Below, in pieces: positions 1 to 64,000 of a DNA stretch of 64,000 bases. This DNA is from Streptomyces sp. 846.5 (GTDB lineage Bacteria > Actinomycetota > Actinomycetes > Streptomycetales > Streptomycetaceae), in contig NZ_SOBN01000001.1 in assembly GCF_004365705.1 (NCBI RefSeq), positions 2,590,001-2,654,000 of the forward strand. Direction: 5' to 3'. The notes under the pieces were generated by a model. It searched no databases and was not told the DNA's origin. It saw nothing but the letters and a program-made list of their open reading frames with translations. The position numbers were made by a program, and so were the translations under genes. Numbering within the stretch: position 1 is the stretch's first letter; each line of letters opens with the position of its first letter.

Positions 1-130
1 GTACGGACGCTTCCTTCGAGCGGCTTTCACACCAGCCCTCCGGGCGCTTCCTTCGTTTCCTACCGTACCAGACCGTTTCCGGCCCGTTCCGACGAGTGAA
101 ACTCTAGCGGAATTCCTCGATCCAAGCCAA
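1..130 (-). promoter_or_regulatory. Possible promoter and leader of an rRNA operon to the left
   Basis: No convincing protein gene lies in positions 1-321. On the minus strand there is a candidate promoter, TTGGCT (130-125) and TAGAGT (106-101) separated by 18 bases. It is followed by a purine-rich tract with repeated GGAAG/GGAAC words ending GAAGGAAGCGTCCGTAC at the window edge. From memory, Streptomyces 16S rRNA leaders contain a GAAGG..GCGTCCGTTC-type segment ahead of the mature 16S region. The resemblance is by eye only; a protein-gene promoter is the alternative. Confidence 0.35.
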
Positions 131-260
131 TTCCGCCGCATTCCCGAATTCAGGCATGGCGAAACACAGCCACACCGTCTCATCAGGGGTTTTGCCGCCA
201 CCGCTGTCCGCAGGGCAACTCGCAGAACACTACCCACGCCCCACCAGCGGGTCAAATCGA

Positions 261-300
261 GGTCGGCCCGGCAACGACGCACGTCGTTGCCGGGCCGACC
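261..300 (-). terminator. Hairpin terminator downstream of mmsA
   Basis: A perfect 18-bp inverted repeat (261-278 with 283-300) encloses a 4-base GCAC loop, 21 bases after the mmsA stop. No long T tract follows, which is usual for streptomycete terminators. It separates mmsA from whatever is transcribed further left. Confidence 0.85.
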
Positions 301-321
301 GGGGTACAGCTGGAGCTGCTG

Positions 322-1845
322 TCAGGCGTTCGTCGGGAAACCGAGGTTGATGCCGCCGTGGCTGGGGTCGAGCCAGCGGGAGGTGACGGCCTTGCTGCGG
401 GTGAAGAAGTGGACGCCGTCGGGGCCGTAGGCGTGGCTGTCGCCGAAGAGGGACGCCTTCCAGCCGCCGAAGGAGTAGTAGGCGACCGGGACCGGGATCG
501 GCACGTTGATGCCGACCATGCCGACCTCGACCTCGTTCTGGAAGCGCCGGGCCGCGCCGCCGTCGTTGGTGAAGATGGCGGTGCCGTTGCCGTACGGGTT
601 GCTGTTGATGAGCTCCAGGCCCTCCTCGTACGAGGAGACCCGGACGATCGACAGCACCGGGCCGAAGATCTCGTCGTTGTAGACGGACATGCCGGGCTTG
701 ACGTGGTCGAAGAGGGTCGGGCCGAGCCAGAAGCCGTCCGTGGTCTCGGTGCCGTTCTTATCCGCGCCGGTGATCGGGTGCTTGCGGCCGTCCACCGCGA
801 GCTCCGCGCCGTCGGCGAGGCCGGAGTCCAGGTAGGAGGTGACCTTGTCCCGGTGCACGCCGGTGACCAGCGGACCCATGTCCGAGTCGCCGTTGCAGCC
901 CGGGCCGACCTTGAGGGTGGCCATCCGCTGCTTGATCTTCTCGACCAGCTCGTCGCCGATCGGGTCGACGGCCACCAGCACGGACACCGCCATGCAGCGC
1001 TCGCCCGCCGCGCCGAAGCCGGCGTTGATGGCCGAGTCGGCAGCCAGATCGAGGTCCGAGTCGGGCAGGACCAGCATGTGGTTCTTGGCGCCGCCGAGGG
1101 CCTGGACGCGCTTGCCGTACCGGGTGCCCGTCTCGTAGACGTAGCGGGCGATCGGGGTGGAGCCGACGAAGGAGACCGACTTGACGTCCGGGTGCTCCAG
1201 CAGACGGTCGACCGAGACCTTGTCACCGTGGACGACGTTGAAGACGCCGTCGGGCAGACCGGCCTCCTGCCACAGCTCGGCGATGAACTGGGCCGCGGAG
1301 GGGTCCTTCTCCGAGGGCTTGAGGATCACGGTGTTGCCGGCCGCGATGGCGATCGGGAAGAACCACATCGGGACCATCGCCGGGAAGTTGAACGGCGAGA
1401 TGATCGCGACCGGGCCGAGGGGCTGGCGGATCGAGTAGACGTCGACCCCGGTCGAGGCCTGCTCGGTGAATCCACCCTTGAGCAGCTGCGGGATGCCGCA
1501 GGCGTACTCGACGACCTCCTGGCCGCGGGCGATCTCGCCGAGCGCGTCCGAGTGCACCTTGCCGTGCTCGGCGACAATGATCGCGGCCAGCTCGTCCTTG
1601 CGGGCGTTCAGCAGCTCGCGGAAGTTGAAGAGCACGGTGGTGCGCTTGGCGAGGGAGGCGTTGCGCCAGTCGCCGAAGGCCGTGACGGCGGCGCCGACGG
1701 CGGCATCCACCTCCGCGATGGTCGCGAAGTCGACCTGGCCGGTGACCTTGCCCGTCGCCGGGTCGAAGATGTCACCGCGGCGCGGGGCGCTGCCCGCAGT
1801 GGCGACCTGCTTGCCGCCGATCCAGTGGGTGATGTGCTTGCTCAA
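322..1845 (-). CDS. mmsA: CoA-acylating methylmalonate/malonate-semialdehyde dehydrogenase
   Basis: This 507-residue cytosolic aldehyde dehydrogenase oxidises methylmalonate semialdehyde (valine, thymine) to propionyl-CoA, or malonate semialdehyde (beta-alanine) to acetyl-CoA, using NAD and CoA. The NAD-site stretch SPFNFPAMVPMWFFP lies at 150-164. The catalytic Cys284 is in GERCMAV, as in the IolA/MmsA branch, where the usual active-site Glu is absent. I chose the TTG at 1845 because GGAGG sits 7 bases upstream and the protein then starts SKHITHWIGGK, the usual family start; an in-frame upstream start at 1935 would add an Arg-rich tail without homology. Beside the amine-degradation genes it could consume malonate semialdehyde made by transamination of beta-alanine. 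The branch is certain; the in vivo substrate is inferred. Confidence 0.93.
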   Translation of the reverse strand: MSKHITHWIGGKQVATAGSAPRRGDIFDPATGKVTGQVDFATIAEVDAAVGAAVTAFGDWRNASLAKRTTVLFNFRELLNARKDELAAIIVAEHGKVHSDALGEIARGQEVVEYACGIPQLLKGGFTEQASTGVDVYSIRQPLGPVAIISPFNFPAMVPMWFFPIAIAAGNTVILKPSEKDPSAAQFIAELWQEAGLPDGVFNVVHGDKVSVDRLLEHPDVKSVSFVGSTPIARYVYETGTRYGKRVQALGGAKNHMLVLPDSDLDLAADSAINAGFGAAGERCMAVSVLVAVDPIGDELVEKIKQRMATLKVGPGCNGDSDMGPLVTGVHRDKVTSYLDSGLADGAELAVDGRKHPITGADKNGTETTDGFWLGPTLFDHVKPGMSVYNDEIFGPVLSIVRVSSYEEGLELINSNPYGNGTAIFTNDGGAARRFQNEVEVGMVGINVPIPVPVAYYSFGGWKASLFGDSHAYGPDGVHFFTRSKAVTSRWLDPSHGGINLGFPTNA

Positions 1846-1967
1846 CGTCTGCCTCCGAGTCCGGGCGGGGCACAGGGATCTCACCAGCGGGTGCCGCGCT
1901 CTCCACATTCTGTTGCGGCGCGGGCGTCGGCTCAATCAGCAGGTTGTCGGGGGAATCCGATTCGCCC

Positions 1968-2429
1968 TTACACCTCGTCCGACTCCCCGCTCAGCAGCGC
2001 CGCCGCCTCGTGCATCGCGAGCTCCAGCATCACCGGGTCGTTGAGGGTTCCGCTGCCGTCGGGGGGCACCAGCCACCGCAGGCCGCGGCCGGCCCGGCCG
2101 GGATAGGGGACGGCCAGCCAGGCGCCGGGACCGGCGGTGCGGACCCCCGTCCCCACCCAGCGCGCGGCGGTGCCCGGGGGAACGAAGAAACCGACCCGGA
2201 AGTCGCCGAAGTCCGCGAGCACCGGCCCCGGTTCGGATTCGAGGCGCAGCAGGACGTCGACGGTGATCCGCCCCAGCTCGCCGGGCACTATCAGCACGTC
2301 CCACAGACGACCGGCCGGCAGCAGGGCGATCCCCAGGGCGCTGCGCTCCCACTCCCAGCGGCATGCCTCCGGATCGGGGGCGGCGGCGCTCAGCCACTCG
2401 ACGGCGCCCCGTTCTTCCATGCTCTCCAT
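1968..2429 (-). CDS. Conserved actinobacterial protein, primase-polymerase-like relative
   Basis: This 153-residue soluble protein has no motif of known catalysis. By eye it aligns over about 100 residues with the protein at 53617-54249: a RLWDVLIVP-type strand, then PGPVL, a hydrophobic strand ending in VPPGTAARW, and a final (R)WLVPPDG ... helix. Streptomycetes carry several such proteins, often annotated as bifunctional DNA primase/polymerase because they resemble part of that N-terminal domain; I see no catalytic acidic triad here. It starts 123 bases upstream of mmsA in the same direction and could be co-transcribed. The ATG at 2429 is used; a second in-frame Met at residue 4 is also possible. 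Function unknown. Confidence 0.75.
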   Translation of the reverse strand: MESMEERGAVEWLSAAAPDPEACRWEWERSALGIALLPAGRLWDVLIVPGELGRITVDVLLRLESEPGPVLADFGDFRVGFFVPPGTAARWVGTGVRTAGPGAWLAVPYPGRAGRGLRWLVPPDGSGTLNDPVMLELAMHEAAALLSGESDEV

Positions 2430-2626
2430 CGCTCCTCGCCCTCCACGTCCTCCCGACGAGGCCCCGAAGCGGACTCGTTGGTAACCAGAGAGAGCGACAT
2501 CCGGCCCAGCTCTTACACGGTTGTCGGCAACATCCTCAATCCGTGGGAGCGAACACGGGGCGAAAAGGCGCGTACGGGTGCGAAGAGCGGCGCGTACCCG
2601 CTATTGGACAGGCGCGGCAGACGGGA

Positions 2627-4021
2627 TCAGCTGTCGAAGCCGAGGCCGAGGGCGTCCATGGCCTTGAGCCAGAGGTTGCGCCTGCCCTGGTTGTGGTCGG
2701 CCCGGTCCAGGGACCACTTGGTGATGCCGATGCCTGCCCATTTCACCGGCTCCGGCGGGAAGGGCATCGGCTTGCTCTTCACCATCTCCAGTGCGGTGCG
2801 CTCGGTCTCCCGGCCCGTCAGCAGGTCGAGCATGACCTCGGCTCCGAAGCGGGTGGCGCCGACGCCCAGTCCGGTGTAACCGAGGGCGTAGGAGACCCTG
2901 CCCTTGTGGGCGGTACCGAAGAAGGCGGAGAAGCGGCTGCAGGTGTCGATCGCACCGCCCCAGGCGTGGCTGAATCTGACCCCTTCGAGCTGCGGGAACG
3001 CGGTGAAGAAGTGCCCGGCCAGCTTCTCGTAGGTCTCGGGGCGGTGGTCGTACTCGTCCCGGACCTTGCCGCCGTAGTGGTAGATCGCGTCGTAGCCGCC
3101 CCAGAGGATGCGGTTGTCGGCGGAGATCCGGAAGTAGTGGAACTGGTTGGCGCAGTCACCCAGTCCCTGGCGGTTCTTCCAGCCGATGGAGTCCAGTTGC
3201 TGCTCCGTCAGCGGCTCGGTCATCAGCGCGAAGTCGTACACCGGGGCCAGGAAGGGCCGGACCCTCTTCACCAGGTTGGGGAAGATGTTGGTGCCCAGCG
3301 CCACGTGCCTGGCGAAGACCCGTCCGTACGGGGTGCGGACGGCCATGCCGGTACCGCTCTCGGCGAGCTGGGTGGCAGGCGTGTGCTCGAAGATCCGTAC
3401 GCCCTGCTCCAGGCAGGCGCGCTTGAGGCCCCAGGCGAGCTTGGCCGGGTGGACCATCGCCACACCGTCCTTGTCCCAGAGCCCGGCGAGGAAGGTGGGC
3501 GAGTCGACCTCGGCGCGGACCGCGTCGGCGTCGAGGAAGTCGACCTCCAGTCCGTGCGCGGCCATCAGCTCGGCGCCTTCGCGCAGCTCCTGCGCCTGGT
3601 AGGGCTCGGTGGCGACATCCAGCTCGCCGGTGCGCTCCCAGTCGCAGTCGATGCTGTAGCGCTTGACCGCGTCCTCGATGGCCTGGAGGTTCTCCCGGCC
3701 GAGGCGCTCCAGGGTGTCGATCTCGTCGGGCCAGCGCTCCAGGCCGTTGAAGAAGCCGTGGGTGAGGCTGGCCGCGCAGAAGCCGCCGTTGCGGCCGGAG
3801 GCGGCCCAGCCGACCTCCTTGCCCTCGACCAGGACGACGTCGAGGGAGGGGTCGCGCTCCTTGGCGATCAGCGCGGTCCACAGGCCGGAGTAGCCACCGC
3901 CGACGACCAGCAGGTCGCAGGCGACGTCGCCGACCAGGGCGGGCAGGGCTTCGGGCCTGGCCGGGTCGGCCAGCCAGAAGGAGGTGTACTGGACGTCGGC
4001 GAGGGAATGGGCCGGATCCAT
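2627..4021 (-). CDS. FAD-dependent amine oxidoreductase, gamma-glutamylputrescine oxidase-like
   Basis: This is a 464-residue DAO-family flavoprotein. The dinucleotide motif VVGGGYSG is at 39-46, with a downstream acidic residue in VVLVEG, and GWAASGRNGGF follows, a signature of the PuuB/OrdL branch that oxidises gamma-glutamyl-putrescine or related secondary amines to an aldehyde with H2O2 release. The C-terminal block GYTGLGVGATRFGAEVMLDLL is the conserved FAD-closing segment. The ATG at 4021 is followed by the usual N-terminal extension ahead of the Rossmann fold. It lies 64 bases after an aminoaldehyde dehydrogenase gene, giving a plausible oxidase/dehydrogenase pair on one transcript. 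Exact substrate is inferred from context; sarcosine-type or polyamine substrates remain possible. Confidence 0.88.
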   Translation of the reverse strand: MDPAHSLADVQYTSFWLADPARPEALPALVGDVACDLLVVGGGYSGLWTALIAKERDPSLDVVLVEGKEVGWAASGRNGGFCAASLTHGFFNGLERWPDEIDTLERLGRENLQAIEDAVKRYSIDCDWERTGELDVATEPYQAQELREGAELMAAHGLEVDFLDADAVRAEVDSPTFLAGLWDKDGVAMVHPAKLAWGLKRACLEQGVRIFEHTPATQLAESGTGMAVRTPYGRVFARHVALGTNIFPNLVKRVRPFLAPVYDFALMTEPLTEQQLDSIGWKNRQGLGDCANQFHYFRISADNRILWGGYDAIYHYGGKVRDEYDHRPETYEKLAGHFFTAFPQLEGVRFSHAWGGAIDTCSRFSAFFGTAHKGRVSYALGYTGLGVGATRFGAEVMLDLLTGRETERTALEMVKSKPMPFPPEPVKWAGIGITKWSLDRADHNQGRRNLWLKAMDALGLGFDS

Positions 4022-4085
4022 GTTCTCACTGCTCTCTGATGCACCCTCAGGGTGCGGTAGGAAGGGTTGTCCGACGGTACGCGGC

Positions 4086-5621
4086 CTACTGCTCGCGGTC
4101 GCCGAAGATGGTGCGGTGCCAGTCCTTGCGGGCCACCGCGGTGATGTCCTGCATGACGTGCTTGACCTGCGTGTACTCGTCGAGGGAGTACTGCGACATG
4201 TCCTTGCCGTAGCCGGACGCCTTGTACCCGCCGTGCGGCATCTCGCTGATGATGGGGATGTGGTCGTTGACCCAGACGCAGCCGGCCTTGATCTCGCGGG
4301 TGGCGCGCAGCGAGCGGTAGACGTCGCGGGTCCAGGCGGAGGCCGCGAGGCCGTACGGGGTGTCGTTGGCGAGCTGCAGGCCCTGCTCGTCGCTGTCGAA
4401 CGGGAGGACGACCAGGACCGGGCCGAAGATCTCGCTCTGGACCACCTCGGCGTCCTGGGCGACACCGGTGATCAGCGTCGGGCGGTAGTAGGCGCCGAGG
4501 GTCAGGTCGGTGCCGTCGTGGCCCTTGTCCGGGGCGTACCCGCCGGCGGCGATGGTGGCGCCGTAGCCGCGGGCGCGCTCGACGAAGCCGGCGACGCTGT
4601 CGCGCTGCCGGAAGGAGACCAGCGGGCCGAGGTCGGTCTGCGGGTTGAACGGGTCGCCCAGGCGGACCTGCTCGAAGAGCTCGGCGACGCCCGCCACGAA
4701 GGCGTCGAACAGCGGGCGCTGGACATAGGCGCGGGTCGCCGCGGTGCAGTCCTGGCCGGTGTTGATCAGTGAGGCGGCGACGGCGCCGTTGACGGCGGCG
4801 TCCAGATCGGCATCGTCGAAGACCACGAAGGGGGCCTTGCCGCCGAGTTCCAGGTGGGTGCGCTTGACGGTCTGCACGGCGAGCTCGCCGACGCGCTTGC
4901 CGACGCCGGTCGAGCCGGTGAAGGAGACCATCGAGACGTCGGGGTGCGAGACCAGGTGCTCGCCGGCGGTACGGCCGGCGCCGGTGATGACGTTCACCAC
5001 GCCGTCGGGGATCCCGGCGTCGGTGCAGGCCTGCGCGAACATCAGCGAGGTCAGCGGGGTGAGTTCGGCCGGCTTGAGGACGATGGTGTTGCCTGCGGCG
5101 ATGGCCGGGAGGATCTTCCAGGCGGCCATCTGCAGCGGGTAGTTCCACGGCGAGATGGAGCCGACCACGCCGATGGGCTCGCGGCGGATCGAGGAGGTGT
5201 GGTCGCCGGAGAACTCACCGGTGGCCTTGCCCTCCAGGTTGCGGGCCGCCCCGGCGAAGAAGGCGGCGTTGTCGACGGTGCCGGGCACGTCGAACTCGGT
5301 GGAGAGCTTGATCGGCTTGCCGGTCTGGGCGCTCTCGACCTGCGCGAAGTCCTCGGCGCGCTCGGCGAGGATGCCGGAGAGCCTGGTGAGGGCCTCGGAG
5401 CGGGCGCCGGGCGTCGCGTTCGACCAGGCGGGGAAGGCGGCGCGGGCTGCCGCCACCGCGTCGTCGACGTCGGCGGTGGAGGCGAGGCGCACCCGCTGCA
5501 CCAGGCTGCCGTCGGCGGGGTTGACCACGTCGAAGGTCTCCGTCCCGGTGCCCTCGCGCAGCGCTCCGGCCAGGTACTGGGCCCCGGCGTCGAAGCGGGA
5601 GCCGACGGTGTTCCGGGTCAT
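4086..5621 (-). CDS. NAD-dependent aminoaldehyde (gamma-aminobutyraldehyde-type) dehydrogenase
   Basis: A 511-residue aldehyde dehydrogenase. The oxyanion Asn is in SPWNYP (Asn160), the general base Glu258 is in LELGGK, and the nucleophile Cys292 is in NTGQDCTAATR, a sequence typical of gamma-aminobutyraldehyde/betaine-aldehyde dehydrogenases (Prr/PatD group). The ATG at 5621 has GGAGG 5 bases upstream. It is the first gene of a leftward unit with the FAD oxidoreductase and faces a divergent PucR regulator across 212 bases. Known family members oxidise the aldehyde formed from putrescine or gamma-glutamylputrescine, giving GABA or its gamma-glutamyl derivative. Pathway assignment is inference. 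Confidence 0.9.
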   Translation of the reverse strand: MTRNTVGSRFDAGAQYLAGALREGTGTETFDVVNPADGSLVQRVRLASTADVDDAVAAARAAFPAWSNATPGARSEALTRLSGILAERAEDFAQVESAQTGKPIKLSTEFDVPGTVDNAAFFAGAARNLEGKATGEFSGDHTSSIRREPIGVVGSISPWNYPLQMAAWKILPAIAAGNTIVLKPAELTPLTSLMFAQACTDAGIPDGVVNVITGAGRTAGEHLVSHPDVSMVSFTGSTGVGKRVGELAVQTVKRTHLELGGKAPFVVFDDADLDAAVNGAVAASLINTGQDCTAATRAYVQRPLFDAFVAGVAELFEQVRLGDPFNPQTDLGPLVSFRQRDSVAGFVERARGYGATIAAGGYAPDKGHDGTDLTLGAYYRPTLITGVAQDAEVVQSEIFGPVLVVLPFDSDEQGLQLANDTPYGLAASAWTRDVYRSLRATREIKAGCVWVNDHIPIISEMPHGGYKASGYGKDMSQYSLDEYTQVKHVMQDITAVARKDWHRTIFGDREQ

Positions 5622-5757
5622 GTGTTCCTCCAGCGACAGCGTGCATCCAGGGCAGGGCGCCCACTCTGCGTACGATGCCCCGGTTCGGACGGGCCCGGCA
5701 AGCAACAGTGCGCAAGGCAGATCGTTACTGGCATTACACCCTGCCAGCACAGTGGAA

Positions 5758-5785
5758 TCCGACACCTCGTTGCCCGCATGTCGGA
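5758..5785. promoter_or_regulatory. Candidate operator in the divergent ALDH/PucR promoter region
   Basis: TCCGACA (5758-5764) and TGTCGGA (5779-5785) form a perfect 7-bp inverted repeat with a 14-base spacer. It extends with one mismatch to GGA-TCCGACA outwards. It sits 49 bases before the PucR gene start and 137 bases before the dehydrogenase start, a fitting place for an autoregulating divergent repressor or activator. Which protein binds is not known. Confidence 0.45.
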
Positions 5786-5833
5786 TCCGGCTGACACTAT
5801 GAAGGGATTCCACGATCGTTTTCGGAGGTCCCG

Positions 5834-7492
5834 TTGTTCCCCACCGTCGCCCGCGTCCTGGAACTGGACGCGGTCACCCGTGGTCTGCCCGAGGTCGTGG
5901 CCGGCCGGGAGCACCTGGAGCGCCCGGTGCGCTGGGTGCATGTCAGCGAGCTGCCGGACGTCGCGGGCATGCTGCAGGGCGGCGAGCTGATCCTGACCAC
6001 CGGCATCGCCCTTCCGGAGCACCGCGACGGGCTCGCGCAGTACGTCAAGGAGCTGGCCGACGTGGGGGTGGCCGGCCTGGTGGTGGAGTTCGGGCGGCGC
6101 TACTTCGACAACCTGCCGCGCGCCCTGGTCCATGCGGCCGAGCAGCGGGGACTGCCGCTGATCGTGCTCCGCCGCGAGCTGCGCTTCGTCGCGGTGACCG
6201 AGGCCGTGCACGCGCTGGTGGTCAACGCCCAGCTGGAGGAGTTGCGGTCGTCGGAGGAGATCCACCAGACCTTCAACGAGCTGGCGGTCGAGGGCGCGGA
6301 ACCGGTCGAGGTGGTGCAGCAGGTGTCCCGGATGGCCGGGGCGCCGGTGGTGCTGGAGAACCTGTCACACCAGGTGCTGGCGTACGACACCGGAGGCCAG
6401 AACGCCCAGGTGCTGCTGGCGGGCTGGGAGTCGCGGTCCCGGGGGGTGCGGCCGAAGGGCCGGACCGGGCACGATCCGCGGACCGGCTGGCTGGTCACCG
6501 CGGTGGGGGCGCGCGGGCACGACTGGGGGCGCCTGGTCCTGCTGGGCGCGCCGAGCTCGGCGCAGGAGGACGTCGCCCCCGCGGAGGCCTCACACCGGCA
6601 CACCATGCTGCTGGAGCGCGCCGCCGCCACCCTGGCGCTGAACCGGCTGCTGGTGCGCGACCGGGAGAGCCTGGAGCGGCAGACCCATCGCACGCTGCTG
6701 TCCGGGATCCTGACGCATGCGCTGACGGTGTCGGACGTGGCGCTGCGCGCCTCGGCACTCGGCGTTCCGCTGGAGGGGCGGCGACTGGTCGGGGTGGTGC
6801 TGCGGCAGCGCCGCGGGAGCGCCCCGGCGGCGCTGGAGGCGCAGGCGCGGCTGCGCGACTTCACCGAGACGGCGGCTGCCGCCGTCCGGGAGAAGCGGCT
6901 GACCGCGCTGGTCGGCGCGCTGGACGACGAGGCGGTGGGCCTGCTGGTCTCGCTGGGTCCGCGCGACGACGAACACACGGCGCTGGAGGGCTTCGCCTCC
7001 TCGCTGCGGCGACTGGTGCTCGAGGCGGAGCAGCCCGAGCCGGTGATCGCCGTGGGCTCCTCCGTCGGCGCTGTGCGCGACGCCCGACGCACCCTGGTCG
7101 AGGCCACCCAGGTCGCAGACGCCGCGCTGCACGACGCCCCCGCCACCGGCGCCCGCTCGGCCTCCTACTACCGCCTCCCCGACGTCCGGCTGCGCGGCCT
7201 GCTGCACCTGCTGCGCGACGACGCGCGGCTGCAGACGTACGTGGAGCGGGAGCTGGGACCGCTGCTGGCGTACGACGCGGAGCACGGGAGCCAGTTGATC
7301 CAGATGCTGCGGATCTACCTGGAGCAGGGCCGCAACAAGTCCGCGGCGGCGGACGCGGCCCATCTGTCCCGGCCCTCGTTCTACGACCGGCTGCACAAGG
7401 TCGAGCGGGTGCTCGGGGTCGACCTGGACCAGGTGGAGTCCTGCCTGTCGCTGCACGTCGCGCTGCTGGCGCTGGACGCGGTGCGGCGGTAG
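5834..7492 (+). CDS. PucR-family transcriptional regulator
   Basis: This 552-residue regulator has an N-terminal PucR sensory domain (about 5-130, beginning PTVARVLELDAV, with ELILTTG), a central GGDEF-like linker region, and a C-terminal PucR helix-turn-helix (about 490-545, RNKSAAADAAHLSRPSFYDRLHKVERVLGVDLD). PucR proteins typically activate purine, amino-acid or amine catabolic genes on binding an intermediate. Translation starts at TTG 5834 with GGAGGT 8 bases upstream; there is no better start nearby. It is divergent from the dehydrogenase/oxidase pair. From memory, a regulator in the equivalent S. coelicolor neighbourhood (EpuRI) controls polyamine utilisation, making this a likely counterpart, but identity is not proven here. 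Confidence 0.88.
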   Translation: MFPTVARVLELDAVTRGLPEVVAGREHLERPVRWVHVSELPDVAGMLQGGELILTTGIALPEHRDGLAQYVKELADVGVAGLVVEFGRRYFDNLPRALVHAAEQRGLPLIVLRRELRFVAVTEAVHALVVNAQLEELRSSEEIHQTFNELAVEGAEPVEVVQQVSRMAGAPVVLENLSHQVLAYDTGGQNAQVLLAGWESRSRGVRPKGRTGHDPRTGWLVTAVGARGHDWGRLVLLGAPSSAQEDVAPAEASHRHTMLLERAAATLALNRLLVRDRESLERQTHRTLLSGILTHALTVSDVALRASALGVPLEGRRLVGVVLRQRRGSAPAALEAQARLRDFTETAAAAVREKRLTALVGALDDEAVGLLVSLGPRDDEHTALEGFASSLRRLVLEAEQPEPVIAVGSSVGAVRDARRTLVEATQVADAALHDAPATGARSASYYRLPDVRLRGLLHLLRDDARLQTYVERELGPLLAYDAEHGSQLIQMLRIYLEQGRNKSAAADAAHLSRPSFYDRLHKVERVLGVDLDQVESCLSLHVALLALDAVRR

Positions 7493-7581
7493 CCCCGGAC
7501 GTGCCGCAGGACCGGACCCCGTCGGGAGTCCGGCCCTGCGCAGGCCGTCAGCCTTCGATCGAGGTCATACTCGCCTGTCGG

Positions 7582-9018
7582 TCAGCCGTCCAAGGACGTC
7601 ATGACGTGCTTGATGCGGGTGTAGTCCTCGAAGCCGTAGGCGGAGAGGTCCTTGCCGTAGCCGGACTTCTTGAAGCCGCCGTGCGGCATCTCGGCGACCA
7701 GGGGGATGTGGGTGTTGATCCACACGCAGCCGAAGTCGAGCCGCTTGGCCAGCCGCATGGCGCGGGCGTGGTCCTTGGTCCACACCGAGGACGCCAGGGC
7801 GTACTCCACGCCGTTGGCGTTGGCGATCGCCTCGGCCTCGGTGGAGAACTTCTGCACGGTGATCACCGGGCCGAAGACCTCGTTCTGGATGATCTCGTCG
7901 TCCTGCTGCAGGCCGGAGACCACGGTGGGGGCGTAGAAGTAGCCGGCCTCGCCGACCCGGTGCCCGCCCGCCTCGACCTTGGCGTGGGCGGGCAGGCGCT
8001 GGATGAAGCCGGTGACCTGGGCCAGCTGGTTGGCGTTGTTCAGCGGCCCGTACAGCACGTCCTCGTCGTCCGGCAGCCCGGTCTTCGTGTCGGCGGCGGC
8101 CTTGGCCAGCGCTGCCACGAACTCGTCGTGGATGGTCTCGTGGACCAGCACGCGGGTGGCGGCGGTGCAGTCCTGGCCGGCGTTGAAGTAGCCGGCCACG
8201 CTGATGCCCTCGACCGCCGCCGCAAGGTCGGCGTCCTCGAAGACCACCACCGGGGCCTTGCCGCCCAGCTCCAGGTGGACCCGCTTGACGTCCTTGGCCG
8301 CCGACCCGGCGACCTGGATCCCGGCCCGGACGGAGCCGGTGATGGAGGCCATCGCCGGGGTGGGGTGCTCGACCATCAGCCGGCCGGTCTCCCGGTCCCC
8401 GCACACCACGTTGAACACCCCGGGGGGAAGGATCTCGCCGATGATCTCGGCGAGCAGCACGGTGGAGGCGGGGGTGGTGTCCGAGGGCTTGAGGACCACC
8501 GTGTTGCCGGCGGCAATCGCCGGGGCGAACTTCCACACCGCCATCATCATCGGGTAGTTCCACGGAGCGACCTGGGCGCAGACCCCGACCGGCTCACGGC
8601 GCACGAAGGAGGTCATGCCCTCCATGTACTCGCCGCCGGACTTGCCCTCCAGCAGCCGGGCGGCGCCGGCGAAGAAGCGGATCTGGTCGACCATCGGCGG
8701 GATCTCCTCCGAGGCGGTCAGCCCCAGCGGCTTGCCGGTGTTCCGCGACTCGACCGCCACCAGCTCCTGGGCGCGGGCCTCGACCGCGTCGGCGATCTTC
8801 AGCAGGGCCAGCTGGCGCACCGAGGGGGTGGTCTCCCGCCAGCCCTCGAACGCCGCCGCGGCCGCGGCCATCGCCGCCTCCACATCCGCCTCGGCGGACA
8901 GCGGCGCGGTGGCGTACACCGCACCCGTGGTCGGATCCAAGACCTCGGTGGTACGACCGTCGGCCGCATCGGCGAACGCGCCGTTGATGTAGTTGCGCAG
9001 CGTTTGGAGCTCGCTCAC
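7582..9018 (-). CDS. Second aminoaldehyde dehydrogenase (gamma-aminobutyraldehyde/betaine-aldehyde type)
   Basis: A 478-residue NAD-dependent aldehyde dehydrogenase, similar in class but clearly divergent from the one at 4086-5621. Catalytic residues are Asn in APWNYP (154), Glu250 in LELGGK and Cys284 in NAGQDCTAATR. The C-terminal EMPHGGFKKSGYGKDLS is the usual substrate-tunnel end. It starts at GTG 9018, with AGAGG upstream. It is a single gene, convergent with the PucR gene and divergent from the Lrp regulator, so probably has its own promoter. Having two such enzymes fits separate C3 (3-aminopropanal) and C4 (4-aminobutanal) aldehydes from polyamines, which is inference. Confidence 0.9.
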   Translation of the reverse strand: MSELQTLRNYINGAFADAADGRTTEVLDPTTGAVYATAPLSAEADVEAAMAAAAAAFEGWRETTPSVRQLALLKIADAVEARAQELVAVESRNTGKPLGLTASEEIPPMVDQIRFFAGAARLLEGKSGGEYMEGMTSFVRREPVGVCAQVAPWNYPMMMAVWKFAPAIAAGNTVVLKPSDTTPASTVLLAEIIGEILPPGVFNVVCGDRETGRLMVEHPTPAMASITGSVRAGIQVAGSAAKDVKRVHLELGGKAPVVVFEDADLAAAVEGISVAGYFNAGQDCTAATRVLVHETIHDEFVAALAKAAADTKTGLPDDEDVLYGPLNNANQLAQVTGFIQRLPAHAKVEAGGHRVGEAGYFYAPTVVSGLQQDDEIIQNEVFGPVITVQKFSTEAEAIANANGVEYALASSVWTKDHARAMRLAKRLDFGCVWINTHIPLVAEMPHGGFKKSGYGKDLSAYGFEDYTRIKHVMTSLDG

Positions 9019-9208
9019 AGGGGACCTCTCCTCGAATCCGGCTCTCCGGCTCCTTTGATGCTGGTGATGCCGGCGACGGCACCAGCCTAGCCCTCCCTCT
9101 GCGGTTATCGGCAGACCTGGACCGCAGTAACAATGGAATCAGTACGTTTTCAGGCTTTGTGCAACGGAATCCCTTGCGAACGGACGCACGATAGGGCAGG
9201 GTGAGGAC
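9019..9208. promoter_or_regulatory. Divergent promoter region between dehydrogenase and Lrp-type regulator
   Basis: The 190 bases hold the promoters of both divergent genes. A short dyad GCAA-N9-TTGC at 9161-9177 lies 31 bases before the regulator start and resembles the loose inverted sites used by Lrp/AsnC proteins. No confident -10/-35 pair was picked. Confidence 0.3.
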
Positions 9209-9682
9209 GTGGCCAACCGTGAACGGAACGGCAGCGTTCCCCTCGACTCCGTCTCCAAGGCGATCATCGAGCAGCTCCAGGAGGACGGCCGTCGGCCGTA
9301 CGCCAGCATCGGCAAGGCCGTGGGCCTCTCCGAGGCTGCCGTGCGCCAGCGGGTCCAGAAGCTCCTCGACCAGGGTGTCATGCAGATCGTCGCGGTGACG
9401 GACCCGCTCACCGTCGGGTTCACCCGGCAGGCGATGGTCGGCATCACCGTCGAGGGCGACATGGAGCCGGTCGCGGACGCCCTGGCCGCCATGGACGAGG
9501 TGGACTACGTCGTCGTCACCGCCGGATCGTTCGACCTGCTGGCCGAACTGGTCTGCGAGGACGACGAACACCTCCTCGAACTGATCAACAAGCGCATCCG
9601 CGCGCTTCCCGGCGTGCGGAGAACTGAAAGCTTCGTTTACCTGAAGCTCCGGAAACAGACCTACACCTGGGGTACCCGATGA
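9209..9682 (+). CDS. Lrp/AsnC-family transcriptional regulator
   Basis: This 157-residue regulator has the N-terminal winged helix (about 12-60; DSVSKAIIEQLQEDGRRPYASIGKAVGLSEAAVRQRV) and the C-terminal RAM ligand-binding domain (about 75-150). Members form octamers or dimers that sense amino acids. It begins at GTG 9209 after an AGGGTGAGG ribosome site. Its stop overlaps the start of the aminotransferase gene by four bases (ATGA), so the two are almost certainly co-translated. This suggests it senses the amino donor or product of that enzyme. The divergent dehydrogenase is the other likely target. Confidence 0.9.
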   Translation: MANRERNGSVPLDSVSKAIIEQLQEDGRRPYASIGKAVGLSEAAVRQRVQKLLDQGVMQIVAVTDPLTVGFTRQAMVGITVEGDMEPVADALAAMDEVDYVVVTAGSFDLLAELVCEDDEHLLELINKRIRALPGVRRTESFVYLKLRKQTYTWGTR

Positions 9683-11055
9683 GCGCCGACCCGGCAGCGA
9701 AGGACCTTTCGAAGACCGCCTACGACCATCTGTGGATGCACTTCACCCGGATGTCGTCGTACGAGAACAACCCCGTGCCCACCATCGTCAGCGGTGAGGG
9801 CGCCTACATCTACGACTCGAACGGTCGCCGGTACCTGGACGGCCTGGCGGGTCTGTTCGTGGTCCAGGCCGGTCACGGCCGCGCCGAGCTCGCCGAGGTC
9901 GCCCGCAAGCAGGCCGAGAAGCTGGCCTTCTTCCCGATCTGGAGCTACGCGCACCCCTCCGCCGTCGAGCTCGCCGAGCGGCTGGCGAACTACGCCCCCG
10001 GCGACCTCAACAAGGTCTTCTTCACCACCGGCGGCGGCGAGGCCGTCGAGACCGCGTGGAAGCTGGCCAAGCAGTACTTCAAGCTGACCGGTGAGCACAC
10101 CAAGTACAAGGTGATCTCCCGCGCGGTGGCCTACCACGGCACCCCCCAGGGCGCCCTGTCCATCACCGGCCTGCCGGCCCTGAAGGCCCCGTTCGAGCCG
10201 CTGGTCCCGGGCGCCCACAAGGTCGTCAACACCAACATCTACCGCGCCCCGATCCACGGCGACGACCCGGAGGCCTACGGCCGCTGGTGCGCCGACCAGA
10301 TCGAGCAGGAGATCCTGTTCGAGGGCCCGGAGACGGTCGCGGCCGTGTTCCTGGAGCCGGTGCAGAACGCCGGCGGCTGCTTCCCGCCGCCGCCCGGGTA
10401 CTTCCAGCGGGTCCGCGAGATCTGCGACCAGTACAACGTGCTGCTGGTGTCGGACGAGACCATCTGCGCCTTCGGCCGCCTGGGCACGATGTTCGCCTGC
10501 GACAAGTTCGACTACATCCCCGACATCATCACCTGCGCCAAGGGCATGACCTCCGGGTACTCCCCCATCGGTGCGGCGATCATCTCGGACCGGATCGCCG
10601 AGCCGTTCTACAAGGGCGACAACACCTTCCTGCACGGCTACACCTTCGGCGGCCACCCGGTCTCCTCCGCGGTGGCGCTGGCAAACCTGGACATCTTCGA
10701 GCGCGAGGGCCTCAACAAGCACGTCCTCGCCAACGAGGACGCCTTCCGGGCCACCCTGGAGAAGCTGCACGACCTGCCGATCGTCGGCGACGTCCGCGGC
10801 AACGGCTTCTTCTACGGGATCGAGCTCGTCAAGGACAAGGTCACCAAGGAGTCCTTCAACGACGACGAGTGCGAGCGCATCCTCTACGGATACGTCTCCA
10901 AGGCGCTCTTCGAGAACGGCCTGTACTGCCGCGCCGACGACCGCGGTGACCCGGTCATCCAGCTGTCGCCGCCGCTGATCGCCGACCAGTCGACCTTCGA
11001 CGAGATCGAGCAGATCCTGCGCACGGTGCTGACCGAGGCGTGGAAGCGAATGTAG
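9679..11055 (+). CDS. Class III PLP aminotransferase (putrescine/GABA/beta-alanine type)
   Basis: A 458-residue omega-aminotransferase. The PLP-binding Lys288 is in ITCAKGMTSGY, the pyridine-N aspartate Asp259 is in LLVSDETICAFGR, and the N-terminal substrate region is typical of the family. These enzymes move terminal amino groups of diamines, GABA, beta-alanine or taurine to pyruvate or 2-oxoglutarate. The ATG at 9679 overlaps the stop of the Lrp-type gene. Together with the two aminoaldehyde dehydrogenases and mmsA, it would complete conversion of putrescine to succinate semialdehyde, or of 3-aminopropanal via beta-alanine to acetyl-CoA. Precise substrate cannot be read from sequence. Confidence 0.9.
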   Translation: MSADPAAKDLSKTAYDHLWMHFTRMSSYENNPVPTIVSGEGAYIYDSNGRRYLDGLAGLFVVQAGHGRAELAEVARKQAEKLAFFPIWSYAHPSAVELAERLANYAPGDLNKVFFTTGGGEAVETAWKLAKQYFKLTGEHTKYKVISRAVAYHGTPQGALSITGLPALKAPFEPLVPGAHKVVNTNIYRAPIHGDDPEAYGRWCADQIEQEILFEGPETVAAVFLEPVQNAGGCFPPPPGYFQRVREICDQYNVLLVSDETICAFGRLGTMFACDKFDYIPDIITCAKGMTSGYSPIGAAIISDRIAEPFYKGDNTFLHGYTFGGHPVSSAVALANLDIFEREGLNKHVLANEDAFRATLEKLHDLPIVGDVRGNGFFYGIELVKDKVTKESFNDDECERILYGYVSKALFENGLYCRADDRGDPVIQLSPPLIADQSTFDEIEQILRTVLTEAWKRM

Positions 11056-11082
11056 TTCGTTGCTTTTTGTCCCACCCTCCAC

Positions 11083-11124
11083 CGCTGGGCGGTCCTGACC
11101 TTGTAAGGTCGGGGCCGCCCAGCG
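11083..11124 (+). terminator. Terminator after the aminotransferase
   Basis: A long hairpin (CGCTGGGCGG with CCGCCCAGCG, the inner stem continuing as GACCTT/AAGGTC around a GT loop) lies 28 bases after the stop codon. It ends the Lrp-aminotransferase unit. Confidence 0.8.
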
Positions 11125-11240
11125 GCGTCTCACCTGCCGTTCGAGTGATCGACACGACAGTTCGACCGATGCGGCGCGCAACCCCGAAGCTGATCACTCG
11201 TTCTAGTCTGTGAGCCACCATCACGACCAGGAGGACCTCA

Positions 11241-12032
11241 GTGACCGTCGCCCCGCCCGACAACGACGTGCTGTGGGCACGAGGGCTGGTGCACACCATC
11301 CGCGGCACCCCGGCACTGCGCGGGGTCTCCCTGGGCGTGCGCGAGGGCGAGGTCCTCGCCGTCACCGGACCGCGCGGCTGCGGGATGAGCACCCTGCTGG
11401 ACTGCCTCAGCGGCGTGCTCCCCGCCGACGAGGGCGAGATCTGGTTCAACAGCTCCCCCGTCCACACCCTGGGCCGTACCGCGCGGGAGCGGCTGCGGCG
11501 GGAGCGCTTCGGCCATGTCGGGTCCGAGCCCCGTCTCGTCCCCGAACTGACCGCGCGGGAGAACGTCGCGCTGCCGCTGCTGCTCGCCGGTGCGGCGCGC
11601 AAGGACGCCACGGTCGCCGCCACGGAGTGGCTGGAGCGGCTGGACGTCGCCGACTGCGCCAGGCAGCGGCCCGCCGCCCTGCGTCAGGACCAGCGCCAGC
11701 GGATCGCGGTCGCCCGCGCGCTGGCCCACCGCCCCACCGTGGTCTTCGCCGACGAGCCCACCGCCCCGCTGCACCGTGACGCCCGGGACCAGGTCATGCG
11801 GATACTGGTCACCGCCTCCCGCTCGCACCGGATCACCCTGGTCCTGGCCACCCACGACCCCGGCCTGGCCCGCTACGCGGACCGGGTGGCGACCATGGTG
11901 GACGGCCGTCTCGCCGCCCCCGTCCGGGCGCGGCAGGCCATGGCGGCGGCGGCCGAGACCGCGGCCACCGGGGAAGACCGGGCCGAGCTGCTGCGGAGGG
12001 ACGTGGAGCAGTGTTCCCCTACCTCCGTCTAG
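11241..12032 (+). CDS. ABC transporter ATP-binding protein with a degenerate Walker A
   Basis: This 263-residue protein has the fold of a LolD/MacB-type ABC ATPase, but key residues are altered. Walker A reads GPRGCGMST (43-51), with Met49 (ATG, 11385-11387) in place of the invariant Lys. The signature LSGGQ is replaced by LRQDQ (147-151). The Walker B VVFADE (Glu172) and the H-loop His205 in LATHD remain. It begins at GTG 11241 behind GGAGG and overlaps the next gene, a membrane protein, by 22 bases, so they form a two-gene transporter-like unit. ATP hydrolysis is doubtful; it could be a regulatory or nucleotide-binding partner. The role and substrate are unknown. Confidence 0.85.
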   Translation: MTVAPPDNDVLWARGLVHTIRGTPALRGVSLGVREGEVLAVTGPRGCGMSTLLDCLSGVLPADEGEIWFNSSPVHTLGRTARERLRRERFGHVGSEPRLVPELTARENVALPLLLAGAARKDATVAATEWLERLDVADCARQRPAALRQDQRQRIAVARALAHRPTVVFADEPTAPLHRDARDQVMRILVTASRSHRITLVLATHDPGLARYADRVATMVDGRLAAPVRARQAMAAAAETAATGEDRAELLRRDVEQCSPTSV

Positions 12033-13135
12033 CGCGCGGCTACGGCTTCCTGGACCTCTGCCGCTTCCTGCTCACCGCCGCGGCCTCGGCCACCGTGGGC
12101 GCCCTGCTGCTCAGCGCGCTGGGACGGGCGCTCAACAGCCCCGACGACACCGGGGCCGCGGTCGAGCGGCTGCTCTGGTGCCTGCCCGCGCTGGCCGCCG
12201 TCGGCTACCTCTGCGCCGCCTGGGCCCGCTCGCTGCCCTCGCAGCGGCCGGAGCGCATCGCCGGCCTGGCCGCGGCCGGCGCCGGGCCGGTGCGGACCAG
12301 GCTGGTGCTGGCCGGGGAGATCGCCCTGATCTGCGCACTCGGCGCGGTGCTGGCGCTGCTGGGCTTCATGGTGCTGCGTGCGCACTGGCTGGAGCTGCTG
12401 CCCGGCGGCCGCCTCGATCCGGCGCTGGGTACCCGTGCCGGGCTTCCGGCGGCCGGGACGGTCGCCCTGCTCGCGGTCGTCCCGCTGCTGGGCGGCCTGG
12501 CCGCCGGCGCCGCCGTGCGGTCCGTCGATCTGCTGCCCGGCGACGACGCGGACCGGATCGTGCGCCGGCCGCCGGTCCCGTACCTGGTGGCGGTGGGGCT
12601 GCTGGCCGTGGCCGGTGCCGGGATCGCCGTCCTCGGCATGCGGGGGCACACCGGCGCTGAGGCCTGGGCCGGCGGCGCGCTGGGCCTGCTCGGGCTCGCC
12701 GGTGCCGTTCCCGCGGTGCTGTACCTGGTCGGCGGCCTGCTCGCGTCGGGACGCCCGCGGGCCGTCCGGCTGCTCGCCGGACGCGCGCTGCAGGCCGAGT
12801 CCTGGCGGCTGGGCGCGCCGCTGGCCGTGCCGGCGGTCGCGGGAGCGGTGGTGGTGACCGTCCTGCTGCGGGACGCCCCCGGGCGGCGGCCTGCGGGCCC
12901 GCTGCTGGTGGTGGAGCTTGTGCTGCTCGGCGTCTGCGTGCTGGGGGCGCTGATGGCCCGGCTGGTCGAGCTGGCCCGGACCCGGCGGGGCTGCTATGCC
13001 TCGCTCAGCCGGATAGGAGCGCCCGGCGGGATGCTGCTGCGCGCAGCGGCGGTGCGGGGTGGCGCGGCCGTCCTGGTCGCGGTCGCTGCGGGGGCCGGGG
13101 CTGCGGCGCTCACGGCGGCGGTGCTGGCTGCTTAG
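12011..13135 (+). CDS. ABC transporter permease-like integral membrane protein
   Basis: This 374-residue protein is strongly hydrophobic with roughly eight predicted membrane segments, including pairs near residues 15-40, 100-125, 150-180, 195-215, 220-245, 260-285 and the C-terminus. The layout recalls an FtsX/MacB-type permease reduced to its membrane parts; no large extracytoplasmic domain is visible. It starts at GTG 12011 inside the end of the ATPase gene (22-base overlap), implying translational coupling and a partner role. Function beyond an ABC-type complex cannot be stated. Confidence 0.75.
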   Translation: MFPYLRLARGYGFLDLCRFLLTAAASATVGALLLSALGRALNSPDDTGAAVERLLWCLPALAAVGYLCAAWARSLPSQRPERIAGLAAAGAGPVRTRLVLAGEIALICALGAVLALLGFMVLRAHWLELLPGGRLDPALGTRAGLPAAGTVALLAVVPLLGGLAAGAAVRSVDLLPGDDADRIVRRPPVPYLVAVGLLAVAGAGIAVLGMRGHTGAEAWAGGALGLLGLAGAVPAVLYLVGGLLASGRPRAVRLLAGRALQAESWRLGAPLAVPAVAGAVVVTVLLRDAPGRRPAGPLLVVELVLLGVCVLGALMARLVELARTRRGCYASLSRIGAPGGMLLRAAAVRGGAAVLVAVAAGAGAAALTAAVLAA

Positions 13136-13157
13136 TTCTTCGGCTGCCGGCCGTGGG

Positions 13158-13247
13158 TGGTTGGTCGCGCAGTTCCCCGCGCCCCTGGGGTGCTGCAACT
13201 GAACCAGTTGCACCTCCTAGGGGCGCGGGGAACTGCGCGACCAACCA
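13158..13247. repeat. Long palindromic intergenic element, bidirectional terminator
   Basis: Left arm 13158-13186 and right arm 13219-13247 are almost perfect reverse complements built on the core CGCAGTTCCCCGCGCCCC. A second inner stem (GCAACTG/CAGTTGC) closes on a 3-base loop. It lies between the converging permease and rlmN genes. A single-arm relative occurs at 42228-42258. From memory this core word is abundant between genes in many Streptomyces genomes. Acting as a terminator for both sides is the likely role. Confidence 0.8.
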
Positions 13248-13267
13248 TGCACAAGCCGCAGTCAGAC

Positions 13268-14392
13268 TCAGCCCGCCGCCGCCAACTGGCCGCAGGCACC
13301 GTCGATCTCCTGGCCGCGGGTGTCCCTGACGGTGACCGGGACACCGTGCAGCTTCAGCTGGCGGACGAACTCGCGCTCGTCCTCGGGGCGCGAGGCGGTC
13401 CACTTGGAGCCGGGGGTGGGGTTGAGCGGGATCAGATTGACGTGCGCCCGGTGGTTCTTGAGCAGCCGCCCGAGCAGGTCGGCCCGCCAGGCCTGGTCGT
13501 TGATGTCCTTGATCAACGCGTACTCGATGGAGATCCGGCGGCCGGACCGCTCCGCGTAGTCCCAGGCCGCGTCCAGCACCTCGGCGACCTTCCAGCGGGT
13601 GTTCACCGGGACCAGGGTGTCCCGCAGCTCGTCGTCGGGCGCGTGCAGCGACACCGCCAGGCGGACGCTCAGCTCCTCGTCGGCGAGCCGGTTGATCCCC
13701 GGGACCAGGCCGACCGTGGAGACGGTGATGCCGCGCTGGGAGAGCCCGAAGCCGCCGGGGGCCGGGTCGGTCAGCCGGCGGATCGCCGCGATGACCCGCT
13801 TGTAGTTGGCGAGCGGCTCGCCCATGCCCATGAAGACCACATTGCTCAGCCGCACCGCACCGGCCTCGCCCGAGGCGTCGGCGCCGAACTCGCCGGCCTT
13901 GATCGACCGCATCCCGGCCGCGATCTGCTCGACGATCTCACCGGTGGAGAGGTTGCGGGTGAGCCCGGCCTGGCCGGTGGCGCAGAACGGGCAGTTCATG
14001 CCGCAGCCGGCCTGCGAGCTGATGCACATCGTCACCCGGTCGGGGTAACGCATCAGCACGGACTCGACCAGCACCCCGTCGAAGAGCTTCCACAGCGTCT
14101 TGCGGGTGCTGTCGTCGTCGCAGGAGACATTGCGGACCACGCTCATCAGCTCGGGCAGCAGCCCCTCGGCGAGCTTGGCCCGGGACGCCGCGGGGATGTC
14201 CGTCCACTCGTCGGGGCCGGCCGAGAGCCGGGAGAAGTACTGGCGCGAGAGCTGGTCGGCACGGAACGGCTTCTCGCCGAGCTCGGCGACCGCGTCGCGG
14301 CGCTCGGACGCGGTCAGGTCGGCGAGGTGGCGCGGGGGCTTGGCGCCGCGCGGCGCGGCAAAGGTGAGTTCACCCGGGAGTGGCTTAGGCAT
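13268..14392 (-). CDS. rlmN: Dual-specificity RNA methyltransferase RlmN
   Basis: This 374-residue radical-SAM enzyme methylates C2 of A2503 in 23S rRNA and A37 in some tRNAs. The [4Fe-4S] motif CGMNCPFC is at Cys130, Cys134 and Cys137. GMGEPLANY (SAM-binding GGE-type motif) and a C-terminal [11 protein letters not shown] carrying the Cys that forms the protein-RNA intermediate are present. ATG 14392 is used; the protein has full family length. It stands alone between the palindromic element and a hairpin terminator that closes cdsA, so it needs its own promoter within 14393-14435. Confidence 0.96.
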
Positions 14393-14435
14393 GATTCCCC
14401 CAGTGTCTCAGGTCGGCCGAGCAGTCACACAAAGG

Positions 14436-14474
14436 GCGAGGCCCCGGACACCGTGGTGGGGTCCGGGGCCTCGC
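14436..14474 (-). terminator. Intrinsic terminator after cdsA
   Basis: A perfect 14-bp stem (14436-14449 with 14461-14474) is followed on the minus strand by CCTTTGTGTG. It ends the rpsB-tsf-pyrH-frr-cdsA direction of transcription. Confidence 0.85.
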
Positions 14475-14489
14475 TTCAGCGTGCTCCGC

Positions 14490-15842
14490 TCAGCCCGCGC
14501 CGACGAAGCCGACCAGGACGAGCCAGACGATCGGGGCGGTGGGGAGGAGCGAGTCCAGCCGGTCCATCAGGCCGCCGTGGCCCGGGAGGAGGGTGCCCAT
14601 GTCCTTGATCCCGAGGTCGCGCTTGATCATCGACTCGCCGAGGTCGCCGAGGGTGGCGCTGACCGCCACGCAGGCGCCCAGCACCAGGCCCTGCCACCAG
14701 CTGGCCCGGTCGATGATCAGGTTCATCCCGAGGGCGCCGACGAGCATGCACAGCAGCACCGCGCCGACCAGGCCCTCGCGGGTCTTGCCGGGGCTGATCC
14801 GGGGCGCGAGCTTGTGCCTGCCGAAGCGGGAGCCGGCCGCGTAGGCGCCGGTGTCGCTGCAGACGGTCAGCACCAGGTACAGCGCCACCCGCTGCGGACC
14901 GTCGTCGGCGGCGAGCATCAGCATCACGAAGGTCGCCAGGAAGGGGACGTAGAAGGCGGTGAAGATGCCCGCGGTCACGTCCCGGAGATAGTCCTCGGGC
15001 GGCTCGCTCATCCGCCAGACCAGCACCGCGAGCGCCGTGAGCGCCAGCGCCACCAGCGCCGACTCGGGCCCGCCCAGGTACGCGGCGACCAGCATGCCGA
15101 CCCCGCCGACGGCCAGCGGGGGCCTCGGCACATTGATGCCCTTGCTCTCCGAGAGACGGCTGGTGAGCTCCCACATGCCGATCACCACGACCGCCGCGAC
15201 GACGCCGACGAACAGCCACTTCACGATGAACAGGGAGGCGACCACGAGCACGCCGAGACCGAGCCCCACACCGATGGCGGCACGCAGGTCGCGGCCGCCG
15301 CCCTTGGGGGCCCTGCCGGTCGCGGGGGCGGGCGCGGCCGGGTCGGGGACCGGTGCTTGGTTGCTCATCGGCGGCGCCTCGGTACGGAGAGGGGGCAGCA
15401 CCGCGGTCTCTTCCGCGGGCGCAACAGGCGCCGGCGCGGGTGCGTCGTCGCGGAACAGCGGCCCGCTCAGGCGGGCGACCACCGGTTCACCGGCTGGATC
15501 GGCGCTCGCCTGCGGCATCTGCCCGCCTTGGGTGAAATGTCCGGAGAAACGTTCCGGTGCGGGGTACTGAGCGGCCATGGGACGAGTCTGCGGCATGCCC
15601 CCGTCGCCGTGCAGCGGGAACTGCTGCGAGTGGCCGACCGCCGGCGCCCCCCAGTACGGGGGGACCGGCTGGTCGAGCACCGGCGGCATCAGCGCGGTGG
15701 CCTCGGCCGCTCCGGGCTGTGCGCCGCCGGGGAGCACTCCCCCGTGGGGTCCGTTCGGGAGGAAAGCAGCGTCGTGGCCCGGCGTTCGGGCCCCGGCGCT
15801 GCCGTCGCCGGAATCGGGCCCCCAGTAGGAGTCGTCGTTCAT
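14490..15842 (-). CDS. cdsA: Phosphatidate cytidylyltransferase with long disordered N-terminus
   Basis: CdsA makes CDP-diacylglycerol from phosphatidic acid and CTP, the entry to phospholipid synthesis, in the cytoplasmic membrane. The C-terminal signature (KRDLGIKDMGTLLPGHGG followed by DRLDS) is complete, and about eight membrane segments occupy residues 175 to the end. The first ~170 residues are Pro/Ala/Gly/Gln-rich and low in complexity, making the protein 450 residues against about 260-300 for the bare enzyme. The start ATG at 15842 overlaps the frr stop codon by one base, which fixes the start and indicates coupling. Confidence 0.95.
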   Translation of the reverse strand: MNDDSYWGPDSGDGSAGARTPGHDAAFLPNGPHGGVLPGGAQPGAAEATALMPPVLDQPVPPYWGAPAVGHSQQFPLHGDGGMPQTRPMAAQYPAPERFSGHFTQGGQMPQASADPAGEPVVARLSGPLFRDDAPAPAPVAPAEETAVLPPLRTEAPPMSNQAPVPDPAAPAPATGRAPKGGGRDLRAAIGVGLGLGVLVVASLFIVKWLFVGVVAAVVVIGMWELTSRLSESKGINVPRPPLAVGGVGMLVAAYLGGPESALVALALTALAVLVWRMSEPPEDYLRDVTAGIFTAFYVPFLATFVMLMLAADDGPQRVALYLVLTVCSDTGAYAAGSRFGRHKLAPRISPGKTREGLVGAVLLCMLVGALGMNLIIDRASWWQGLVLGACVAVSATLGDLGESMIKRDLGIKDMGTLLPGHGGLMDRLDSLLPTAPIVWLVLVGFVGAG

Positions 15843-16402
15843 CAGACCTCGAGGAGCTCGGCTTCCTTGTGCTTCAGCAGCTCGTCCACCTGCGCGACAT
15901 AGCGCGCGGTGACGTCCTCGAGCTCCTTCTCGGCGCGGCGCACCTCGTCCTCGCCGGCTTCGCCGTCCTTGCTGAGCTTGTCCAGGGTCTCCTTGGCCTT
16001 GCGGCGCACCGCGCGGATGGAGATCTTGGCGTCCTCGGCCTTGCCCCGGGCGACCTTGATGTACTCCCGCCGGCGCTCCTCGGTGAGCTGCGGGAAGTTC
16101 ACCCGGATGATCGACCCGTCATTGGACGGGTTGACGCCCAGGTCCGAGTTGCGGATGGCCTCCTCGATGGCGCGCAGCGAGCTCTTGTCGAACGGCGAGA
16201 CGATCGCCATCCGGGGCTCCGGCACCGAGAAGGACGCCAGCTGGTTGATCGGGGTCACCGCGCCGTAGTACTCGGCGACGATCTTGCTGAACATCGCGGG
16301 GTGCGCACGGCCGGTACGGATCGCGGCGAAGTCGTCCTTGGCGACGGCGACGGCCTTCTCCATCTTCTCCTCGGCCTCGAGGAGGGTCTCTTCAATCACC
16401 AT
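15842..16402 (-). CDS. frr: Ribosome recycling factor
   Basis: This 186-residue RRF splits post-termination ribosomes together with EF-G. The ends are typical: an N-terminal [18 protein letters not shown], the conserved RTGRAHP loop, and a C-terminal [28 protein letters not shown] helix. The ATG at 16402 has AGGAG 5 bases upstream; an in-frame Met further upstream would add an unrelated 16-residue tail. It is downstream of pyrH (125-base gap) and coupled to cdsA. Confidence 0.97.
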
Positions 16403-16527
16403 GTGCTCCTGTCCGGTGCTACCCGGTCTCGACTCCTGCTGTGCGGGCACTACTACGCGTTACCGGGCACGTTCGCCGACGCCCGGTGGATTGTCCATCC
16501 CCTGCGAGGACCAACCCTCCGGGAGGG

Positions 16528-17268
16528 TCAGTGCTGCGCCGACTCGCCACTGATCAGCGTGCCGATCTTCTCACTGCGCACGGCGCGGGCGATATTGCCC
16601 TCGGCGAGCAGCTCGAACACCAGCATCGGCAGGTTGTTGTCCTTGCACAGGGTGATCGCGGTGAGGTCCGCGATCCTCAGATCCCTGGCGATCACCTCGG
16701 AGTATTCCAGGGTGTCGAACTTCACCGCGTCCGGGTTGGTGCGGGGGTCGGAGTCGTAGACGCCGTCCACCCCGTTCTTCCCCATCAGCAGCACCTCGGC
16801 GTGGATCTCCAGGGCGCGCTGGACGGCGGTGGTGTCGGTGGAGAAGTAGGGCATGCCCATCCCGGCGCCGAAGATCACGACGCGGCCCTTCTCCAGGTGC
16901 CGGATCGCGCGCAGCGGCAGATAGGGCTCGGCGACCTGGCCCATGGTGATCGCGGTCTGGACCCTGGTCTCGATGCCCTCCTTGTTCAGGAAGTCCTGCA
17001 GCGCAAGGCTGTTCATCACAGTGCCGAGCATGCCCATGTAGTCGGAACGGGCCCGGTCCATGCCGCGCAGCTGCAGTTCGGCGCCGCGGAAGAAGTTGCC
17101 GCCGCCGATGACGACGGCGACCTCGGTGCCGCCGCGGACCACGGTGGCGATCTCGCGGGCGATGGCGTGGACGACGTCGGGGTCGACTCCCAGGCCGCCC
17201 CCACCGGCGAAGGCCTCACCGGAAAGCTTGAGCAGCACGCGGCGGCGCGGACTCTCCTCAGCGGTCAT
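16528..17268 (-). CDS. pyrH: UMP kinase
   Basis: This 246-residue amino-acid-kinase-fold enzyme phosphorylates UMP to UDP. It shows [12 protein letters not shown] (phosphate loop), [10 protein letters not shown], and the [13 protein letters not shown] and [12 protein letters not shown] blocks of hexameric bacterial PyrH. Two nearby ATGs are possible. I prefer 17268, giving 9 bases from AAGGAG rather than 3 for the ATG at 17274. It lies 177 bases after tsf; a small hairpin around 17400-17428 in that gap may reduce read-through. Confidence 0.96.
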
Positions 17269-17445
17269 CTGCATCGACTCCTTCTGGTGGTGCATGAGCT
17301 GGTGCGAGCAGGCGTACGAGAGGAGGCCACCGCCGGGGGCATCGCTACGGATACCTCCACGGCTGTGGCCTCCTCGTCGTACTTCACGACTCACATCGTA
17401 TGGGCGGACGCCCGGTCCGGGCGCCCACCGCAGACCCCGGTGGGG

Positions 17446-18282
17446 TCAGGCGCCGACGCGGAAGCGGGCGAAGCGGACCAGCTTGACGCCGGCCTCGTCC
17501 AGGACCTTCTGGACGGTCTTCTTGCTGTCCTTGGCGAACGCCTGCTCCAGGACCGAGTTCTCCTTGACGAAGCCGCTGACGCGACCCTCGACGATCCTCG
17601 GCAGGGCGGCCTCGGGCTTGCCCTCCTCGCGCGCGGTGGCCTCGGCGATGCGGCGCTCGCTCTCCAGGGCCTCGGCCGGGATGTCCTCGCGGGAGAGGTA
17701 CTTCGGGGCGAACGCGGCGATGTGCTGCGCCACGTCCTTCGCGATCTCCGCGTTCTCCTGGTCGAGCTCGACCAGCACGCCGATGGCCGGCGGCAGGTCG
17801 GGGTCGGTGCGGTGCATGTAGGCGGCGACGTAGGCGCCACCGGTGAACTGGGCGAAGCGGCGGAAGACGATCTTCTCGCCCAGGCCCGCGTTGGCCTCGT
17901 CCACGAACTGCTGGACGGTCTTGCCGGGCTCGATCTCGCTGGCCAGCGCGGTCTCGATGTCGGCCGGGGAGGTGGCGGCGACGTGGGCGGCCAGCGCGTT
18001 GGCGACCTCCACGAAGCGGCCGCCCTTGGCGACGAAGTCGGTCTCGCAGTTCAGCTCGACCAGGACACCGGAGTTGCCGCCCTGGAGCAGGGAGACGACG
18101 GCGCCGTTGGAGGCGTCGCGGCCCTCACGCTTGGCAACGCCCTTCTGGCCCTTGATGCGCAGCAGCTCGACGGCCTTCTCGACGTTGCCCTCGGCCTCGT
18201 CCAGAGCCTTCTTGCAGTCCATCATTCCGGCGCCGGTGAGCTCACGGAGCTTCTTGACGTCCGCGGCGGTGGTGTTCGCCAT
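17446..18282 (-). CDS. tsf: Elongation factor Ts
   Basis: This 278-residue nucleotide exchange factor for EF-Tu has the N-terminal UBA-like domain with MANTTAADVKKLRELTGAGMM, the KREGRDASNG and ELNCETDFVA core blocks, and the C-terminal dimerisation region. It follows rpsB across 148 bases that contain a hairpin. Length and start (ATG 18282) match actinobacterial homologues. Confidence 0.97.
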   Translation of the reverse strand: MANTTAADVKKLRELTGAGMMDCKKALDEAEGNVEKAVELLRIKGQKGVAKREGRDASNGAVVSLLQGGNSGVLVELNCETDFVAKGGRFVEVANALAAHVAATSPADIETALASEIEPGKTVQQFVDEANAGLGEKIVFRRFAQFTGGAYVAAYMHRTDPDLPPAIGVLVELDQENAEIAKDVAQHIAAFAPKYLSREDIPAEALESERRIAEATAREEGKPEAALPRIVEGRVSGFVKENSVLEQAFAKDSKKTVQKVLDEAGVKLVRFARFRVGA

Positions 18283-18382
18283 TGTTCTTCAGTCTCTTCT
18301 CAACGATGTCGGTGGAGGGGGCCGTACCGACGGCCGAACTCCTGGTGGGCCCATGGCCCGGAGCCCGGCCGCCGGACACGAT

Positions 18383-18420
18383 GCGAGGGGCACGCCGGCG
18401 GTCGCCGCCGTACCCCTCGC
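18383..18420 (-). terminator. Attenuator-like hairpin between rpsB and tsf
   Basis: GCGAGGGG (18383-18390) pairs with CCCCTCGC (18413-18420), and the inner arms also pair with small bulges. It lies directly after the rpsB stop. A partial terminator here would let rpsB be expressed above tsf, as I recall reported for S. coelicolor. Confidence 0.55.
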
Positions 18421-18430
18421 CCTGAAGTCG

Positions 18431-19402
18431 TCAGGCCTGCTCGGCCTCGGCCTCGGCGGCGGGGGCCTCGGCAGCAGCCTCGGCGGGCGCCTCGACGGCG
18501 GCGGCAGCCTCGGCCGGAGCCTCGACGGCGGCGGCAGCCTCGGCCGGAGCCTCGACGGCGGGGACCTCGGCGACCGGGGCCTCAGCGGCGGCCTCGGCGA
18601 CGACGGGGGCCTCGTCGGCCTTCTTCTCGCCCTCGACGAGCAGCTCGCGCTCCCAGTCGGCCAGGGGCTGGTCGGCGCCGGTCTCGACCTTGGCGTCGCC
18701 CTTGGCGGCACCGGAACGGGCCATCAGGCCCTCGGCCACGGCGTCGGCGATCACGCGGGTCAGCAGAGTGACCGAGCGGATGGCGTCGTCGTTGCCGGGG
18801 ATCTTGTAGTCGACCTCGTCGGGGTCGCAGTTGGTGTCCAGGATCGCGACGACCGGGATGCGGAGCTTGCGCGCCTCACCGACGGCGATGTGCTCCTTCT
18901 TGGTGTCGACGATCCACACGGCGGAGGGCACGCGCTGCATGTCGCGGATACCGCCGAGGGTCTTCTCGAGCTTGGTGTGCTCGCGCTCGAGGACCAGGAG
19001 CTCCTTCTTGGTGAGGCCGGAGGCGGCCACATCCGTGAAGTCGATCTCGCCGAGCTCCTTCATCCGCTGAAGGCGCTTGTAGACGGTCTGGAAGTTGGTC
19101 AGCATGCCGCCGAGCCAGCGCTGGTTGACGTAGGGCATGCCCACGCGGGTGGCCTGCTCGGCGATGGCCTCCTGCGCCTGCTTCTTGGTGCCGACGAAGA
19201 GGACGCTGCCGCCGTGGGCAACGGTCTCCTTGACGAACTCGTAGGCGCGGTCGATGTAGTTCAGCGACTGCAGCAGGTCGATGATGTAGATGCCGTTGCG
19301 CTCCGTGAAGATGAAGCGCTTCATCTTCGGGTTCCAACGACGGGTCTGGTGACCGAAGTGGACGCCGCTTTCCAGCAGCTCCCGCATCGTGACGACGGCC
19401 AT
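18431..19402 (-). CDS. rpsB: 30S ribosomal protein S2 with Ala/Glu-rich C-terminal tail
   Basis: The 323-residue S2 carries the universal core ([58 protein letters not shown]), ending near residue 245. A low-complexity acidic tail follows, with the ten-residue unit [10 protein letters not shown] repeated. AGGAG precedes the ATG at 19402. It heads the rpsB-tsf-pyrH-frr-cdsA series. The tail is common in streptomycete S2 but varies in length. Confidence 0.97.
18481..18560. repeat. 30-bp tandem repeat inside rpsB
   Basis: Two exact copies of a 30-base unit (18491-18520 and 18521-18550) have partial copies on both sides, encoding the [10 protein letters not shown] units of the S2 tail. In-frame unit length means copy-number change would not disrupt the gene. 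Confidence 0.85.
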
Positions 19403-19737
19403 GGCCGTACTCCTAGGTTTCTCGGTTTCCGCGCCGGCCGGGAGGCCGCCGCGCCTGACGCCCCGACCGTGCCGGACCGTGATGGACCGAGTGGCACTTC
19501 ACCGGGCGGGGGACTGACCGAGGCACCGGTGGCGGGGCGTGCGAAGTCGACCCAGCACGCTGGGCCGCGAGTGAAGTGTACGGGAATCGTCGGACGCCGG
19601 GCGACCTCCGCTCTCCGGGGCTGCCGCCGACCCCTGGTCACCCTTGCGGGTGAGCGGGTTCTGCACACCCCCCGAGTTGTCCACAGGGGAAGGTGGGGGC
19701 GCTGTTTCCCGCGCTGCGGGCGAGGAGAGTCACCCGC
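19403..19737. promoter_or_regulatory. Divergent promoter region of rpsB and the M23 peptidase gene
   Basis: This 335-base gap has no gene. On the minus strand TACACT (19580-19575) is a good -10 candidate about 170 bases before rpsB, leaving a long 5' leader in which S2 autoregulation could act; no clear -35 was found. The other side must drive the peptidase gene. I saw no riboswitch-like structure. Confidence 0.35.
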
Positions 19738-20634
19738 ATGACCTCACTTCTCGGCTGCACCACACGTCCCCCGTCGCCCGACAGCAGGCGGCTGTTGCTG
19801 CTCCTCGGGCTGCTGCTGTGGCTCGCCATGACCGTGGTGGGCCCGCCGGGTCAGCGGGCGCTCGCGGCAGGCGGCGCCCCGCCGTCGCCGAGGCTGCCCA
19901 CCGGGGGCTCGCTGGCCCAGGTGCTGCGGCGGTTCGATCCACCGCCGTCGCCCTGGCTGCCCGGTCACCGCGGGGTCGATCTGGCGGCGCCGGTGGGGAC
20001 GGCGGTGCGGGCCGTCCGGGGCGGGACGGTCTCCTTCGCGGGGGTGGTCGCCGGGACGGGGGTGGTCGCGATCAGCCTGTCGGGCAGCGGCGATCCCCCA
20101 CTGCGGACGACCTTCCAGCCGGTGGCGGCGGAGGTCGAGCGGGGTGCCGCGGTGGCGGCCGGCTCGGTGGTCGGGAAGGTCACCGCCGGACCGGTCGGCG
20201 GCGCCACGGGTCACTGCCCGGTGAGCTGTCTGCACTGGGGGCTGCTGCGGGGACACCGCTACCTGGATCCACTGGCGCTGGTGGGTCCAGGGAGGGCCAG
20301 GCTGCTGCCGCTGTCGCGTGCTCAGGCCGCCGGTGCGTCGGTGACACCGCGAAGCACCAGGGCGACGGCGGTCTCGGTGATGGCTCCGGGATCCTCGGCC
20401 GCACCCAGCTCCAGCCGCTTGACCGCGGCCTGGACGATGCCCTGGACCAGGGATGCGGTCAATCCGGGCTGGGCGTGCCCGAGTTCGGCCAGCGCGCTGA
20501 CGACCAGGGCGACGAACTGGCCGTGCGAGGCGCGGATCCGCTCGCGGGCGGCGTCGTCCAGCTCACCTGCGGAGATCGCGGCCAGGGCCCGGTGCCGGGG
20601 ATCCCCGGCGAGCGCCAACTGGGCGCGGACATAG
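19738..20634 (+). CDS. Secreted M23-family metallopeptidase-like protein with antisense-overlapping tail
   Basis: A signal peptide (RRLLLLLGLLLWLAMTVVG ... ALAAGG, about 18-50) precedes an M23/LytM domain at about 70-190. The first zinc motif HRGVDLAAPVGT and the HWG of HCPVSCLHWGLL (second metal site) are both present, so it probably cleaves peptidoglycan cross-bridges outside the cell. GAGGAG lies before ATG 19738; an in-frame Met at 19693 is less likely. After DPLALVGPGRARLLPL, where relatives stop, the frame stays open for about 100 more residues, antisense to the converging TetR gene (313 bases). This tail has no homology I recognise, and the stop was probably lost. Confidence 0.75.
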   Translation: MTSLLGCTTRPPSPDSRRLLLLLGLLLWLAMTVVGPPGQRALAAGGAPPSPRLPTGGSLAQVLRRFDPPPSPWLPGHRGVDLAAPVGTAVRAVRGGTVSFAGVVAGTGVVAISLSGSGDPPLRTTFQPVAAEVERGAAVAAGSVVGKVTAGPVGGATGHCPVSCLHWGLLRGHRYLDPLALVGPGRARLLPLSRAQAAGASVTPRSTRATAVSVMAPGSSAAPSSSRLTAAWTMPWTRDAVNPGWACPSSASALTTRATNWPCEARIRSRAASSSSPAEIAARARCRGSPASANWART

Positions 20635-20915
20635 GCCTCGACCCGCCCGGCCGGGGTGTCGGCGAGGGCCACCGCGTCGACGATCTCCGCGGACCAGGCC
20701 GGAAAGTCCACCGCGCAGAGCTCCTCGACCACGGCGGCACGCGAGCGGAAGTACTCGTACACCGAGGAGCGGGCCAGACCCGTCCTGGCCGCGAGCGCGG
20801 GGAAGGTGAGGGCCTCCATGCCGCCTTCGGAGAGCAGCGCGCGGGCGGCCTCCAGCAGGGCGTCACGCTGCAGTCGACGATGCTCGGCGAGGGTGGCGGC
20901 TCGGATCTTCGGCAC
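20322..20915 (-). CDS. TetR-family transcriptional regulator
   Basis: A 197-residue regulator with an N-terminal TetR helix-turn-helix (about 10-57; LLSEGGMEALTFPALAARTGLARSSVYEYFRSRAAVV) and an all-alpha ligand domain. I favour GTG 20915, giving MPKIRAATLAEHRR, over a start at 20948, because family members next to whiG begin this way as I recall; no strong ribosome site helps. It lies 52 bases after whiG in the same direction and converges on the M23 gene, which it overlaps at the 3' end. Ligand and targets are unknown. Confidence 0.85.
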   Translation of the reverse strand: MPKIRAATLAEHRRLQRDALLEAARALLSEGGMEALTFPALAARTGLARSSVYEYFRSRAAVVEELCAVDFPAWSAEIVDAVALADTPAGRVEAYVRAQLALAGDPRHRALAAISAGELDDAARERIRASHGQFVALVVSALAELGHAQPGLTASLVQGIVQAAVKRLELGAAEDPGAITETAVALVLRGVTDAPAA

Positions 20916-20967
20916 GGCGAACAGCTTAGACCGACGGTACGGCGGCACGGACGGCGGTTCTCGGCCG

Positions 20968-22059
20968 TCAGCGGGCGTCGGAGAGTTTGGCGCGGAGTTG
21001 GAGCACGGCCTTGGTGTGGATCTGGCTGACCCGGCTCTCGGTGACCCCGAGCACCTGGCCGATCTCGGCCAGCGTCAGGCCCTCGTAGTAGTAGAGGCTG
21101 ACCACGGTCTTCTCCCGGTCAGGGAGGGTGTTGATGGCGCGCGCGAGCAGCCGTCTCAGCTCCCGGCTCTCGGCGACCTCCACCGGGTTGTCCGCGGCGG
21201 GGTCCTCCAGGGTGTCGAGCAGGCTGACCCGGTCGCTGCCCTCGCCGCCACCGTGCATCAGCTCGTCGAGGGCGACGACATTGGCGAGGGACAACTGGCT
21301 GAAGATGGTGTGGAGATCGTCCAGCGGGATGCCCATCTCCGCGGCCACCTCGGGGTCGTTCGGGGTGCGTCGTAGCGCGACCTCCAACGTGGCGTAGGCG
21401 CGTTCGACCGCTCTGGCCTTCTGCCGGACGGAGCGGGGAATCCAGTCCAGGGCGCGGAGTTCGTCGATGATCGCGCCGCGGATCCGGCTGATGGCGTACG
21501 TCTCGAACTTGATGGCGCGTTCCGGGTCGAACTTCTCGATGGCGTCGATGAGTCCGAAGACCCCGGAGGAGACGAAGTCGGCCTGCTCCACGTTGGCCGG
21601 CAGTCCGACGCTGACCCGTCCGGCCACGTACTTCACCAGCGGCGAGTAGTGCAGGATCAACTGCTCGCGGAGCCGCGGATCGCCGTACGCCTTGTAAGCG
21701 CGCCACAGCGCGTCGATGGCTCGCCGCGGCTGGTCGGCCGCGCTCTGCGCGGGGAGCTTCGCCACCACCGGATCGGCGGGGACGGCCGCCAGGACGGGGG
21801 CGACTGCCGTCGGCGGGGCGGCGGGCAAGGCGGGCGGCAGGGCGGTGGGCGGGGCAATCGGCAGGGCGGCGGGTGGCGGGGTGGGGGATGCCGCCGTGGC
21901 CGAACGGGCTCCGGGGATGCACTCGTTGTGGGCCTCCGCATGGGATGCCGCCCGCCGTGTGCGCACCGGCGCCGGGCGCTGGTCGGTGGTGAGCGGTTCG
22001 TCCCCAGGGAAGTTCGAGTACATGGGCATTCGTTGTCTTGTGCCGTTCTGCTGATCCAT
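20968..22059 (-). CDS. whiG: RNA polymerase sigma factor WhiG with Pro/Ala-rich N-terminal extension
   Basis: This FliA/SigD-family sigma factor commits Streptomyces aerial hyphae to sporulation. Region 2 ([44 protein letters not shown]) and region 4 ([40 protein letters not shown]) are near-identical to known WhiG. At 363 residues it is about 80 longer than S. coelicolor WhiG. The extra part (about 45-95) is made of PPxALP/APPTA-like low-complexity repeats. The ATG at 22059 lacks a clear ribosome site; a start at the MPMYSNF Met would remove only 10 residues. In streptomycetes an anti-sigma factor (RsiG) holds WhiG with c-di-GMP. Confidence 0.95.
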
Positions 22060-22182
22060 CGGCCCCGTTCAGCCGAGCGGTTGTGAGCGTAGCGTGACCG
22101 GACGCTCTCTGAGTGCTATCCACAACGGGCACTCGCTCGATCAGGTGGGTCCCGGCGCACATTCAGGAATGCGCCGGGGCGC

Positions 22183-23322
22183 TCACGCCAGCCGCCAGTG
22201 CGAGCCCTGCCGCTCCACCAGGCCCAGCGACCCGAGCTCGTAGAGCCTGTGCAGCACGGTGTCGGGCGACAGCCCCGCGCCGCGGACCAGTTGCTCCACC
22301 GGCGCGCCGCAGGGGCCGGCCGGGATCGCCTCCAGCACCAGGAGTGCCTCCCCGCCGATCGCGTCCAACGGAATCGCCGGTCCCCGGCGCGTCGGGGCCA
22401 GGTCGACGCCGATACCGCCCACCTGCTCGATGATCTCGGCTGCGTCGGTCACCAGTGCCGCCCCGGCCCGGACCAGTGCGTGCGCCCCGACCGAGAGCTC
22501 CGACGTGACCGGACCCGGCACCGCCATGACCAGCCGGTTGAGATCCCGGGCGCGGCGCGCGGTGCTCAGGGCGCCGCTGCGCCGGGCCGCCTCCACCACC
22601 ACCGTGCCGCGGGTCAGCGCGGCGATGACGCGGTTGCGCAGCAGAAAGCGGGGCTTGGTGGGGTGGGCGCCGAGTGGCAGCTCGCTGAGCAGCAGCCCCT
22701 GGTCCGCGATCCGGGTCAGCAGCGCGCCGTGGCCACGCGGATAGACCTGGTCCACCCCGCAGGCGAGCACGCCGATGGTGATCCCGGTGGCCGCGAGTGC
22801 GCCGCGATGGGCCGCCGCGTCGATCCCGTAGGCGCCGCCGGACACCACGACCCAGGCCGCGTCGGCGAGCTCGGCGCTGAGCGCGGTGGCGACATGGGTG
22901 CCGTAGCCGGTGCACGCCCTGGCCCCGACGACGGCGACCGAGCGCAGGGCGAGCAGCCGCAGCGAGGCGCCCCCGCGCACCCAGAGTGCGATCGGACGGG
23001 CCGAACCGAGGTCGTCCAGCTGGGAGGGCCAGTCCTCGTCCCCCGGGCAGACCAGCCGGGCGCCGAGCCGTCGGGCCCGGTCCAGGTCGGCGGCCGGATC
23101 GACGCCGCTCGCGCGGGCCTGGTAGCCCTCGCTGCGGCGACCGAAGGAGGCCGGGAGGTCGCGGCCCCGGCTCAGCCGCTCGGCCGTCTCGACCGGCCCG
23201 TGCCGCTCCAGCAGCAGGCCGACGGCCTCGTCGCCGGGTTCGACGATGCGGCACAGGGTGGCCCGGGCCAGCCGCTCGGCCTCGGGGACGACGCGGACGT
23301 CCGCACAGGTGTCGGTCAGCAC
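22183..23322 (-). CDS. dprA: DNA-protecting protein DprA (Smf)
   Basis: This 379-residue DprA binds single-stranded DNA and loads RecA during transformation or recombination. The Rossmann-like core shows VAVVGARACTGYG, VVSGGAYGIDAAAH, GVLACGVDQVYP and SELPLGAHPTKPRFLLRNRVIAAL. A C-terminal winged-helix remnant (about 310-375) is present. It begins 22 bases after the comM stop, so it normally belongs to a yraN-comM-dprA operon; here the mobile element in comM separates it from that promoter. Confidence 0.95.
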   Translation of the reverse strand: MLTDTCADVRVVPEAERLARATLCRIVEPGDEAVGLLLERHGPVETAERLSRGRDLPASFGRRSEGYQARASGVDPAADLDRARRLGARLVCPGDEDWPSQLDDLGSARPIALWVRGGASLRLLALRSVAVVGARACTGYGTHVATALSAELADAAWVVVSGGAYGIDAAAHRGALAATGITIGVLACGVDQVYPRGHGALLTRIADQGLLLSELPLGAHPTKPRFLLRNRVIAALTRGTVVVEAARRSGALSTARRARDLNRLVMAVPGPVTSELSVGAHALVRAGAALVTDAAEIIEQVGGIGVDLAPTRRGPAIPLDAIGGEALLVLEAIPAGPCGAPVEQLVRGAGLSPDTVLHRLYELGSLGLVERQGSHWRLA

Positions 23323-23344
23323 GGCCGGTCTCCGATCCGGTTGG

Positions 23345-23968
23345 TCAACGGGGCAGGCCGCGGCTGAAGCCGCTGCGCAGGGCGAGGGCGGTACGGACCT
23401 CGTCGCGTTCGGGGCGGTCCAGGCCGGCCAGGTCCGCGGCGGTCCAGGCCACCCGCAGCACCCGGTCCAGGCCGCGGGCGGTGAGCAGACCGCGCTCCAT
23501 GTCCCGCTCGGCGTCCTTCAGCGCGCCGGGCGCGAGCCGCCAGCGGGTGCGCAGCTCATGGCCCGGGACCTCGCCGTTGGTGCGCCAGGGCGTGTCCCTG
23601 AGCCTGGCCGCGGCGCGGTCCCGGGCCGCGAGCACCCGGGCGGCGACGGTGGCGGTGCTCTCCGCAGTGGCGTCGCGTTCCATCAGCTCGACCCTGGTCA
23701 CCGCGTCCACCTCGACCCGCAGGTCCACCCGGTCCAGCAACGGCCCCGACAGCCGCCCCTGGTACCGGCTGACCATGGTGGCGGTGCAGTCGCACCCCTC
23801 GCCCCGGCGCGACCAGCGGCCGCAGGGGCATGGATTCGCCGCCAGCATCAGCAGGAACCGGGCGGGCAGCCGCAGCGACCCCGCCGAGCGCGCCACCACC
23901 ACCTCGCCGGACTCCAGCGGCTGGCGCAGCGCGTCCAGGACCCGGACCGGAAATTCCGGGGCCTCGTC
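23345..23968 (-). pseudogene. comM: comM (YifB Mg-chelatase-like helicase), 3' part
   Basis: This is the C-terminal 207 codons of a ComM/YifB AAA+ protein, in frame from the element junction to the stop: EAPEFPVRVLDALRQPLESG, then LMLAANPCPCG (sensor region with Cys pair) and the C-terminal Mg-chelatase domain. The 5' part lies 5.9 kb away at 29888-30873. The first Met in this fragment is within VVVARSAG, so if translated alone it would lack the whole ATPase P-loop. Rejoining at the shared TC (23967-23968 / 29888-29889) restores a 535-residue protein, the normal size. Confidence 0.93.
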
Positions 23969-23982
23969 ACCTTTTCCGAACG
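23961..23982. other. Left element-chromosome junction
   Basis: Chromosomal comM sequence GCCTCG runs to 23966, followed by shared TC (23967-23968), then the element sequence ACC and the arm TTTTCCGAACG (23972-23982). The arm is the exact reverse complement of the right-end arm. The 6-base spacer inside this junction is GTCACC. Confidence 0.85.
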
Positions 23983-24046
23983 TTGAACAGTTCGGGTTGA
24001 CCCTGACCTGGCGTGATGCGTCGCGTAGGTGTCCGGGAGGTTGTGG

Positions 24047-25291
24047 TCAGCTGATCGAGGTCCGGGTGCGGAGGGACGCCAGCAGTCCTGCGAGGGCGAG
24101 GAGCATCCAGGCCGCGAGGTAGGTGAACGCGGCGGTCGGGGAGATGGCGGTCCAGAGGATGCCGGCGACGGTGCTGGCGGCGAGGTTGCCGAGGGACTGG
24201 ACGGTGGCGAGCATGCCGAAGGCGGAGCCGCGCAGGTCCTTGGGGGCAAGGGCGGCGACGGCGGAGTGCTCGGCGGTCTCGACGGCGCCGATACCGACCC
24301 CGGCCAGGATGAACGGGATGGCGAGGATCGCGATGGTCGCGCCGCTGACTGCGAACAGGCCGAACGAGACGGCGAACGCGGCGACGCCGCCGGCCAGAAC
24401 GAGGGTCGGACCTCGGCGGCCAAGGCGGTCGGCGAGGCGTCCGGCCGGGATGGAGGCGATCGTGGCGGCGACGTTGTAGGCGGTGTAGAGGCCGAGCGCG
24501 ATCGTGGTCGCGGACTTGCTGCCGTGATCGGGCGTCAGCAGGTCGGTGGCGCGAAGGATCAGGAGGGTCGCGGCGACGTTGCCCGCCTCGAACGCGGTGA
24601 CGGCGCCGAGGAGTCTGCCGAGGTCGCCCTTCAGCAGCGGGCGGATGCGGATCTTGAGGGGGACCTTGTCGCGGCTGGTCGGGTGCGGGGTGCGGCGGAT
24701 CGCGTAGATGATCGCGACGGCGGCCAGCAGGCCCGGGATGACGGACAGTCCGATCGCCCACTTCACGTCGAGGGCGGCGACCAGGGCGAGCGCGAGGAGG
24801 GGTCCGAAGATCGCGCCGAGGTTGTCCATCATCCGTTCGAAGCCGTAGGCCCGGCCGTAGGTGTTGACGGGGACGATGTCCGCCAGGAGCGCGTTGCGGG
24901 CCGGGACCCTGAGCCCGCGGGCGGTCCAGGCGGCCGCGCGAAGCAGGCCGACCTGCCAGACGGCGGTGGCGCCGGCGGTGGCGGCGCCGAGGATGGCGGT
25001 GCTCGCGTAGCCGCCGACGGCGACCTTGCGGCGCCGGGCGGGGTCGTCGGCCAGGACGCCGCCGCCGAAGCGGGCCGCGCCGGCCAGGGCGTCGGAGATG
25101 CCCTCGATCGCGCCGAGGGCGGCCGCAGGGGCTCCGAGGGTGGCGGTCAGCAGGCTGGGCAGCAGGGCGGTGGGGATCTCGTGGCCGACGTCGGCCAGAA
25201 AGCTGGCGGTGCCGATGCCGCGGACGCCCGGTGTCAGCCACTTCTCCCCGTCCAGGGCGGGCTGGTCGGCGGTCTCCGCGGTCTTGGTCAT
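24047..25291 (-). CDS. MFS transporter carried by the element
   Basis: This 414-residue major facilitator has about twelve hydrophobic segments. The N-terminal motif FLADVGHEIPTALLPSLL corresponds to the (S)LLTDVSSEM.YPLLP motif of a large bacterial efflux-like MFS subfamily. The loop 2-3 motif GVLADDPARRRK is a weak version of motif A, and the loop 8-9 copy GRLADRLGRRGP is intact. It lies 45 bases after tnpC, the only non-recombination gene in the element. Export of a toxic compound is the usual role for such cargo, but substrate cannot be predicted. It begins at ATG 25291 without a strong ribosome site, and no terminator is obvious between its stop and the element's end, so read-through into the comM remnant and dprA is possible. 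Confidence 0.87.
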   Translation of the reverse strand: MTKTAETADQPALDGEKWLTPGVRGIGTASFLADVGHEIPTALLPSLLTATLGAPAAALGAIEGISDALAGAARFGGGVLADDPARRRKVAVGGYASTAILGAATAGATAVWQVGLLRAAAWTARGLRVPARNALLADIVPVNTYGRAYGFERMMDNLGAIFGPLLALALVAALDVKWAIGLSVIPGLLAAVAIIYAIRRTPHPTSRDKVPLKIRIRPLLKGDLGRLLGAVTAFEAGNVAATLLILRATDLLTPDHGSKSATTIALGLYTAYNVAATIASIPAGRLADRLGRRGPTLVLAGGVAAFAVSFGLFAVSGATIAILAIPFILAGVGIGAVETAEHSAVAALAPKDLRGSAFGMLATVQSLGNLAASTVAGILWTAISPTAAFTYLAAWMLLALAGLLASLRTRTSIS

Positions 25292-25336
25292 GGTCGGCAG
25301 TGTGCCGCAGCCGGGCGCCCGGTCGGCATTGGATGA

Positions 25337-25975
25337 TCACACGACTGCCGTCGGGCTGTCCCGGCTTGCGGCGGTGGGAACCGCGTGGAGGGCGGCTTCG
25401 CCGCCGGTCGGCGGGAGAAGTTCGAGGACCTGGGCTTCGAGGTCGGCGATGCGCTTGTCGGCGAAGCGGAGGTTGGAGCGGGCGCCTTCGAGCCGTTCCT
25501 GCAGGGTTCGGTGCTCGCGGGTCAGCTGCTGGACCCGGTGCTTGAGGGTGGTGTTCTCGGTGGTCAGAGACTGAAGTGACTCGCCGGGGACCATCTGGTC
25601 GAAGTCGCGGATCTGGCCCATCAGCTCCCCGATCCGCTGCCGCTGGGCCAGGACTTCCCTCTGGGTGCGGGTCAGCTCGGCCTCCGCGTTCAGAGCGCGC
25701 TCGCGCCAGGTCGCCTCGACCTGGTCGTGCTGCCGCTGGACCTGGCGGTCGTGGCGGCTGCGGCTGTCGGCGACGGCGTTCTGGATGAGCGCGCGGGCGT
25801 CGGCGTTCTCGTAGAGGAACGTGGCGGAGACGCCGGCGCGCTGGGCGATGCCGCGGATCGTGGGCCGGCCGCGTTCGCGGCGGAGCTGGCTGATCGCGGT
25901 GGCGACCTGTTCCAGCTTCTGCTGGGTCTGGGTGCGACGGGCTGCGATGGCAGCGGCGGTGGATTCGGGCCTCAC
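25337..25975 (-). CDS. tnpC: TnpC-like recombination accessory protein (DUF6262 type)
   Basis: The protein has 212 residues. Residues 18-65 form a helix-turn-helix-like region (LEQVATAISQLRRERGRPTIRGIAQRAGVSATFLYEN). A long coiled coil follows at about 75-195 with heptads such as LTTENTTLKHRVQQLTREHRTLQERLE. TnpC of Tn554 is a small protein that stimulates transposition and influences orientation; proteins of this HTH-plus-coil form are its usual partners in related elements. It starts at GTG 25975, which overlaps the tnpB stop (GTGA), indicating translational coupling. It lacks recombinase residues, so its role is accessory. Confidence 0.8.
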   Translation of the reverse strand: MRPESTAAAIAARRTQTQQKLEQVATAISQLRRERGRPTIRGIAQRAGVSATFLYENADARALIQNAVADSRSRHDRQVQRQHDQVEATWRERALNAEAELTRTQREVLAQRQRIGELMGQIRDFDQMVPGESLQSLTTENTTLKHRVQQLTREHRTLQERLEGARSNLRFADKRIADLEAQVLELLPPTGGEAALHAVPTAASRDSPTAVV

Positions 25976-28575
25976 GCGGCTTCCTCGTCGGTCTCGGCTT
26001 CGTGGCGGGCGAGTTCCTGGGCCCGGAAGGCCGTGGACCAGACGCGGCCGAAGTAGTCCTGCGGCCGTCGCAGGTCCAGGGCGAGTGCCTCATCCAGGAG
26101 GCCGGTGGCGGCCAGGGCCTTCTCCAGGCCGTCGATGGCGCGGGCGGTGGGCTCGAACACCTCGTGGAGGAAGTCGGCGGTGGCCGGGTCGGGGGCGCGT
26201 TCGGCAAGCGTGCGCCACTGCTCGCGCTTGCGGTGCCAGTAGACGAGGTCGGCCCCGGACAGGACGAACTTGTCGCAGTTGTGGCAGTCCATGCTCCAGG
26301 GGCAGGCATCGCCGTTGACGACAGGCTGGAAGGTGCAGAAGCCGCCCTCAGCGGGGGTGGAACGGCGGGTCAGGTCGATCGCGAGGGCCTCGGCCTGCTC
26401 CCGGGTCATGTCCTCGCCAGCGGACAGGACCAGGCCCGGCTCCGCCGAGCCCGGTCCTGCGACCCAGACCACATTGAGGGCCTGTTCGAGCTTGGGGTCG
26501 GTGTTCGCAAGGTGGACGTAGTGCTCGGCCATCGCGTCGGAGACCTGGCCGAGGTAGCGCTTCACGTGGGTGAGGTTCGCGCCGGCCTTGAGGAGGTTGG
26601 TCGCCAGGGTGTGGCGGGCCTGATGGGCGACGCAGTGAGTGAGATCAAGGGTTGCCACCCAGTCACTGAACAGGCTCTGAAACCATCCGTAGCTGACGCT
26701 CTTGAGTAGTGACCGGTTGGTTCCGCGGCGCGGGAACAGGGCGATCTCCAACCGCTCCTGCGCGGTCGGCGGGCGGCCGTGCCGCTGGACGAACCGGGCG
26801 ACGGTCTTGGCCTGGCGCTGTTCGATCGCGTGGAAGAGCCGCTCAGGGATGCGGATGCCCTCGTCCAGGTTCCCGACCTTGGTCTGGTCGTGCCAGAACA
26901 TCGGCAGGCCCTTAAAGCGGCCGATGCACTCCAGCCGCGCTTCGAGAACCTCCCCGCAGCGGCGCCCGGTCAGCACCAACGCCTCCCAGACGAGGCGCAC
27001 TCCGCGGTCTTCGGCGTCCATGTCGTCCAGACGGTGCAGGTTGGCCCCGTCGGCCAGCGCCCGGGCGACCTCGTCGGAGAACGGCTTGCGGCGCCCGCCC
27101 CGCTTGCTTCCGCCGTGGGGCAGCGCGACGACGAACGCGTTGTCCACCCCGAGCTCCAACGCCCGGCCGGTCTCCATCGCCGCTCGCAGGACCTGCCGGG
27201 CCCCGTCGAACGTCCGGCTGACAGTCGCGGAGTTGACCGTGTTCGGTTCGCCCGAGCGGACGTCGTGGATGGCCAGGGACTTCAGTCCGTGCGAGGCCCG
27301 GTAGCGCTGGTCGGCCACGAAATCGAGCATGTGCTGGCGGGTCAGGAACGAGGGATTGTGGCCTCCTTCCGGAGCACGGCTCTCCAGAAAGGCGGACAAC
27401 TCCATGCAGCCGCGCTTGGCGTTCGCCAGCGGGGTCAGGCTCCGCGGCGGATCGGTCAGCAGCCGGTGTTCAAGCCATTCCCAGAGAAGGTCACGCAGCC
27501 ACCGCAGCGACACCCCGGTCAGGTCGATGTGGCCTGCGCTCTGCTTGAGGCGGACGCCGAAGTGGTCCAGCTCGATGCAGCCGATCTCCTTCGTGTCCTC
27601 CCGCGTGAAGTAGAGCAACTGCAGATATCGCAGCATCCGCCTGGCGATCTTCGACATGTTCGGGGAGTCCCCCCGGAAGCGTTCGAGATCGAGGTCGGCC
27701 AGCGAGGAGACGTCATGAAGGCGGCAGTAGTTCGCCACCCGCTGCACGAACGTCAACGGCCAGTGGGCTCCCTCGGCCGGGCCCTGGGTGTGCTGGACGA
27801 GCGTCCACTTGATCTCCGCGCGAACCAGCGGCCTCAGTCCCAGGAGGGAGAGGTTCCCGTCCATCCGCGCGATCGGCTTCTCTCGCGCGCACCACTGCTC
27901 GAACGCCACCCGGTCCGCGTAGACGGCCTCCGGCCGCTCCGTCGGCAGGCGCTTGCTGTTCTCGCCACCGCATCGCGCTCCCCCCGGCCGGCCGGCCGCC
28001 TTGTAGCTCGACCAGTGCAGGTAGCAGAAGCCGAGCCAGTGCGCCGCCGGGTCCGGGCAGGCGACGACGAGGCAGTTCCCGAAGTCCGGATACGGCTCCC
28101 GGCCGATCAGGAACACCTCGACGCTGTCGGACCTGCCCTTCCGGCGCTGGTATCGCTGCCAGGATTCGAGGTTCTTCGTGTGCAGGTAGCAGAGTCCGTC
28201 GGCTCCCCAGGCCAGGGCATCGGGGCAGATCAGGCAGGGCATCCGGCCCCGCCCCCCGCGCGGTCTCAGCGGTTGCGCCTGGTCCACGAACCCGACGATG
28301 TTGCCACCCGCCGCCTGCCACTCATACCACTCCCTGGCGTGCTGGCAGCAGAAGTCCCGAGCGGTCTCACGGCCTCGCTCGCATGCCCCAACACGGCACC
28401 GCCACCCGAAGACGGGGTGGTCGGGCCCGACCGCGATCACGTCGCCGCGGAACACGGGCTCAAAGCCCGGGGCCGCGATCAGCGCCTGCAGGAGTTCAAG
28501 CCGGTCGGTGGCCGTGCGTGTCGGTGCCGTTCTCCCGACACCGACCAACGGAAGAAGCGGAAGGCGGGTGGTCAC
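25972..28575 (-). CDS. tnpB: TnpB-like large tyrosine recombinase with Cys/His clusters
   Basis: An 867-residue site-specific recombinase. Residues 60-205 hold repeated Cys/His pairs (for example C60/C65, C76-C77-x-H79, CLIC 114-117 with CYLH 129-132, C168/C173 with CYLH 184-187), suggesting zinc-binding modules. A core-binding region follows, then the catalytic domain: Arg539 in LTGRRCGEV, His651-x-x-Arg654-His655 in HQARHTLATNLL, and Tyr686 in AEHYVHL. The second His position is Gln677 (YLGQ). A further cluster lies at C747, C758, C764 and C767. GTG 28575 overlaps the tnpA stop; an open frame extends further upstream but inside tnpA. It would act with TnpA at the element ends. Confidence 0.9.
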   Translation of the reverse strand: MTTRLPLLPLVGVGRTAPTRTATDRLELLQALIAAPGFEPVFRGDVIAVGPDHPVFGWRCRVGACERGRETARDFCCQHAREWYEWQAAGGNIVGFVDQAQPLRPRGGRGRMPCLICPDALAWGADGLCYLHTKNLESWQRYQRRKGRSDSVEVFLIGREPYPDFGNCLVVACPDPAAHWLGFCYLHWSSYKAAGRPGGARCGGENSKRLPTERPEAVYADRVAFEQWCAREKPIARMDGNLSLLGLRPLVRAEIKWTLVQHTQGPAEGAHWPLTFVQRVANYCRLHDVSSLADLDLERFRGDSPNMSKIARRMLRYLQLLYFTREDTKEIGCIELDHFGVRLKQSAGHIDLTGVSLRWLRDLLWEWLEHRLLTDPPRSLTPLANAKRGCMELSAFLESRAPEGGHNPSFLTRQHMLDFVADQRYRASHGLKSLAIHDVRSGEPNTVNSATVSRTFDGARQVLRAAMETGRALELGVDNAFVVALPHGGSKRGGRRKPFSDEVARALADGANLHRLDDMDAEDRGVRLVWEALVLTGRRCGEVLEARLECIGRFKGLPMFWHDQTKVGNLDEGIRIPERLFHAIEQRQAKTVARFVQRHGRPPTAQERLEIALFPRRGTNRSLLKSVSYGWFQSLFSDWVATLDLTHCVAHQARHTLATNLLKAGANLTHVKRYLGQVSDAMAEHYVHLANTDPKLEQALNVVWVAGPGSAEPGLVLSAGEDMTREQAEALAIDLTRRSTPAEGGFCTFQPVVNGDACPWSMDCHNCDKFVLSGADLVYWHRKREQWRTLAERAPDPATADFLHEVFEPTARAIDGLEKALAATGLLDEALALDLRRPQDYFGRVWSTAFRAQELARHEAETDEEAA

Positions 28576-29774
28576 TCGGACTCCCCCCAGGCCGTCCGCA
28601 GGGCCGCGCCGAACTCGGGAGAGTGCAGGTCCGGGTGCCCGTAGACCTGGTCGACCATCTGGGCCGACGCCCAGTTGCCGACCGTCTTGGCGATCATGCT
28701 GTCCCCGCCGGTGACGTCCATGACGTCGTTGGTGAACTGGTGCCGGAACGCCTGCGGCTTGATCCGTCCCGGCAGGCCGGCCCGACGCCCGGCCCGGCGC
28801 AACACGCTTCGCGCCGCGTCCGCACTCCACGGCTCACCCCGGCCAGGGCCCGTCAGCTGGATCAGCAGCATGCCGTGCGCGGAGGCATACCGCCTGTACT
28901 CCGTAGTCATGTAGACGAAGTAGCTACTGATCATCGCCGGGCTGACCAGGTAGATCTCCCCCTTGGTCACCACCCCGTCGACCACCGCCCAGTCCGGCTT
29001 GATCTTCGCCGCCGCCCGGTTGGGATTGCCCCTGCGATGGCACACGTGCACGTGTGGCGCCTTGCAGTCCCCGCACTCCGCGTCCTCGCGCAGGTGGAGA
29101 TCGGACAGGTGAAGGCCCGTCAGCCCTCCGATCCGCATCGTGGTGTCGGACAGCCAGGTCACCACCATCCGGTCGCGAGCCGTGTTCACGACGCTGAGAA
29201 GGCCCCGCCGGGCCCCGTCGGGCAGCATCTTCGGATGACGGCGCTTGGGGGGCCGACTCGGGCCCAGAGGGTTGGCCGGCATCGACTTCTTCACATGCCC
29301 CAGGAATGCCCGACTCCGGTCGGCCTTCGTCGGCAGACGCCTCCCGGAAAGCTCAGCCATCAGTGCATCGTTGACCCCGCCGCCAGCACAGACGTGCAGG
29401 TAGAAGCCCTTCAGGCAAGCCGCCGCCACCTGAAGCGCCGAGTCCCCGCAGGGGCGCTTCGGCGGAACCCGCCACGGCTGCCCGTGGGGCATCATCACCT
29501 TCGCGCCGATCGCCCCCATGTAGCGATGGAGGTCCAGAAGCCGCACCTTCTCTGTCGACAGCCCTTCCCGAACACGCCAGCGCAGGTGATCGACGAGGCA
29601 GTAGGCGTACGTCTTCTGCGTGCCCGAGCCATCGAACTGGCGCAGGAACCCGTCCGACTCCTCGTCGACCGTGCCGTCGGGCCACAGAATCGTGTACGCC
29701 CACCCGCCGCCAGCAGGAAGCGCCTGGACCCGCAGGTCCTGCAGGACCATCCCCGTTCGCACATCGACTCCCAT
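28572..29774 (-). CDS. tnpA: TnpA-like tyrosine recombinase
   Basis: This 400-residue integrase is the first gene of the element. The catalytic domain has Arg214 in TTMRIGGLTGLHLSDL, Arg344-His345 in QAFRHQFTNDV and the nucleophile Tyr378 in VDQVYGH. Gln341 stands where HxxR-type enzymes have His, and Asn367 (VGNWAS) replaces the later His/Trp position. It ends in a four-base GTGA overlap with tnpB. The N-terminal 190 residues should bind the core site. It starts at ATG 29774, about 115 bases from the right end of the element, leaving room for a promoter and recombinase arm sites. Confidence 0.88.
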   Translation of the reverse strand: MGVDVRTGMVLQDLRVQALPAGGGWAYTILWPDGTVDEESDGFLRQFDGSGTQKTYAYCLVDHLRWRVREGLSTEKVRLLDLHRYMGAIGAKVMMPHGQPWRVPPKRPCGDSALQVAAACLKGFYLHVCAGGGVNDALMAELSGRRLPTKADRSRAFLGHVKKSMPANPLGPSRPPKRRHPKMLPDGARRGLLSVVNTARDRMVVTWLSDTTMRIGGLTGLHLSDLHLREDAECGDCKAPHVHVCHRRGNPNRAAAKIKPDWAVVDGVVTKGEIYLVSPAMISSYFVYMTTEYRRYASAHGMLLIQLTGPGRGEPWSADAARSVLRRAGRRAGLPGRIKPQAFRHQFTNDVMDVTGGDSMIAKTVGNWASAQMVDQVYGHPDLHSPEFGAALRTAWGESE

Positions 29775-29875
29775 CCGTCACATCGCTACGTGCTGGATGG
29801 TTCCAAGGTGCTCGGTAAATCAATCCATAACGGGGCGAAACTTCCTACTGACGGACCATCGGGTGACACAGAGGC

Positions 29876-29896
29876 CGTTCGGAAAAATCGAGGAAG
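29876..29896. other. Right element-chromosome junction
   Basis: The arm CGTTCGGAAAA (29876-29886) is followed by A, the shared TC (29888-29889), then chromosomal GAGGAAG of comM. The spacer in this junction is ATCGAG. With the left junction this predicts an attB core GTCGAG and an element core ATCACC. Confidence 0.85.
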
Positions 29897-30873
29897 AGAA
29901 CACCACGATGAGCAAGCGACACAGCCCCGGGGCGGGGCAGCCCGCTGCCGCCACCGATGATCGCGGGCATGGTGGTGGAGTGGTGCGGAGCACAGTAGGG
30001 GGCCGCGCTGACCAGCGGCTCTCCGGCGGGGAGCAGGCCCGCGACCGAGTGCACGGCGGTGACCTCCAGCGCCTCCTGCTGGGTGAGCGGCGGCAGGATG
30101 CCGGGGAGGCGCTCGGCCAGCATCGTTTTGCCGGCGCCCGGCGGGCCTTTCAAATAAATGTGATGGCCGCCGGCGGCGGCGATCTCCAGGGCGCGGCGAG
30201 CCTCGTACTGTCCGGCGATGTCCGCGAGGTCGCGGTGGTCGGGCTCGTCGGCGGAGCGGCTGCGGACGCCGAGACCGGGGAGGGAGAGCCCGGCCAGGGC
30301 ATTGTCCGGGCGCTCGGCGCCCACGACGCCGCTGTCGGCGAGCTCCTCCTCGGCCGGGAGGCGCCCGGTGAGCAGGCCGAGCAGCTGGGCCAGGGTGCGC
30401 ACGCCCAGCACGCTCATCCCGGGGACCAGCGAGGCTTCGGCCGCGGTCTGCATGGGCACCACCACCCGCTCGTATCCGGCGTCGGCTGCGGCGAGGACCG
30501 CGGGCAGCACCCCGCGGACCGGGCGGACCCGGCCGTCCAGGCCCAGCTCGCCGATGAGCAGCAGTTTGGCGATGGCGGCGGGGTCGAGCACATCGGCTGC
30601 GGCGAGCACGGCGCAGGCGATCGCCAGGTCGAAGCCGCTGCCGCTCTTGGGCACCGAGGCGGGCGAGAGGCCCACGGTGAGCTTGCGCTGGGGCCACTTC
30701 TCCCCCGAGTTCACCACTGCCGCCCTGACCCGGTCCTTGGCCTCGCTGAGGGCCTTGTCCGGCAGTCCGACGATGGTGAACGCGGCGACGCCCGGCTCCA
30801 GGTCGGCCTGGACCTCGACGACCACGCCGTCCACCCCGAGCAGGGCCACCGACCCGGTGTGGGCGAACGTCAT
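29888..30873 (-). pseudogene. comM: comM (YifB Mg-chelatase-like helicase), 5' part
   Basis: The first 328 codons of comM: the ChlI-like N-terminal domain (VGLPDKALSEAKDRVRAAV, GLSPASVPKSGSGFDLAIA) and the Walker A GPPGAGKTMLAERLPG, ending at GVLFLD, the Walker B. Beyond the junction the frame continues 14 codons into the element and stops at 29845, giving a possible 342-residue product without Walker B, sensors or C-terminus. It starts at ATG 30873, one base after the yraN stop. ComM is a hexameric helicase that extends recombination of imported DNA in naturally competent bacteria. Confidence 0.93.
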
Positions 30874-30874
30874 C

Positions 30875-31246
30875 TCAGCCCACCGCCCCGGGGATGTGGT
30901 CGACCCGGGCCGCGCCGCGCGGTGTGTGCACCACGCTGACCAGGTCGATCCGCACCCCGCCCGGGGGCGCCGGAGCCTTCCAGCGCTCGGCGAGCCAGCG
31001 TTCCGCGAGCAGGAGCAGCCGGTTCGCCTTGGTCTGGTCGACCGCCTCAGCGGGGCTCTGGAAACCGCGCTCGCTGCGGGTCTTGACCTCGCAGACGGCG
31101 AGGGTGTCGCCGTCCATGGCGACGATGTCCAGCTCGCCCTCGCGGCAGCGCCAGTTGCGGTCCAGCACGGTGAGCCCGGCTGCGGCGAGGGCGCGCGCTG
31201 CGGCGTTCTCGCCGTAGCGGCCCAGGGCCTGTGTGCGTGCGGTCAT
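30875..31246 (-). CDS. yraN: YraN family (UPF0102) endonuclease-like protein
   Basis: This 123-residue protein has the restriction-endonuclease-like core: RYGENAAARAL, then GELDIVAMDGDTLAVCEVKTR, where E/D...EVK match the PD-(D/E)XK metal-binding residues, then AVDQTKANRLL. Its biochemical role is unsettled; it is commonly found with comM and dprA, as here. The ATG at 31246 has GGAGGTG 6 bases upstream; in-frame GTGs just before it overlap the ribosome site. It heads the yraN-comM-dprA set. Confidence 0.92.
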   Translation of the reverse strand: MTARTQALGRYGENAAARALAAAGLTVLDRNWRCREGELDIVAMDGDTLAVCEVKTRSERGFQSPAEAVDQTKANRLLLLAERWLAERWKAPAPPGGVRIDLVSVVHTPRGAARVDHIPGAVG

Positions 31247-31338
31247 CACGATCACCTCCGCCCGGCAATCTGCCGGTTCCGGGGGCGCCGGGCCAGGGGC
31301 GGTCCTCAGCCTGGGGACAACTCGGGGGGTGTGAAAAA

Positions 31339-31373
31339 CTCCGCCGCCCGGAAGAGTGAACCGGGCGGCGGAG
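31339..31373 (-). terminator. Intrinsic terminator after the DUF2469 gene
   Basis: A perfect 13-bp stem (31339-31351 with 31361-31373) has a 9-base loop and is followed on the minus strand by TTTTTCAC. It closes the long leftward unit from rplS/sipW to the DUF2469 gene and separates it from yraN. Confidence 0.9.
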
Positions 31374-31401
31374 CATTGACGAAAGCGGGACGGGCCGACC
31401 G

Positions 31402-31728
31402 TCAGGGGCCGAAACCGGCCTCGTCGGAGGGGAGTTCCAGATCGCTCTTGGCCAGCTCCTCGACGTTCACGTCCTTGAAGGTCAGCACCCTGACCTTGCG
31501 GACGAAGCGGGCCGGTCGGTACATGTCCCAGACCCAGGCGTCAGCCATGGACACCTCGAAGAACACCTCGCCCTGATCCGAGCGAACATTCAGCTCGTAG
31601 TCATTGGTGAGGTAGAAGCGCCGCTCGGTCTCGATCACGAACTTGAACAGCCCGACGACATCGCGGTACTCCCGGTAGAGCTTGAGCTCCATCTCGGTTT
31701 CGTACTTCTCGAGGTCCTCGGCACTCAT
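31402..31728 (-). CDS. DUF2469 family protein
   Basis: This 108-residue acidic protein is highly conserved in actinobacteria (MSAEDLEKYETEMELKLYREYRDVVGLFKFVIETERRFYL..., FEVSMADAWVWDMYRPARFV). No function is established. I chose ATG 31728 since homologues begin MSAEDLEKYE; a GTG two codons earlier is possible. It is 13 bases after the NUDIX gene and followed by a strong terminator, so it is the last gene of its operon. Confidence 0.9.
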   Translation of the reverse strand: MSAEDLEKYETEMELKLYREYRDVVGLFKFVIETERRFYLTNDYELNVRSDQGEVFFEVSMADAWVWDMYRPARFVRKVRVLTFKDVNVEELAKSDLELPSDEAGFGP

Positions 31729-31741
31729 CCCCACGTTCCCC

Positions 31742-32263
31742 TCAGCTGTGCGTACGTTCGTCCATTGTGGACCACGGGGTGGGACACGGGAGCCGGACCG
31801 GGCGGTCCGACGGCCCTGCGGCGAGCAGTGAGGCCAGCAGCGGCCCCAGGCCCTCCGGGTAGACGGTCTCGGTGGTGGCCAGCAGTTCCGGCAGCGACCA
31901 CCACCGCAGTTCGTCCACGGTGCGCAGCTCCAGCTCGGTCTGGCCCGAGGCGTCCAGCGCCGTGGTACCGGTCCTGGCCAGGTAGTACCACTCGTCCTGG
32001 TCGAAGCTGCGCCCGTCGAAGCTGAAGGCGCTGGAGCGCCGGGCCACCAGCGGTCCCAGCGCGATGTCGGTGATCCCGGTCTCCTCGGCGACCTCGCGCC
32101 GGGCGGTGTCGGCCAGGTCCTCCTCGCCCTCCACTCCGCCGCCGGGGGTGAACCACCAGGTGCGCCCCGGCACCAGCGGGTCGAAGCCGTGCAGCAACAA
32201 AATCCTTTCGGCAGGGTCCAGCAGCAGCACCCGGGCCGCCCTCCGGCGCAGCACCTCCACCAT
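31742..32263 (-). CDS. NUDIX hydrolase
   Basis: A 173-residue protein with a complete Nudix box, G-x5-E-x7-REVAEETGI (GGVEGEEDLADTARREVAEETGI region), so it probably hydrolyses a nucleoside diphosphate linked to another moiety. The N-terminal LRRRAARVLLLDPAERILLLHG and the TWWFTPGGG segment are typical of actinobacterial members beside signal peptidase genes. AGGAGG lies close to ATG 32263; GTG 32260 is equally feasible. It starts 14 bases after the sipZ stop. Substrate is unknown. Confidence 0.9.
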   Translation of the reverse strand: MVEVLRRRAARVLLLDPAERILLLHGFDPLVPGRTWWFTPGGGVEGEEDLADTARREVAEETGITDIALGPLVARRSSAFSFDGRSFDQDEWYYLARTGTTALDASGQTELELRTVDELRWWSLPELLATTETVYPEGLGPLLASLLAAGPSDRPVRLPCPTPWSTMDERTHS

Positions 32264-32277
32264 CTGCCTCCTCACGG

Positions 32278-33012
32278 TCAGGAGCTGCGGGCCTGCCTGG
32301 GAGATCGGCGTCGCAGCTGTCCCACGACGGTACCCGCCGCCGCGCTCAACAACACCAGCGCGCCACCTCCGATGATCGTCCACTCCAGCGCGGCCAGCGG
32401 GCCGTGGGCGGTGGCCCGGGGTCCCGGCAGCGCGTCGAAGGCGGTGGTGCGGCCTATGCTCCTGGCCGTCGACAGCGGCCAGACCGTGCCCTCGACCCTG
32501 GCCTTGACCTCGGATTCGGGGATGGTCCCCTCGGTGATCTCCAGATGGGAGCGCGAGTCCAGGGAGACCGAGCGGTTGTCCCCCATCAGGAACAGCCGGC
32601 CGGCCGGGACCTTGGCGCTGAACGCCTTGGCCCCCAGCAGCAGCGCGCTCGGGCTGGAGCTGTTGACGTAGGGCTCGGTGACCGGCTGCCCGTTGACCGT
32701 GGTGCGGCCCGCGGAGTCGCAGCAGGCGATGGTGTCACCGCCGACGCCGATCACCCGCTTGACCATCGCCGAGGTCCCCCAGAGCGGGTCGCTGAAGACG
32801 ATGACGTCTCCGCGCCCGATCTGGCTGCCGTTGACCGGGTGCGCCAGCACGGTGTCGCCGGGCTGCACCGTCGGCGCCATCGAGTCCGTGGGCACCGAGT
32901 ACGGCCGGTACTGGACCGCCATCAGTACGAACCCACCGATCAGCCCGAGCAGGCCGACGGTGATGCCGATGCCCTGCAGCACCCCCTCGACCCGCAGTCG
33001 CCGTACCGCCAT
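32278..33012 (-). CDS. sipZ: Type I signal peptidase (fourth of four tandem copies)
   Basis: A 244-residue membrane serine protease that removes signal peptides. The N-terminal anchor is at about 10-33, the catalytic Ser is in VPTDSMAPT and the Lys in MVKRVIGVGGD; GDNRSVSLDSR is box E. A C-terminal membrane segment (WTIIGGGALVLLSAAAGTVVG) is the extra anchor typical of streptomycete SipX/Y/Z. The order and features match sipZ of S. lividans/coelicolor as I recall. It lacks the long cytoplasmic N-terminal tail seen in sipX and sipY. Confidence 0.93.
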   Translation of the reverse strand: MAVRRLRVEGVLQGIGITVGLLGLIGGFVLMAVQYRPYSVPTDSMAPTVQPGDTVLAHPVNGSQIGRGDVIVFSDPLWGTSAMVKRVIGVGGDTIACCDSAGRTTVNGQPVTEPYVNSSSPSALLLGAKAFSAKVPAGRLFLMGDNRSVSLDSRSHLEITEGTIPESEVKARVEGTVWPLSTARSIGRTTAFDALPGPRATAHGPLAALEWTIIGGGALVLLSAAAGTVVGQLRRRSPRQARSS

Positions 33013-33143
33013 GTCGCCGCTCCCCAGCCTCGTTGCCCGTACTGACCGCTACCCGTGCAAGCGGAAGGCCGCAGGACGTCCCAGCAGATTACTGGTCGGT
33101 ACCGCGGCCTTCGCAAGGGCTGTTCGCGATCAATCCGGTGCGA

Positions 33144-34166
33144 TCAGTCCCGCTCCTGGCGTCCACGCAGTCGGATTCGGCGCTGGAGGTAGGTCAGCGG
33201 GACGGCGCCGATCAGTCCGGCCAGGGCCGGCTCGTTCACCAGCAGGGCGCCGGCCTGGGTGCTGATGCCGGACTGGGTGAAGGTCGACGGGATGGGCAGG
33301 GTCGCCCAGTGCGAGATCGGCCAGGCGATGGTGAAGGCACGGCCGACGACGTCGGAGTCGGGCACCGAGCCGCCACCGGGCTCGTCCATGTGGTAACGGG
33401 AGTCCAGCGAGTCGTTGCGGTGGTCGCCCATCACCCAGATCGAGTCGGCGGGCACCTTCAGCGGGCCGAAGTTCTTGTCGCCGCAGGCGGTGGCGCCGGG
33501 GTAGATGTAGGGCTCGTCCAGCGGCTTGCCGTTGACGTACACCGGGCCGGTGCCCTTGCAGCTGACGGTGTCTCCGCCGACCGCGATGACCCGCTTGATC
33601 AGGTCCTTCTCATTGGCGGACGGCATCAGGCCGATCCAGCTGAAGACGTCCTGGACGCCGCGGACCAGCGAGTTGCTGCTCTGCTGCTGGGTGGGCTCGT
33701 CGGAGAGCCAGTTGCCCGGGTCGTGGAAGACGACGACCTCTCCGCGCGAGGGCTTGCTGCCGAAGTGCGGGGTGAGCTTGTCCACCAGCACCCGGTCGTT
33801 GATCCGCAGCGTGTTCTCCATGGATCCCGACGGAATGGAGAAGGCCTGGACCAGGAAGGTCTTGATGAGCAGCGCCAGGACCAGCGCCACCACGATGAGA
33901 ATCGGCAGCTCCTTCCAGAAGGAGCGCTGCTTCTTCTGCTTTCCCGCCTTGAGCGGGCCTGGCTCCCGTCCCGTATCGCTGTCCAACAGATCGTCCGCGC
34001 CGTCCCCGTGAGGGTCCGCCGCTCCTGCGGTCTGATCGCTTCCCGCGTCTCCACGTCCGGTGTCGTCCACGGACCCAACGGTAGTGGCCGCTGAATCCTT
34101 GGGCTCGCCGACACCCGCGCGGGCACCGATCCCTAGCGGTCCTTCGGGCAAGACCGGCTCCCCCAC
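33144..34166 (-). CDS. sipY: Type I signal peptidase (third tandem copy)
   Basis: The 340-residue enzyme has an acidic, disordered ~80-residue cytoplasmic tail, an anchor (LPILIVVALVLALLIKTFLVQ), the catalytic Ser in IPSGSMENTL and the Lys in DLIKRVIAVGGD, and box E GDHRNDSLDSR. A further hydrophobic stretch near the C-terminus (AGALLVNEPALAGLIGAVPL) may be a second anchor. It starts at GTG 34166, GGAG 5 bases before. The insert between the boxes (NSLVRGVQDVFSWIG) may set substrate preference. Confidence 0.93.
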   Translation of the reverse strand: MGEPVLPEGPLGIGARAGVGEPKDSAATTVGSVDDTGRGDAGSDQTAGAADPHGDGADDLLDSDTGREPGPLKAGKQKKQRSFWKELPILIVVALVLALLIKTFLVQAFSIPSGSMENTLRINDRVLVDKLTPHFGSKPSRGEVVVFHDPGNWLSDEPTQQQSSNSLVRGVQDVFSWIGLMPSANEKDLIKRVIAVGGDTVSCKGTGPVYVNGKPLDEPYIYPGATACGDKNFGPLKVPADSIWVMGDHRNDSLDSRYHMDEPGGGSVPDSDVVGRAFTIAWPISHWATLPIPSTFTQSGISTQAGALLVNEPALAGLIGAVPLTYLQRRIRLRGRQERD

Positions 34167-34227
34167 GTCGTCTCCTCATGTCACCGGGCGGGCGGTCGTG
34201 CCCACGCGTATCGCTGAACCGAACCCG

Positions 34228-35166
34228 TCACCGCTCGGGCCGGGTGCGGCCGCGGCGGCGTCCCGGAAAGCGGGGCACAGTCGCAGCCAAACCCATAACG
34301 AGCGGAAGTTCCCCGAGAAGCGGTCCGGACACTGCTGCGGACGATACTTGACGAAGACTTTGATCGGACGCGGGGGCGGCCGCGGTCGTGGACGTCACCG
34401 GCAGCGACTGCACCGGCAGGGTCCGCCAGTGCGAGACCGGCCAGATCACCGCGACGGCGCGGCCCACCACGTCCGACTCCGGGACGAAGCCGCCGCCGGG
34501 ATCCTTGATGTGGAAACGCGAGTCCGCCGAGATGTCCCGGTGGTCGCCCATCACCCAGAGCTTCCCGGCCGGGACGGTCACCTTGAAGGTGATCCGCGAG
34601 GGCACGTTGCCGGCGAAGATGTAGGGCTCGTTCAGCGCGGTGCCGTTCACGGTCACCCGCCCATTGGTGTCGCAGCAGGCGACGGTGTCGCCGGGCACGC
34701 CGATCACCCGCTTGATCAGATCCCGGTCCGAGGGCAGCAGGCCCACGAAGGTGAACACGTTCTTCACCGCGGTCAGCACCGGGCCGCTCTTGGGCACCGG
34801 GTCGTCCTTCAGCCAGTTGTTCGGGTCCTTGAAGACCACCACCTCGCCGCGCTGGGGCTTGGCCCCGAACCAGGGCGAGAGCTTGTTGACGACCACCCGG
34901 TCGCCGATCCCGATGGTGGTCTGCATCGATCCGGAGGGGATCGAGAACACCTGGACGAAGAAGGTCTGCAGGCCCAGGGTTATCACCAGGGCCACGACGA
35001 TGATCAGGGGTATCTCGCGCAGCAGCGAGCGCTTGCGGCGGCGCTTGGCGCGTTTGGCGGCGCGACGGCGCTCGGCCCGCCCCCGGCCCGCACGACTGCT
35101 GCCGGCGACGCCTACGACGGGAGCCGGCTCCAGCCTCGCCGGCCTGTTCTTACCCCTGCTGCCCAT
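34228..35166 (-). CDS. sipX: Type I signal peptidase (second tandem copy)
   Basis: The 312-residue enzyme has a strongly basic cytoplasmic tail (RRRAAKRAKRRRKR), an anchor (IPLIIVVALVITLGLQTFFVQ), Ser in IPSGSMQTTI, Lys in DLIKRVIGVPGD and GDHRDISADSR. A C-terminal hydrophobic segment (LLGELPLVMGLAATV) is likely a second membrane span. Its start overlaps the end of the first copy by 17 bases, so the two are coupled. The four copies diverge mainly in tails and inserts, suggesting specialisation rather than recent duplication. Confidence 0.93.
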   Translation of the reverse strand: MGSRGKNRPARLEPAPVVGVAGSSRAGRGRAERRRAAKRAKRRRKRSLLREIPLIIVVALVITLGLQTFFVQVFSIPSGSMQTTIGIGDRVVVNKLSPWFGAKPQRGEVVVFKDPNNWLKDDPVPKSGPVLTAVKNVFTFVGLLPSDRDLIKRVIGVPGDTVACCDTNGRVTVNGTALNEPYIFAGNVPSRITFKVTVPAGKLWVMGDHRDISADSRFHIKDPGGGFVPESDVVGRAVAVIWPVSHWRTLPVQSLPVTSTTAAAPASDQSLRQVSSAAVSGPLLGELPLVMGLAATVPRFPGRRRGRTRPER

Positions 35167-35872
35167 GACCGGCGCCCTTCCGCAATTCCGACGTCAGCGC
35201 TGTGAACGCCGCGGGACGGTCCACCGCACGCCAGTGTCCGACGGGGAAGACTACCCAGTCGACCCGTCCAATCACTTTGTCGACAGGAACGAATCCGCCG
35301 CCGGGGTCCCCGAGGTGGTCGCGCGAGTCACTGGAATCGGAACGGTGGTCGCCCAGGACGAACAGCCGCCCGGCCGGCACCTTGATCGAGAACGGTACCT
35401 GTGAGGGAGCGTCACCCGGGTAGAGGTACCCGCTCTCGTCCAGCGGCACCCCGTCGACGCTCAGCCGTCCCCTGCTGTCGCAGCAGGTCACCGTGTCGCC
35501 GGCGACGCCGATCACCCGCTTCACGAAGTCGTTGCCGTTGGCGTCGCCACTGCTCGGCGCCCCGTCGTCGACGAAGGAGCCGCGGCCGTCGAAGACCACC
35601 ACGTCACCGCGCTGGGGACTGCCGAAGCGGTACACCGCCTTGTCCACCACCACCCGGTCGCCGACCCGCAGGGTGCCCTCCATGGAGCCGCTGGGGATCC
35701 CGAACGGCGTGGCCACGAACATGTTCACCAGGAACAGCACCACGGCGCAGACCACGGCCAACAGGGCGGCGTCCCGCAGCACTCCGCGCACAGCAGAGGA
35801 CCGCGGCCGGGCCTCCGAACCGTCAGGGTCGGGGGCGCAGTCGCGGTCCTCGGGTGCTTCTTGGGTCTCCAT
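35150..35872 (-). CDS. sipW: Type I signal peptidase (first tandem copy)
   Basis: The 240-residue enzyme has an acidic N-tail, one anchor (AALLAVVCAVVLFLVNMFVA), the catalytic Ser in IPSGSMEGTL, Lys in DFVKRVIGVAGD and box E GDHRSDSSDSR. No C-terminal membrane segment is visible, which fits SipW being the copy without the second anchor. It lies 36 bases downstream of rplS, so may be read from the ribosomal promoter as well as its own. Confidence 0.92.
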   Translation of the reverse strand: METQEAPEDRDCAPDPDGSEARPRSSAVRGVLRDAALLAVVCAVVLFLVNMFVATPFGIPSGSMEGTLRVGDRVVVDKAVYRFGSPQRGDVVVFDGRGSFVDDGAPSSGDANGNDFVKRVIGVAGDTVTCCDSRGRLSVDGVPLDESGYLYPGDAPSQVPFSIKVPAGRLFVLGDHRSDSSDSRDHLGDPGGGFVPVDKVIGRVDWVVFPVGHWRAVDRPAAFTALTSELRKGAGHGQQG

Positions 35873-35908
35873 CGCCGTAGCAGCCTAGGGCACCACGGTG
35901 AGGGAGAC

Positions 35909-36259
35909 TCAGCGGTCGCGCTTCTCCTTGATCTTCGCGGCCTTGCCGCGCAGGTCACGGAGGTAGTACAGCTTGGCGCGACGGACGGCGCCGCGGGTCA
36001 CGACCTCGATCTTCTCGACGATCGGGGTGTGCACCGGGAAGGTGCGCTCCACGCCGACGTTGAAGCTGACCTTGCGGACCGTGAAGGTCTCGCGGATGCC
36101 GTCGCCCTGGCGGCGGATGACGACGCCCTTGAACTGCTGGACGCGGGAGCGGTTGCCCTCGATGACGCGGACGTGCACGTTGACGGTGTCACCGGCGCGG
36201 AACGCGGGGATGTCGGTACGCAGCGAAGCCGCGTCGACAGCGGTGAGCAGGTTGCTCAT
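35909..36259 (-). CDS. rplS: 50S ribosomal protein L19
   Basis: The 116-residue L19 is complete: [60 protein letters not shown] and [32 protein letters not shown] precedes ATG 36259. This start overlaps the trmD stop by four bases (ATGA), a tighter link than the gap I expect in relatives. Confidence 0.97.
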
Positions 36260-37245
36260 GATGTGTCTCCATCGCAGGCGCCACGGGCCACCCACGGAAA
36301 TCGTGTGAAATGGTTGTGCTGTGTGCCGCTCGGTTGGCGGTGTCTCCCCCGTGGCAGGGGCACCGGGCCGATCGCTGCAACTGGTGAGTCGCAGACCGGC
36401 CGAGGGACAGGCAGCAATCGCCTATTGTTCCACACCGTGGGGGTGCGGAGAAATCGGCCGTCGGCCTCGCTCCAGTGCAGTCCCAGGGCCTCCAGCGCCC
36501 GCAGGTCGTGCTTGTCCATCTCGCCGCGCTCCCAGCGTTCCACCAGGTCCGGACGCATCGCCAGGGTGCGCGCGAAGGCCTGCTCCCGGCGCCAGCGGGC
36601 GATCTTCCCGTGATTGCCGCTGAGCAGCACCTCGGGGACCTCGCGGCCGCGCCACTCGGCGGGCTTGGTGTACACCGGGCCCTCCAGCAGGTCGGTCATC
36701 CGCCCCGGCGCGAAGGAGTCGTCCTGGTGCGACTCGGCATTGCCGAGGACGCCCGGCAGCAGCCGGGCCACCGCCTCGACGATCACCAGCACCGCAACCT
36801 CGCCGCCGGCCAGCACATAGTCGCCGATGGAGACCTCGACCACCGGCATGGTCTCGGCGGCGGCCTCGACCACCCGGCGGTCGATGCCCTCGTAGCGGGC
36901 CGGGGCGAAGGCCAGCCAGGGGCGTCCGGCCAGGTCCTGGGCCAGCTCCTGGGTGAAGGGCCGCCCGCTGGGGGTGGGTACCACCAGGGTCGGCGCCGGG
37001 CCGTCCTCGGGACGGGCCGAGGCGACCACGTCCTCCAGGGCGGCGGCCCAGGGCTCGGGCTTCATCACCATGCCGGGGCCGCCCCCGTACGGGGAGTCGT
37101 CCACGGTGCGGTGCACATCGCTGGTGTGCTCGCGCAGTTCGTGCAGCCGGACGTCCAGTTGACCGCGGGCGCGGGCCTTGCCGACCAGGGAGACGTTCAG
37201 CGGTTCGAGGTACTCGGGGAAGATCGTGACGACGTCGATGCGCAC
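36256..37245 (-). CDS. trmD: tRNA (guanine37-N1)-methyltransferase with C-terminal extension
   Basis: TrmD makes m1G37 in tRNAs, preventing frameshifts. The trefoil-knot domain is clear ([62 protein letters not shown]), as is the N-terminal [11 protein letters not shown]. The normal protein would end soon after GRFLR, near residue 267. Here the frame runs on for about 60 residues rich in Pro, Arg and His with no family match, ending in an ATGA overlap with rplS. I infer loss of the ancestral stop so that the old intergenic region became coding. Start ATG 37245. Confidence 0.93.
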
Positions 37246-37256
37246 AGCGGTCGCCC

Positions 37257-37829
37257 CTACTCGGAGGCTTCGGCGTCAGGAGCTTCGGCGTCGTCGCGGG
37301 CGGTGGCGACCTCGGCCTCGTCCGTGTTGATCAGGCCCGGGGGTGGGGTCAGCACGATCCGCCGCCGCTCCATGTCGATCTCCGGGACGATCTCGGTGAC
37401 GAAGGGCACCAGCACCTCGGAGCCGTCCGGGCGCTTGACGGTCAGCAGCTCCTGCGAGGGCAGGTGTGCGATCTCGGTGAGCTCGCCGACCGGGGTGCCG
37501 TCGGCGAGGACCACGGCCAGTCCGATCAGCTGGTGGTCGTAGTACTCGTCCGGGTCCTCCGGACGCTCCTCGGGGTCGATCTCGGCGATCAGCATGGTGC
37601 CGCGCAGGGCCTCGGCGCCGTTGCGGTCGTCGACCCCCTTGAAGTGGAGCAGCAGCCGGCCGCTGTGCACCCGCCCGTCGGCGACGGTGAGCGGTCCGGC
37701 CGAGGCCGGCTCGGTCAGCAGCACGGCGCCGGGGGCAAGCCGCAGTTCGGGCTCGTCGGTGCGCACCTCCACCGTTACCTGGCCCTTGATGCCATGGGCG
37801 CGGCCGATCCGGCCGACGACGAGCTGCAC
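37257..37829 (-). CDS. rimM: Ribosome maturation factor RimM
   Basis: This 190-residue 16S processing factor binds S19 and helps 30S assembly. It has [25 protein letters not shown], an N-terminal beta barrel, then the PRC-barrel domain ([51 protein letters not shown]). The acidic Ala-rich C-terminus is typical of actinobacteria. Translation begins at GTG 37829. It is separated from trmD by only 11 bases and from khpA by a hairpin terminator, so rimM-trmD-rplS may start a new transcript within 37830-37894. Confidence 0.95.
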
Positions 37830-37894
37830 GGTGATCGTTCTCCTGAGTACGGACGGAAGAAAAGGACGGGAAATGAGAAAAGGACGGAAAATGC

Positions 37895-37933
37895 CTCGGG
37901 GCCGGTCAGGACGATGTCCTGACCGGCCCCGAG
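37895..37933 (-). terminator. Strong hairpin between khpA and rimM
   Basis: A perfect 18-bp stem (37895-37912 with 37916-37933) has a 3-base loop and is followed on the minus strand by GCATTTTCC. It should end most rpsP-khpA transcripts before rimM. Confidence 0.88.
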
Positions 37934-37946
37934 TGGTGCCCTGTGC

Positions 37947-38186
37947 CTATCGCACGCCGTCGACGTCGACCAGGTCGACGCGGACGCTGCGACCGCCGAG
38001 GGCGGTGACCACGGTGCGCAGAGCACGCGCGGTACGGCCGCCCCGGCCGATGACCTTGCCGAGGTCCTCGGGGTGCACCCGCACCTCGAGGATGCGGCCC
38101 CGGCGCAGTTCTCGCGAACGCACCTGGACCTCGTCCGGATTCTCGACGATGCCCTTCACCAGGTGCTCGAGGGCTTCCTCGAGCAT
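37947..38186 (-). CDS. khpA: KH-domain RNA-binding protein KhpA
   Basis: This 79-residue single KH-domain protein has the GxxG loop in VIGRGGRTARALR. Such proteins bind RNA broadly, often with a KhpB/Jag partner, and sit between rpsP and rimM in actinobacteria and firmicutes. It starts two bases after the rpsP stop, so is co-translated with S16. Full length. Confidence 0.94.
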   Translation of the reverse strand: MLEEALEHLVKGIVENPDEVQVRSRELRRGRILEVRVHPEDLGKVIGRGGRTARALRTVVTALGGRSVRVDLVDVDGVR

Positions 38187-38188
38187 GA

Positions 38189-38632
38189 TCAGGACTCGGT
38201 GGCCGGAGCAGCGTCGGACTCGGCGGCGGCCTCGTCCTTCTTGTCCGACTTCTTGGCCTTCGGGGTGATGGCCACACCGGTGGTGGAGTCCTCGAAGCCG
38301 GCGACGGCCTTCGCGAACAGGTGCGAGAAGTCGGTGACCTTGGGCTCGGCGACCTTGAGCGGCGCCGGGGCCGGCAGGCCCTTGAACTGCTGCCAGTCAC
38401 CGGTCAGCTTGAGGATCGCGAGGACGGCCTCGGTCGGCTGCGCGCCGACACCCAGCCAGTACTGCGCGCGCTCGCTGTCGACCTTGATGATCGAGGGGTC
38501 GTAGGTCGGCTGGTAGATGCCGATCTCCTCGATCGCGCGACCGTCACGCTTGGTGCGGGCGTCGGCGACGACGATGCGGTAGTGCGGGGAGCGAATCTTA
38601 CCGAGACGCTTCAGCTTGATCTTGACTGCCAC
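38189..38632 (-). CDS. rpsP: 30S ribosomal protein S16 with extended C-terminus
   Basis: S16 core: [40 protein letters not shown] and [25 protein letters not shown]. The 147 residues include a ~55-residue Lys/Asp/Ala-rich tail beyond the core, usual in streptomycetes. It starts at GTG 38632 with AGGAG 11 bases upstream. It is the first gene of the rpsP-khpA unit. Confidence 0.97.
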
Positions 38633-38663
38633 GGGAGTGGTTCTCCTGGATTTGACGTGGGTG

Positions 38664-38698
38664 AGCAGCCGCGCATTCCACGTGGGGTTGCGGCTGCT
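38664..38698 (-). promoter_or_regulatory. Hairpin in the rpsP leader
   Basis: AGCAGCCGC (38664-38672) and GCGGCTGCT (38690-38698) are perfect complements within the 5' leader of rpsP, about 30 bases before the start. It may have a role in S16 feedback control, but I know no established motif here. Confidence 0.3.
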
Positions 38699-38830
38699 GG
38701 CTGCTCGACGGACACGTCAGCCGGAGGAGAGAGGGGTCCTGCTCGGCTGCCGAGTACTCAGCTGTCCATTGTGCCATAGCGCGGCGGACCGGCTTACCGC
38801 CGGTACCGCCCGCAGCTACTTCCGGAAGCC

Positions 38831-39435
38831 TCAGCCCCGGGGTGTGACCTCGGCGATCCGGAACGGCTGGCCGCAGGCTCCGCAGACGATCGCGGCCTGG
38901 GACAGCACCGACGGAACCACCCGGACATTGCGCCCGCAGTCGCAGACCGCCTTCACCCGCACGCCGCCCCCGGAGGAGCCGTGCCTGGTGGCGGGGCCGC
39001 GGAAGTTGCGGGCCCGGTCGAGCACCGGACCGCTGGTCGCGGCGGCGTGCGCGCCCAGGGCGAGCTGCAGCCGCTCGATGGTGCCGGAATAGCGCTCGCG
39101 CGTCTCCGGCCGCATCGTGACCAGGGAGAACCCGCTGCTGGGATGGGGATCCGCCGTGTGGTCCAGGCCGAGCTCGTCGGCGAGGGCCAGGAATCGGCGG
39201 TTGTGGTAGCGCCCTGCCCGCGAGGTGTCGCGGATGCCGCGCGCGGCGGCCAGGCCGTGGGCGGCCTCGTGGAGCAGTCGCTCAAAGCCCAGTTCAGTGC
39301 CGCAGGCCGAAGAGGATTCGCCGATCAGCGATTCCGGGGCCGCGAGGCTGGGCAGGTCGGAGTGGTGGCGCTGGATGTCGCCCCAGGCGAGGGCCAGCTC
39401 GGCCGCGAGGACCAGTGGTTGTTGTGTCGTGCTCA
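38831..39435 (-). CDS. Conserved actinobacterial zinc-protein, SprT-like arrangement
   Basis: A 201-residue protein with HEAAHGLAAARGIRDTSRAGRYHNRRF, an HExxH-like helix with Ala in place of the second variable residues and a downstream His, recalling SprT-like metalloprotease cores. A C-terminal CDCGRNVRVVP...IVCGACGQPF gives four Cys for a zinc ribbon. Proteolytic function is unproven. GTG 39435 gives MSTTQQPLVLAAELALAW, the start seen in relatives; an earlier GTG at 39457 is possible and neither has a good ribosome site. From memory it is conserved beside rpsP. Confidence 0.82.
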
Positions 39436-39607
39436 CGCTACGCCAACGAGGGAGCACCCCGCGATGTTCCGGTGAAAGCGCATTGTCCTGGACACGCTTG
39501 GGTCACTGCTCTGGGAGCGCTCCCCGAGCAGTCCGCACCGGAACCCTGACGGTCAGTCATCTTGCTGCTCAGGTAGGCAATTTGAGCGCGGACATGCAGA
39601 AGTGAAA

Positions 39608-39646
39608 AACCGGTCCGCCACTTCGCGGGGAAGCGGCGGACCGGTT
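39608..39646 (-). terminator. Terminator after proS
   Basis: A 16-bp stem with one G-U pair (AACCGGTCCGCC... with ...GGCGGACCGGTT) encloses a short loop and is followed by TTTCAC on the minus strand, 51 bases after the proS stop. The rest of the 39436-39697 gap shows nothing else. Confidence 0.85.
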
Positions 39647-39697
39647 GGACTACGTAAATTGGCTTGCCGAAGTCTCAGCAGGCGAGACGAATCGCCC

Positions 39698-41110
39698 TCA
39701 GTAGGCGCGGGCCACGATGGCGACGTTGCCCGGCTGGTCGTCCGCGGCCGGCACCGAGCCGTCCTCGGCGACGATGCAGCGGACCGAGACGCCCTGCTCG
39801 GCCAGCTTGCGCTCGCCCTCGGGGCCGAGCTCGGCCCAGGAGATCCGGCCCCAGCCGGTGGCCGCCGCCTCGGCGGCCTCCTCGATGCTCTTCACCTCGA
39901 CGGTGCGCGACTCCCTGCGCTCGCGGGACTGGCGCAGCAGCAGCGCCTGGTCCTCCTCCAGGATGCCGGGGACCAGCGCCGACAGGGCGTCGACCGAGAC
40001 CGGCTCCTTGCCGCCGGCGATGCGGCGGGCCAGCATGGCCGTCCCGTTCTCCAGGTCGCGCGGGCCGACCTCGATGCGCACCGGGACGCCCTTGAGCTCC
40101 CAGTCCACGGCGCGGCGGCCGAACGGGGTGTCGGTGCGGTCGTCCACGACCACGCGGACCCCGGCGGCCTCCAGCGCCGACCCGATCTCGCGGACCTTGG
40201 CGATGACCGCGTCGTCGCCCTTGATCGCCAGCACGACCACCTGGGTGGCCGCCAGCCGCGGCGGGACCCGCAGGCCGTTGTCGTCGCCGTGGGACATGAT
40301 CAGGCCGCCGACCATCCGGGTCGAGGTGCCCCAGGAGGTCTGCCAGACGTACTCCCGCTCGGAGCCGTTGGAGAGGTACTGGGTGTTGAACGCCTTGGCG
40401 AAGTTCTGGCCCAGCTCGTGGCTGGTACCCATCTGCAGCGCCTTGCCGTCGCCCATCATCGACTCAAGGGTGAGGGTGTTGATCGCGCCGGCGAAGCGCT
40501 CCTTGGCGGTCTTGCGTCCCAGCACCACGTCGATGCCGAGGACGTTGGTCATGAAGTCGCCGTAGACCTCGGTGTGGATGTGCGAGGCGTAGGCCCGGGC
40601 GTCCTCGTAGGTGGCGTGGGCGGTGTGGCCCTCCTGCCAGAGGAACTCGGTGGTGCGCAGGAAGATCCGGGGACGCAGCTCCCAGCGGACGACGTTGGCC
40701 CACTGGTTGATCAGCAGCGGGAGGTCGCGGTGGCTCTGCACCCACTTGGAGAAGTACTCGTTGATGATCGTCTCGGAGGTGGGCCGGACCACCACCGGCT
40801 CGTCGAGTTCCCTGCCGCCGCCGTGGGTCACCACGGCGAGCTCGGGCGCGAAGCCCTCGACGTGCTCGGCCTCGCGGGTGAGGTAGGACTGCGGGATGAA
40901 CATCGGGAAGTAGGCGTTCTGCGCGCCCGCCTTCTTGATGCGCGCGTCCATCTCCTGCTGCATCCGCTCCCACAGCGCGTAGCCGTACGGTCGGATGACC
41001 ATGGTGCCGCGCACCGGACCGTTGTCGGCCAGCTCGGCCTTGTTGATCAGATCCTGGTACCAGCGCGGAAAATCGTCCGCCTGGGGGGTGAGAACGGGAG
41101 CCTTTGCCAT
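39698..41110 (-). CDS. proS: Prolyl-tRNA synthetase, eukaryote/archaeal-type
   Basis: A 470-residue class II synthetase charging tRNA-Pro. RGTMVIRPYGYALWERMQ (motif 1), VVRPTSETIINEYFSKW, RWELRPRIFLRTTEFLWQEGHTAH (motif 2) and GGLIMSHGDDNGLRVPPRLA (motif 3) are present. The anticodon-binding domain is followed by a C-terminal zinc-like domain ending in the conserved Tyr (VAIVARAY*), diagnostic of the ProS3/eukaryotic-like type. It lacks the large editing insertion of bacterial ProRS. I recall S. coelicolor having a ~567-residue bacterial-type ProRS at another locus, so this may be a second enzyme. It starts at ATG 41110, between its own promoter and a terminator. Confidence 0.94.
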   Translation of the reverse strand: MAKAPVLTPQADDFPRWYQDLINKAELADNGPVRGTMVIRPYGYALWERMQQEMDARIKKAGAQNAYFPMFIPQSYLTREAEHVEGFAPELAVVTHGGGRELDEPVVVRPTSETIINEYFSKWVQSHRDLPLLINQWANVVRWELRPRIFLRTTEFLWQEGHTAHATYEDARAYASHIHTEVYGDFMTNVLGIDVVLGRKTAKERFAGAINTLTLESMMGDGKALQMGTSHELGQNFAKAFNTQYLSNGSEREYVWQTSWGTSTRMVGGLIMSHGDDNGLRVPPRLAATQVVVLAIKGDDAVIAKVREIGSALEAAGVRVVVDDRTDTPFGRRAVDWELKGVPVRIEVGPRDLENGTAMLARRIAGGKEPVSVDALSALVPGILEEDQALLLRQSRERRESRTVEVKSIEEAAEAAATGWGRISWAELGPEGERKLAEQGVSVRCIVAEDGSVPAADDQPGNVAIVARAY

Positions 41111-41346
41111 GGGCGAATCGTACGGGGCGCACGGGCCCGACCCGTAATCCCGTGGGCGGCCGCAGGTAAGTGCCGGAATCTTGGAGTCAATACCCGCGTG
41201 CTCTGGACTCCGGGGCGTCGGCGGAGTTGGCTGTAGTCAGTCGGAGACTCTGTGTGATCATGATGGCGTGATCATGACGTCTCCTGGCGAGACCAAGCGC
41301 GGGGCGACCCTCACGCCTCGCGGCAGGCCCGATCGAAGGAGCCTGA

Positions 41347-42180
41347 ATGATGGCTTCCGTATCAGTGGCGAGTGGTGTGGCGAACGGCTCGGTGCCGGAG
41401 CGCACACGGGCGCGTCAGCGGGCGCGAGACTGGGCGGAGATCCAGGAACGCATGCTCGTACCGCTGTACGAGGCGGTGTACGAGCGGCTGGAAGTGGGTC
41501 CCGCGACCAGCGTGCTCGGGCTCGGCTGCCGCTCGGGGCTGGCGTTGCTGCTGGCCGCCGGGCGGGGGGCCGAGGTCGTCGGCCTGGAACCCGAGGCCGA
41601 GTTGCGGTCGCTGGCCCAGGACCGCTCGCTGCGGGTGATGAGCGACGTCTACCGGGAGCTCGCCCCGGAGGGCGGTCTCGGGGCGAAGCCCCCGGCGCAT
41701 TCCCTGGTGACGGCCTTCGAGCACCTGTCCTGCACGGCCGATCCGCTGGCCCTGGTCCGTGACGCGGCCCGGCTCACCCTGCCCGGGGGGCATGTGGCAC
41801 TGGCCACCTGGGGTCCGCCGGAGCGGTGCGAGAGCGCGGGGGTCCTGCGGGTGGCCCGACGACTGGCCGACCCTTTGCGGCGGGCACCGTACGCGCCGTT
41901 CGCGCTGAGCGAGCCGGGGGCGGTGGAGCGGATGGTCGCGCGGGCCGGGTTGCGCCTGGGCGGCGGCGGGCGGGTGCTGTGTCCGTTCGCTTACCCGGAC
42001 CTGGAGAGTGCGGTGCGGGGACTGCTGTCCATGGGTGTGTTCGACGCGGCGGCGGAGTACTCCGGGCTGCGGCAGGTGGAGAAGGAGGTGACGGAGGCGC
42101 TGCATCCGTATCGGCGGGGGGACGGGTCGGTGCGGATGCTCAACGTCTTTCGGTACACGTTGGCGGAGCGGGTGCGGTAG
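41347..42180 (+). CDS. SAM-dependent methyltransferase-like protein
   Basis: This 277-residue protein has a class I methyltransferase fold: motif I VLGLGCRSGLALLL (about 52-65), an acidic end of strand 2 (VVGLEPEAE), and a motif near TAFEHLSC with PGGHVALATWGPPE after it. The substrate is not evident; the closest general type is UbiE/methyltransferase 11. The N-terminal helix (TRARQRARDWAEIQERMLVPLYEAVYERL) is typical of a streptomycete paralogue group. ATG 41347 has GGAG 6 bases before. It converges on ftsH. Confidence 0.85.
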   Translation: MMASVSVASGVANGSVPERTRARQRARDWAEIQERMLVPLYEAVYERLEVGPATSVLGLGCRSGLALLLAAGRGAEVVGLEPEAELRSLAQDRSLRVMSDVYRELAPEGGLGAKPPAHSLVTAFEHLSCTADPLALVRDAARLTLPGGHVALATWGPPERCESAGVLRVARRLADPLRRAPYAPFALSEPGAVERMVARAGLRLGGGGRVLCPFAYPDLESAVRGLLSMGVFDAAAEYSGLRQVEKEVTEALHPYRRGDGSVRMLNVFRYTLAERVR

Positions 42181-42227
42181 CCACCCGGGGGTCGGGGTTG
42201 CTGTTCGGGCTGCGTGCACCTTGGTGC

Positions 42228-42258
42228 GTGGCTGGGCGCGCAGTTCCTCGCGCCCCTG
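42228..42258. repeat. Single-arm copy of the intergenic repeat
   Basis: The core GCGCAGTTCCTCGCGCCCCTG matches one arm of the palindrome at 13158-13247 with one change in the core. It lies between converging methyltransferase and ftsH genes. Here no second arm follows, though CCGCTACGCGGGTTTGGGG could form a small hairpin. Confidence 0.7.
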
Positions 42259-42263
42259 ACCCG

Positions 42264-44183
<1,920 letters not shown>

Positions 44184-44243
44184 ATGGTGGATATTATGGA
44201 CATACCTGGCAGGCCACCACTGGTCAGGTCCGCTGATCCCCCG

Positions 44244-44762
44244 TTAGATACCGGGCCACTCCTCGGCGGTCAGCGCGAAGCGCTCGTGGTCGCGCCAGGC
44301 GTCCTGGAGGAAGAGCATGCGCGGGGTGTAGCCCTCGTGGCGGAAGCCGAGGCGCTTGGCCATCCGGATCGAGGGCTCGTTCTCGGGCTGGACGTTGATC
44401 TCCAGCCGGTGCAGGCCCAGGCCGCCGGCGTTCTCCGGGGCGAAGCAGCGGTCCACCACCAGCCGCATCCCCTCGGTGGTCCGGCCGCTGCCGTTGTAGG
44501 GGAGGTAGGCGTTGTAGCCGAGGCTCGCGTTGCAGAAGCGGCCCTTGACGATGTTGGCGACATTGCAGCTGCCGGCCAGACCGCCGTCCTCGGTGTCGAA
44601 GAAGAGGAAGGTGCGGAGCGTCTCCCCCTGACGGCGCACCAGGTCCACCAGGCCGTCCGGCTCGACCGGGTTCCACCGGCCGACGTGCTCGGCGGAGCGG
44701 CGGACGGCCGCGGCGTAGACCGCCGCGTCGGACAGTCGGGGGGCTCGGATCTCCACTCGCAT
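44244..44762 (-). CDS. GNAT family N-acetyltransferase (RimJ/RimL type)
   Basis: A 172-residue GNAT enzyme. The acetyl-CoA loop is represented by LPYNGSGRTTEGMRLVVDRCFAP and the GLHRLEINVQPENEPSIRMAKRLGFRHEGYTPRMLFLQDAWRDHERFAL block is typical of RimJ-like N-terminal or small-molecule acetyltransferases. ATG 44762 is preferred (MRVEIRAPRLSDA); ATGs at 44774/44771 would add four residues. It follows ffh by 53 bases in the same direction. Substrate is unknown. Confidence 0.87.
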   Translation of the reverse strand: MRVEIRAPRLSDAAVYAAAVRRSAEHVGRWNPVEPDGLVDLVRRQGETLRTFLFFDTEDGGLAGSCNVANIVKGRFCNASLGYNAYLPYNGSGRTTEGMRLVVDRCFAPENAGGLGLHRLEINVQPENEPSIRMAKRLGFRHEGYTPRMLFLQDAWRDHERFALTAEEWPGI

Positions 44763-44815
44763 ACGCAACATCATCGCGCATCCGGACGGGGGTCCGAGCC
44801 CGATCCGACCAGGGA

Positions 44816-46366
44816 TCAGAGCAGGTCCTTGAACTCCTTGGGCAGCTCGAAGTTCTCCGGGAGCTTCGCCGCGCCGGGGCCGAAAGCAGCCCCCTCCTGC
44901 GGTCCGGCGGCCCTGCGCTCCAGTGCCGCCTTCTGCTCGGCCGCGCGCTTCAGCGGGTTGCCGCTCTGCTTCTTGCCCTTGGCCTGCTTCTGCTGCTTGG
45001 CCTTGCGGGCACCGCCGCCGCCCATGCCGGGCATGCCCGGCATCCCGGGGATGCCCTTGCCGCCGGCCATCGCCGACATCATCTTGCGGGCCTCGAAGAA
45101 GCGCTCGACCAGGCTGCTGACCTCGGAGACATGCACCCCGGAGCCCTTGGCGATGCGGGCCCGCCGGGAGCCGTTGATCACCTTGGGGTCGTCCCGCTCG
45201 GCCGGGGTCATCGACTTGATGATCGCGCCGACCCGGGCCACGTCCCGGTCGTCGATGTTGGCGATCTGCTCGCGCATCTGCCCCATGCCGGGCATCATCC
45301 CCAGCAGCTTGGACAGCGAGCCCATCTTGGAGACCTGCTCCAGCTGGGACAGGAAGTCGCCGAGGCCGAACTCCTTGCCGCCCTTGCTGGCCAGCTTGGA
45401 GGCCATCTTGGCGGCCTCGTCCTGGCTGAAGGTCTTCTCGGCGGTCTCGATCAGGCTGAGGATGTCGCCCATGCCGAGGATGCGCGAGGCCATCCGGTCG
45501 GGGTGGAAGGCGTCGAAGTCGGTCAGCTTCTCGCCGTTGGAGGCGAACATGATCTGACGGCCGGTGAGATGCGCCACCGACAGGGCCGCGCCGCCACGGG
45601 CGTCGCCGTCCAGCTTGGAGAGCACCACGCCGGTGAAGTCGACGCCCTCGAGGAAGGCCTGGGCGGTGGTGACCGCGTCCTGGCCGATCATGGCGTCGAC
45701 GACGAAGAGGACCTCGTCCGGGTTGACCGCGGCGCGGATGTCCGCGGCCTGCTGCATCAGCTCGGCGTCGATGCCCAGCCGGCCGGCGGTGTCGACGACG
45801 ACCACGTCGTACTGCTTCTGCTTGGCGTACTCGATGGAGTCCTTGGCGACCTTGACCGGGTCGCCGACGCCGTTGCCCGGCTCGGGTGCGTAGATCGCGA
45901 CGCCGGCCCGCTCGGCGACCACGCTCAGCTGGGTGACCGCATTGGGGCGCTGCAGGTCGCAGGCGACCAGCAGCGGGGTGTGCTTCTGCTCCTTGAGCCA
46001 GTACCCCAGCTTTCCGGCCAGGGTGGTCTTACCGGCGCCCTGGAGACCCGCGAGCATGATCACAGTCGGGCCGGTCTTGGCGTAGCGCAGTCGGCGGGTC
46101 TCACCGCCAAGGATGTTGACCAGCTCATCGTTGACGATCTTGATGACCTGCTGGGCCGGGTTCAGCGCACCGGAGACCTCGGCGCCGAGGGCCCGTTCCT
46201 TGACCTGCTTGATGAACGCGCGCACCGCGGGCAGCGCGACGTCCGCTTCCAGCAGGGCGATGCGGATCTCACGGCAGGTGGCGTCGATGTCCGCCTCGGA
46301 CAGTCGTCCCTTGCCGCGGAGGTTCTTGAACGTCGCTGCGAGGCGGTCGGAAAGGGTGTCGAACAC
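44816..46366 (-). CDS. ffh: Signal recognition particle protein Ffh
   Basis: The 516-residue SRP54 GTPase has the N domain, G1 GLQGAGKTTLAGKL, the DLQRPNAVTQL motif, DTAGRLGIDAELM, SKLDGDARGGAALS, and the Met-rich M domain (KLLGMMPGMGQMREQI, ...IAKGSGVHVSEVSSLVERF) that binds 4.5S RNA and signal sequences. A streptomycete-type tail with GMPGMPGMPGMGGG and Lys/Gln-rich stretches follows. It starts at GTG 46366 (MFDTLSDRLAATF). Its receptor FtsY is at 54307-55494. Confidence 0.97.
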   Translation of the reverse strand: MFDTLSDRLAATFKNLRGKGRLSEADIDATCREIRIALLEADVALPAVRAFIKQVKERALGAEVSGALNPAQQVIKIVNDELVNILGGETRRLRYAKTGPTVIMLAGLQGAGKTTLAGKLGYWLKEQKHTPLLVACDLQRPNAVTQLSVVAERAGVAIYAPEPGNGVGDPVKVAKDSIEYAKQKQYDVVVVDTAGRLGIDAELMQQAADIRAAVNPDEVLFVVDAMIGQDAVTTAQAFLEGVDFTGVVLSKLDGDARGGAALSVAHLTGRQIMFASNGEKLTDFDAFHPDRMASRILGMGDILSLIETAEKTFSQDEAAKMASKLASKGGKEFGLGDFLSQLEQVSKMGSLSKLLGMMPGMGQMREQIANIDDRDVARVGAIIKSMTPAERDDPKVINGSRRARIAKGSGVHVSEVSSLVERFFEARKMMSAMAGGKGIPGMPGMPGMGGGGARKAKQQKQAKGKKQSGNPLKRAAEQKAALERRAAGPQEGAAFGPGAAKLPENFELPKEFKDLL

Positions 46367-46550
46367 GTCGGTCGCGGGTCCTCGTGGCTCGGGAACGGAT
46401 GGAGTCGTCCCCCCAGGGTATCCGCCCGCGCACACTCCTCGGCCTCGGCCAACAGGATCCGATCCGCAGAGGCCGGTCAGGGATCATCCGATGGACTGAC
46501 AGCGGCGCGCCTGGCCCCCGCCGCCGCCCCGGAGTGCGCAGCATGGATCC

Positions 46551-47084
46551 ATGTCGCTCGTCGCCGCACTGATCCAGCGCCGCCGCCATCCGCTGCTGCG
46601 CCGCGCCGTCCAGGAAGTCCTCGCCCTGTACGGGATGGAGGTGCCCGCCGCCGCCGAGGTCGGCCCCGGTCTGATCGTGTTCCACCGCGGCTTCGGCACG
46701 GTGCTGCACCCCTTCACCACCCTCGGCGCCGGGGTGACCCTCTACAACGGGGTCACCATCGGCCGCGCCGACCCCTGGGTCCCGCAGGAGCAGAGCCTGA
46801 TGGAGCGGGTGGTGGTCGAGGACGGCGCGGTGCTGTGCTCCGGCGCCAAGGTGCTGTGCAAGAAGGGCGTGCTCACCGTCGGCCGCGGCACCGTGGTGGG
46901 CGCCAACGCGGTGCTCACCTCCTCCACCGGGCCGTTCGAGATCTGGGCGGGGGCGCCCGCACGCCGGATCGGCATGCGGGCGCAACTGCCGGGACCCAGT
47001 CAGGAGAGCGCGCGCTCCACCGAGCGGGCCACCTCGACCGCACGGGACGGCGGCAGCGGCAGGTCGTCCGGCCCGGTCACGTAG
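46551..47084 (+). CDS. Serine O-acetyltransferase-like hexapeptide protein
   Basis: This 177-residue protein has a left-handed beta-helix: VGPGLIVFHRGFGTVLHPFTTLGAGVTLYNGVTIGR followed by VVVEDGAVLCSGAKVLCKKGVLTVGRGTVVGANAVL and the closing WAGAPARRIG. It resembles CysE/SatA or sugar O-acetyltransferases without the usual alpha-helical N-domain, so the acceptor is uncertain. The last ~28 residues overlap the 3' end of glnD on the opposite strand (85 bases) and are low-complexity. ATG 46551 has no clear ribosome site. Confidence 0.8.
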   Translation: MSLVAALIQRRRHPLLRRAVQEVLALYGMEVPAAAEVGPGLIVFHRGFGTVLHPFTTLGAGVTLYNGVTIGRADPWVPQEQSLMERVVVEDGAVLCSGAKVLCKKGVLTVGRGTVVGANAVLTSSTGPFEIWAGAPARRIGMRAQLPGPSQESARSTERATSTARDGGSGRSSGPVT

Positions 47085-49507
47085 AAGGCGTCGACGGCGT
47101 CCGCGCCGAGCGTGGAGATCCGCGCGTTGCGGACCCGTACGCCGGTGTCCTCCAGGGCGCGGCCGATCCGGTGCAGCAGGCCGGGGGCGTCATGGGCGCG
47201 GACCTCCAGCACGGTGGCGCTGGCCGAGCCGCCCTTGGCGACGGTCACCCGGGGCGGCGGCGCGGCGATACCGCGGCGCCGCGGCGCGGCCGCGTCGCGC
47301 TCCGCCAGCCGGCGGGTGACGTCCATGCCGCCGTCCAGGGCGCGCCGGATGTCCGCCCGCAGCCTGGCCGCCTCCGGGACCTCCCCGTACTCCGCGGCCA
47401 CCTGCCAGGTCAGGGCCAGGACCGCACCTGCTCCTATCGGGTCGAGCTCGCGGATGGCGGCCGAACGGACCGTCAGCCGGTGCAGGGCCAGCACCCCGGC
47501 CACCGTCGGCAGCACGCCGGGACGGTCGTGCAGGGCCAGGGTCAGCGTGACGCCCATCGGCTCGGCGCTCGGGTCCGACGGGTGTTCGGCCTCCGCGTGG
47601 ACGGAGAGCACCGGGCCGTTGGTGCGGGCCGCCTCGACGGCCAGCCGCTCCTCCTCGGCGGAGGGTTCGGGAGCCGTGTCCAGGTGGCCGCCGTCGCCGG
47701 CCAGGGCGGCCGCGGCCCGCTCGGCCAGGTCGGCGACCAGAGTGGCCCGCCAGCTGCTCCAGGCCGCGGGCCCGGTCGCCAGCGCGTCCGCCTCGGTGAG
47801 GGCGTGCAGCAGTTCCAGCGCGCCGGTGCTGCCGACCACGGAGGTGATCGCGGCTACGGTGGCCGGGTCGTCCAGGTCGCGCCGGGTCGCGGTCTCCACC
47901 AGCAGCAGATGGTGACGGACCAGCAGCGCCAGCGTCTCCACGTCCTGCTTGGGGAAGCCCAGCCGCACCGCGACATCGCGGGTGATCACCTCGCCGGCCT
48001 CGGAGTGGTCGCCGGGCCAGCCCTTGCCGATGTCGTGCAGCAGCGCGGCGACCAGCAGCAGGTCCGGACGGGCCACCCGGCGGGTGAGCGCGGCCGCCTG
48101 CACCGCCGTCTCCACCAGGTGCCGGTCCACCGTCCAGCGGTGCACGGCGTTTCGCTGCGGACGGCAGCGGACCCGGTCCCAGTCCGGCAGCAGCCGGGCG
48201 ATCAGCCCCTCGGCCTCCAGCGCCTCCCAGACCGGGACGGCGCTCTCGCCCGCGCCGAGCAGGGTGATCAGCTGGTCCCTGGCCTCGTCGGGCCAGGGCA
48301 CCGGCAGCGGCCGGGTCTCGGCGGCCAGCCGGCGCACCGTGGACGGCGCCAGCGGCAGGCCGGCCTGGGCGGCCGCGGCGGCGGCGCGCAGCGGCAGCGC
48401 CGGGTCGGTCGCCGGGCGGGCGGCGTGGGCGAGCACCGCCTCGCCGTCCTGCTCGACCACGCCCTCGGCGAGCGGGCTGCGCTCGACGGCGCCGCGGGCG
48501 GCGGGGGCGTTGGAGCCGAAGCCGAAGCGGACCGTGCGCCGGATCTTGCTGCCGCTGCGGGAGCGCAGCACCCGGTCCACCTCGCGCCAGGTGACGTCGG
48601 AGGCGTAGGCGACGGTGCGGGCCGCCTCGTAGACCTGGCGCAGCAGGATGTCGGCGTCCAGGACGCCGAGGTCCAGCGCGACCGCGTCCTGTTCCTGCAG
48701 GCTGAGCCGGTCGGTGGCGCGCCCGGTGACCAGGTGCAGGGTGTCGCGGACGTCGCGGAGCCTGGCCCCCGCCTCGGCGAGCCCTGTGCGCGGGGCGTCG
48801 GCGATCCAGGAGGCGGCCACCGCGTCGAGCGCGGTCAGATCGCGCAGACCGCCGCGGGCCTCCTTCAGGTCGGGTTCCAGCAGGAAGGCCAACTCGCCGT
48901 GGCGTTCCGCGCGTTCGCGACACATCTCATGCAGTTCGGGCAGCCGCTTGGCGGCGCCGGCCCGCCAGTCGGCGAGGATCGCCGAGCGCAGGGCGGCGGT
49001 GAGCCCGGGGTCCCCCGCGACATGGCGGGCGTCGAGCAGACCGAGCTGCACCTTGAGGTCGTCGGCGGCCACCTTGCGGGCGGTGGAGAGGTCGCGGACG
49101 GAGTGGTCCAGGGCGATGCCGTTGTCCCAGACCGGGTACCAGAGCTGCTCGGCCAGGGCGGCGACACCGGACTTGGCGCTGCCGTCGTGGAGCAGCACCA
49201 GGTCGAGGTCGCTGCGCGGGGACAGTTCGCCCCGCCCGTATCCGCCGACCGCGACCAGCGCGACGCCCGTCATCCCTCCCCCAGACTCCGTCCGGGAGGG
49301 GCCCCCTGCAGCGGTGGAGAACAGGCCGGAGAGCCAGCGGTCGGTGAGCTCGGCGAGCGCGGAACGGCGGGCCGCGCCGGTCCGGCCGTCCTCGCGGAGC
49401 AGATGCAGTCGCTGGGCCGCGTAGCCGCTGGGCTCGGGCGCGGCTGACGGCTGGGATGACGGTTCGGTAGGGGTCTGGCCGGGCGTTGCCTGCTGCCGAT
49501 CCGTCAA
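47000..49507 (-). CDS. glnD: PII-modifying nucleotidyltransferase GlnD
   Basis: The 835-residue protein has an N-terminal nucleotidyltransferase (VGGYGRGELSPRSDLDLVLLHDG), a GlnD/GlnE-linked helical domain, an HD phosphohydrolase domain (LLVAALLHDIGKGWPGDHSEAG) and two C-terminal ACT domains (about 645-720 and 765-830) that sense glutamine. In Streptomyces GlnD adenylylates, rather than uridylylates, the PII protein. It starts at TTG 49507, GGAG 5 bases before. It is the third gene of amtB-glnK-glnD, 139 bases after glnK. Confidence 0.96.
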   Translation of the reverse strand: MTDRQQATPGQTPTEPSSQPSAAPEPSGYAAQRLHLLREDGRTGAARRSALAELTDRWLSGLFSTAAGGPSRTESGGGMTGVALVAVGGYGRGELSPRSDLDLVLLHDGSAKSGVAALAEQLWYPVWDNGIALDHSVRDLSTARKVAADDLKVQLGLLDARHVAGDPGLTAALRSAILADWRAGAAKRLPELHEMCRERAERHGELAFLLEPDLKEARGGLRDLTALDAVAASWIADAPRTGLAEAGARLRDVRDTLHLVTGRATDRLSLQEQDAVALDLGVLDADILLRQVYEAARTVAYASDVTWREVDRVLRSRSGSKIRRTVRFGFGSNAPAARGAVERSPLAEGVVEQDGEAVLAHAARPATDPALPLRAAAAAAQAGLPLAPSTVRRLAAETRPLPVPWPDEARDQLITLLGAGESAVPVWEALEAEGLIARLLPDWDRVRCRPQRNAVHRWTVDRHLVETAVQAAALTRRVARPDLLLVAALLHDIGKGWPGDHSEAGEVITRDVAVRLGFPKQDVETLALLVRHHLLLVETATRRDLDDPATVAAITSVVGSTGALELLHALTEADALATGPAAWSSWRATLVADLAERAAAALAGDGGHLDTAPEPSAEEERLAVEAARTNGPVLSVHAEAEHPSDPSAEPMGVTLTLALHDRPGVLPTVAGVLALHRLTVRSAAIRELDPIGAGAVLALTWQVAAEYGEVPEAARLRADIRRALDGGMDVTRRLAERDAAAPRRRGIAAPPPRVTVAKGGSASATVLEVRAHDAPGLLHRIGRALEDTGVRVRNARISTLGADAVDAFYVTGPDDLPLPPSRAVEVARSVERALS

Positions 49508-49646
49508 CGGTGCTCCCTGATGCGATGCGAAGATGAACGCCGGAAGGGGAAGCCGGGCCTGAGCCCGACTCCCCCGCCCTTGCGAGTTGTCTCGTCGTTG
49601 CGCCTAGATTGTCGTTGCTGTCGGATCCGCAGCGCGGCAGGTTTCC

Positions 49647-51328
<1,682 letters not shown>

Positions 51329-51424
51329 CGGCGTCTCCTCGGTTGTTGAGCCGCTCCGTCCTCCGGGTATCCGTCCCGTGCCCCCGGAGGCGTCGGCTGT
51401 TGTTGAGGAGATTGACGGAGACCG

Positions 51425-51482
51425 GTTTCGGCCGATGCGTGACCATGTTTCGCGCGGGTGACGAACCTCACGAGAGTGTTAC
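51425..51482 (-). promoter_or_regulatory. GlnR-type operator upstream of amtB
   Basis: On the minus strand GTCAC-N6-GAAAC occurs at 51462-51447, matching the streptomycete GlnR a/b half-site pair. A GTAAC (51482-51478) lies upstream, and a second GTCAC (51443-51439) with GAAAC (51429-51425), 9 bases apart, lies downstream. Binding by GlnR is the known control of amtB-glnK-glnD in Streptomyces. Confidence 0.65.
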
Positions 51483-51544
51483 ACCCCGGTGAACTCCGGA
51501 ACCGGGACGCACACGCATCGCTACGCTGGCGCCCCACAACATCA

Positions 51545-51610
51545 CCGACCGCGGAAACCCCGTGCAGATCTGGCGTGGGGGAGCCGAGTGCGGGGGGTTT
51601 CCGCGGTCGG
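51545..51610 (-). terminator. Large hairpin after nsdA
   Basis: A perfect 17-bp stem (51545-51561 with 51594-51610) surrounds a 32-base loop. It lies 66 bases after the nsdA stop and before the amtB regulatory site, so it should stop nsdA transcripts. The rest of the 51329-51675 gap is the amtB promoter region. Confidence 0.8.
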
Positions 51611-51675
51611 AGTCACTGCCGCCGGGTGGCGGGTGGCTGAAATCGTTCGGTCGGCCGACCGTACCGGTCCCCAGG

Positions 51676-53136
51676 TCAGACAGCCTGCGGGCGGGTGAAC
51701 TCGGGAAGCTCGGTGTCGATGCGGTCGCGCAGTCGGACCACGTCGCCGACGTCGCGGAACTCGCCGAGCGCTGCCTCGGCGGTCTTGCGGATCCGGGTGT
51801 TGACCCGCTCCGAGCGGATCCGGGTCGCGATGTCCACGGCCCGCTGCGCCGAGGAGGCGGCCGCCTCGGGCTCCTTCTGCAGCAGATGGACGCTGGCCAT
51901 GCCGATCAGGTTCAGCGCGTAGGAGCGCTGGTGCTTCTCGTCCTGCGAGAACAGTTCGACCGCGCGCTCCATCACCGGCTGCGCCTGCAGCGCGTACACC
52001 TCGCTGCGGCCCGCGTGGTAGCTGAGGTCGCGGTAGGAGTGCGCGTTCTCGGCGTTGAGCTCGGCCTCGGAGAAGAAGGTGAGCCAGTCGGGCTCCTCGG
52101 ACGGGGTGGTGGCGATGTCGCCGAAGGAGTCCTCGGCCAGCCGGGCCGCGCGGTAGCACTTGTTGACCTCGCCGAGATTGGCGTAGGCGCGGGCCTCCAT
52201 CGCGTGCAGCAGGGCCTGCTGCCGCGGGGTCGCGGACTCGCGGCTGCCGTACTGGGCGAGGTGGATCAGCTCCAGGGCATCGCTGCTGCGGTTGAGATGG
52301 ATCATCTGCCGGCACATGTCGGAGAGGATCAGCGCACCGAAGGGCCGGTCGCCGGCCTCCTTGGCCGCGTGCAGCGCCAGCACGTAGTACTTCTGCGCGC
52401 TGGGGTGCATACCGATGTCGTAGGACATCCAGCCGGCCAGGTGCGCCAGTTGCGAGGTGGTCTGGAACAGCCGGCGAGTGGTGTCCGCCGGGTAGGTCTC
52501 CTGCAGCAGGTCGCAGACCTCGTGCAGCTGGCCGACCACGGCCTTGCGGCGCAGGCCGCCGCCGTTCTGGGCGTCCCACTCGCGGAACATCCGCACGGTC
52601 GACTCGAGCAGGGCGAGTTCGGGCCCGGAGATCCTGCCGGTGGGGGCGCGGCCGTCGCGGGCGGCGGTGAGGGCGGAGGTAGGCATGCCGCTGGGGGTGG
52701 GGGCGAGCCAGCGCTGCATGGGTTCGATCAGGGCCGAGCCCGCGGTGAGCGCGAGCGAGGTACCGAGGAATCCGCGGCGGTTGAGCATCAGGTCGCTGCG
52801 GGAGTAGTCGGAGATCAGCTGGACGGTCTGACTGCCGTTCCAGGGGAGGTCCACCCCGGAGCCGGGGGCCAGGTTGGGGATCGCCTTGAGGCCCAGGTCC
52901 TCGATGGCGACCAGGGAGCCGAACCGCTCCGAGAAGAGGTCGGAGAGGATCTTCGGGATGGGTTCGCGCGGACTCTCGCCGTCCAGCCAGCGCCGCACCC
53001 GCGAGGTGTCGGTACTGATGTGGCTGGCGCCGATCTGCCGGGCCCGCCGGTTGACCTGCCGGGCGAGTTCGCCCTTGGACCAACCGCTTCGGACGAACCA
53101 TGTCGTCAACTGCTCGTTGGGTTGCTTCTCGCCCAC
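51676..53136 (-). CDS. nsdA: NsdA, TPR-type regulator of differentiation
   Basis: The 486-residue protein has an N-terminal HTH-like region (LTTWFVRSGWSKGELARQVNRRARQIG...RVRRWLDGESPR), a hydrophobic LNRRGFLGTSLALTAGSALI patch, then a long helical TPR-like array (about 150-480). NsdA is known to repress sporulation and antibiotic production in S. coelicolor. Sequence and neighbours (amtB downstream, ftsY upstream) agree. It starts at 53136 with the protein MGEKQPNEQL. Confidence 0.93.
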   Translation of the reverse strand: MGEKQPNEQLTTWFVRSGWSKGELARQVNRRARQIGASHISTDTSRVRRWLDGESPREPIPKILSDLFSERFGSLVAIEDLGLKAIPNLAPGSGVDLPWNGSQTVQLISDYSRSDLMLNRRGFLGTSLALTAGSALIEPMQRWLAPTPSGMPTSALTAARDGRAPTGRISGPELALLESTVRMFREWDAQNGGGLRRKAVVGQLHEVCDLLQETYPADTTRRLFQTTSQLAHLAGWMSYDIGMHPSAQKYYVLALHAAKEAGDRPFGALILSDMCRQMIHLNRSSDALELIHLAQYGSRESATPRQQALLHAMEARAYANLGEVNKCYRAARLAEDSFGDIATTPSEEPDWLTFFSEAELNAENAHSYRDLSYHAGRSEVYALQAQPVMERAVELFSQDEKHQRSYALNLIGMASVHLLQKEPEAAASSAQRAVDIATRIRSERVNTRIRKTAEAALGEFRDVGDVVRLRDRIDTELPEFTRPQAV

Positions 53137-53616
53137 CGGAACGCCCCCATCCCGGGCTCACCCGCTGTGGTGCCCCTCACGGCCCGATGGCTCGGGACGC
53201 CCAAGGCCTGCTCCTGCCAGCCAGTCGAACCTTCTGACGAACTTTCCGAACACCCGACCGAATGTATGACGATCAGTCAGGGATCTTGTCCCGCACGATG
53301 ATTGCCATTGGCATAACCGCTCGGGCAGGAAGTCGACTGCCTGCGGAGCGAACGTAGCGCGGTTTCCGCCATCCGGGCGAGTAAGCCCGGAGAAACGCCA
53401 CCCTTCGCCACCCCTACGGGTGAACTTCGGCTCTGCCCCAGGCGCTTCACTGGATCTCGGAGGCCTTCCGCTCCCGGATACGACCATCCCCCATTCCCCG
53501 GACACCGGCAATCAGATCCGCGATTCCGGCCCCGGGAAAGGGCGCACGACCGACAACTGCACGCCCTGCCGCGCCCCGCGGCGTAACCATCGGGACCTGA
53601 TTCTGGTTGGTGGTGA
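53137..53616. other. 480-base gene-free region upstream of nsdA
   Basis: This gap serves the divergent nsdA and primase-polymerase-like genes. A short hairpin TCCGGGC/GCCCGGA (53372-53378, 53385-53391) lies in the long nsdA leader. I found no convincing -10/-35, RNA gene or riboswitch. Open frames here are shadows. Confidence 0.5.
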
Positions 53617-54249
53617 GTGGACTTGGACAGCCTGTTCGGAAACCCGATCTTCAACGGACGGTCGCTCGGCCCGCGCGGACGCTCCCGCGCCACCCGGTGC
53701 CAGACCGCTGCCGAGTACACCCTGCACTGGGGCTGGACCGTGGCCCTGGCGGACGCCGGCTCCGCCGTCGGCACCGACGCCGACGCCGGTGCCGTCGTCC
53801 TGCCGCCAGGCAGCGGCCCCACCGAACTGCGCGACGCCTGGCTGCGCCGCCCGGGCGCGGAGCTGCGGCTGCGCACCGGGCTCCGCTTCGACGCACTCGA
53901 CGTCCCCGAGGCGGCCGGCTACCAGGCGCTGGTCCGGCTCGAACGGATGGGGGTCAGGCCGGGACCGGTGCTGCTGACCCCGCAGGCCCGGGCGCTGTTC
54001 CTGGTCGCGCCGCACACCGCCGAGGCGCTGCCCGACCTGCTGTACCGAACCGGCTGGGACGACGCCGACCTCGACCTCGTCTGCCACGGCGCCGGCGCGT
54101 CGGTACCCGCGCCGCCCACCCCGCAGACCCGCTGGCTGCGCCGGCCCTCGCTGGACACCACGGCCCGGCCGCCGGAGGCCCGGCTGCTGCTGGGCACCCT
54201 GGCCTACGCCTGCCACCGGGGCGTGGCGGAACTGGTCGGGCGGCACTGA
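53617..54249 (+). CDS. Primase-polymerase-like conserved protein
   Basis: This 210-residue protein contains AAEYTLHWGWTVAL, typical of the start of actinobacterial bifunctional primase/polymerase N-domains, then PGPVLLTPQARALFLVAPHTAEALPDLLYRTGWDDADLDL and TRWLRRPSLDTTARPPEARLLLGTLAYACHRGVAEL. The Cys-rich segment usual after the first block in relatives is replaced by a short Ala/Asp stretch, and no metal-binding acid pair is evident. Paralogous to the protein at 1968-2429. It starts at GTG 53617. Probably not an active primase; function unknown. Confidence 0.8.
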   Translation: MDLDSLFGNPIFNGRSLGPRGRSRATRCQTAAEYTLHWGWTVALADAGSAVGTDADAGAVVLPPGSGPTELRDAWLRRPGAELRLRTGLRFDALDVPEAAGYQALVRLERMGVRPGPVLLTPQARALFLVAPHTAEALPDLLYRTGWDDADLDLVCHGAGASVPAPPTPQTRWLRRPSLDTTARPPEARLLLGTLAYACHRGVAELVGRH

Positions 54250-54254
54250 CGGCG

Positions 54255-54286
54255 GTGGCCGCCGCCCGTGAAGGGGCGGCGGCCAC
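54255..54286. terminator. Bidirectional terminator between converging genes
   Basis: A perfect 13-bp stem GTGGCCGCCGCCC/GGGCGGCGGCCAC with a 6-base loop lies between the primase-like gene (stop 54249) and ftsY (stop 54307). Confidence 0.88.
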
Positions 54287-54306
54287 ACTGCTCAGCTCGG
54301 GAGTGC

Positions 54307-55494
54307 TCAGCCGATGAGCGCGTCCACGAAGCCGGCCGGGTCGAACGGCGCCAGGTCGTCCGCGCCCTCGCCCAGGCCGATCAGCTTCACCGGGACGCCC
54401 AGCTGGCGCTGGACCGCGATCACGATGCCGCCCTTGGCGGTGCCGTCCAGCTTGGTCAGCACAATGCCGGTGATGTCCACCACCTCGGCGAAGACCTTCG
54501 CCTGGACCAGTCCGTTCTGGCCGGTGGTGGCGTCCAGCACCAGCAGCACCTCGTCCACCGGACCGTGCTTCTCGACCACCCGCTTGACCTTGCCGAGCTC
54601 GTCCATCAGGCCGGTCTTGGTGTGCAGCCGCCCGGCGGTGTCCACCAGCACGGTGTCCGCGCCCTCGGCGATGCCCTGCTTGACGGCGTCGAAGGCCACC
54701 GACGCCGGGTCGCCGCCCTCGGGGCCGCGGACGGTGCGGGCGCCGACGCGCTCGCCCCACGTCTGCAGCTGGTCAGCGGCGGCGGCGCGGAAGGTGTCGG
54801 CGGCGCCGAGCAGCACGGTGCGTCCGTCCGCGACCAGCACCCGGGCCAGCTTGCCGCTGGTGGTGGTCTTGCCGACGCCGTTGACCCCGACGACCAGCAC
54901 CACGGCGGGGCGCGGGGCGTCCCCCCCGGTGTGCCGGGCGGTGTGCAGGGTGCGGTCCAGGGTCGGGTCGACCAGGGTGGTCAGCTCCTCGCGGAGCAGC
55001 GTGCGCAGCTCGTCCGGGGTGCGGGTGCCGAGCACCTTCACCCGCGAGCGCAGCCGCTCCACCAGCTCCTGGGTGGGGGCGACGCCCACATCGGCGGTGA
55101 GCAGGACCTCCTCGATCTCCTCCCAGGTCTCCTCGTCGAGGTGGTCCCGGGAGAGCAGGGCCAGCAGGCCCTTGCCCATGGAGTTCTGCGAGCGGGACAG
55201 TCGGGAGCGCAGCCGGACCAGGCGCCCGGCCGTGGGCTCCGGTACGTCCAGCTCGCGGACGGCGGGGGCCTCCGGGGCAGCGGCCTCCGCAGCGGCCTCC
55301 GGTAGCGGGACCTCCTCGACGGCCCTGGTCGGCGCCTCCCGCGGCGGCGCGGCCTCCTCGCCGACCTGCGGCTCGCCGATCCGGGCCGGGGTGGACGGCG
55401 GCAGCTGCTTGCGCCGCCTGCCGTTGACGACGAGACCGGTGGCCGCTCCGAGGAGCACCACGGCGATGACTACTGCGATGATGATGTATTCCAT
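54307..55494 (-). CDS. ftsY: Signal recognition particle receptor FtsY
   Basis: The 395-residue receptor has an N-terminal membrane segment (YIIIAVVIAVVLLGAATGLVV), an acidic Ala/Pro/Glu A-domain to about residue 95, then the NG domain: VVGVNGVGKTTTSGKLARVL (G1), LLGAADTFRAAAADQL, DTAGRLHTKTGLMDELGKV, TKLDGTAKGGIVIA. ATG 55494 has GGGAGG 4 bases before. It docks SRP-ribosome complexes to SecYEG. Confidence 0.96.
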   Translation of the reverse strand: MEYIIIAVVIAVVLLGAATGLVVNGRRRKQLPPSTPARIGEPQVGEEAAPPREAPTRAVEEVPLPEAAAEAAAPEAPAVRELDVPEPTAGRLVRLRSRLSRSQNSMGKGLLALLSRDHLDEETWEEIEEVLLTADVGVAPTQELVERLRSRVKVLGTRTPDELRTLLREELTTLVDPTLDRTLHTARHTGGDAPRPAVVLVVGVNGVGKTTTSGKLARVLVADGRTVLLGAADTFRAAAADQLQTWGERVGARTVRGPEGGDPASVAFDAVKQGIAEGADTVLVDTAGRLHTKTGLMDELGKVKRVVEKHGPVDEVLLVLDATTGQNGLVQAKVFAEVVDITGIVLTKLDGTAKGGIVIAVQRQLGVPVKLIGLGEGADDLAPFDPAGFVDALIG

Positions 55495-55616
55495 GACGCC
55501 TCCCAGTATCGGGTACGGCTGTGCGAAGACGTGCGAAGTCGGAGCGACAGCACCCGACCGGGGCCCTTTGTCACTGAATGTCATCACGCGGAACCGGCGT
55601 GAACACAACCGGCATC

Positions 55617-56009
55617 ATGTCGGTCATGCCAACCTCATCCGTACACGGCGCTCTGCGTCACCGGCTCCTGCTGCTGCGCTCCGTCCGCGCCGCCGGCACA
55701 CCGGTGCTGGCCTCCCTGGCCGCCGTCCAGCTGCTGACCGCGGTCGCCCCCGCCGTGACGGCGGCGGTCCTGGGGCTGCTGGTCGGACGGGTTGACGGGA
55801 CCTCAGGCAACGGCGTCTTCCGGGCCGCGCTGCTGCCGCTCGCGCTGTTCGGCGCCGTACTGCTGCTCGGCTACCTCGCCCAGTCGGCGACCGCGCCGCT
55901 GGAGTACCTGCTGCGCCAGCAGCTCTACGGACTGCAGGCCACCGCCTATTCGCTCGACGACCGGGCGGACGGGTCGCCCGCGCGGAAGGCTCCCGGGGTG
56001 AGTCCGTAG
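55617..56009 (+). pseudogene. Truncated ABC exporter (N-terminal membrane part only)
   Basis: Residues up to about 112 look like the start of an ABC exporter fused membrane domain: RHRLLLLRSVRAAGTPVLASLAAVQLLTAVAPAVTAAVLGLLVGRV, a second span, then SATAPLEYLLRQQLYGLQ, the elbow/first loop of such proteins. Homology stops near 55945, precisely where the AraC gene begins on the other strand. The last ~20 residues are antisense to it, and no Walker motifs follow. I infer that replacement of the distal part by the accessory block left this stub. Confidence 0.7.
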
Positions 56010-56797
56010 CAGCGCAGGAACCAGCGGTTGAGGTGGCTCTGGTCGGTGAACCCCGTCGCCGCCGCCACCTCGGCCAGGCCCTCCCCGCGCAGGATCATCC
56101 GCCGGGCGTCACGCAGCCGCAGCTGCCGCTGGTACTCGCTGGGCGCGAGTCCGTAGGCGGCCCGGAAGCCCCGGTAGAGCGCGAAGCGGCTGCAGCCCGC
56201 CGCGGAGGCCAGCTCCTCGGGCGTCACCGGCCGCGGGCCCGCCTCGACCAGCAGGGCACGAGCGCGGGCCAGGGCTCCGCCGGCCGCGCCGACACTGATC
56301 CGCTGCCCGGTGCCGTGGCCGACCAGCGCCAGCACGGCTTCCGTCAGCCGCTCGTCCCGCACCAGGGCGCCGGCGGGCCCGGTGAGGCTGTGGTGCAGCC
56401 GGCGAATGGCACGGGCGGCCCGGACGTCGTCCAGGACCGGTTCGGTGAACAGCGGCAGCGGTCCGCTCCCCCGCCCCGCCGCGTCGGCCAGCACCTCGCC
56501 CACCAGCTCGGGGCCGATGTGGACGATGCGGTAGGTGAACCCGAGCCCGTCGGCGGTGCGGCCGTCGTGCGGGTCGTCCGGGTTGAAGGTCATCACCAGG
56601 CCGGTGGCGCTGGTGTGGGCTCCGCCGCGGCAGCTGAAGGTCTGCGCGCCCTCCTCGGTCACGCCGAAGGAGTACGTGTCATGGCTGTGGCGGTGGTAGA
56701 CGTGCTCCCGCAAGTGCGCATGCATGGCCTCCAGCGGCCGCTGCCCGTCCCGCCAGTAGTTCACCCAGTCGCCATGGCCGATCGACACGTCGCTCAC
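55946..56797 (-). CDS. AraC-family transcriptional regulator
   Basis: A 283-residue protein: N-terminal AraC-binding cupin with HRHSHDTYSFGVTEEGAQTFSCRGG, and two C-terminal HTHs (TPEELASAAGCSRFALYRGFRAAYGLAPSEYQRQLRLRDARRMI and LAEVAAATGFTDQSHLNRWFLRCYGLTPGAFR). I chose GTG 56797 (MSDVSIGHGDW). It is divergent from the DUF2000 gene across 64 bases, the usual arrangement, and probably controls it and the cupin gene. Confidence 0.9.
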   Translation of the reverse strand: MSDVSIGHGDWVNYWRDGQRPLEAMHAHLREHVYHRHSHDTYSFGVTEEGAQTFSCRGGAHTSATGLVMTFNPDDPHDGRTADGLGFTYRIVHIGPELVGEVLADAAGRGSGPLPLFTEPVLDDVRAARAIRRLHHSLTGPAGALVRDERLTEAVLALVGHGTGQRISVGAAGGALARARALLVEAGPRPVTPEELASAAGCSRFALYRGFRAAYGLAPSEYQRQLRLRDARRMILRGEGLAEVAAATGFTDQSHLNRWFLRCYGLTPGAFRAGDPSARSSSE

Positions 56798-56861
56798 CCG
56801 TCCATTCTGCCGCGCACCAGCGTCCAAGACGCCGGGAACCCCGGCGTCGCAGGCTGGGCCC

Positions 56862-57272
56862 ATGCGCTATGACACCAAGATCGCCCTGGTGGTCCGCGAG
56901 GACCTCGCCCCCTGGCAGGCGCTCAATGTGACCGCCTTCCTCGCCTCCGGCGTCGCCCACGCCTCGGACCAGATCATGGGCAAGCCCTACGAGGACGGCG
57001 CGGGCCACGAGTACCTGGCGTTGTTCCGGGAGCCGGTGCTGGTCTTCGCCGCGGACGCGGCACAGTTGGCCGAGGTGCACCGCAAGGCGCTGTCACGGGA
57101 GCTGCCGACCGCCCTCTACACCGCGGATATGTTCGGCACCGGCAACGACGACGACAACCGGGCCGCGGTCCTCACCGCCGACCCGCAGGCGCTGGACCTG
57201 GTCGGACTCGCCATTCACGGCCCCCGCAACGCGGTTGACCGCTGCACCAAGGGCCTTCCGCTGCACCCCTGA
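56862..57272 (+). CDS. DUF2000 family protein
   Basis: The 136-residue protein matches the DUF2000 type: YDTKIALVVREDLAPWQALNVTAFLASGVA, then ALYTADMFGTGNDDDNRAAV and LDLVGLAIHGPRNAVDRCTKGLPLHP. The fold resembles peptidyl-tRNA hydrolase II; no activity is established. It is often found next to AraC regulators, as here. ATG 56862. It is followed after 28 bases by the cupin gene. Confidence 0.87.
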   Translation: MRYDTKIALVVREDLAPWQALNVTAFLASGVAHASDQIMGKPYEDGAGHEYLALFREPVLVFAADAAQLAEVHRKALSRELPTALYTADMFGTGNDDDNRAAVLTADPQALDLVGLAIHGPRNAVDRCTKGLPLHP

Positions 57273-57300
57273 TCCGTCACCAACCGCGAGGAGCACTCCC

Positions 57301-57756
57301 ATGACCGACCTCGACGCGGCGTTGGACGCCATCCCCGATCTCTGGTCCCCGCACATCGCCGCGACCGTCAATGACTACGACGTCAAGATCGCCAAGCTGG
57401 AGGGCGCGTTCGTCTGGCACGCCCATCCGGAGACCGACGAGTTCTTCCTGGTCCTGGCCGGAAGACTGACGATCGAACTGGAAGGCAGGGAGCCGGTCGT
57501 GCTCGGCCCGCACCAGGTGTTCACGGTGCCGCGCGGCCTGCGGCACCGTCCCGTCGCCGACCCCGGCACCAGGATCATGCTGCTGGAGCCGCAGGGCACC
57601 ACCAACACCGGCGACGCCGACGAGGCCCCCGGGGTCGCCACCACCACCGGGCTCCAGCTGCGCACGGACACCCGCCCCAGCAGCCCTCAGCGGCTGAAGG
57701 AGAGGGTGGCCAGGTCCAGGAACGGGGTCTTCTGGTCGCTGACGAAGGTGAGATAG
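57301..57756 (+). CDS. Cupin-domain protein
   Basis: A 151-residue protein with one cupin: WHAHPETDEFFLVLAGRLTIELEG (motif 1, HxH..E) and GPHQVFTVPRGLRHRPVAD (motif 2). The metal-binding His and Glu are kept, so an enzyme or sensor role is possible. It is co-directional with DUF2000. The last ~23 residues run 70 bases into the 3' end of the GH16 gene on the other strand, past the point where relatives normally end. Confidence 0.85.
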   Translation: MTDLDAALDAIPDLWSPHIAATVNDYDVKIAKLEGAFVWHAHPETDEFFLVLAGRLTIELEGREPVVLGPHQVFTVPRGLRHRPVADPGTRIMLLEPQGTTNTGDADEAPGVATTTGLQLRTDTRPSSPQRLKERVARSRNGVFWSLTKVR

Positions 57757-59147
57757 AGGTCGTGCACACCGGTGGCCGGGGTGTGCAGGGCCTGGGTGAG
57801 GGTCTGCCAGGACCCCCAGCCGCCGGTCGACGGGATGTCGATGCTGCCGAAGGTGGGACTGGTGGGGCTGTCCAGCCGGAATTCGATCTTGCCCTTGGCG
57901 CCTGCGGGCACGCCTGACGAGAAGACGGCGGTGACCTTGGAGAGCGGGGCGGCGCCGCCGAAGTCGAGCTTGGCGAACTCCACCGAGTCGCCCTGGCTGA
58001 TCGAGGCCAGGGTACTGCCCCGCACGGCGGCCGTACCGCTGTGGCGGGTGGCCTTGGCCGCCTGGATCCGGCCGGTGGCGTCCGTGCCGGCGGCGGCAGT
58101 CGTGGCTGTCGCCGCGCCGCCCGCGGCGCCCTGGTGGGAGTAGACCGCCACATAGTCGACCAGCATGGGGACGCCCGAGCGGGTGACCCCGTCCGGGGTG
58201 GTACTGCCGGCGACGCCGTTGGGGAAGTCGCCGCCCATGGCCACGTTGAGCACGATGAAGTCCCCCGCGGTGGTGGCTGCGGCCCAGGTCCTGGCGTCGA
58301 CATCGGTGGACCTGACGGTCCAGTAGAGCCTGTCGTCGACGTACCAGCGCAGTTGCTCGGGGCTGGTGCTGCGGTCCCATTCGAGGGCGTAGGTGTGGAA
58401 GACGCCCTGGCAGGCCGACCCCTGGCAGGTGGTCGTCGCGCCGAGGCCGGTCTTCTCGTTGCAGGGGCCGCCTTGTCCGACCCCGCAGTGGAAGGTGCCG
58501 TGGATCCGGTTGTCGCCGTTGACGTTCTCCAGGAAGTCCAGCTCCCCGACGCCGGGCCAGGCGTTGGCGTTGGTCCGCTCCCCGGCGCCCAGTGCCCAGA
58601 AGGCCGGCCAGTACCCGGCGGCGGCCGCGCCGGTCACGTCCGGCAGCTTGATCCGCGACTCGAAGCGCAGCACGCCCCCGGCCGGTGGCCGGAAGTCGGT
58701 GCGGCGGGTCTCGATCCTGGCCGAGGTCCACTGCCCGGCGGCGTTCCGGAGCGGGGTGATGGCGAGATCGCCCCGCCCGTCGAGGCTGACGTTCGCGGGA
58801 TCGCTGGTGTAGGACTGGATCTCGTTGGTGCCCCAGTCGGCCGCGCCGCCCTGGTAGCCGTGGCCCTGGTCGAACAGCCAGTCCCGGCCGGAGGGCAGTT
58901 GGCCCCTGGCGCCGGTGAAGTCGTCCCGCCAGACCGTGGTCCAGCCGGCCGGGCCGGCCGCGTCGGCGCTCGGAGCGGGCGTGCCGGAACCGCCTGGCGA
59001 CTGACGGGCCACCAGATAGGCGACCAGCAGCGCGACCGCCACGGCAGCGGTGAGCACCACGAACAGCAGCCGTCGGCGCGGCCTGCGCGCACCCCCGTCA
59101 CCGTTCGAGGGGGGTGCGGGGGCCGTACCAGTGCGTGAATCGCTCAT
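57687..59147 (-). CDS. Membrane-anchored GH16 beta-glucanase-like enzyme with CBM6
   Basis: The 486-residue protein has a cytoplasmic basic tail and one membrane anchor (LLFVVLTAAVAVALLVAYLVA, about 27-47). A GH16 catalytic domain at about 65-335 carries GELDFLEN (nucleophile Glu202, Asp204, acid/base Glu207) and WPAFWAL. A C-terminal CBM6 domain follows (about 360-486, ending GVHDLYLTFVSDQKTPFLDLATLSF). It would cut beta-1,3 or mixed-linked glucan outside the cell. It lies 46 bases after glxA in the same direction, so it may process the CslA-made polymer. Confidence 0.92.
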   Translation of the reverse strand: MSDSRTGTAPAPPSNGDGGARRPRRRLLFVVLTAAVAVALLVAYLVARQSPGGSGTPAPSADAAGPAGWTTVWRDDFTGARGQLPSGRDWLFDQGHGYQGGAADWGTNEIQSYTSDPANVSLDGRGDLAITPLRNAAGQWTSARIETRRTDFRPPAGGVLRFESRIKLPDVTGAAAAGYWPAFWALGAGERTNANAWPGVGELDFLENVNGDNRIHGTFHCGVGQGGPCNEKTGLGATTTCQGSACQGVFHTYALEWDRSTSPEQLRWYVDDRLYWTVRSTDVDARTWAAATTAGDFIVLNVAMGGDFPNGVAGSTTPDGVTRSGVPMLVDYVAVYSHQGAAGGAATATTAAAGTDATGRIQAAKATRHSGTAAVRGSTLASISQGDSVEFAKLDFGGAAPLSKVTAVFSSGVPAGAKGKIEFRLDSPTSPTFGSIDIPSTGGWGSWQTLTQALHTPATGVHDLYLTFVSDQKTPFLDLATLSFSR

Positions 59148-59193
59148 TGGGCGTCCTGACCTCTGGTACCTGTCCTGCGGGGATCGGGCGGGG

Positions 59194-61152
59194 CTACCTC
59201 ACCTGGACCCAACGGGCCACCGAGGGGGTTCCGTTGCGGTCCGTGATGAAGAGCATGTACCAGCCCGAGGGCACCAGACCGGCGTTGGAGGGGATCGTGG
59301 TGGTGAAGCCGCCGGGTGTGCGGGTGACGTCCAGGGCGATGGAGCGCTGCTGGACGTCGGTGGCGTGGGTCACCGAGCTGGGCCGCATCAGCCGTGCGGT
59401 GCCGATGCCCCCGGCGGTGGGCACGGTCGTGGTGAAGGCGGCGCTCTGCCCCCGGGAGACCGCGGCCGGGCCGCCGGTCACCGCAGGACGGGCGCCGTGG
59501 TACAGGTACGCCGGGGTGTAGATCTCGATGCGCTGTTCGAAGAACTGGCCGCCGACGTCCTGCTTGTTGCCGAACAGCGGGTTGGACCCCATGGTGACGA
59601 CCCGTCCGTCCGGCAGCAGCAGCGCCTCGCTGTGGTAGTCGCGGCCCACGGTCGGGTCGGCGGCCAGGGAGAAGGTGTTGGTGTCGGGGTGGTAGATGTT
59701 GGCCTTGAGGATGTCGCTGCCGTGCTTGCCGCGGTAGTCGTGCGAGCCGCCGGTGGTGAGCACGGTGTCGTTCGGCAGGATCACGCTGCTGAGGTAGCGG
59801 GTCTGCCCGGCCGGCAGGTCGGGGCCGGTGGTCCAGCTGGGGTTCGTCTTCGTCAGGTCGACCACCGCGGTACGGGCGGTGCCCTTCGCGGACTCGCCGG
59901 CCCCGCCGCCGCCGAGGAACATCACCTTCTGCGCCTGCGCCGGCGGCAGCAGCAGTGAGGAGGAGGTCTCGGTGTACTGCGGGTCCTTGAGCCCGGGAAC
60001 CACCTGGAAGGTGTTGGTCTTCAGGTCCCACAGCCCGGGGGTACGGCCCTTGGCGGCGTTGCCGTACCCGGCGTTGGAGCCGGAGTAGAACAGCTTGTTG
60101 CTCGCCGTCAGGAACAGCGCGGGGTAGGTGGCGAAGAAGCGGGTGGGCCCGGCCGACCAGGTCCTGGTCGTGGGGTCGAAGATCTCGTTCTCCCCGTTGA
60201 GGATCACCCCGGTACCGTCCAGGCCGGAGACCGCGATGACCTTGCCGTCGGCGGTCGGCGCCAGGGTCGGGTACCAGCGGGCGTACTCCATCGACTGGAC
60301 CAGTTCGTACTGCTCGATGTCCGGGTTGAACACGTAGGACTGCTTGATGCCCTGGAAGTTCTGGACGCCCAGGTTGATCGCCTTCGCCATCCCGTACAGG
60401 GTGCGGCCGTCGTTGCCGGTCAGGCCCTTGACGTGGAACTGGGTCATCGTCTTGATGGTCCCGGTCGTGCCCGGGGACAGCGAGTCCACCCAGACGGCCT
60501 GCTGCGAGGGCGTGACGACGGTGCGCACGCCGCGGTAGGCCTTGGGGTCCTTGACCACGGACTTGGCGGCGGCCGGGAGCACCACTGCGTCGTCGGTCTT
60601 GTACTGACGCCCGTCGGGCGCGGTGAAGACGGTGCCCTTGCGCACGGTGCGGGACTTGTTGGGGTCCTCGTTGCGCACCTCCATGGTGCCGCCGGGGACC
60701 GTCACCGTGCCCGCCACCTGCTCGTACCGCAGCGTGCCGCCGGCCACCAGCAGGCTGCCGTCCGGGAGTTGGGCATGACCGCTGCAGAACATGTCGGCCG
60801 GGGTGGGGATCAGCTTGTAGGTCTCCTTGACCGGGTCCCAGAGCAGGGTCTTGAAGGTACCGGCCTTGAAGTTGTTGGCGTCGTTCCCGGAGCCCGCGAT
60901 GATCAGCACCTTGCCGGTGCGGAGCAGGCTGGCGTGGATGGCGTTGACCCGGAACTGGGTCGGCAGTTTGAGCACGCTCCACGAGCCGTACTGCGCCTTG
61001 TACCCGGGCTGGGAGATGACGTACTGGTGGTACTCGGCGCCGGCGAAGCCCACGGCGGCCGGGGCGTTCATCCCGGCCACCGCCATCACCACCGAACTGC
61101 CCAGCGCCAGGCGCTTGGCTTTCAGCGAGGTCTTGAACACGGGTCGATTCAC
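59194..61152 (-). CDS. glxA: GlxA-type copper radical oxidase
   Basis: This 652-residue extracytoplasmic galactose-oxidase-like enzyme has a signal region (AKRLALGSSVVMAVAGMNAPAAVGFA). Cys123 in MFCSGHAQLPDG is the predicted partner of the Tyr-Cys crosslink with the Tyr in ARWYPTLAP. Copper ligands are YH in GRDYHSEALLLPDG and His in SVTHATDVQQR; kelch repeats form the propeller, and a C-terminal Ig-like domain (about 545-652) follows. In S. lividans GlxA acts with CslA to deposit a hyphal-tip glycan. GTG 61152 overlaps the cslA stop (GTGA), so the two are translationally coupled. Confidence 0.95.
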   Translation of the reverse strand: MNRPVFKTSLKAKRLALGSSVVMAVAGMNAPAAVGFAGAEYHQYVISQPGYKAQYGSWSVLKLPTQFRVNAIHASLLRTGKVLIIAGSGNDANNFKAGTFKTLLWDPVKETYKLIPTPADMFCSGHAQLPDGSLLVAGGTLRYEQVAGTVTVPGGTMEVRNEDPNKSRTVRKGTVFTAPDGRQYKTDDAVVLPAAAKSVVKDPKAYRGVRTVVTPSQQAVWVDSLSPGTTGTIKTMTQFHVKGLTGNDGRTLYGMAKAINLGVQNFQGIKQSYVFNPDIEQYELVQSMEYARWYPTLAPTADGKVIAVSGLDGTGVILNGENEIFDPTTRTWSAGPTRFFATYPALFLTASNKLFYSGSNAGYGNAAKGRTPGLWDLKTNTFQVVPGLKDPQYTETSSSLLLPPAQAQKVMFLGGGGAGESAKGTARTAVVDLTKTNPSWTTGPDLPAGQTRYLSSVILPNDTVLTTGGSHDYRGKHGSDILKANIYHPDTNTFSLAADPTVGRDYHSEALLLPDGRVVTMGSNPLFGNKQDVGGQFFEQRIEIYTPAYLYHGARPAVTGGPAAVSRGQSAAFTTTVPTAGGIGTARLMRPSSVTHATDVQQRSIALDVTRTPGGFTTTIPSNAGLVPSGWYMLFITDRNGTPSVARWVQVR

Positions 61153-62924
61153 GGTGTGTCCCCCCTGGACATGTGAACAGCGGTAGTGCGGCGCACCCGG
61201 ACCACCTCGGCGCGCCAGATGACCAGCGGCAGCAGGCTGGAGACCAGCGCGATGCCCGCCCAGATCCGCATCGCCGGATAGGCGTTGCCGGTGACGAAGG
61301 ACGCGGCCAGCGCTCCTCCGAAGACCAGCGCCCAGAGCAGATGGATCCGGAAGGTCCACAGCCGGTCCGGGCTGGCCGAGTCCCCCTTGGGCGTGACCTT
61401 GAAGTGCCCCGGCATCCTGAGCACCGCGGCGATCAGCGAGCTGGCGTACACCGGGGTGGCCAGCACGCCCATGGCGATGCCGCCGATGCCGGTGGAGCCC
61501 TCCTTCTCGTGCGGGCTGACGTTGTGCTTGCGGTTGACCGAGTAGAGGCCGATCTGCAGCAGCACCGCGTCGCTGAAGAGCATCATCCAGGTGGACGTGG
61601 ACACGCTCACCCCGGAGGCGCCGAACACCAGGTAGAGCACCGAGCTGATCCCGCCGAAGATGCAGGAGATCCCCGACATGGGATAGAAGGTCAGCATCAG
61701 CAGGTAGTTGAACAGCCGTCCGGGGCTCAGCCGGAACATCCGCCACCAGAACTGCTTGAGCAGCGTCTCGTAGGTGCCGCGGGACCAGCGCAGCTGCTGG
61801 GCGAAGAAGTCGGTCCAGGAGGACGGGCCCTCGCCCACCGCCAGCACGTCCGGGGTGTAGACCGACTTCCACTTGTGGCGGGTGACCGGGTTGCGCTTGG
61901 TGTGCATCACCATGCCGGTGGCCATGTCCTCGGTGATGGAGTCGTGGAAGCCGCCGATCTGCCGCAGCGCCTCGACCCGGAGCACATTGTTGGTGCCGAC
62001 CAGCATCGGTGAGGAGTACTTGTTGCCGGCCCGCTGGACCACCGCGTGGAACAGGAACTGCTGGCTCTCCGCGGCCTTGGTGACCAGCGCCTCGTAGTTG
62101 CCGTACACCTGCGGCCCGACGACGAAGGCGACGTCGGGGTCGCGGAAGTAGCCGAGGGTGCGCTCCAGGAAGTTGCCGTGCGGGACGTGGTCGGTGTCGA
62201 CGCAGGCCAGGAAGTCGTAGTCGGCGCCGTGCGCGTCCAGCCAGCTGTTGTAGTTGCCGTGCTTGGTCCTGGCCCTGAAGTGGCCCTTGCGCTGGTTCCA
62301 GCGCTCGACGCCCTTGCGGGAGAAGTGCCGCACGCCCAGCTCCTCGCACAGCGCCAGCATCTCGGGCTGGTCGCCCTCGTCCAGCAGCCAGACGTCGACC
62401 GTGCCGCTGTGCCGGATCCTGCGGGCCGCGGCCAGCGTGGTCCTGACCATCGCGATGGGTTCCTTGCCGGGCACGCAGGCGGTGACGAAGGCGACCCTGG
62501 TGCCGGACTTCGGGCGCACCGGTACCGGGTCGCGGGCGAACAGGGTGCCGTGGACGTTGGAGACGATCTGCAGCAGCCGGAAGGTCTCGATCAGCACGAT
62601 GGTGCCGAGCACCACCTTGTCCATGACGCGGAGCCAGGTGCGCGGGTCGAAGGGGCGCTGGGACCAGTTCTGCGGCAGCAGCATCCAGACCAGCAGCGCG
62701 AGCTCGGCCAGCGGGGCGAGCAGCATCATCACCCAGAGCCTGATCCGCTTGTCGGTGCGGCTGAGCAGGCTGCGGTACTCGACCCGGTAGGGCCGGTCGG
62801 CGGCCGGCTCGGTCACCGGCCCCGCGAGATGGCTGTACCGGGCGTAGTCGTAGACCGGAGCGGTGGCCTGATCCGTTGTGGGCGGCCCGGTGGATACCTC
62901 TGCCGCAGCTGAAACCTGTGTCAT
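61149..62924 (-). CDS. cslA: Cellulose-synthase-like glycosyltransferase CslA
   Basis: This 591-residue GT2 enzyme has membrane segments near 65-85 and 105-125. The cytosolic catalytic domain has VDVWLLDEGD, VDTDHVPHGNF (DxD), SITEDMATGMVMH (TED) and QQLRWSRGTYETLL (QxxRW). Several more membrane spans follow to the C-terminus (about 400-570). Such proteins polymerise and export a beta-glucan; in Streptomyces the product is tip-associated. ATG 62924 has GGGAGG 6 bases upstream; a longer frame to 63164 is not supported. It is the first gene of cslA-glxA-GH16. Confidence 0.95.
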   Translation of the reverse strand: MTQVSAAAEVSTGPPTTDQATAPVYDYARYSHLAGPVTEPAADRPYRVEYRSLLSRTDKRIRLWVMMLLAPLAELALLVWMLLPQNWSQRPFDPRTWLRVMDKVVLGTIVLIETFRLLQIVSNVHGTLFARDPVPVRPKSGTRVAFVTACVPGKEPIAMVRTTLAAARRIRHSGTVDVWLLDEGDQPEMLALCEELGVRHFSRKGVERWNQRKGHFRARTKHGNYNSWLDAHGADYDFLACVDTDHVPHGNFLERTLGYFRDPDVAFVVGPQVYGNYEALVTKAAESQQFLFHAVVQRAGNKYSSPMLVGTNNVLRVEALRQIGGFHDSITEDMATGMVMHTKRNPVTRHKWKSVYTPDVLAVGEGPSSWTDFFAQQLRWSRGTYETLLKQFWWRMFRLSPGRLFNYLLMLTFYPMSGISCIFGGISSVLYLVFGASGVSVSTSTWMMLFSDAVLLQIGLYSVNRKHNVSPHEKEGSTGIGGIAMGVLATPVYASSLIAAVLRMPGHFKVTPKGDSASPDRLWTFRIHLLWALVFGGALAASFVTGNAYPAMRIWAGIALVSSLLPLVIWRAEVVRVRRTTAVHMSRGDTP

Positions 62925-63175
62925 CCGTGCCTCCCCCATGCCGACGCCCTGTGCGCGGCGAAAACCGGCGTAGTTCGACCCCGGGCATGGCGGTGCACGG
63001 CAGCGACAGCTGCCCTCCCCGTACTGGATCCCCCCGCGCGAGCGCGCACACAGAGAATGCAGCGCAAGCGAATTCGACCAGACCCCCGTCGACGCCCGGA
63101 CGGTTCCCCGCCCCCGCGCCGACACCCCCTTGCCCCCAAGGTGTTGCTCTTTCACCCTAGCCAAGATGTCAGAGT

Positions 63176-63202
63176 GTCACCTGGCGATTACAGAAAGGTG
63201 AC
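63176..63202. promoter_or_regulatory. Inverted repeat upstream of cslA
   Basis: GTCACCT (63176-63182) and AGGTGAC (63196-63202) form a perfect 7-bp dyad with 13 bases between, about 250 bases before cslA and 90 bases after the smc stop. It is the only evident site in the otherwise gene-free 62925-63293 region. The binding factor is unknown. Confidence 0.4.
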
Positions 63203-63293
63203 CCAAGTCTTTCTCCGGTGCTACGGCCAACGCACGGGCGGCCCGTCAGCACAATCAGCCCCACGGGGACCAGATTCGCTGTCCGGCCACCGC

Positions 63294-64000
63294 TCAGACG
63301 CCCTGCTGGGCGGGCACGACCCGGCGCGGGGGCTTCCTCGGCTCGTCCCGCAGCCGCTGGCTGATCACCTGGGAGATGCCGTCGCCGCGCATGGAAACCC
63401 CGTAGAGCGCGTCGGCGCACTCCATGGTGAGCTTCTGATGGGTGATCACGATCAGCTGGGAGCTGTCCCGCAGCTCCTCCATCAGGCCGATCAGCCGGCG
63501 CAGGTTGGTCTCGTCCAGCGCCGCCTCGACCTCGTCCATCACATAGAACGGGCTGGGCCTGGCCTTGAAGATGGAGACCAGCAGCGCGACGGCGGTGAGC
63601 GAGCGCTCGCCGCCGGAGAGCAGCGAGAGCCGCTTGACCTTCTTCCCCGGCGGCCTGGCCTCCACCTCGATGCCGGTGGTCAGCATGTTGTCGGGGTCGG
63701 TGAGGACCAGCCGGCCCTCGCCGCCGGGGAACAGCCGCGAGAACACGCCCTCGAACTGCGCCGCGGTGTCGTGGTAGGCAGCGGTGAACACCTGCTCCAC
63801 CCGCTCGTCCACCTCCTTGACGACGGTGAGCAGGTCGCGCCGGGTGGACTTCAGGTCCTCCAGCTGCTCGCTGAGGAACTGGTGCCGCTCCTCCAGCGCC
63901 GCGAACTCCTCCAGTGCCAACGGATTGACCTTGCCGAGCTGGGTGTACGCCTTCTCCGCGGCGCGCAGCCGCTTCTCCTGCTCGGCCCGGTCGTACGGGC
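63294..64000 (-). CDS. smc: Chromosome partition protein Smc (C-terminal part, runs off window)
   Basis: The right edge cuts the gene. The visible 235 residues are the end of the second coiled coil ([32 protein letters not shown]) and the C-terminal ATPase half: [22 protein letters not shown] (signature) and [16 protein letters not shown] (Walker B), then [26 protein letters not shown]. It condenses and segregates chromosomes with ScpAB. The stop is at 63294. Confidence 0.97.

Follow-up and report, generated by a model that had tools for sequence, protein, structure and literature searches.

A comM-splitting element of Streptomyces sp. 846.5: a probable Tn554/Tsy-type transposon with a degenerate, codon-phased target

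The comM gene of Streptomyces sp. 846.5 is split at its Walker B codons by a genuine and well bounded element, which lies in the window (the whole 64,000-nucleotide stretch of DNA that was analysed) and whose gene set, ends, cores, target pattern and disruption of comM can be read directly in the DNA. Comparison with its relatives makes it probable that this is a transposon of the Tn554/Tsy type, with a degenerate, codon-phased target and with the native core kept at the tnpA side. For the family as a whole, comM looks to be a favoured and repeatedly used landing place, not an exclusive one. The features of the locus are:

23972-29886, minus strand: the element proper, 5,915 bp, bounded by 11-bp inverted ends aligned with those of the family
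28572-29774, minus strand: tnpA, coding for a tyrosine recombinase of 400 aa
25972-28575, minus strand: tnpB, coding for a large tyrosine recombinase of 867 aa
25337-25975, minus strand: tnpC, coding for a DUF6262 protein of 212 aa
24047-25291, minus strand: cargo gene for an MFS transporter of 414 aa
29887-30873, minus strand: 5' part of comM/yifB, 329 codons up to the Walker B Asp
23345-23965, minus strand: 3' part of comM/yifB, with a Mg_chelatase/YifB match
29887-29892, minus strand: tnpA-side 6-bp core CTCGAT, the Leu-Asp of the comM Walker B motif, read as the native target core
23966-23971, minus strand: distal 6-bp core GGTGAC (minus-strand reading), which differs from the comM Leu-Asp codons and is read as a donor footprint
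29876-29886, minus strand: tnpA-side terminal inverted repeat TTTTCCGAACG, from the family end comparison
23972-23982, plus strand: distal terminal inverted repeat TTTTCCGAACG, from the family end comparison
29809-29819, minus strand: second, inner end motif, TTTACCGAGCA, lying 67 bp inside the end beside tnpA

The open reading frames claimed by an earlier, sequence-only reading of this DNA (400, 867 and 212 aa, plus the 414-aa MFS gene, all on the minus strand) are present, and the GTGA overlaps coupling tnpA, tnpB and tnpC are confirmed at 28572-28575 and 25972-25975. Both recombinases match the Pfam domain Phage_integrase (TnpA: E 2.1e-10; TnpB: E 1.8e-11), the cargo protein matches MFS_1, and TnpC is assigned from its DUF6262 match together with its gene position; by eye it has a TetR-like HTH and a coiled coil. 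TnpB is characterized by three C..C..C-x2-H modules (residues 60-79, 114-132 and 168-187), which are invariant in the 4 TnpB sequences of one alignment and whose C/H positions are kept in at least 33 of 35 rows, and by a Cys cluster at its C-terminus. The residues to which we assign catalytic roles by eye are strongly conserved: R, H-x-x-R and Y of TnpB in at least 34 of 35 rows, and R, R and Y of TnpA in at least 40 of 42, the first His of the H-x-x-R box not being conserved in the TnpA alignment. The corresponding TnpC alignment gathered 2 rows and was set aside. An AlphaFold2 model of TnpB built on a 4-row alignment has a mean pLDDT of 39.5, too poor for use. The sole other TnpA match in the 9.03 Mb host genome is 32% identical over residues 192-383. 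A fourth recombination gene, Tfp, is absent from the element in the window, which has three such genes and one MFS gene.

Both flanks of the element match Mg_chelatase/YifB and are the two halves of comM/yifB; when joined, they give one 535-codon frame running through LFLDEAPEFP, which bears out the earlier prediction that removal of the element restores that string and a gene of that length. A comM piece is matched in all 31 genomes searched, and in the 30 relatives, i.e. all but G000, one match runs across the uninterrupted site. The comM match of one relative, G070, comes as two overlapping pieces, with the break away from the insertion site. A motif scan of the loci of 29 relatives found LFLDE with CTSGAC in 23 and LFADE in 5 of a more distant family; G302 gave no locus and the scan of L100 landed off-target. 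With the tnpA-side core taken as native, the site before insertion would have read CTCGATGAG, one base different from the join predicted earlier; the corresponding bases are GAC in the 23 LFLDE relatives. Placement at the Walker B codons of comM, also foreseen by that reading, is confirmed by the joined frame and the family end alignment. The insertion is not a chance event, since comM is hit by 7 of 47 family copies, always at one and the same codon and with ends of the same kind.

These 47 copies comprise: 31 matches from genomes of the taxonomic family, 2 named contigs, 3 genomes of the class and 11 plasmid regions; they are not independent, and several of the targets are themselves mobile-element genes. 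Near matches (E <= 1.0e-64) numbered 33 in 27 of 297 family genomes, the host's own included, of which 31 were kept; among class genomes 8 of 394, again with its own, had a match at E <= 1e-20. The near matches are confined to Actinomycetota, which also make up nearly all the genomes searched; in a taxonomically wider plasmid collection the matched genera are all actinobacterial, and a tblastn search of it with TnpB at E 1e-3 gave no Staphylococcus among the genera tallied. Chloroflexi/Dormibacterota MAGs gave four matches, short and weak, which were rejected because a search at E 1e-4 failed to find them again. Dropped before the junction counts were cut or decayed copies (L066, L069, L072), copies with an unclear end (L117, L131), one with a short TnpA (L133) and one without the tnpA-side end (L035); L034, whose contig is as long as that of L042, was taken for that same copy and left out. 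The plasmid matches H48, H50, H51, H53 and H58-H71 were not included either, H58 being taken, from its record length, for the L064 copy.

The family end motif is TTT[AT]CCGACCG with variants, and a mirror motif occurs at the far end. Its recurrence across the flanks of the relatives places the bounds of the element at 23972-29886, with the 6-bp cores outside. The earlier choice of a shared TC as the exchange site does not hold: the TC and the accompanying bounds, 23969-29889, fall within two unequal 6-bp cores. The broader claim of a TnpABC-type element with a 6-bp core is supported by the gene set, the domains and the family-wide end comparison. The tnpA-side end is found in all 47 copies and both ends are resolved in 31, five distal ends (L057, L061, L065, L123, L129) that we judged unsure by eye being counted as unresolved. 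The two cores are equal in 12 of these 31 copies and unequal in 19, among them the window's. In the comM copies Leu-Asp is encoded by 7 of 7 tnpA-side cores and by 1 of 6 distal ones; a separate contig holds the far comM half of the seventh copy, L059. Two sister pairs, L125/L126 with identical TnpA and L050/L051, each have GTGGAG as a common distal core and differ in their tnpA-side cores. On the strength of the comM counts and these pairs, the best reading is that the core beside tnpA belongs to the present site and that the distal one was carried in. The pair L048/L071, with the common distal core ATCGAC, which could be native, is a possible exception. Since 15 of the 19 unequal distal cores have the form xxxGAx, the earlier sites look to have resembled the present ones. 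The two ends are also asymmetric: in 35 of 47 copies the end motif occurs again, with 8 or more of its 11 bases matching, 66-68 bp inward from the end beside tnpA, and this inner repeat was found at none of the 31 resolved far ends and in none of 329 control placements outside the elements. Plausibly, this asymmetry decides which core is kept.

The targets of the family are diverse: 40 of the 47 copies lie outside comM. Those named by Pfam from the target halves, among which radC is absent, are:

L121: WhiB, from the downstream half; the 22-aa upstream half has no match
L043: DnaE, from the downstream half
L049b: TniB/AAA_22, from a single half
L060: SNF2, from a single half
L116: ResIII/Mrr, from a single half
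L124: Ku, from a single half
L052: HD_4, from a single half
L127: ADP-ribosylglycohydrolase, from a single half
L041: NUDIX, from a single half
L047: DUF5655, from a single half
L122: HHH_6, from a single half
L048, L049a, L115 and L130: AAA_22, rve, AAA_16 and ResIII, respectively, below the Pfam cut-off

Further targets (L114, L055, L056, L067, L046, L050, L051, the HAD-like L054 and the Ku gene of L064) were assigned by similarity to the named ones or by eye alone. The ATPase targets are, as judged by eye, struck at Walker B. Six of the comM copies share one orientation and L063 is reversed; insertion in both orientations is clear for L063 and was called by eye for L051 and L042. The nearest relative of the window's element, on plasmid NZ_CP107773.1 (TnpA 95.0%, TnpB 86.9% and DNA 89.9% identical, the last over 4,482 bp), interrupts whiB at LFVE/AEGAAQNRAK.

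Aligned on the junction, the targets yield the consensus NTS NTS [NTS GAS] GA, i.e. hydrophobic codons followed by Asp/Glu, with T at -14, -11, -8 and -5, GA at -3/-2, and G and A at +1/+2. It was derived from 39 of the 47 copies, grouped manually into 24 target families each weighted once; the 8 copies without a nameable target (L057, L061, L062, L065, L068, L070, L129, L132) were left out. A stop-free best frame runs through the flanks of 41 copies, with none in the other 6, and the core coincides with two whole codons in 34 of these 41 and not in 7, L064 being out of phase (binomial p 9e-11 against an expected one third, for copies that are not independent, with the frame chosen by GC3 bias and orientation poorly settled, as L051 was called forward and reversed by eye). 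When a matrix is made from the 23 non-comM families, 20 of 23 empty comM sites reach the top 0.06% (a fraction of 6e-4 or less) when ranked among 914,624 positions of the host, i.e. all positions, not in-phase codons only, on both strands of about 458 kb of host DNA. The fractions span 1.6e-5 to 1.0e-2, the other 3 sites lying between 0.1% and about 1%, and the window's own comM flanks rank at 1.3e-3 (top 0.13%). With each family left out in turn, and scored against six of the 20 background stretches, 8 of 18 lie at or below 0.002, 7 at 0.003-0.012 and 3 near background (dnaE L043 at 0.08, L042 at 0.08 and Ku L064 at 0.49). Judged from these scores, the matrix accounts for the attractiveness of comM, not for the frequency of insertion into it.

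The claim of the sequence-only reading that this is a comM-specific lineage of the Tn554 system, attaching at the Walker B codons and nowhere else, meets a family spread over many genes. In its favour are the repeated hits at one comM codon, 5 of them within the window's own TnpA clade of 12, and the published Tsy element, which is highly selective for comM (PMC10293859). The other 7 members of that clade, among them the 95%-identical whiB sister, lie outside comM, and on a TnpA tree (42 rows of at least 360 aa; L068 badly placed; rooted for drawing only) the comM label needs 6 changes, a count that is also forced by the starred branches and that 150 of 500 label shuffles equal or undercut. 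Targeting of comM alone is rejected on account of the non-comM copies, the whiB sister and these changes, and we regard a comM-specific lineage as scarcely credible. The survey of homologues' targets partly refutes the earlier reading by the test that it had set itself: unrelated loci are occupied, though a similar codon string is present at many of them. One might go to the other extreme and take the target pattern for a by-product of GC-rich coding sequence, under near-random insertion that favours certain cores weakly. Indeed, T at second codon positions makes up about a third of the information in the matrix and is frequent in hydrophobic codons, and matching sites are plentiful, with about 1 in 10,000 host positions scoring like a typical comM site against a background of all positions; the high rank of the held-out comM sites, however, and the xxxGAx form of unequal distal cores, which lie outside the present target, make such a by-product very improbable. 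The boldest reading, to which we give somewhat less than even odds, is that the family reads the DNA codon signature of a buried hydrophobic strand with an acidic residue (Walker B and its look-alikes), landing in phase on the functional codons of many unrelated enzymes, with the far core recording the previous site.

Simple insertion leaves one feature unaccounted for: a local recoding of comM in the window, in the flank beside tnpA. In a 22-codon stretch adjoining the junction, picked after inspection of the data, 15 codons carry synonymous differences relative to either of the two closest relatives, whereas elsewhere the counts are 51 and 53 of 238 (about 22%; Fisher 1.2e-5 and 1.8e-5). Many of these codons have A or T as their last base, and comparison with three more relatives yields p values of 0.023, 8.7e-5 and 9.1e-4. 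This excess, with its A- or T-ending codons, would fit an import of the already interrupted comM from another strain by homologous recombination, in which donor comM tracts of about 50 bp on the upstream side and about 15 bp on the downstream side came along. Such tracts would be very short, however, no donor allele within 3 mismatches occurs in 393 other family genomes, and the other comM copies show little or no GC3 drop near the junction (the largest being 0.69 vs 0.88 in L045 and 0.81 vs 0.91 in L032). We therefore think an import unlikely; a mutational cause of the recoded tract is possible.

For the Tn554/Tsy-type transposon that we favour, the putative course of transposition, with its circle and the role of each protein, would be as follows: TnpA and TnpB, with TnpC as an auxiliary, would pair the 11-bp inverted ends; the element would circularise with 6 bp of flank; and the circle would exchange 6 bp at a new site, such that the host's six bases remain beside tnpA and the carried six go to the far end. 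The second end motif, 67-68 bp inside the tnpA side and without a counterpart at the far end, would plausibly set which core is kept. The target would be the degenerate codon-phased string NTS NTS [NTS GAS] GA, which the Walker B codons of comM match strongly; its reader may, by analogy with TnsF, be the zinc-finger-like N-terminus of TnpB. Three groups that have been described apart from one another, Tn554, Tsy/TnsF and the strand-biased circularizing elements (SEs), could be tested against this single scheme. It also brings to light comM-disrupting recombinase elements in relatives of Streptomyces, with comM struck in several separate branches of the family; in Acinetobacter, inactivation of ComM by mobile elements has been linked to lower natural transformation (PMC11472951). 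The footprint core would be a travel record of each copy, the codon-phased target rule seen in the wider family is worth testing, and, given so degenerate a target, studies of how target choice evolves might begin with the large recombinase.

Among known systems, the closest in its parts is Tsy (ZooTsy), a tyrosine-recombinase transposon taken from Zoogloea (Faure et al. 2023, PMC10293859), whose short YR is active, whose large YR, TnsF, carries zinc fingers at its N-terminus, and which also encodes an HTH protein. Its circle, its long and short ends and its insertion at the comM Walker B were shown experimentally, for which 135 bp on the YR-gene side and 20 bp on the opposite side sufficed (PMC10293859). 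Our element resembles it, as compared by description, in the short YR, the large YR (with an N-terminus that may be zinc-finger-like) and the small HTH protein, and further in the landing site and in the two-site end beside the YR gene, where Tsy has its long end; the catalytic residues, assigned by eye, are kept in both YRs here. The same parts, comM motif and end layout lend some weight to the view that an actinobacterium has here acquired nothing other than a Tsy transposon (YRec, HTH, TnsF). Against it, the genes are arranged differently (short YR, large YR and HTH in our element; YRec and HTH upstream of tnsF in Tsy), the actinobacterial family has many target genes in place of comM selectivity, and TnpB, similar to TnsF in layout, is at most a putative homologue of it; hence we consider this view plausible and yet rather doubtful. 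The present family also has its 6-bp core footprints read out. The main text of the Tsy paper contains no word beginning with Tn554 or Actino (PMC10293859). The Tn7-like Tn6022, which uses TnsF, shares the comM Walker B landing via an inactivated YR as target selector, and differs by Tn7-like transposition with target-site duplication (PMC10293859).

The Tn554 family (Tn554, Tn558, Tn6188) has tnpABC, a 6-bp footprint and a radC target in Firmicutes (PMC3788773, PMC10214605). The likeness extends to the adjacent genes for a typical YR (tnpA), a large YR (tnpB) and tnpC, to unequal 6-bp cores without target duplication (in 19 of 31 copies, as against 12 with equal cores), and to insertion adjoining a conserved protein motif; in place of radC, the targets here are comM, whiB, tniB-like and DUF5655 genes and others. 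An actinobacterial Tn554-like class with a long and a typical tyrosine recombinase and a TnpC relative has been described, with its similarity to the Tn554 proteins stated (Van Houdt et al. 2012, PMC3414803), and to this the present analysis adds ends, cores and targets. The SEs, mainly of Gammaproteobacteria, have an ordinary and a large YR and an auxiliary protein with a TetR-like motif and a coiled coil, as here, and the fourth gene Tfp, which our element lacks; their 6-bp footprint is carried from the left of the donor, and the rule given for SEs and Tn554-related elements has the same pattern of native and carried cores as ours (PMC10214605). Our literature searches, which mostly covered papers outside subscription journals, turned up no description of such elements striking several genes at sites of the Walker B type. 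The kind itself is known, through the Tn554-like elements of actinobacteria (2012) and through Tsy with its insertion at the Walker B of comM (2023); multi-gene targeting, carried-core footprints, asymmetric ends and a zinc-finger-like TnpB N-terminus appear, as far as we have searched, to be new.

The comM-inserted copies of this transposon family span a wide range of lengths: 39.4 kb in the copy L045, 21.8 kb in L044 and 5.9 kb in the window, while the 4.8-kb copy L032 has scarcely any space for cargo. Two other members of the family, L125 and L126, come from Rhodococcus sp. WAY2, where each resides on its own plasmid; these have identical TnpA proteins and the same distal core, and lie at different insertion places. 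The TnpB of the window copy (25972-28575, minus strand) has an N-terminal extension with three modules of the form C-x4-C or C-x2-C ... C-x2-H, which are possibly zinc fingers.

Beyond this copy, the same genome has a second gene of the TnpC type on a different contig:

G000:C2:1341057-1341380, locus L134, DUF6262 (TnpC-type) gene

Its presence suggests that the genome may harbor a further element of the same broad kind.

On the host side, the comM codons adjoining the junctions (window 29887-29935 and 23951-23965) are densely recoded relative to the two closest relatives; the changes are synonymous, with frequent A/T third bases. The ORFs flanking comM (window 22183-23322 and 30875-31255) resemble, as judged by eye, dprA and yraN; hence, the insertion may also affect the gene downstream of comM.
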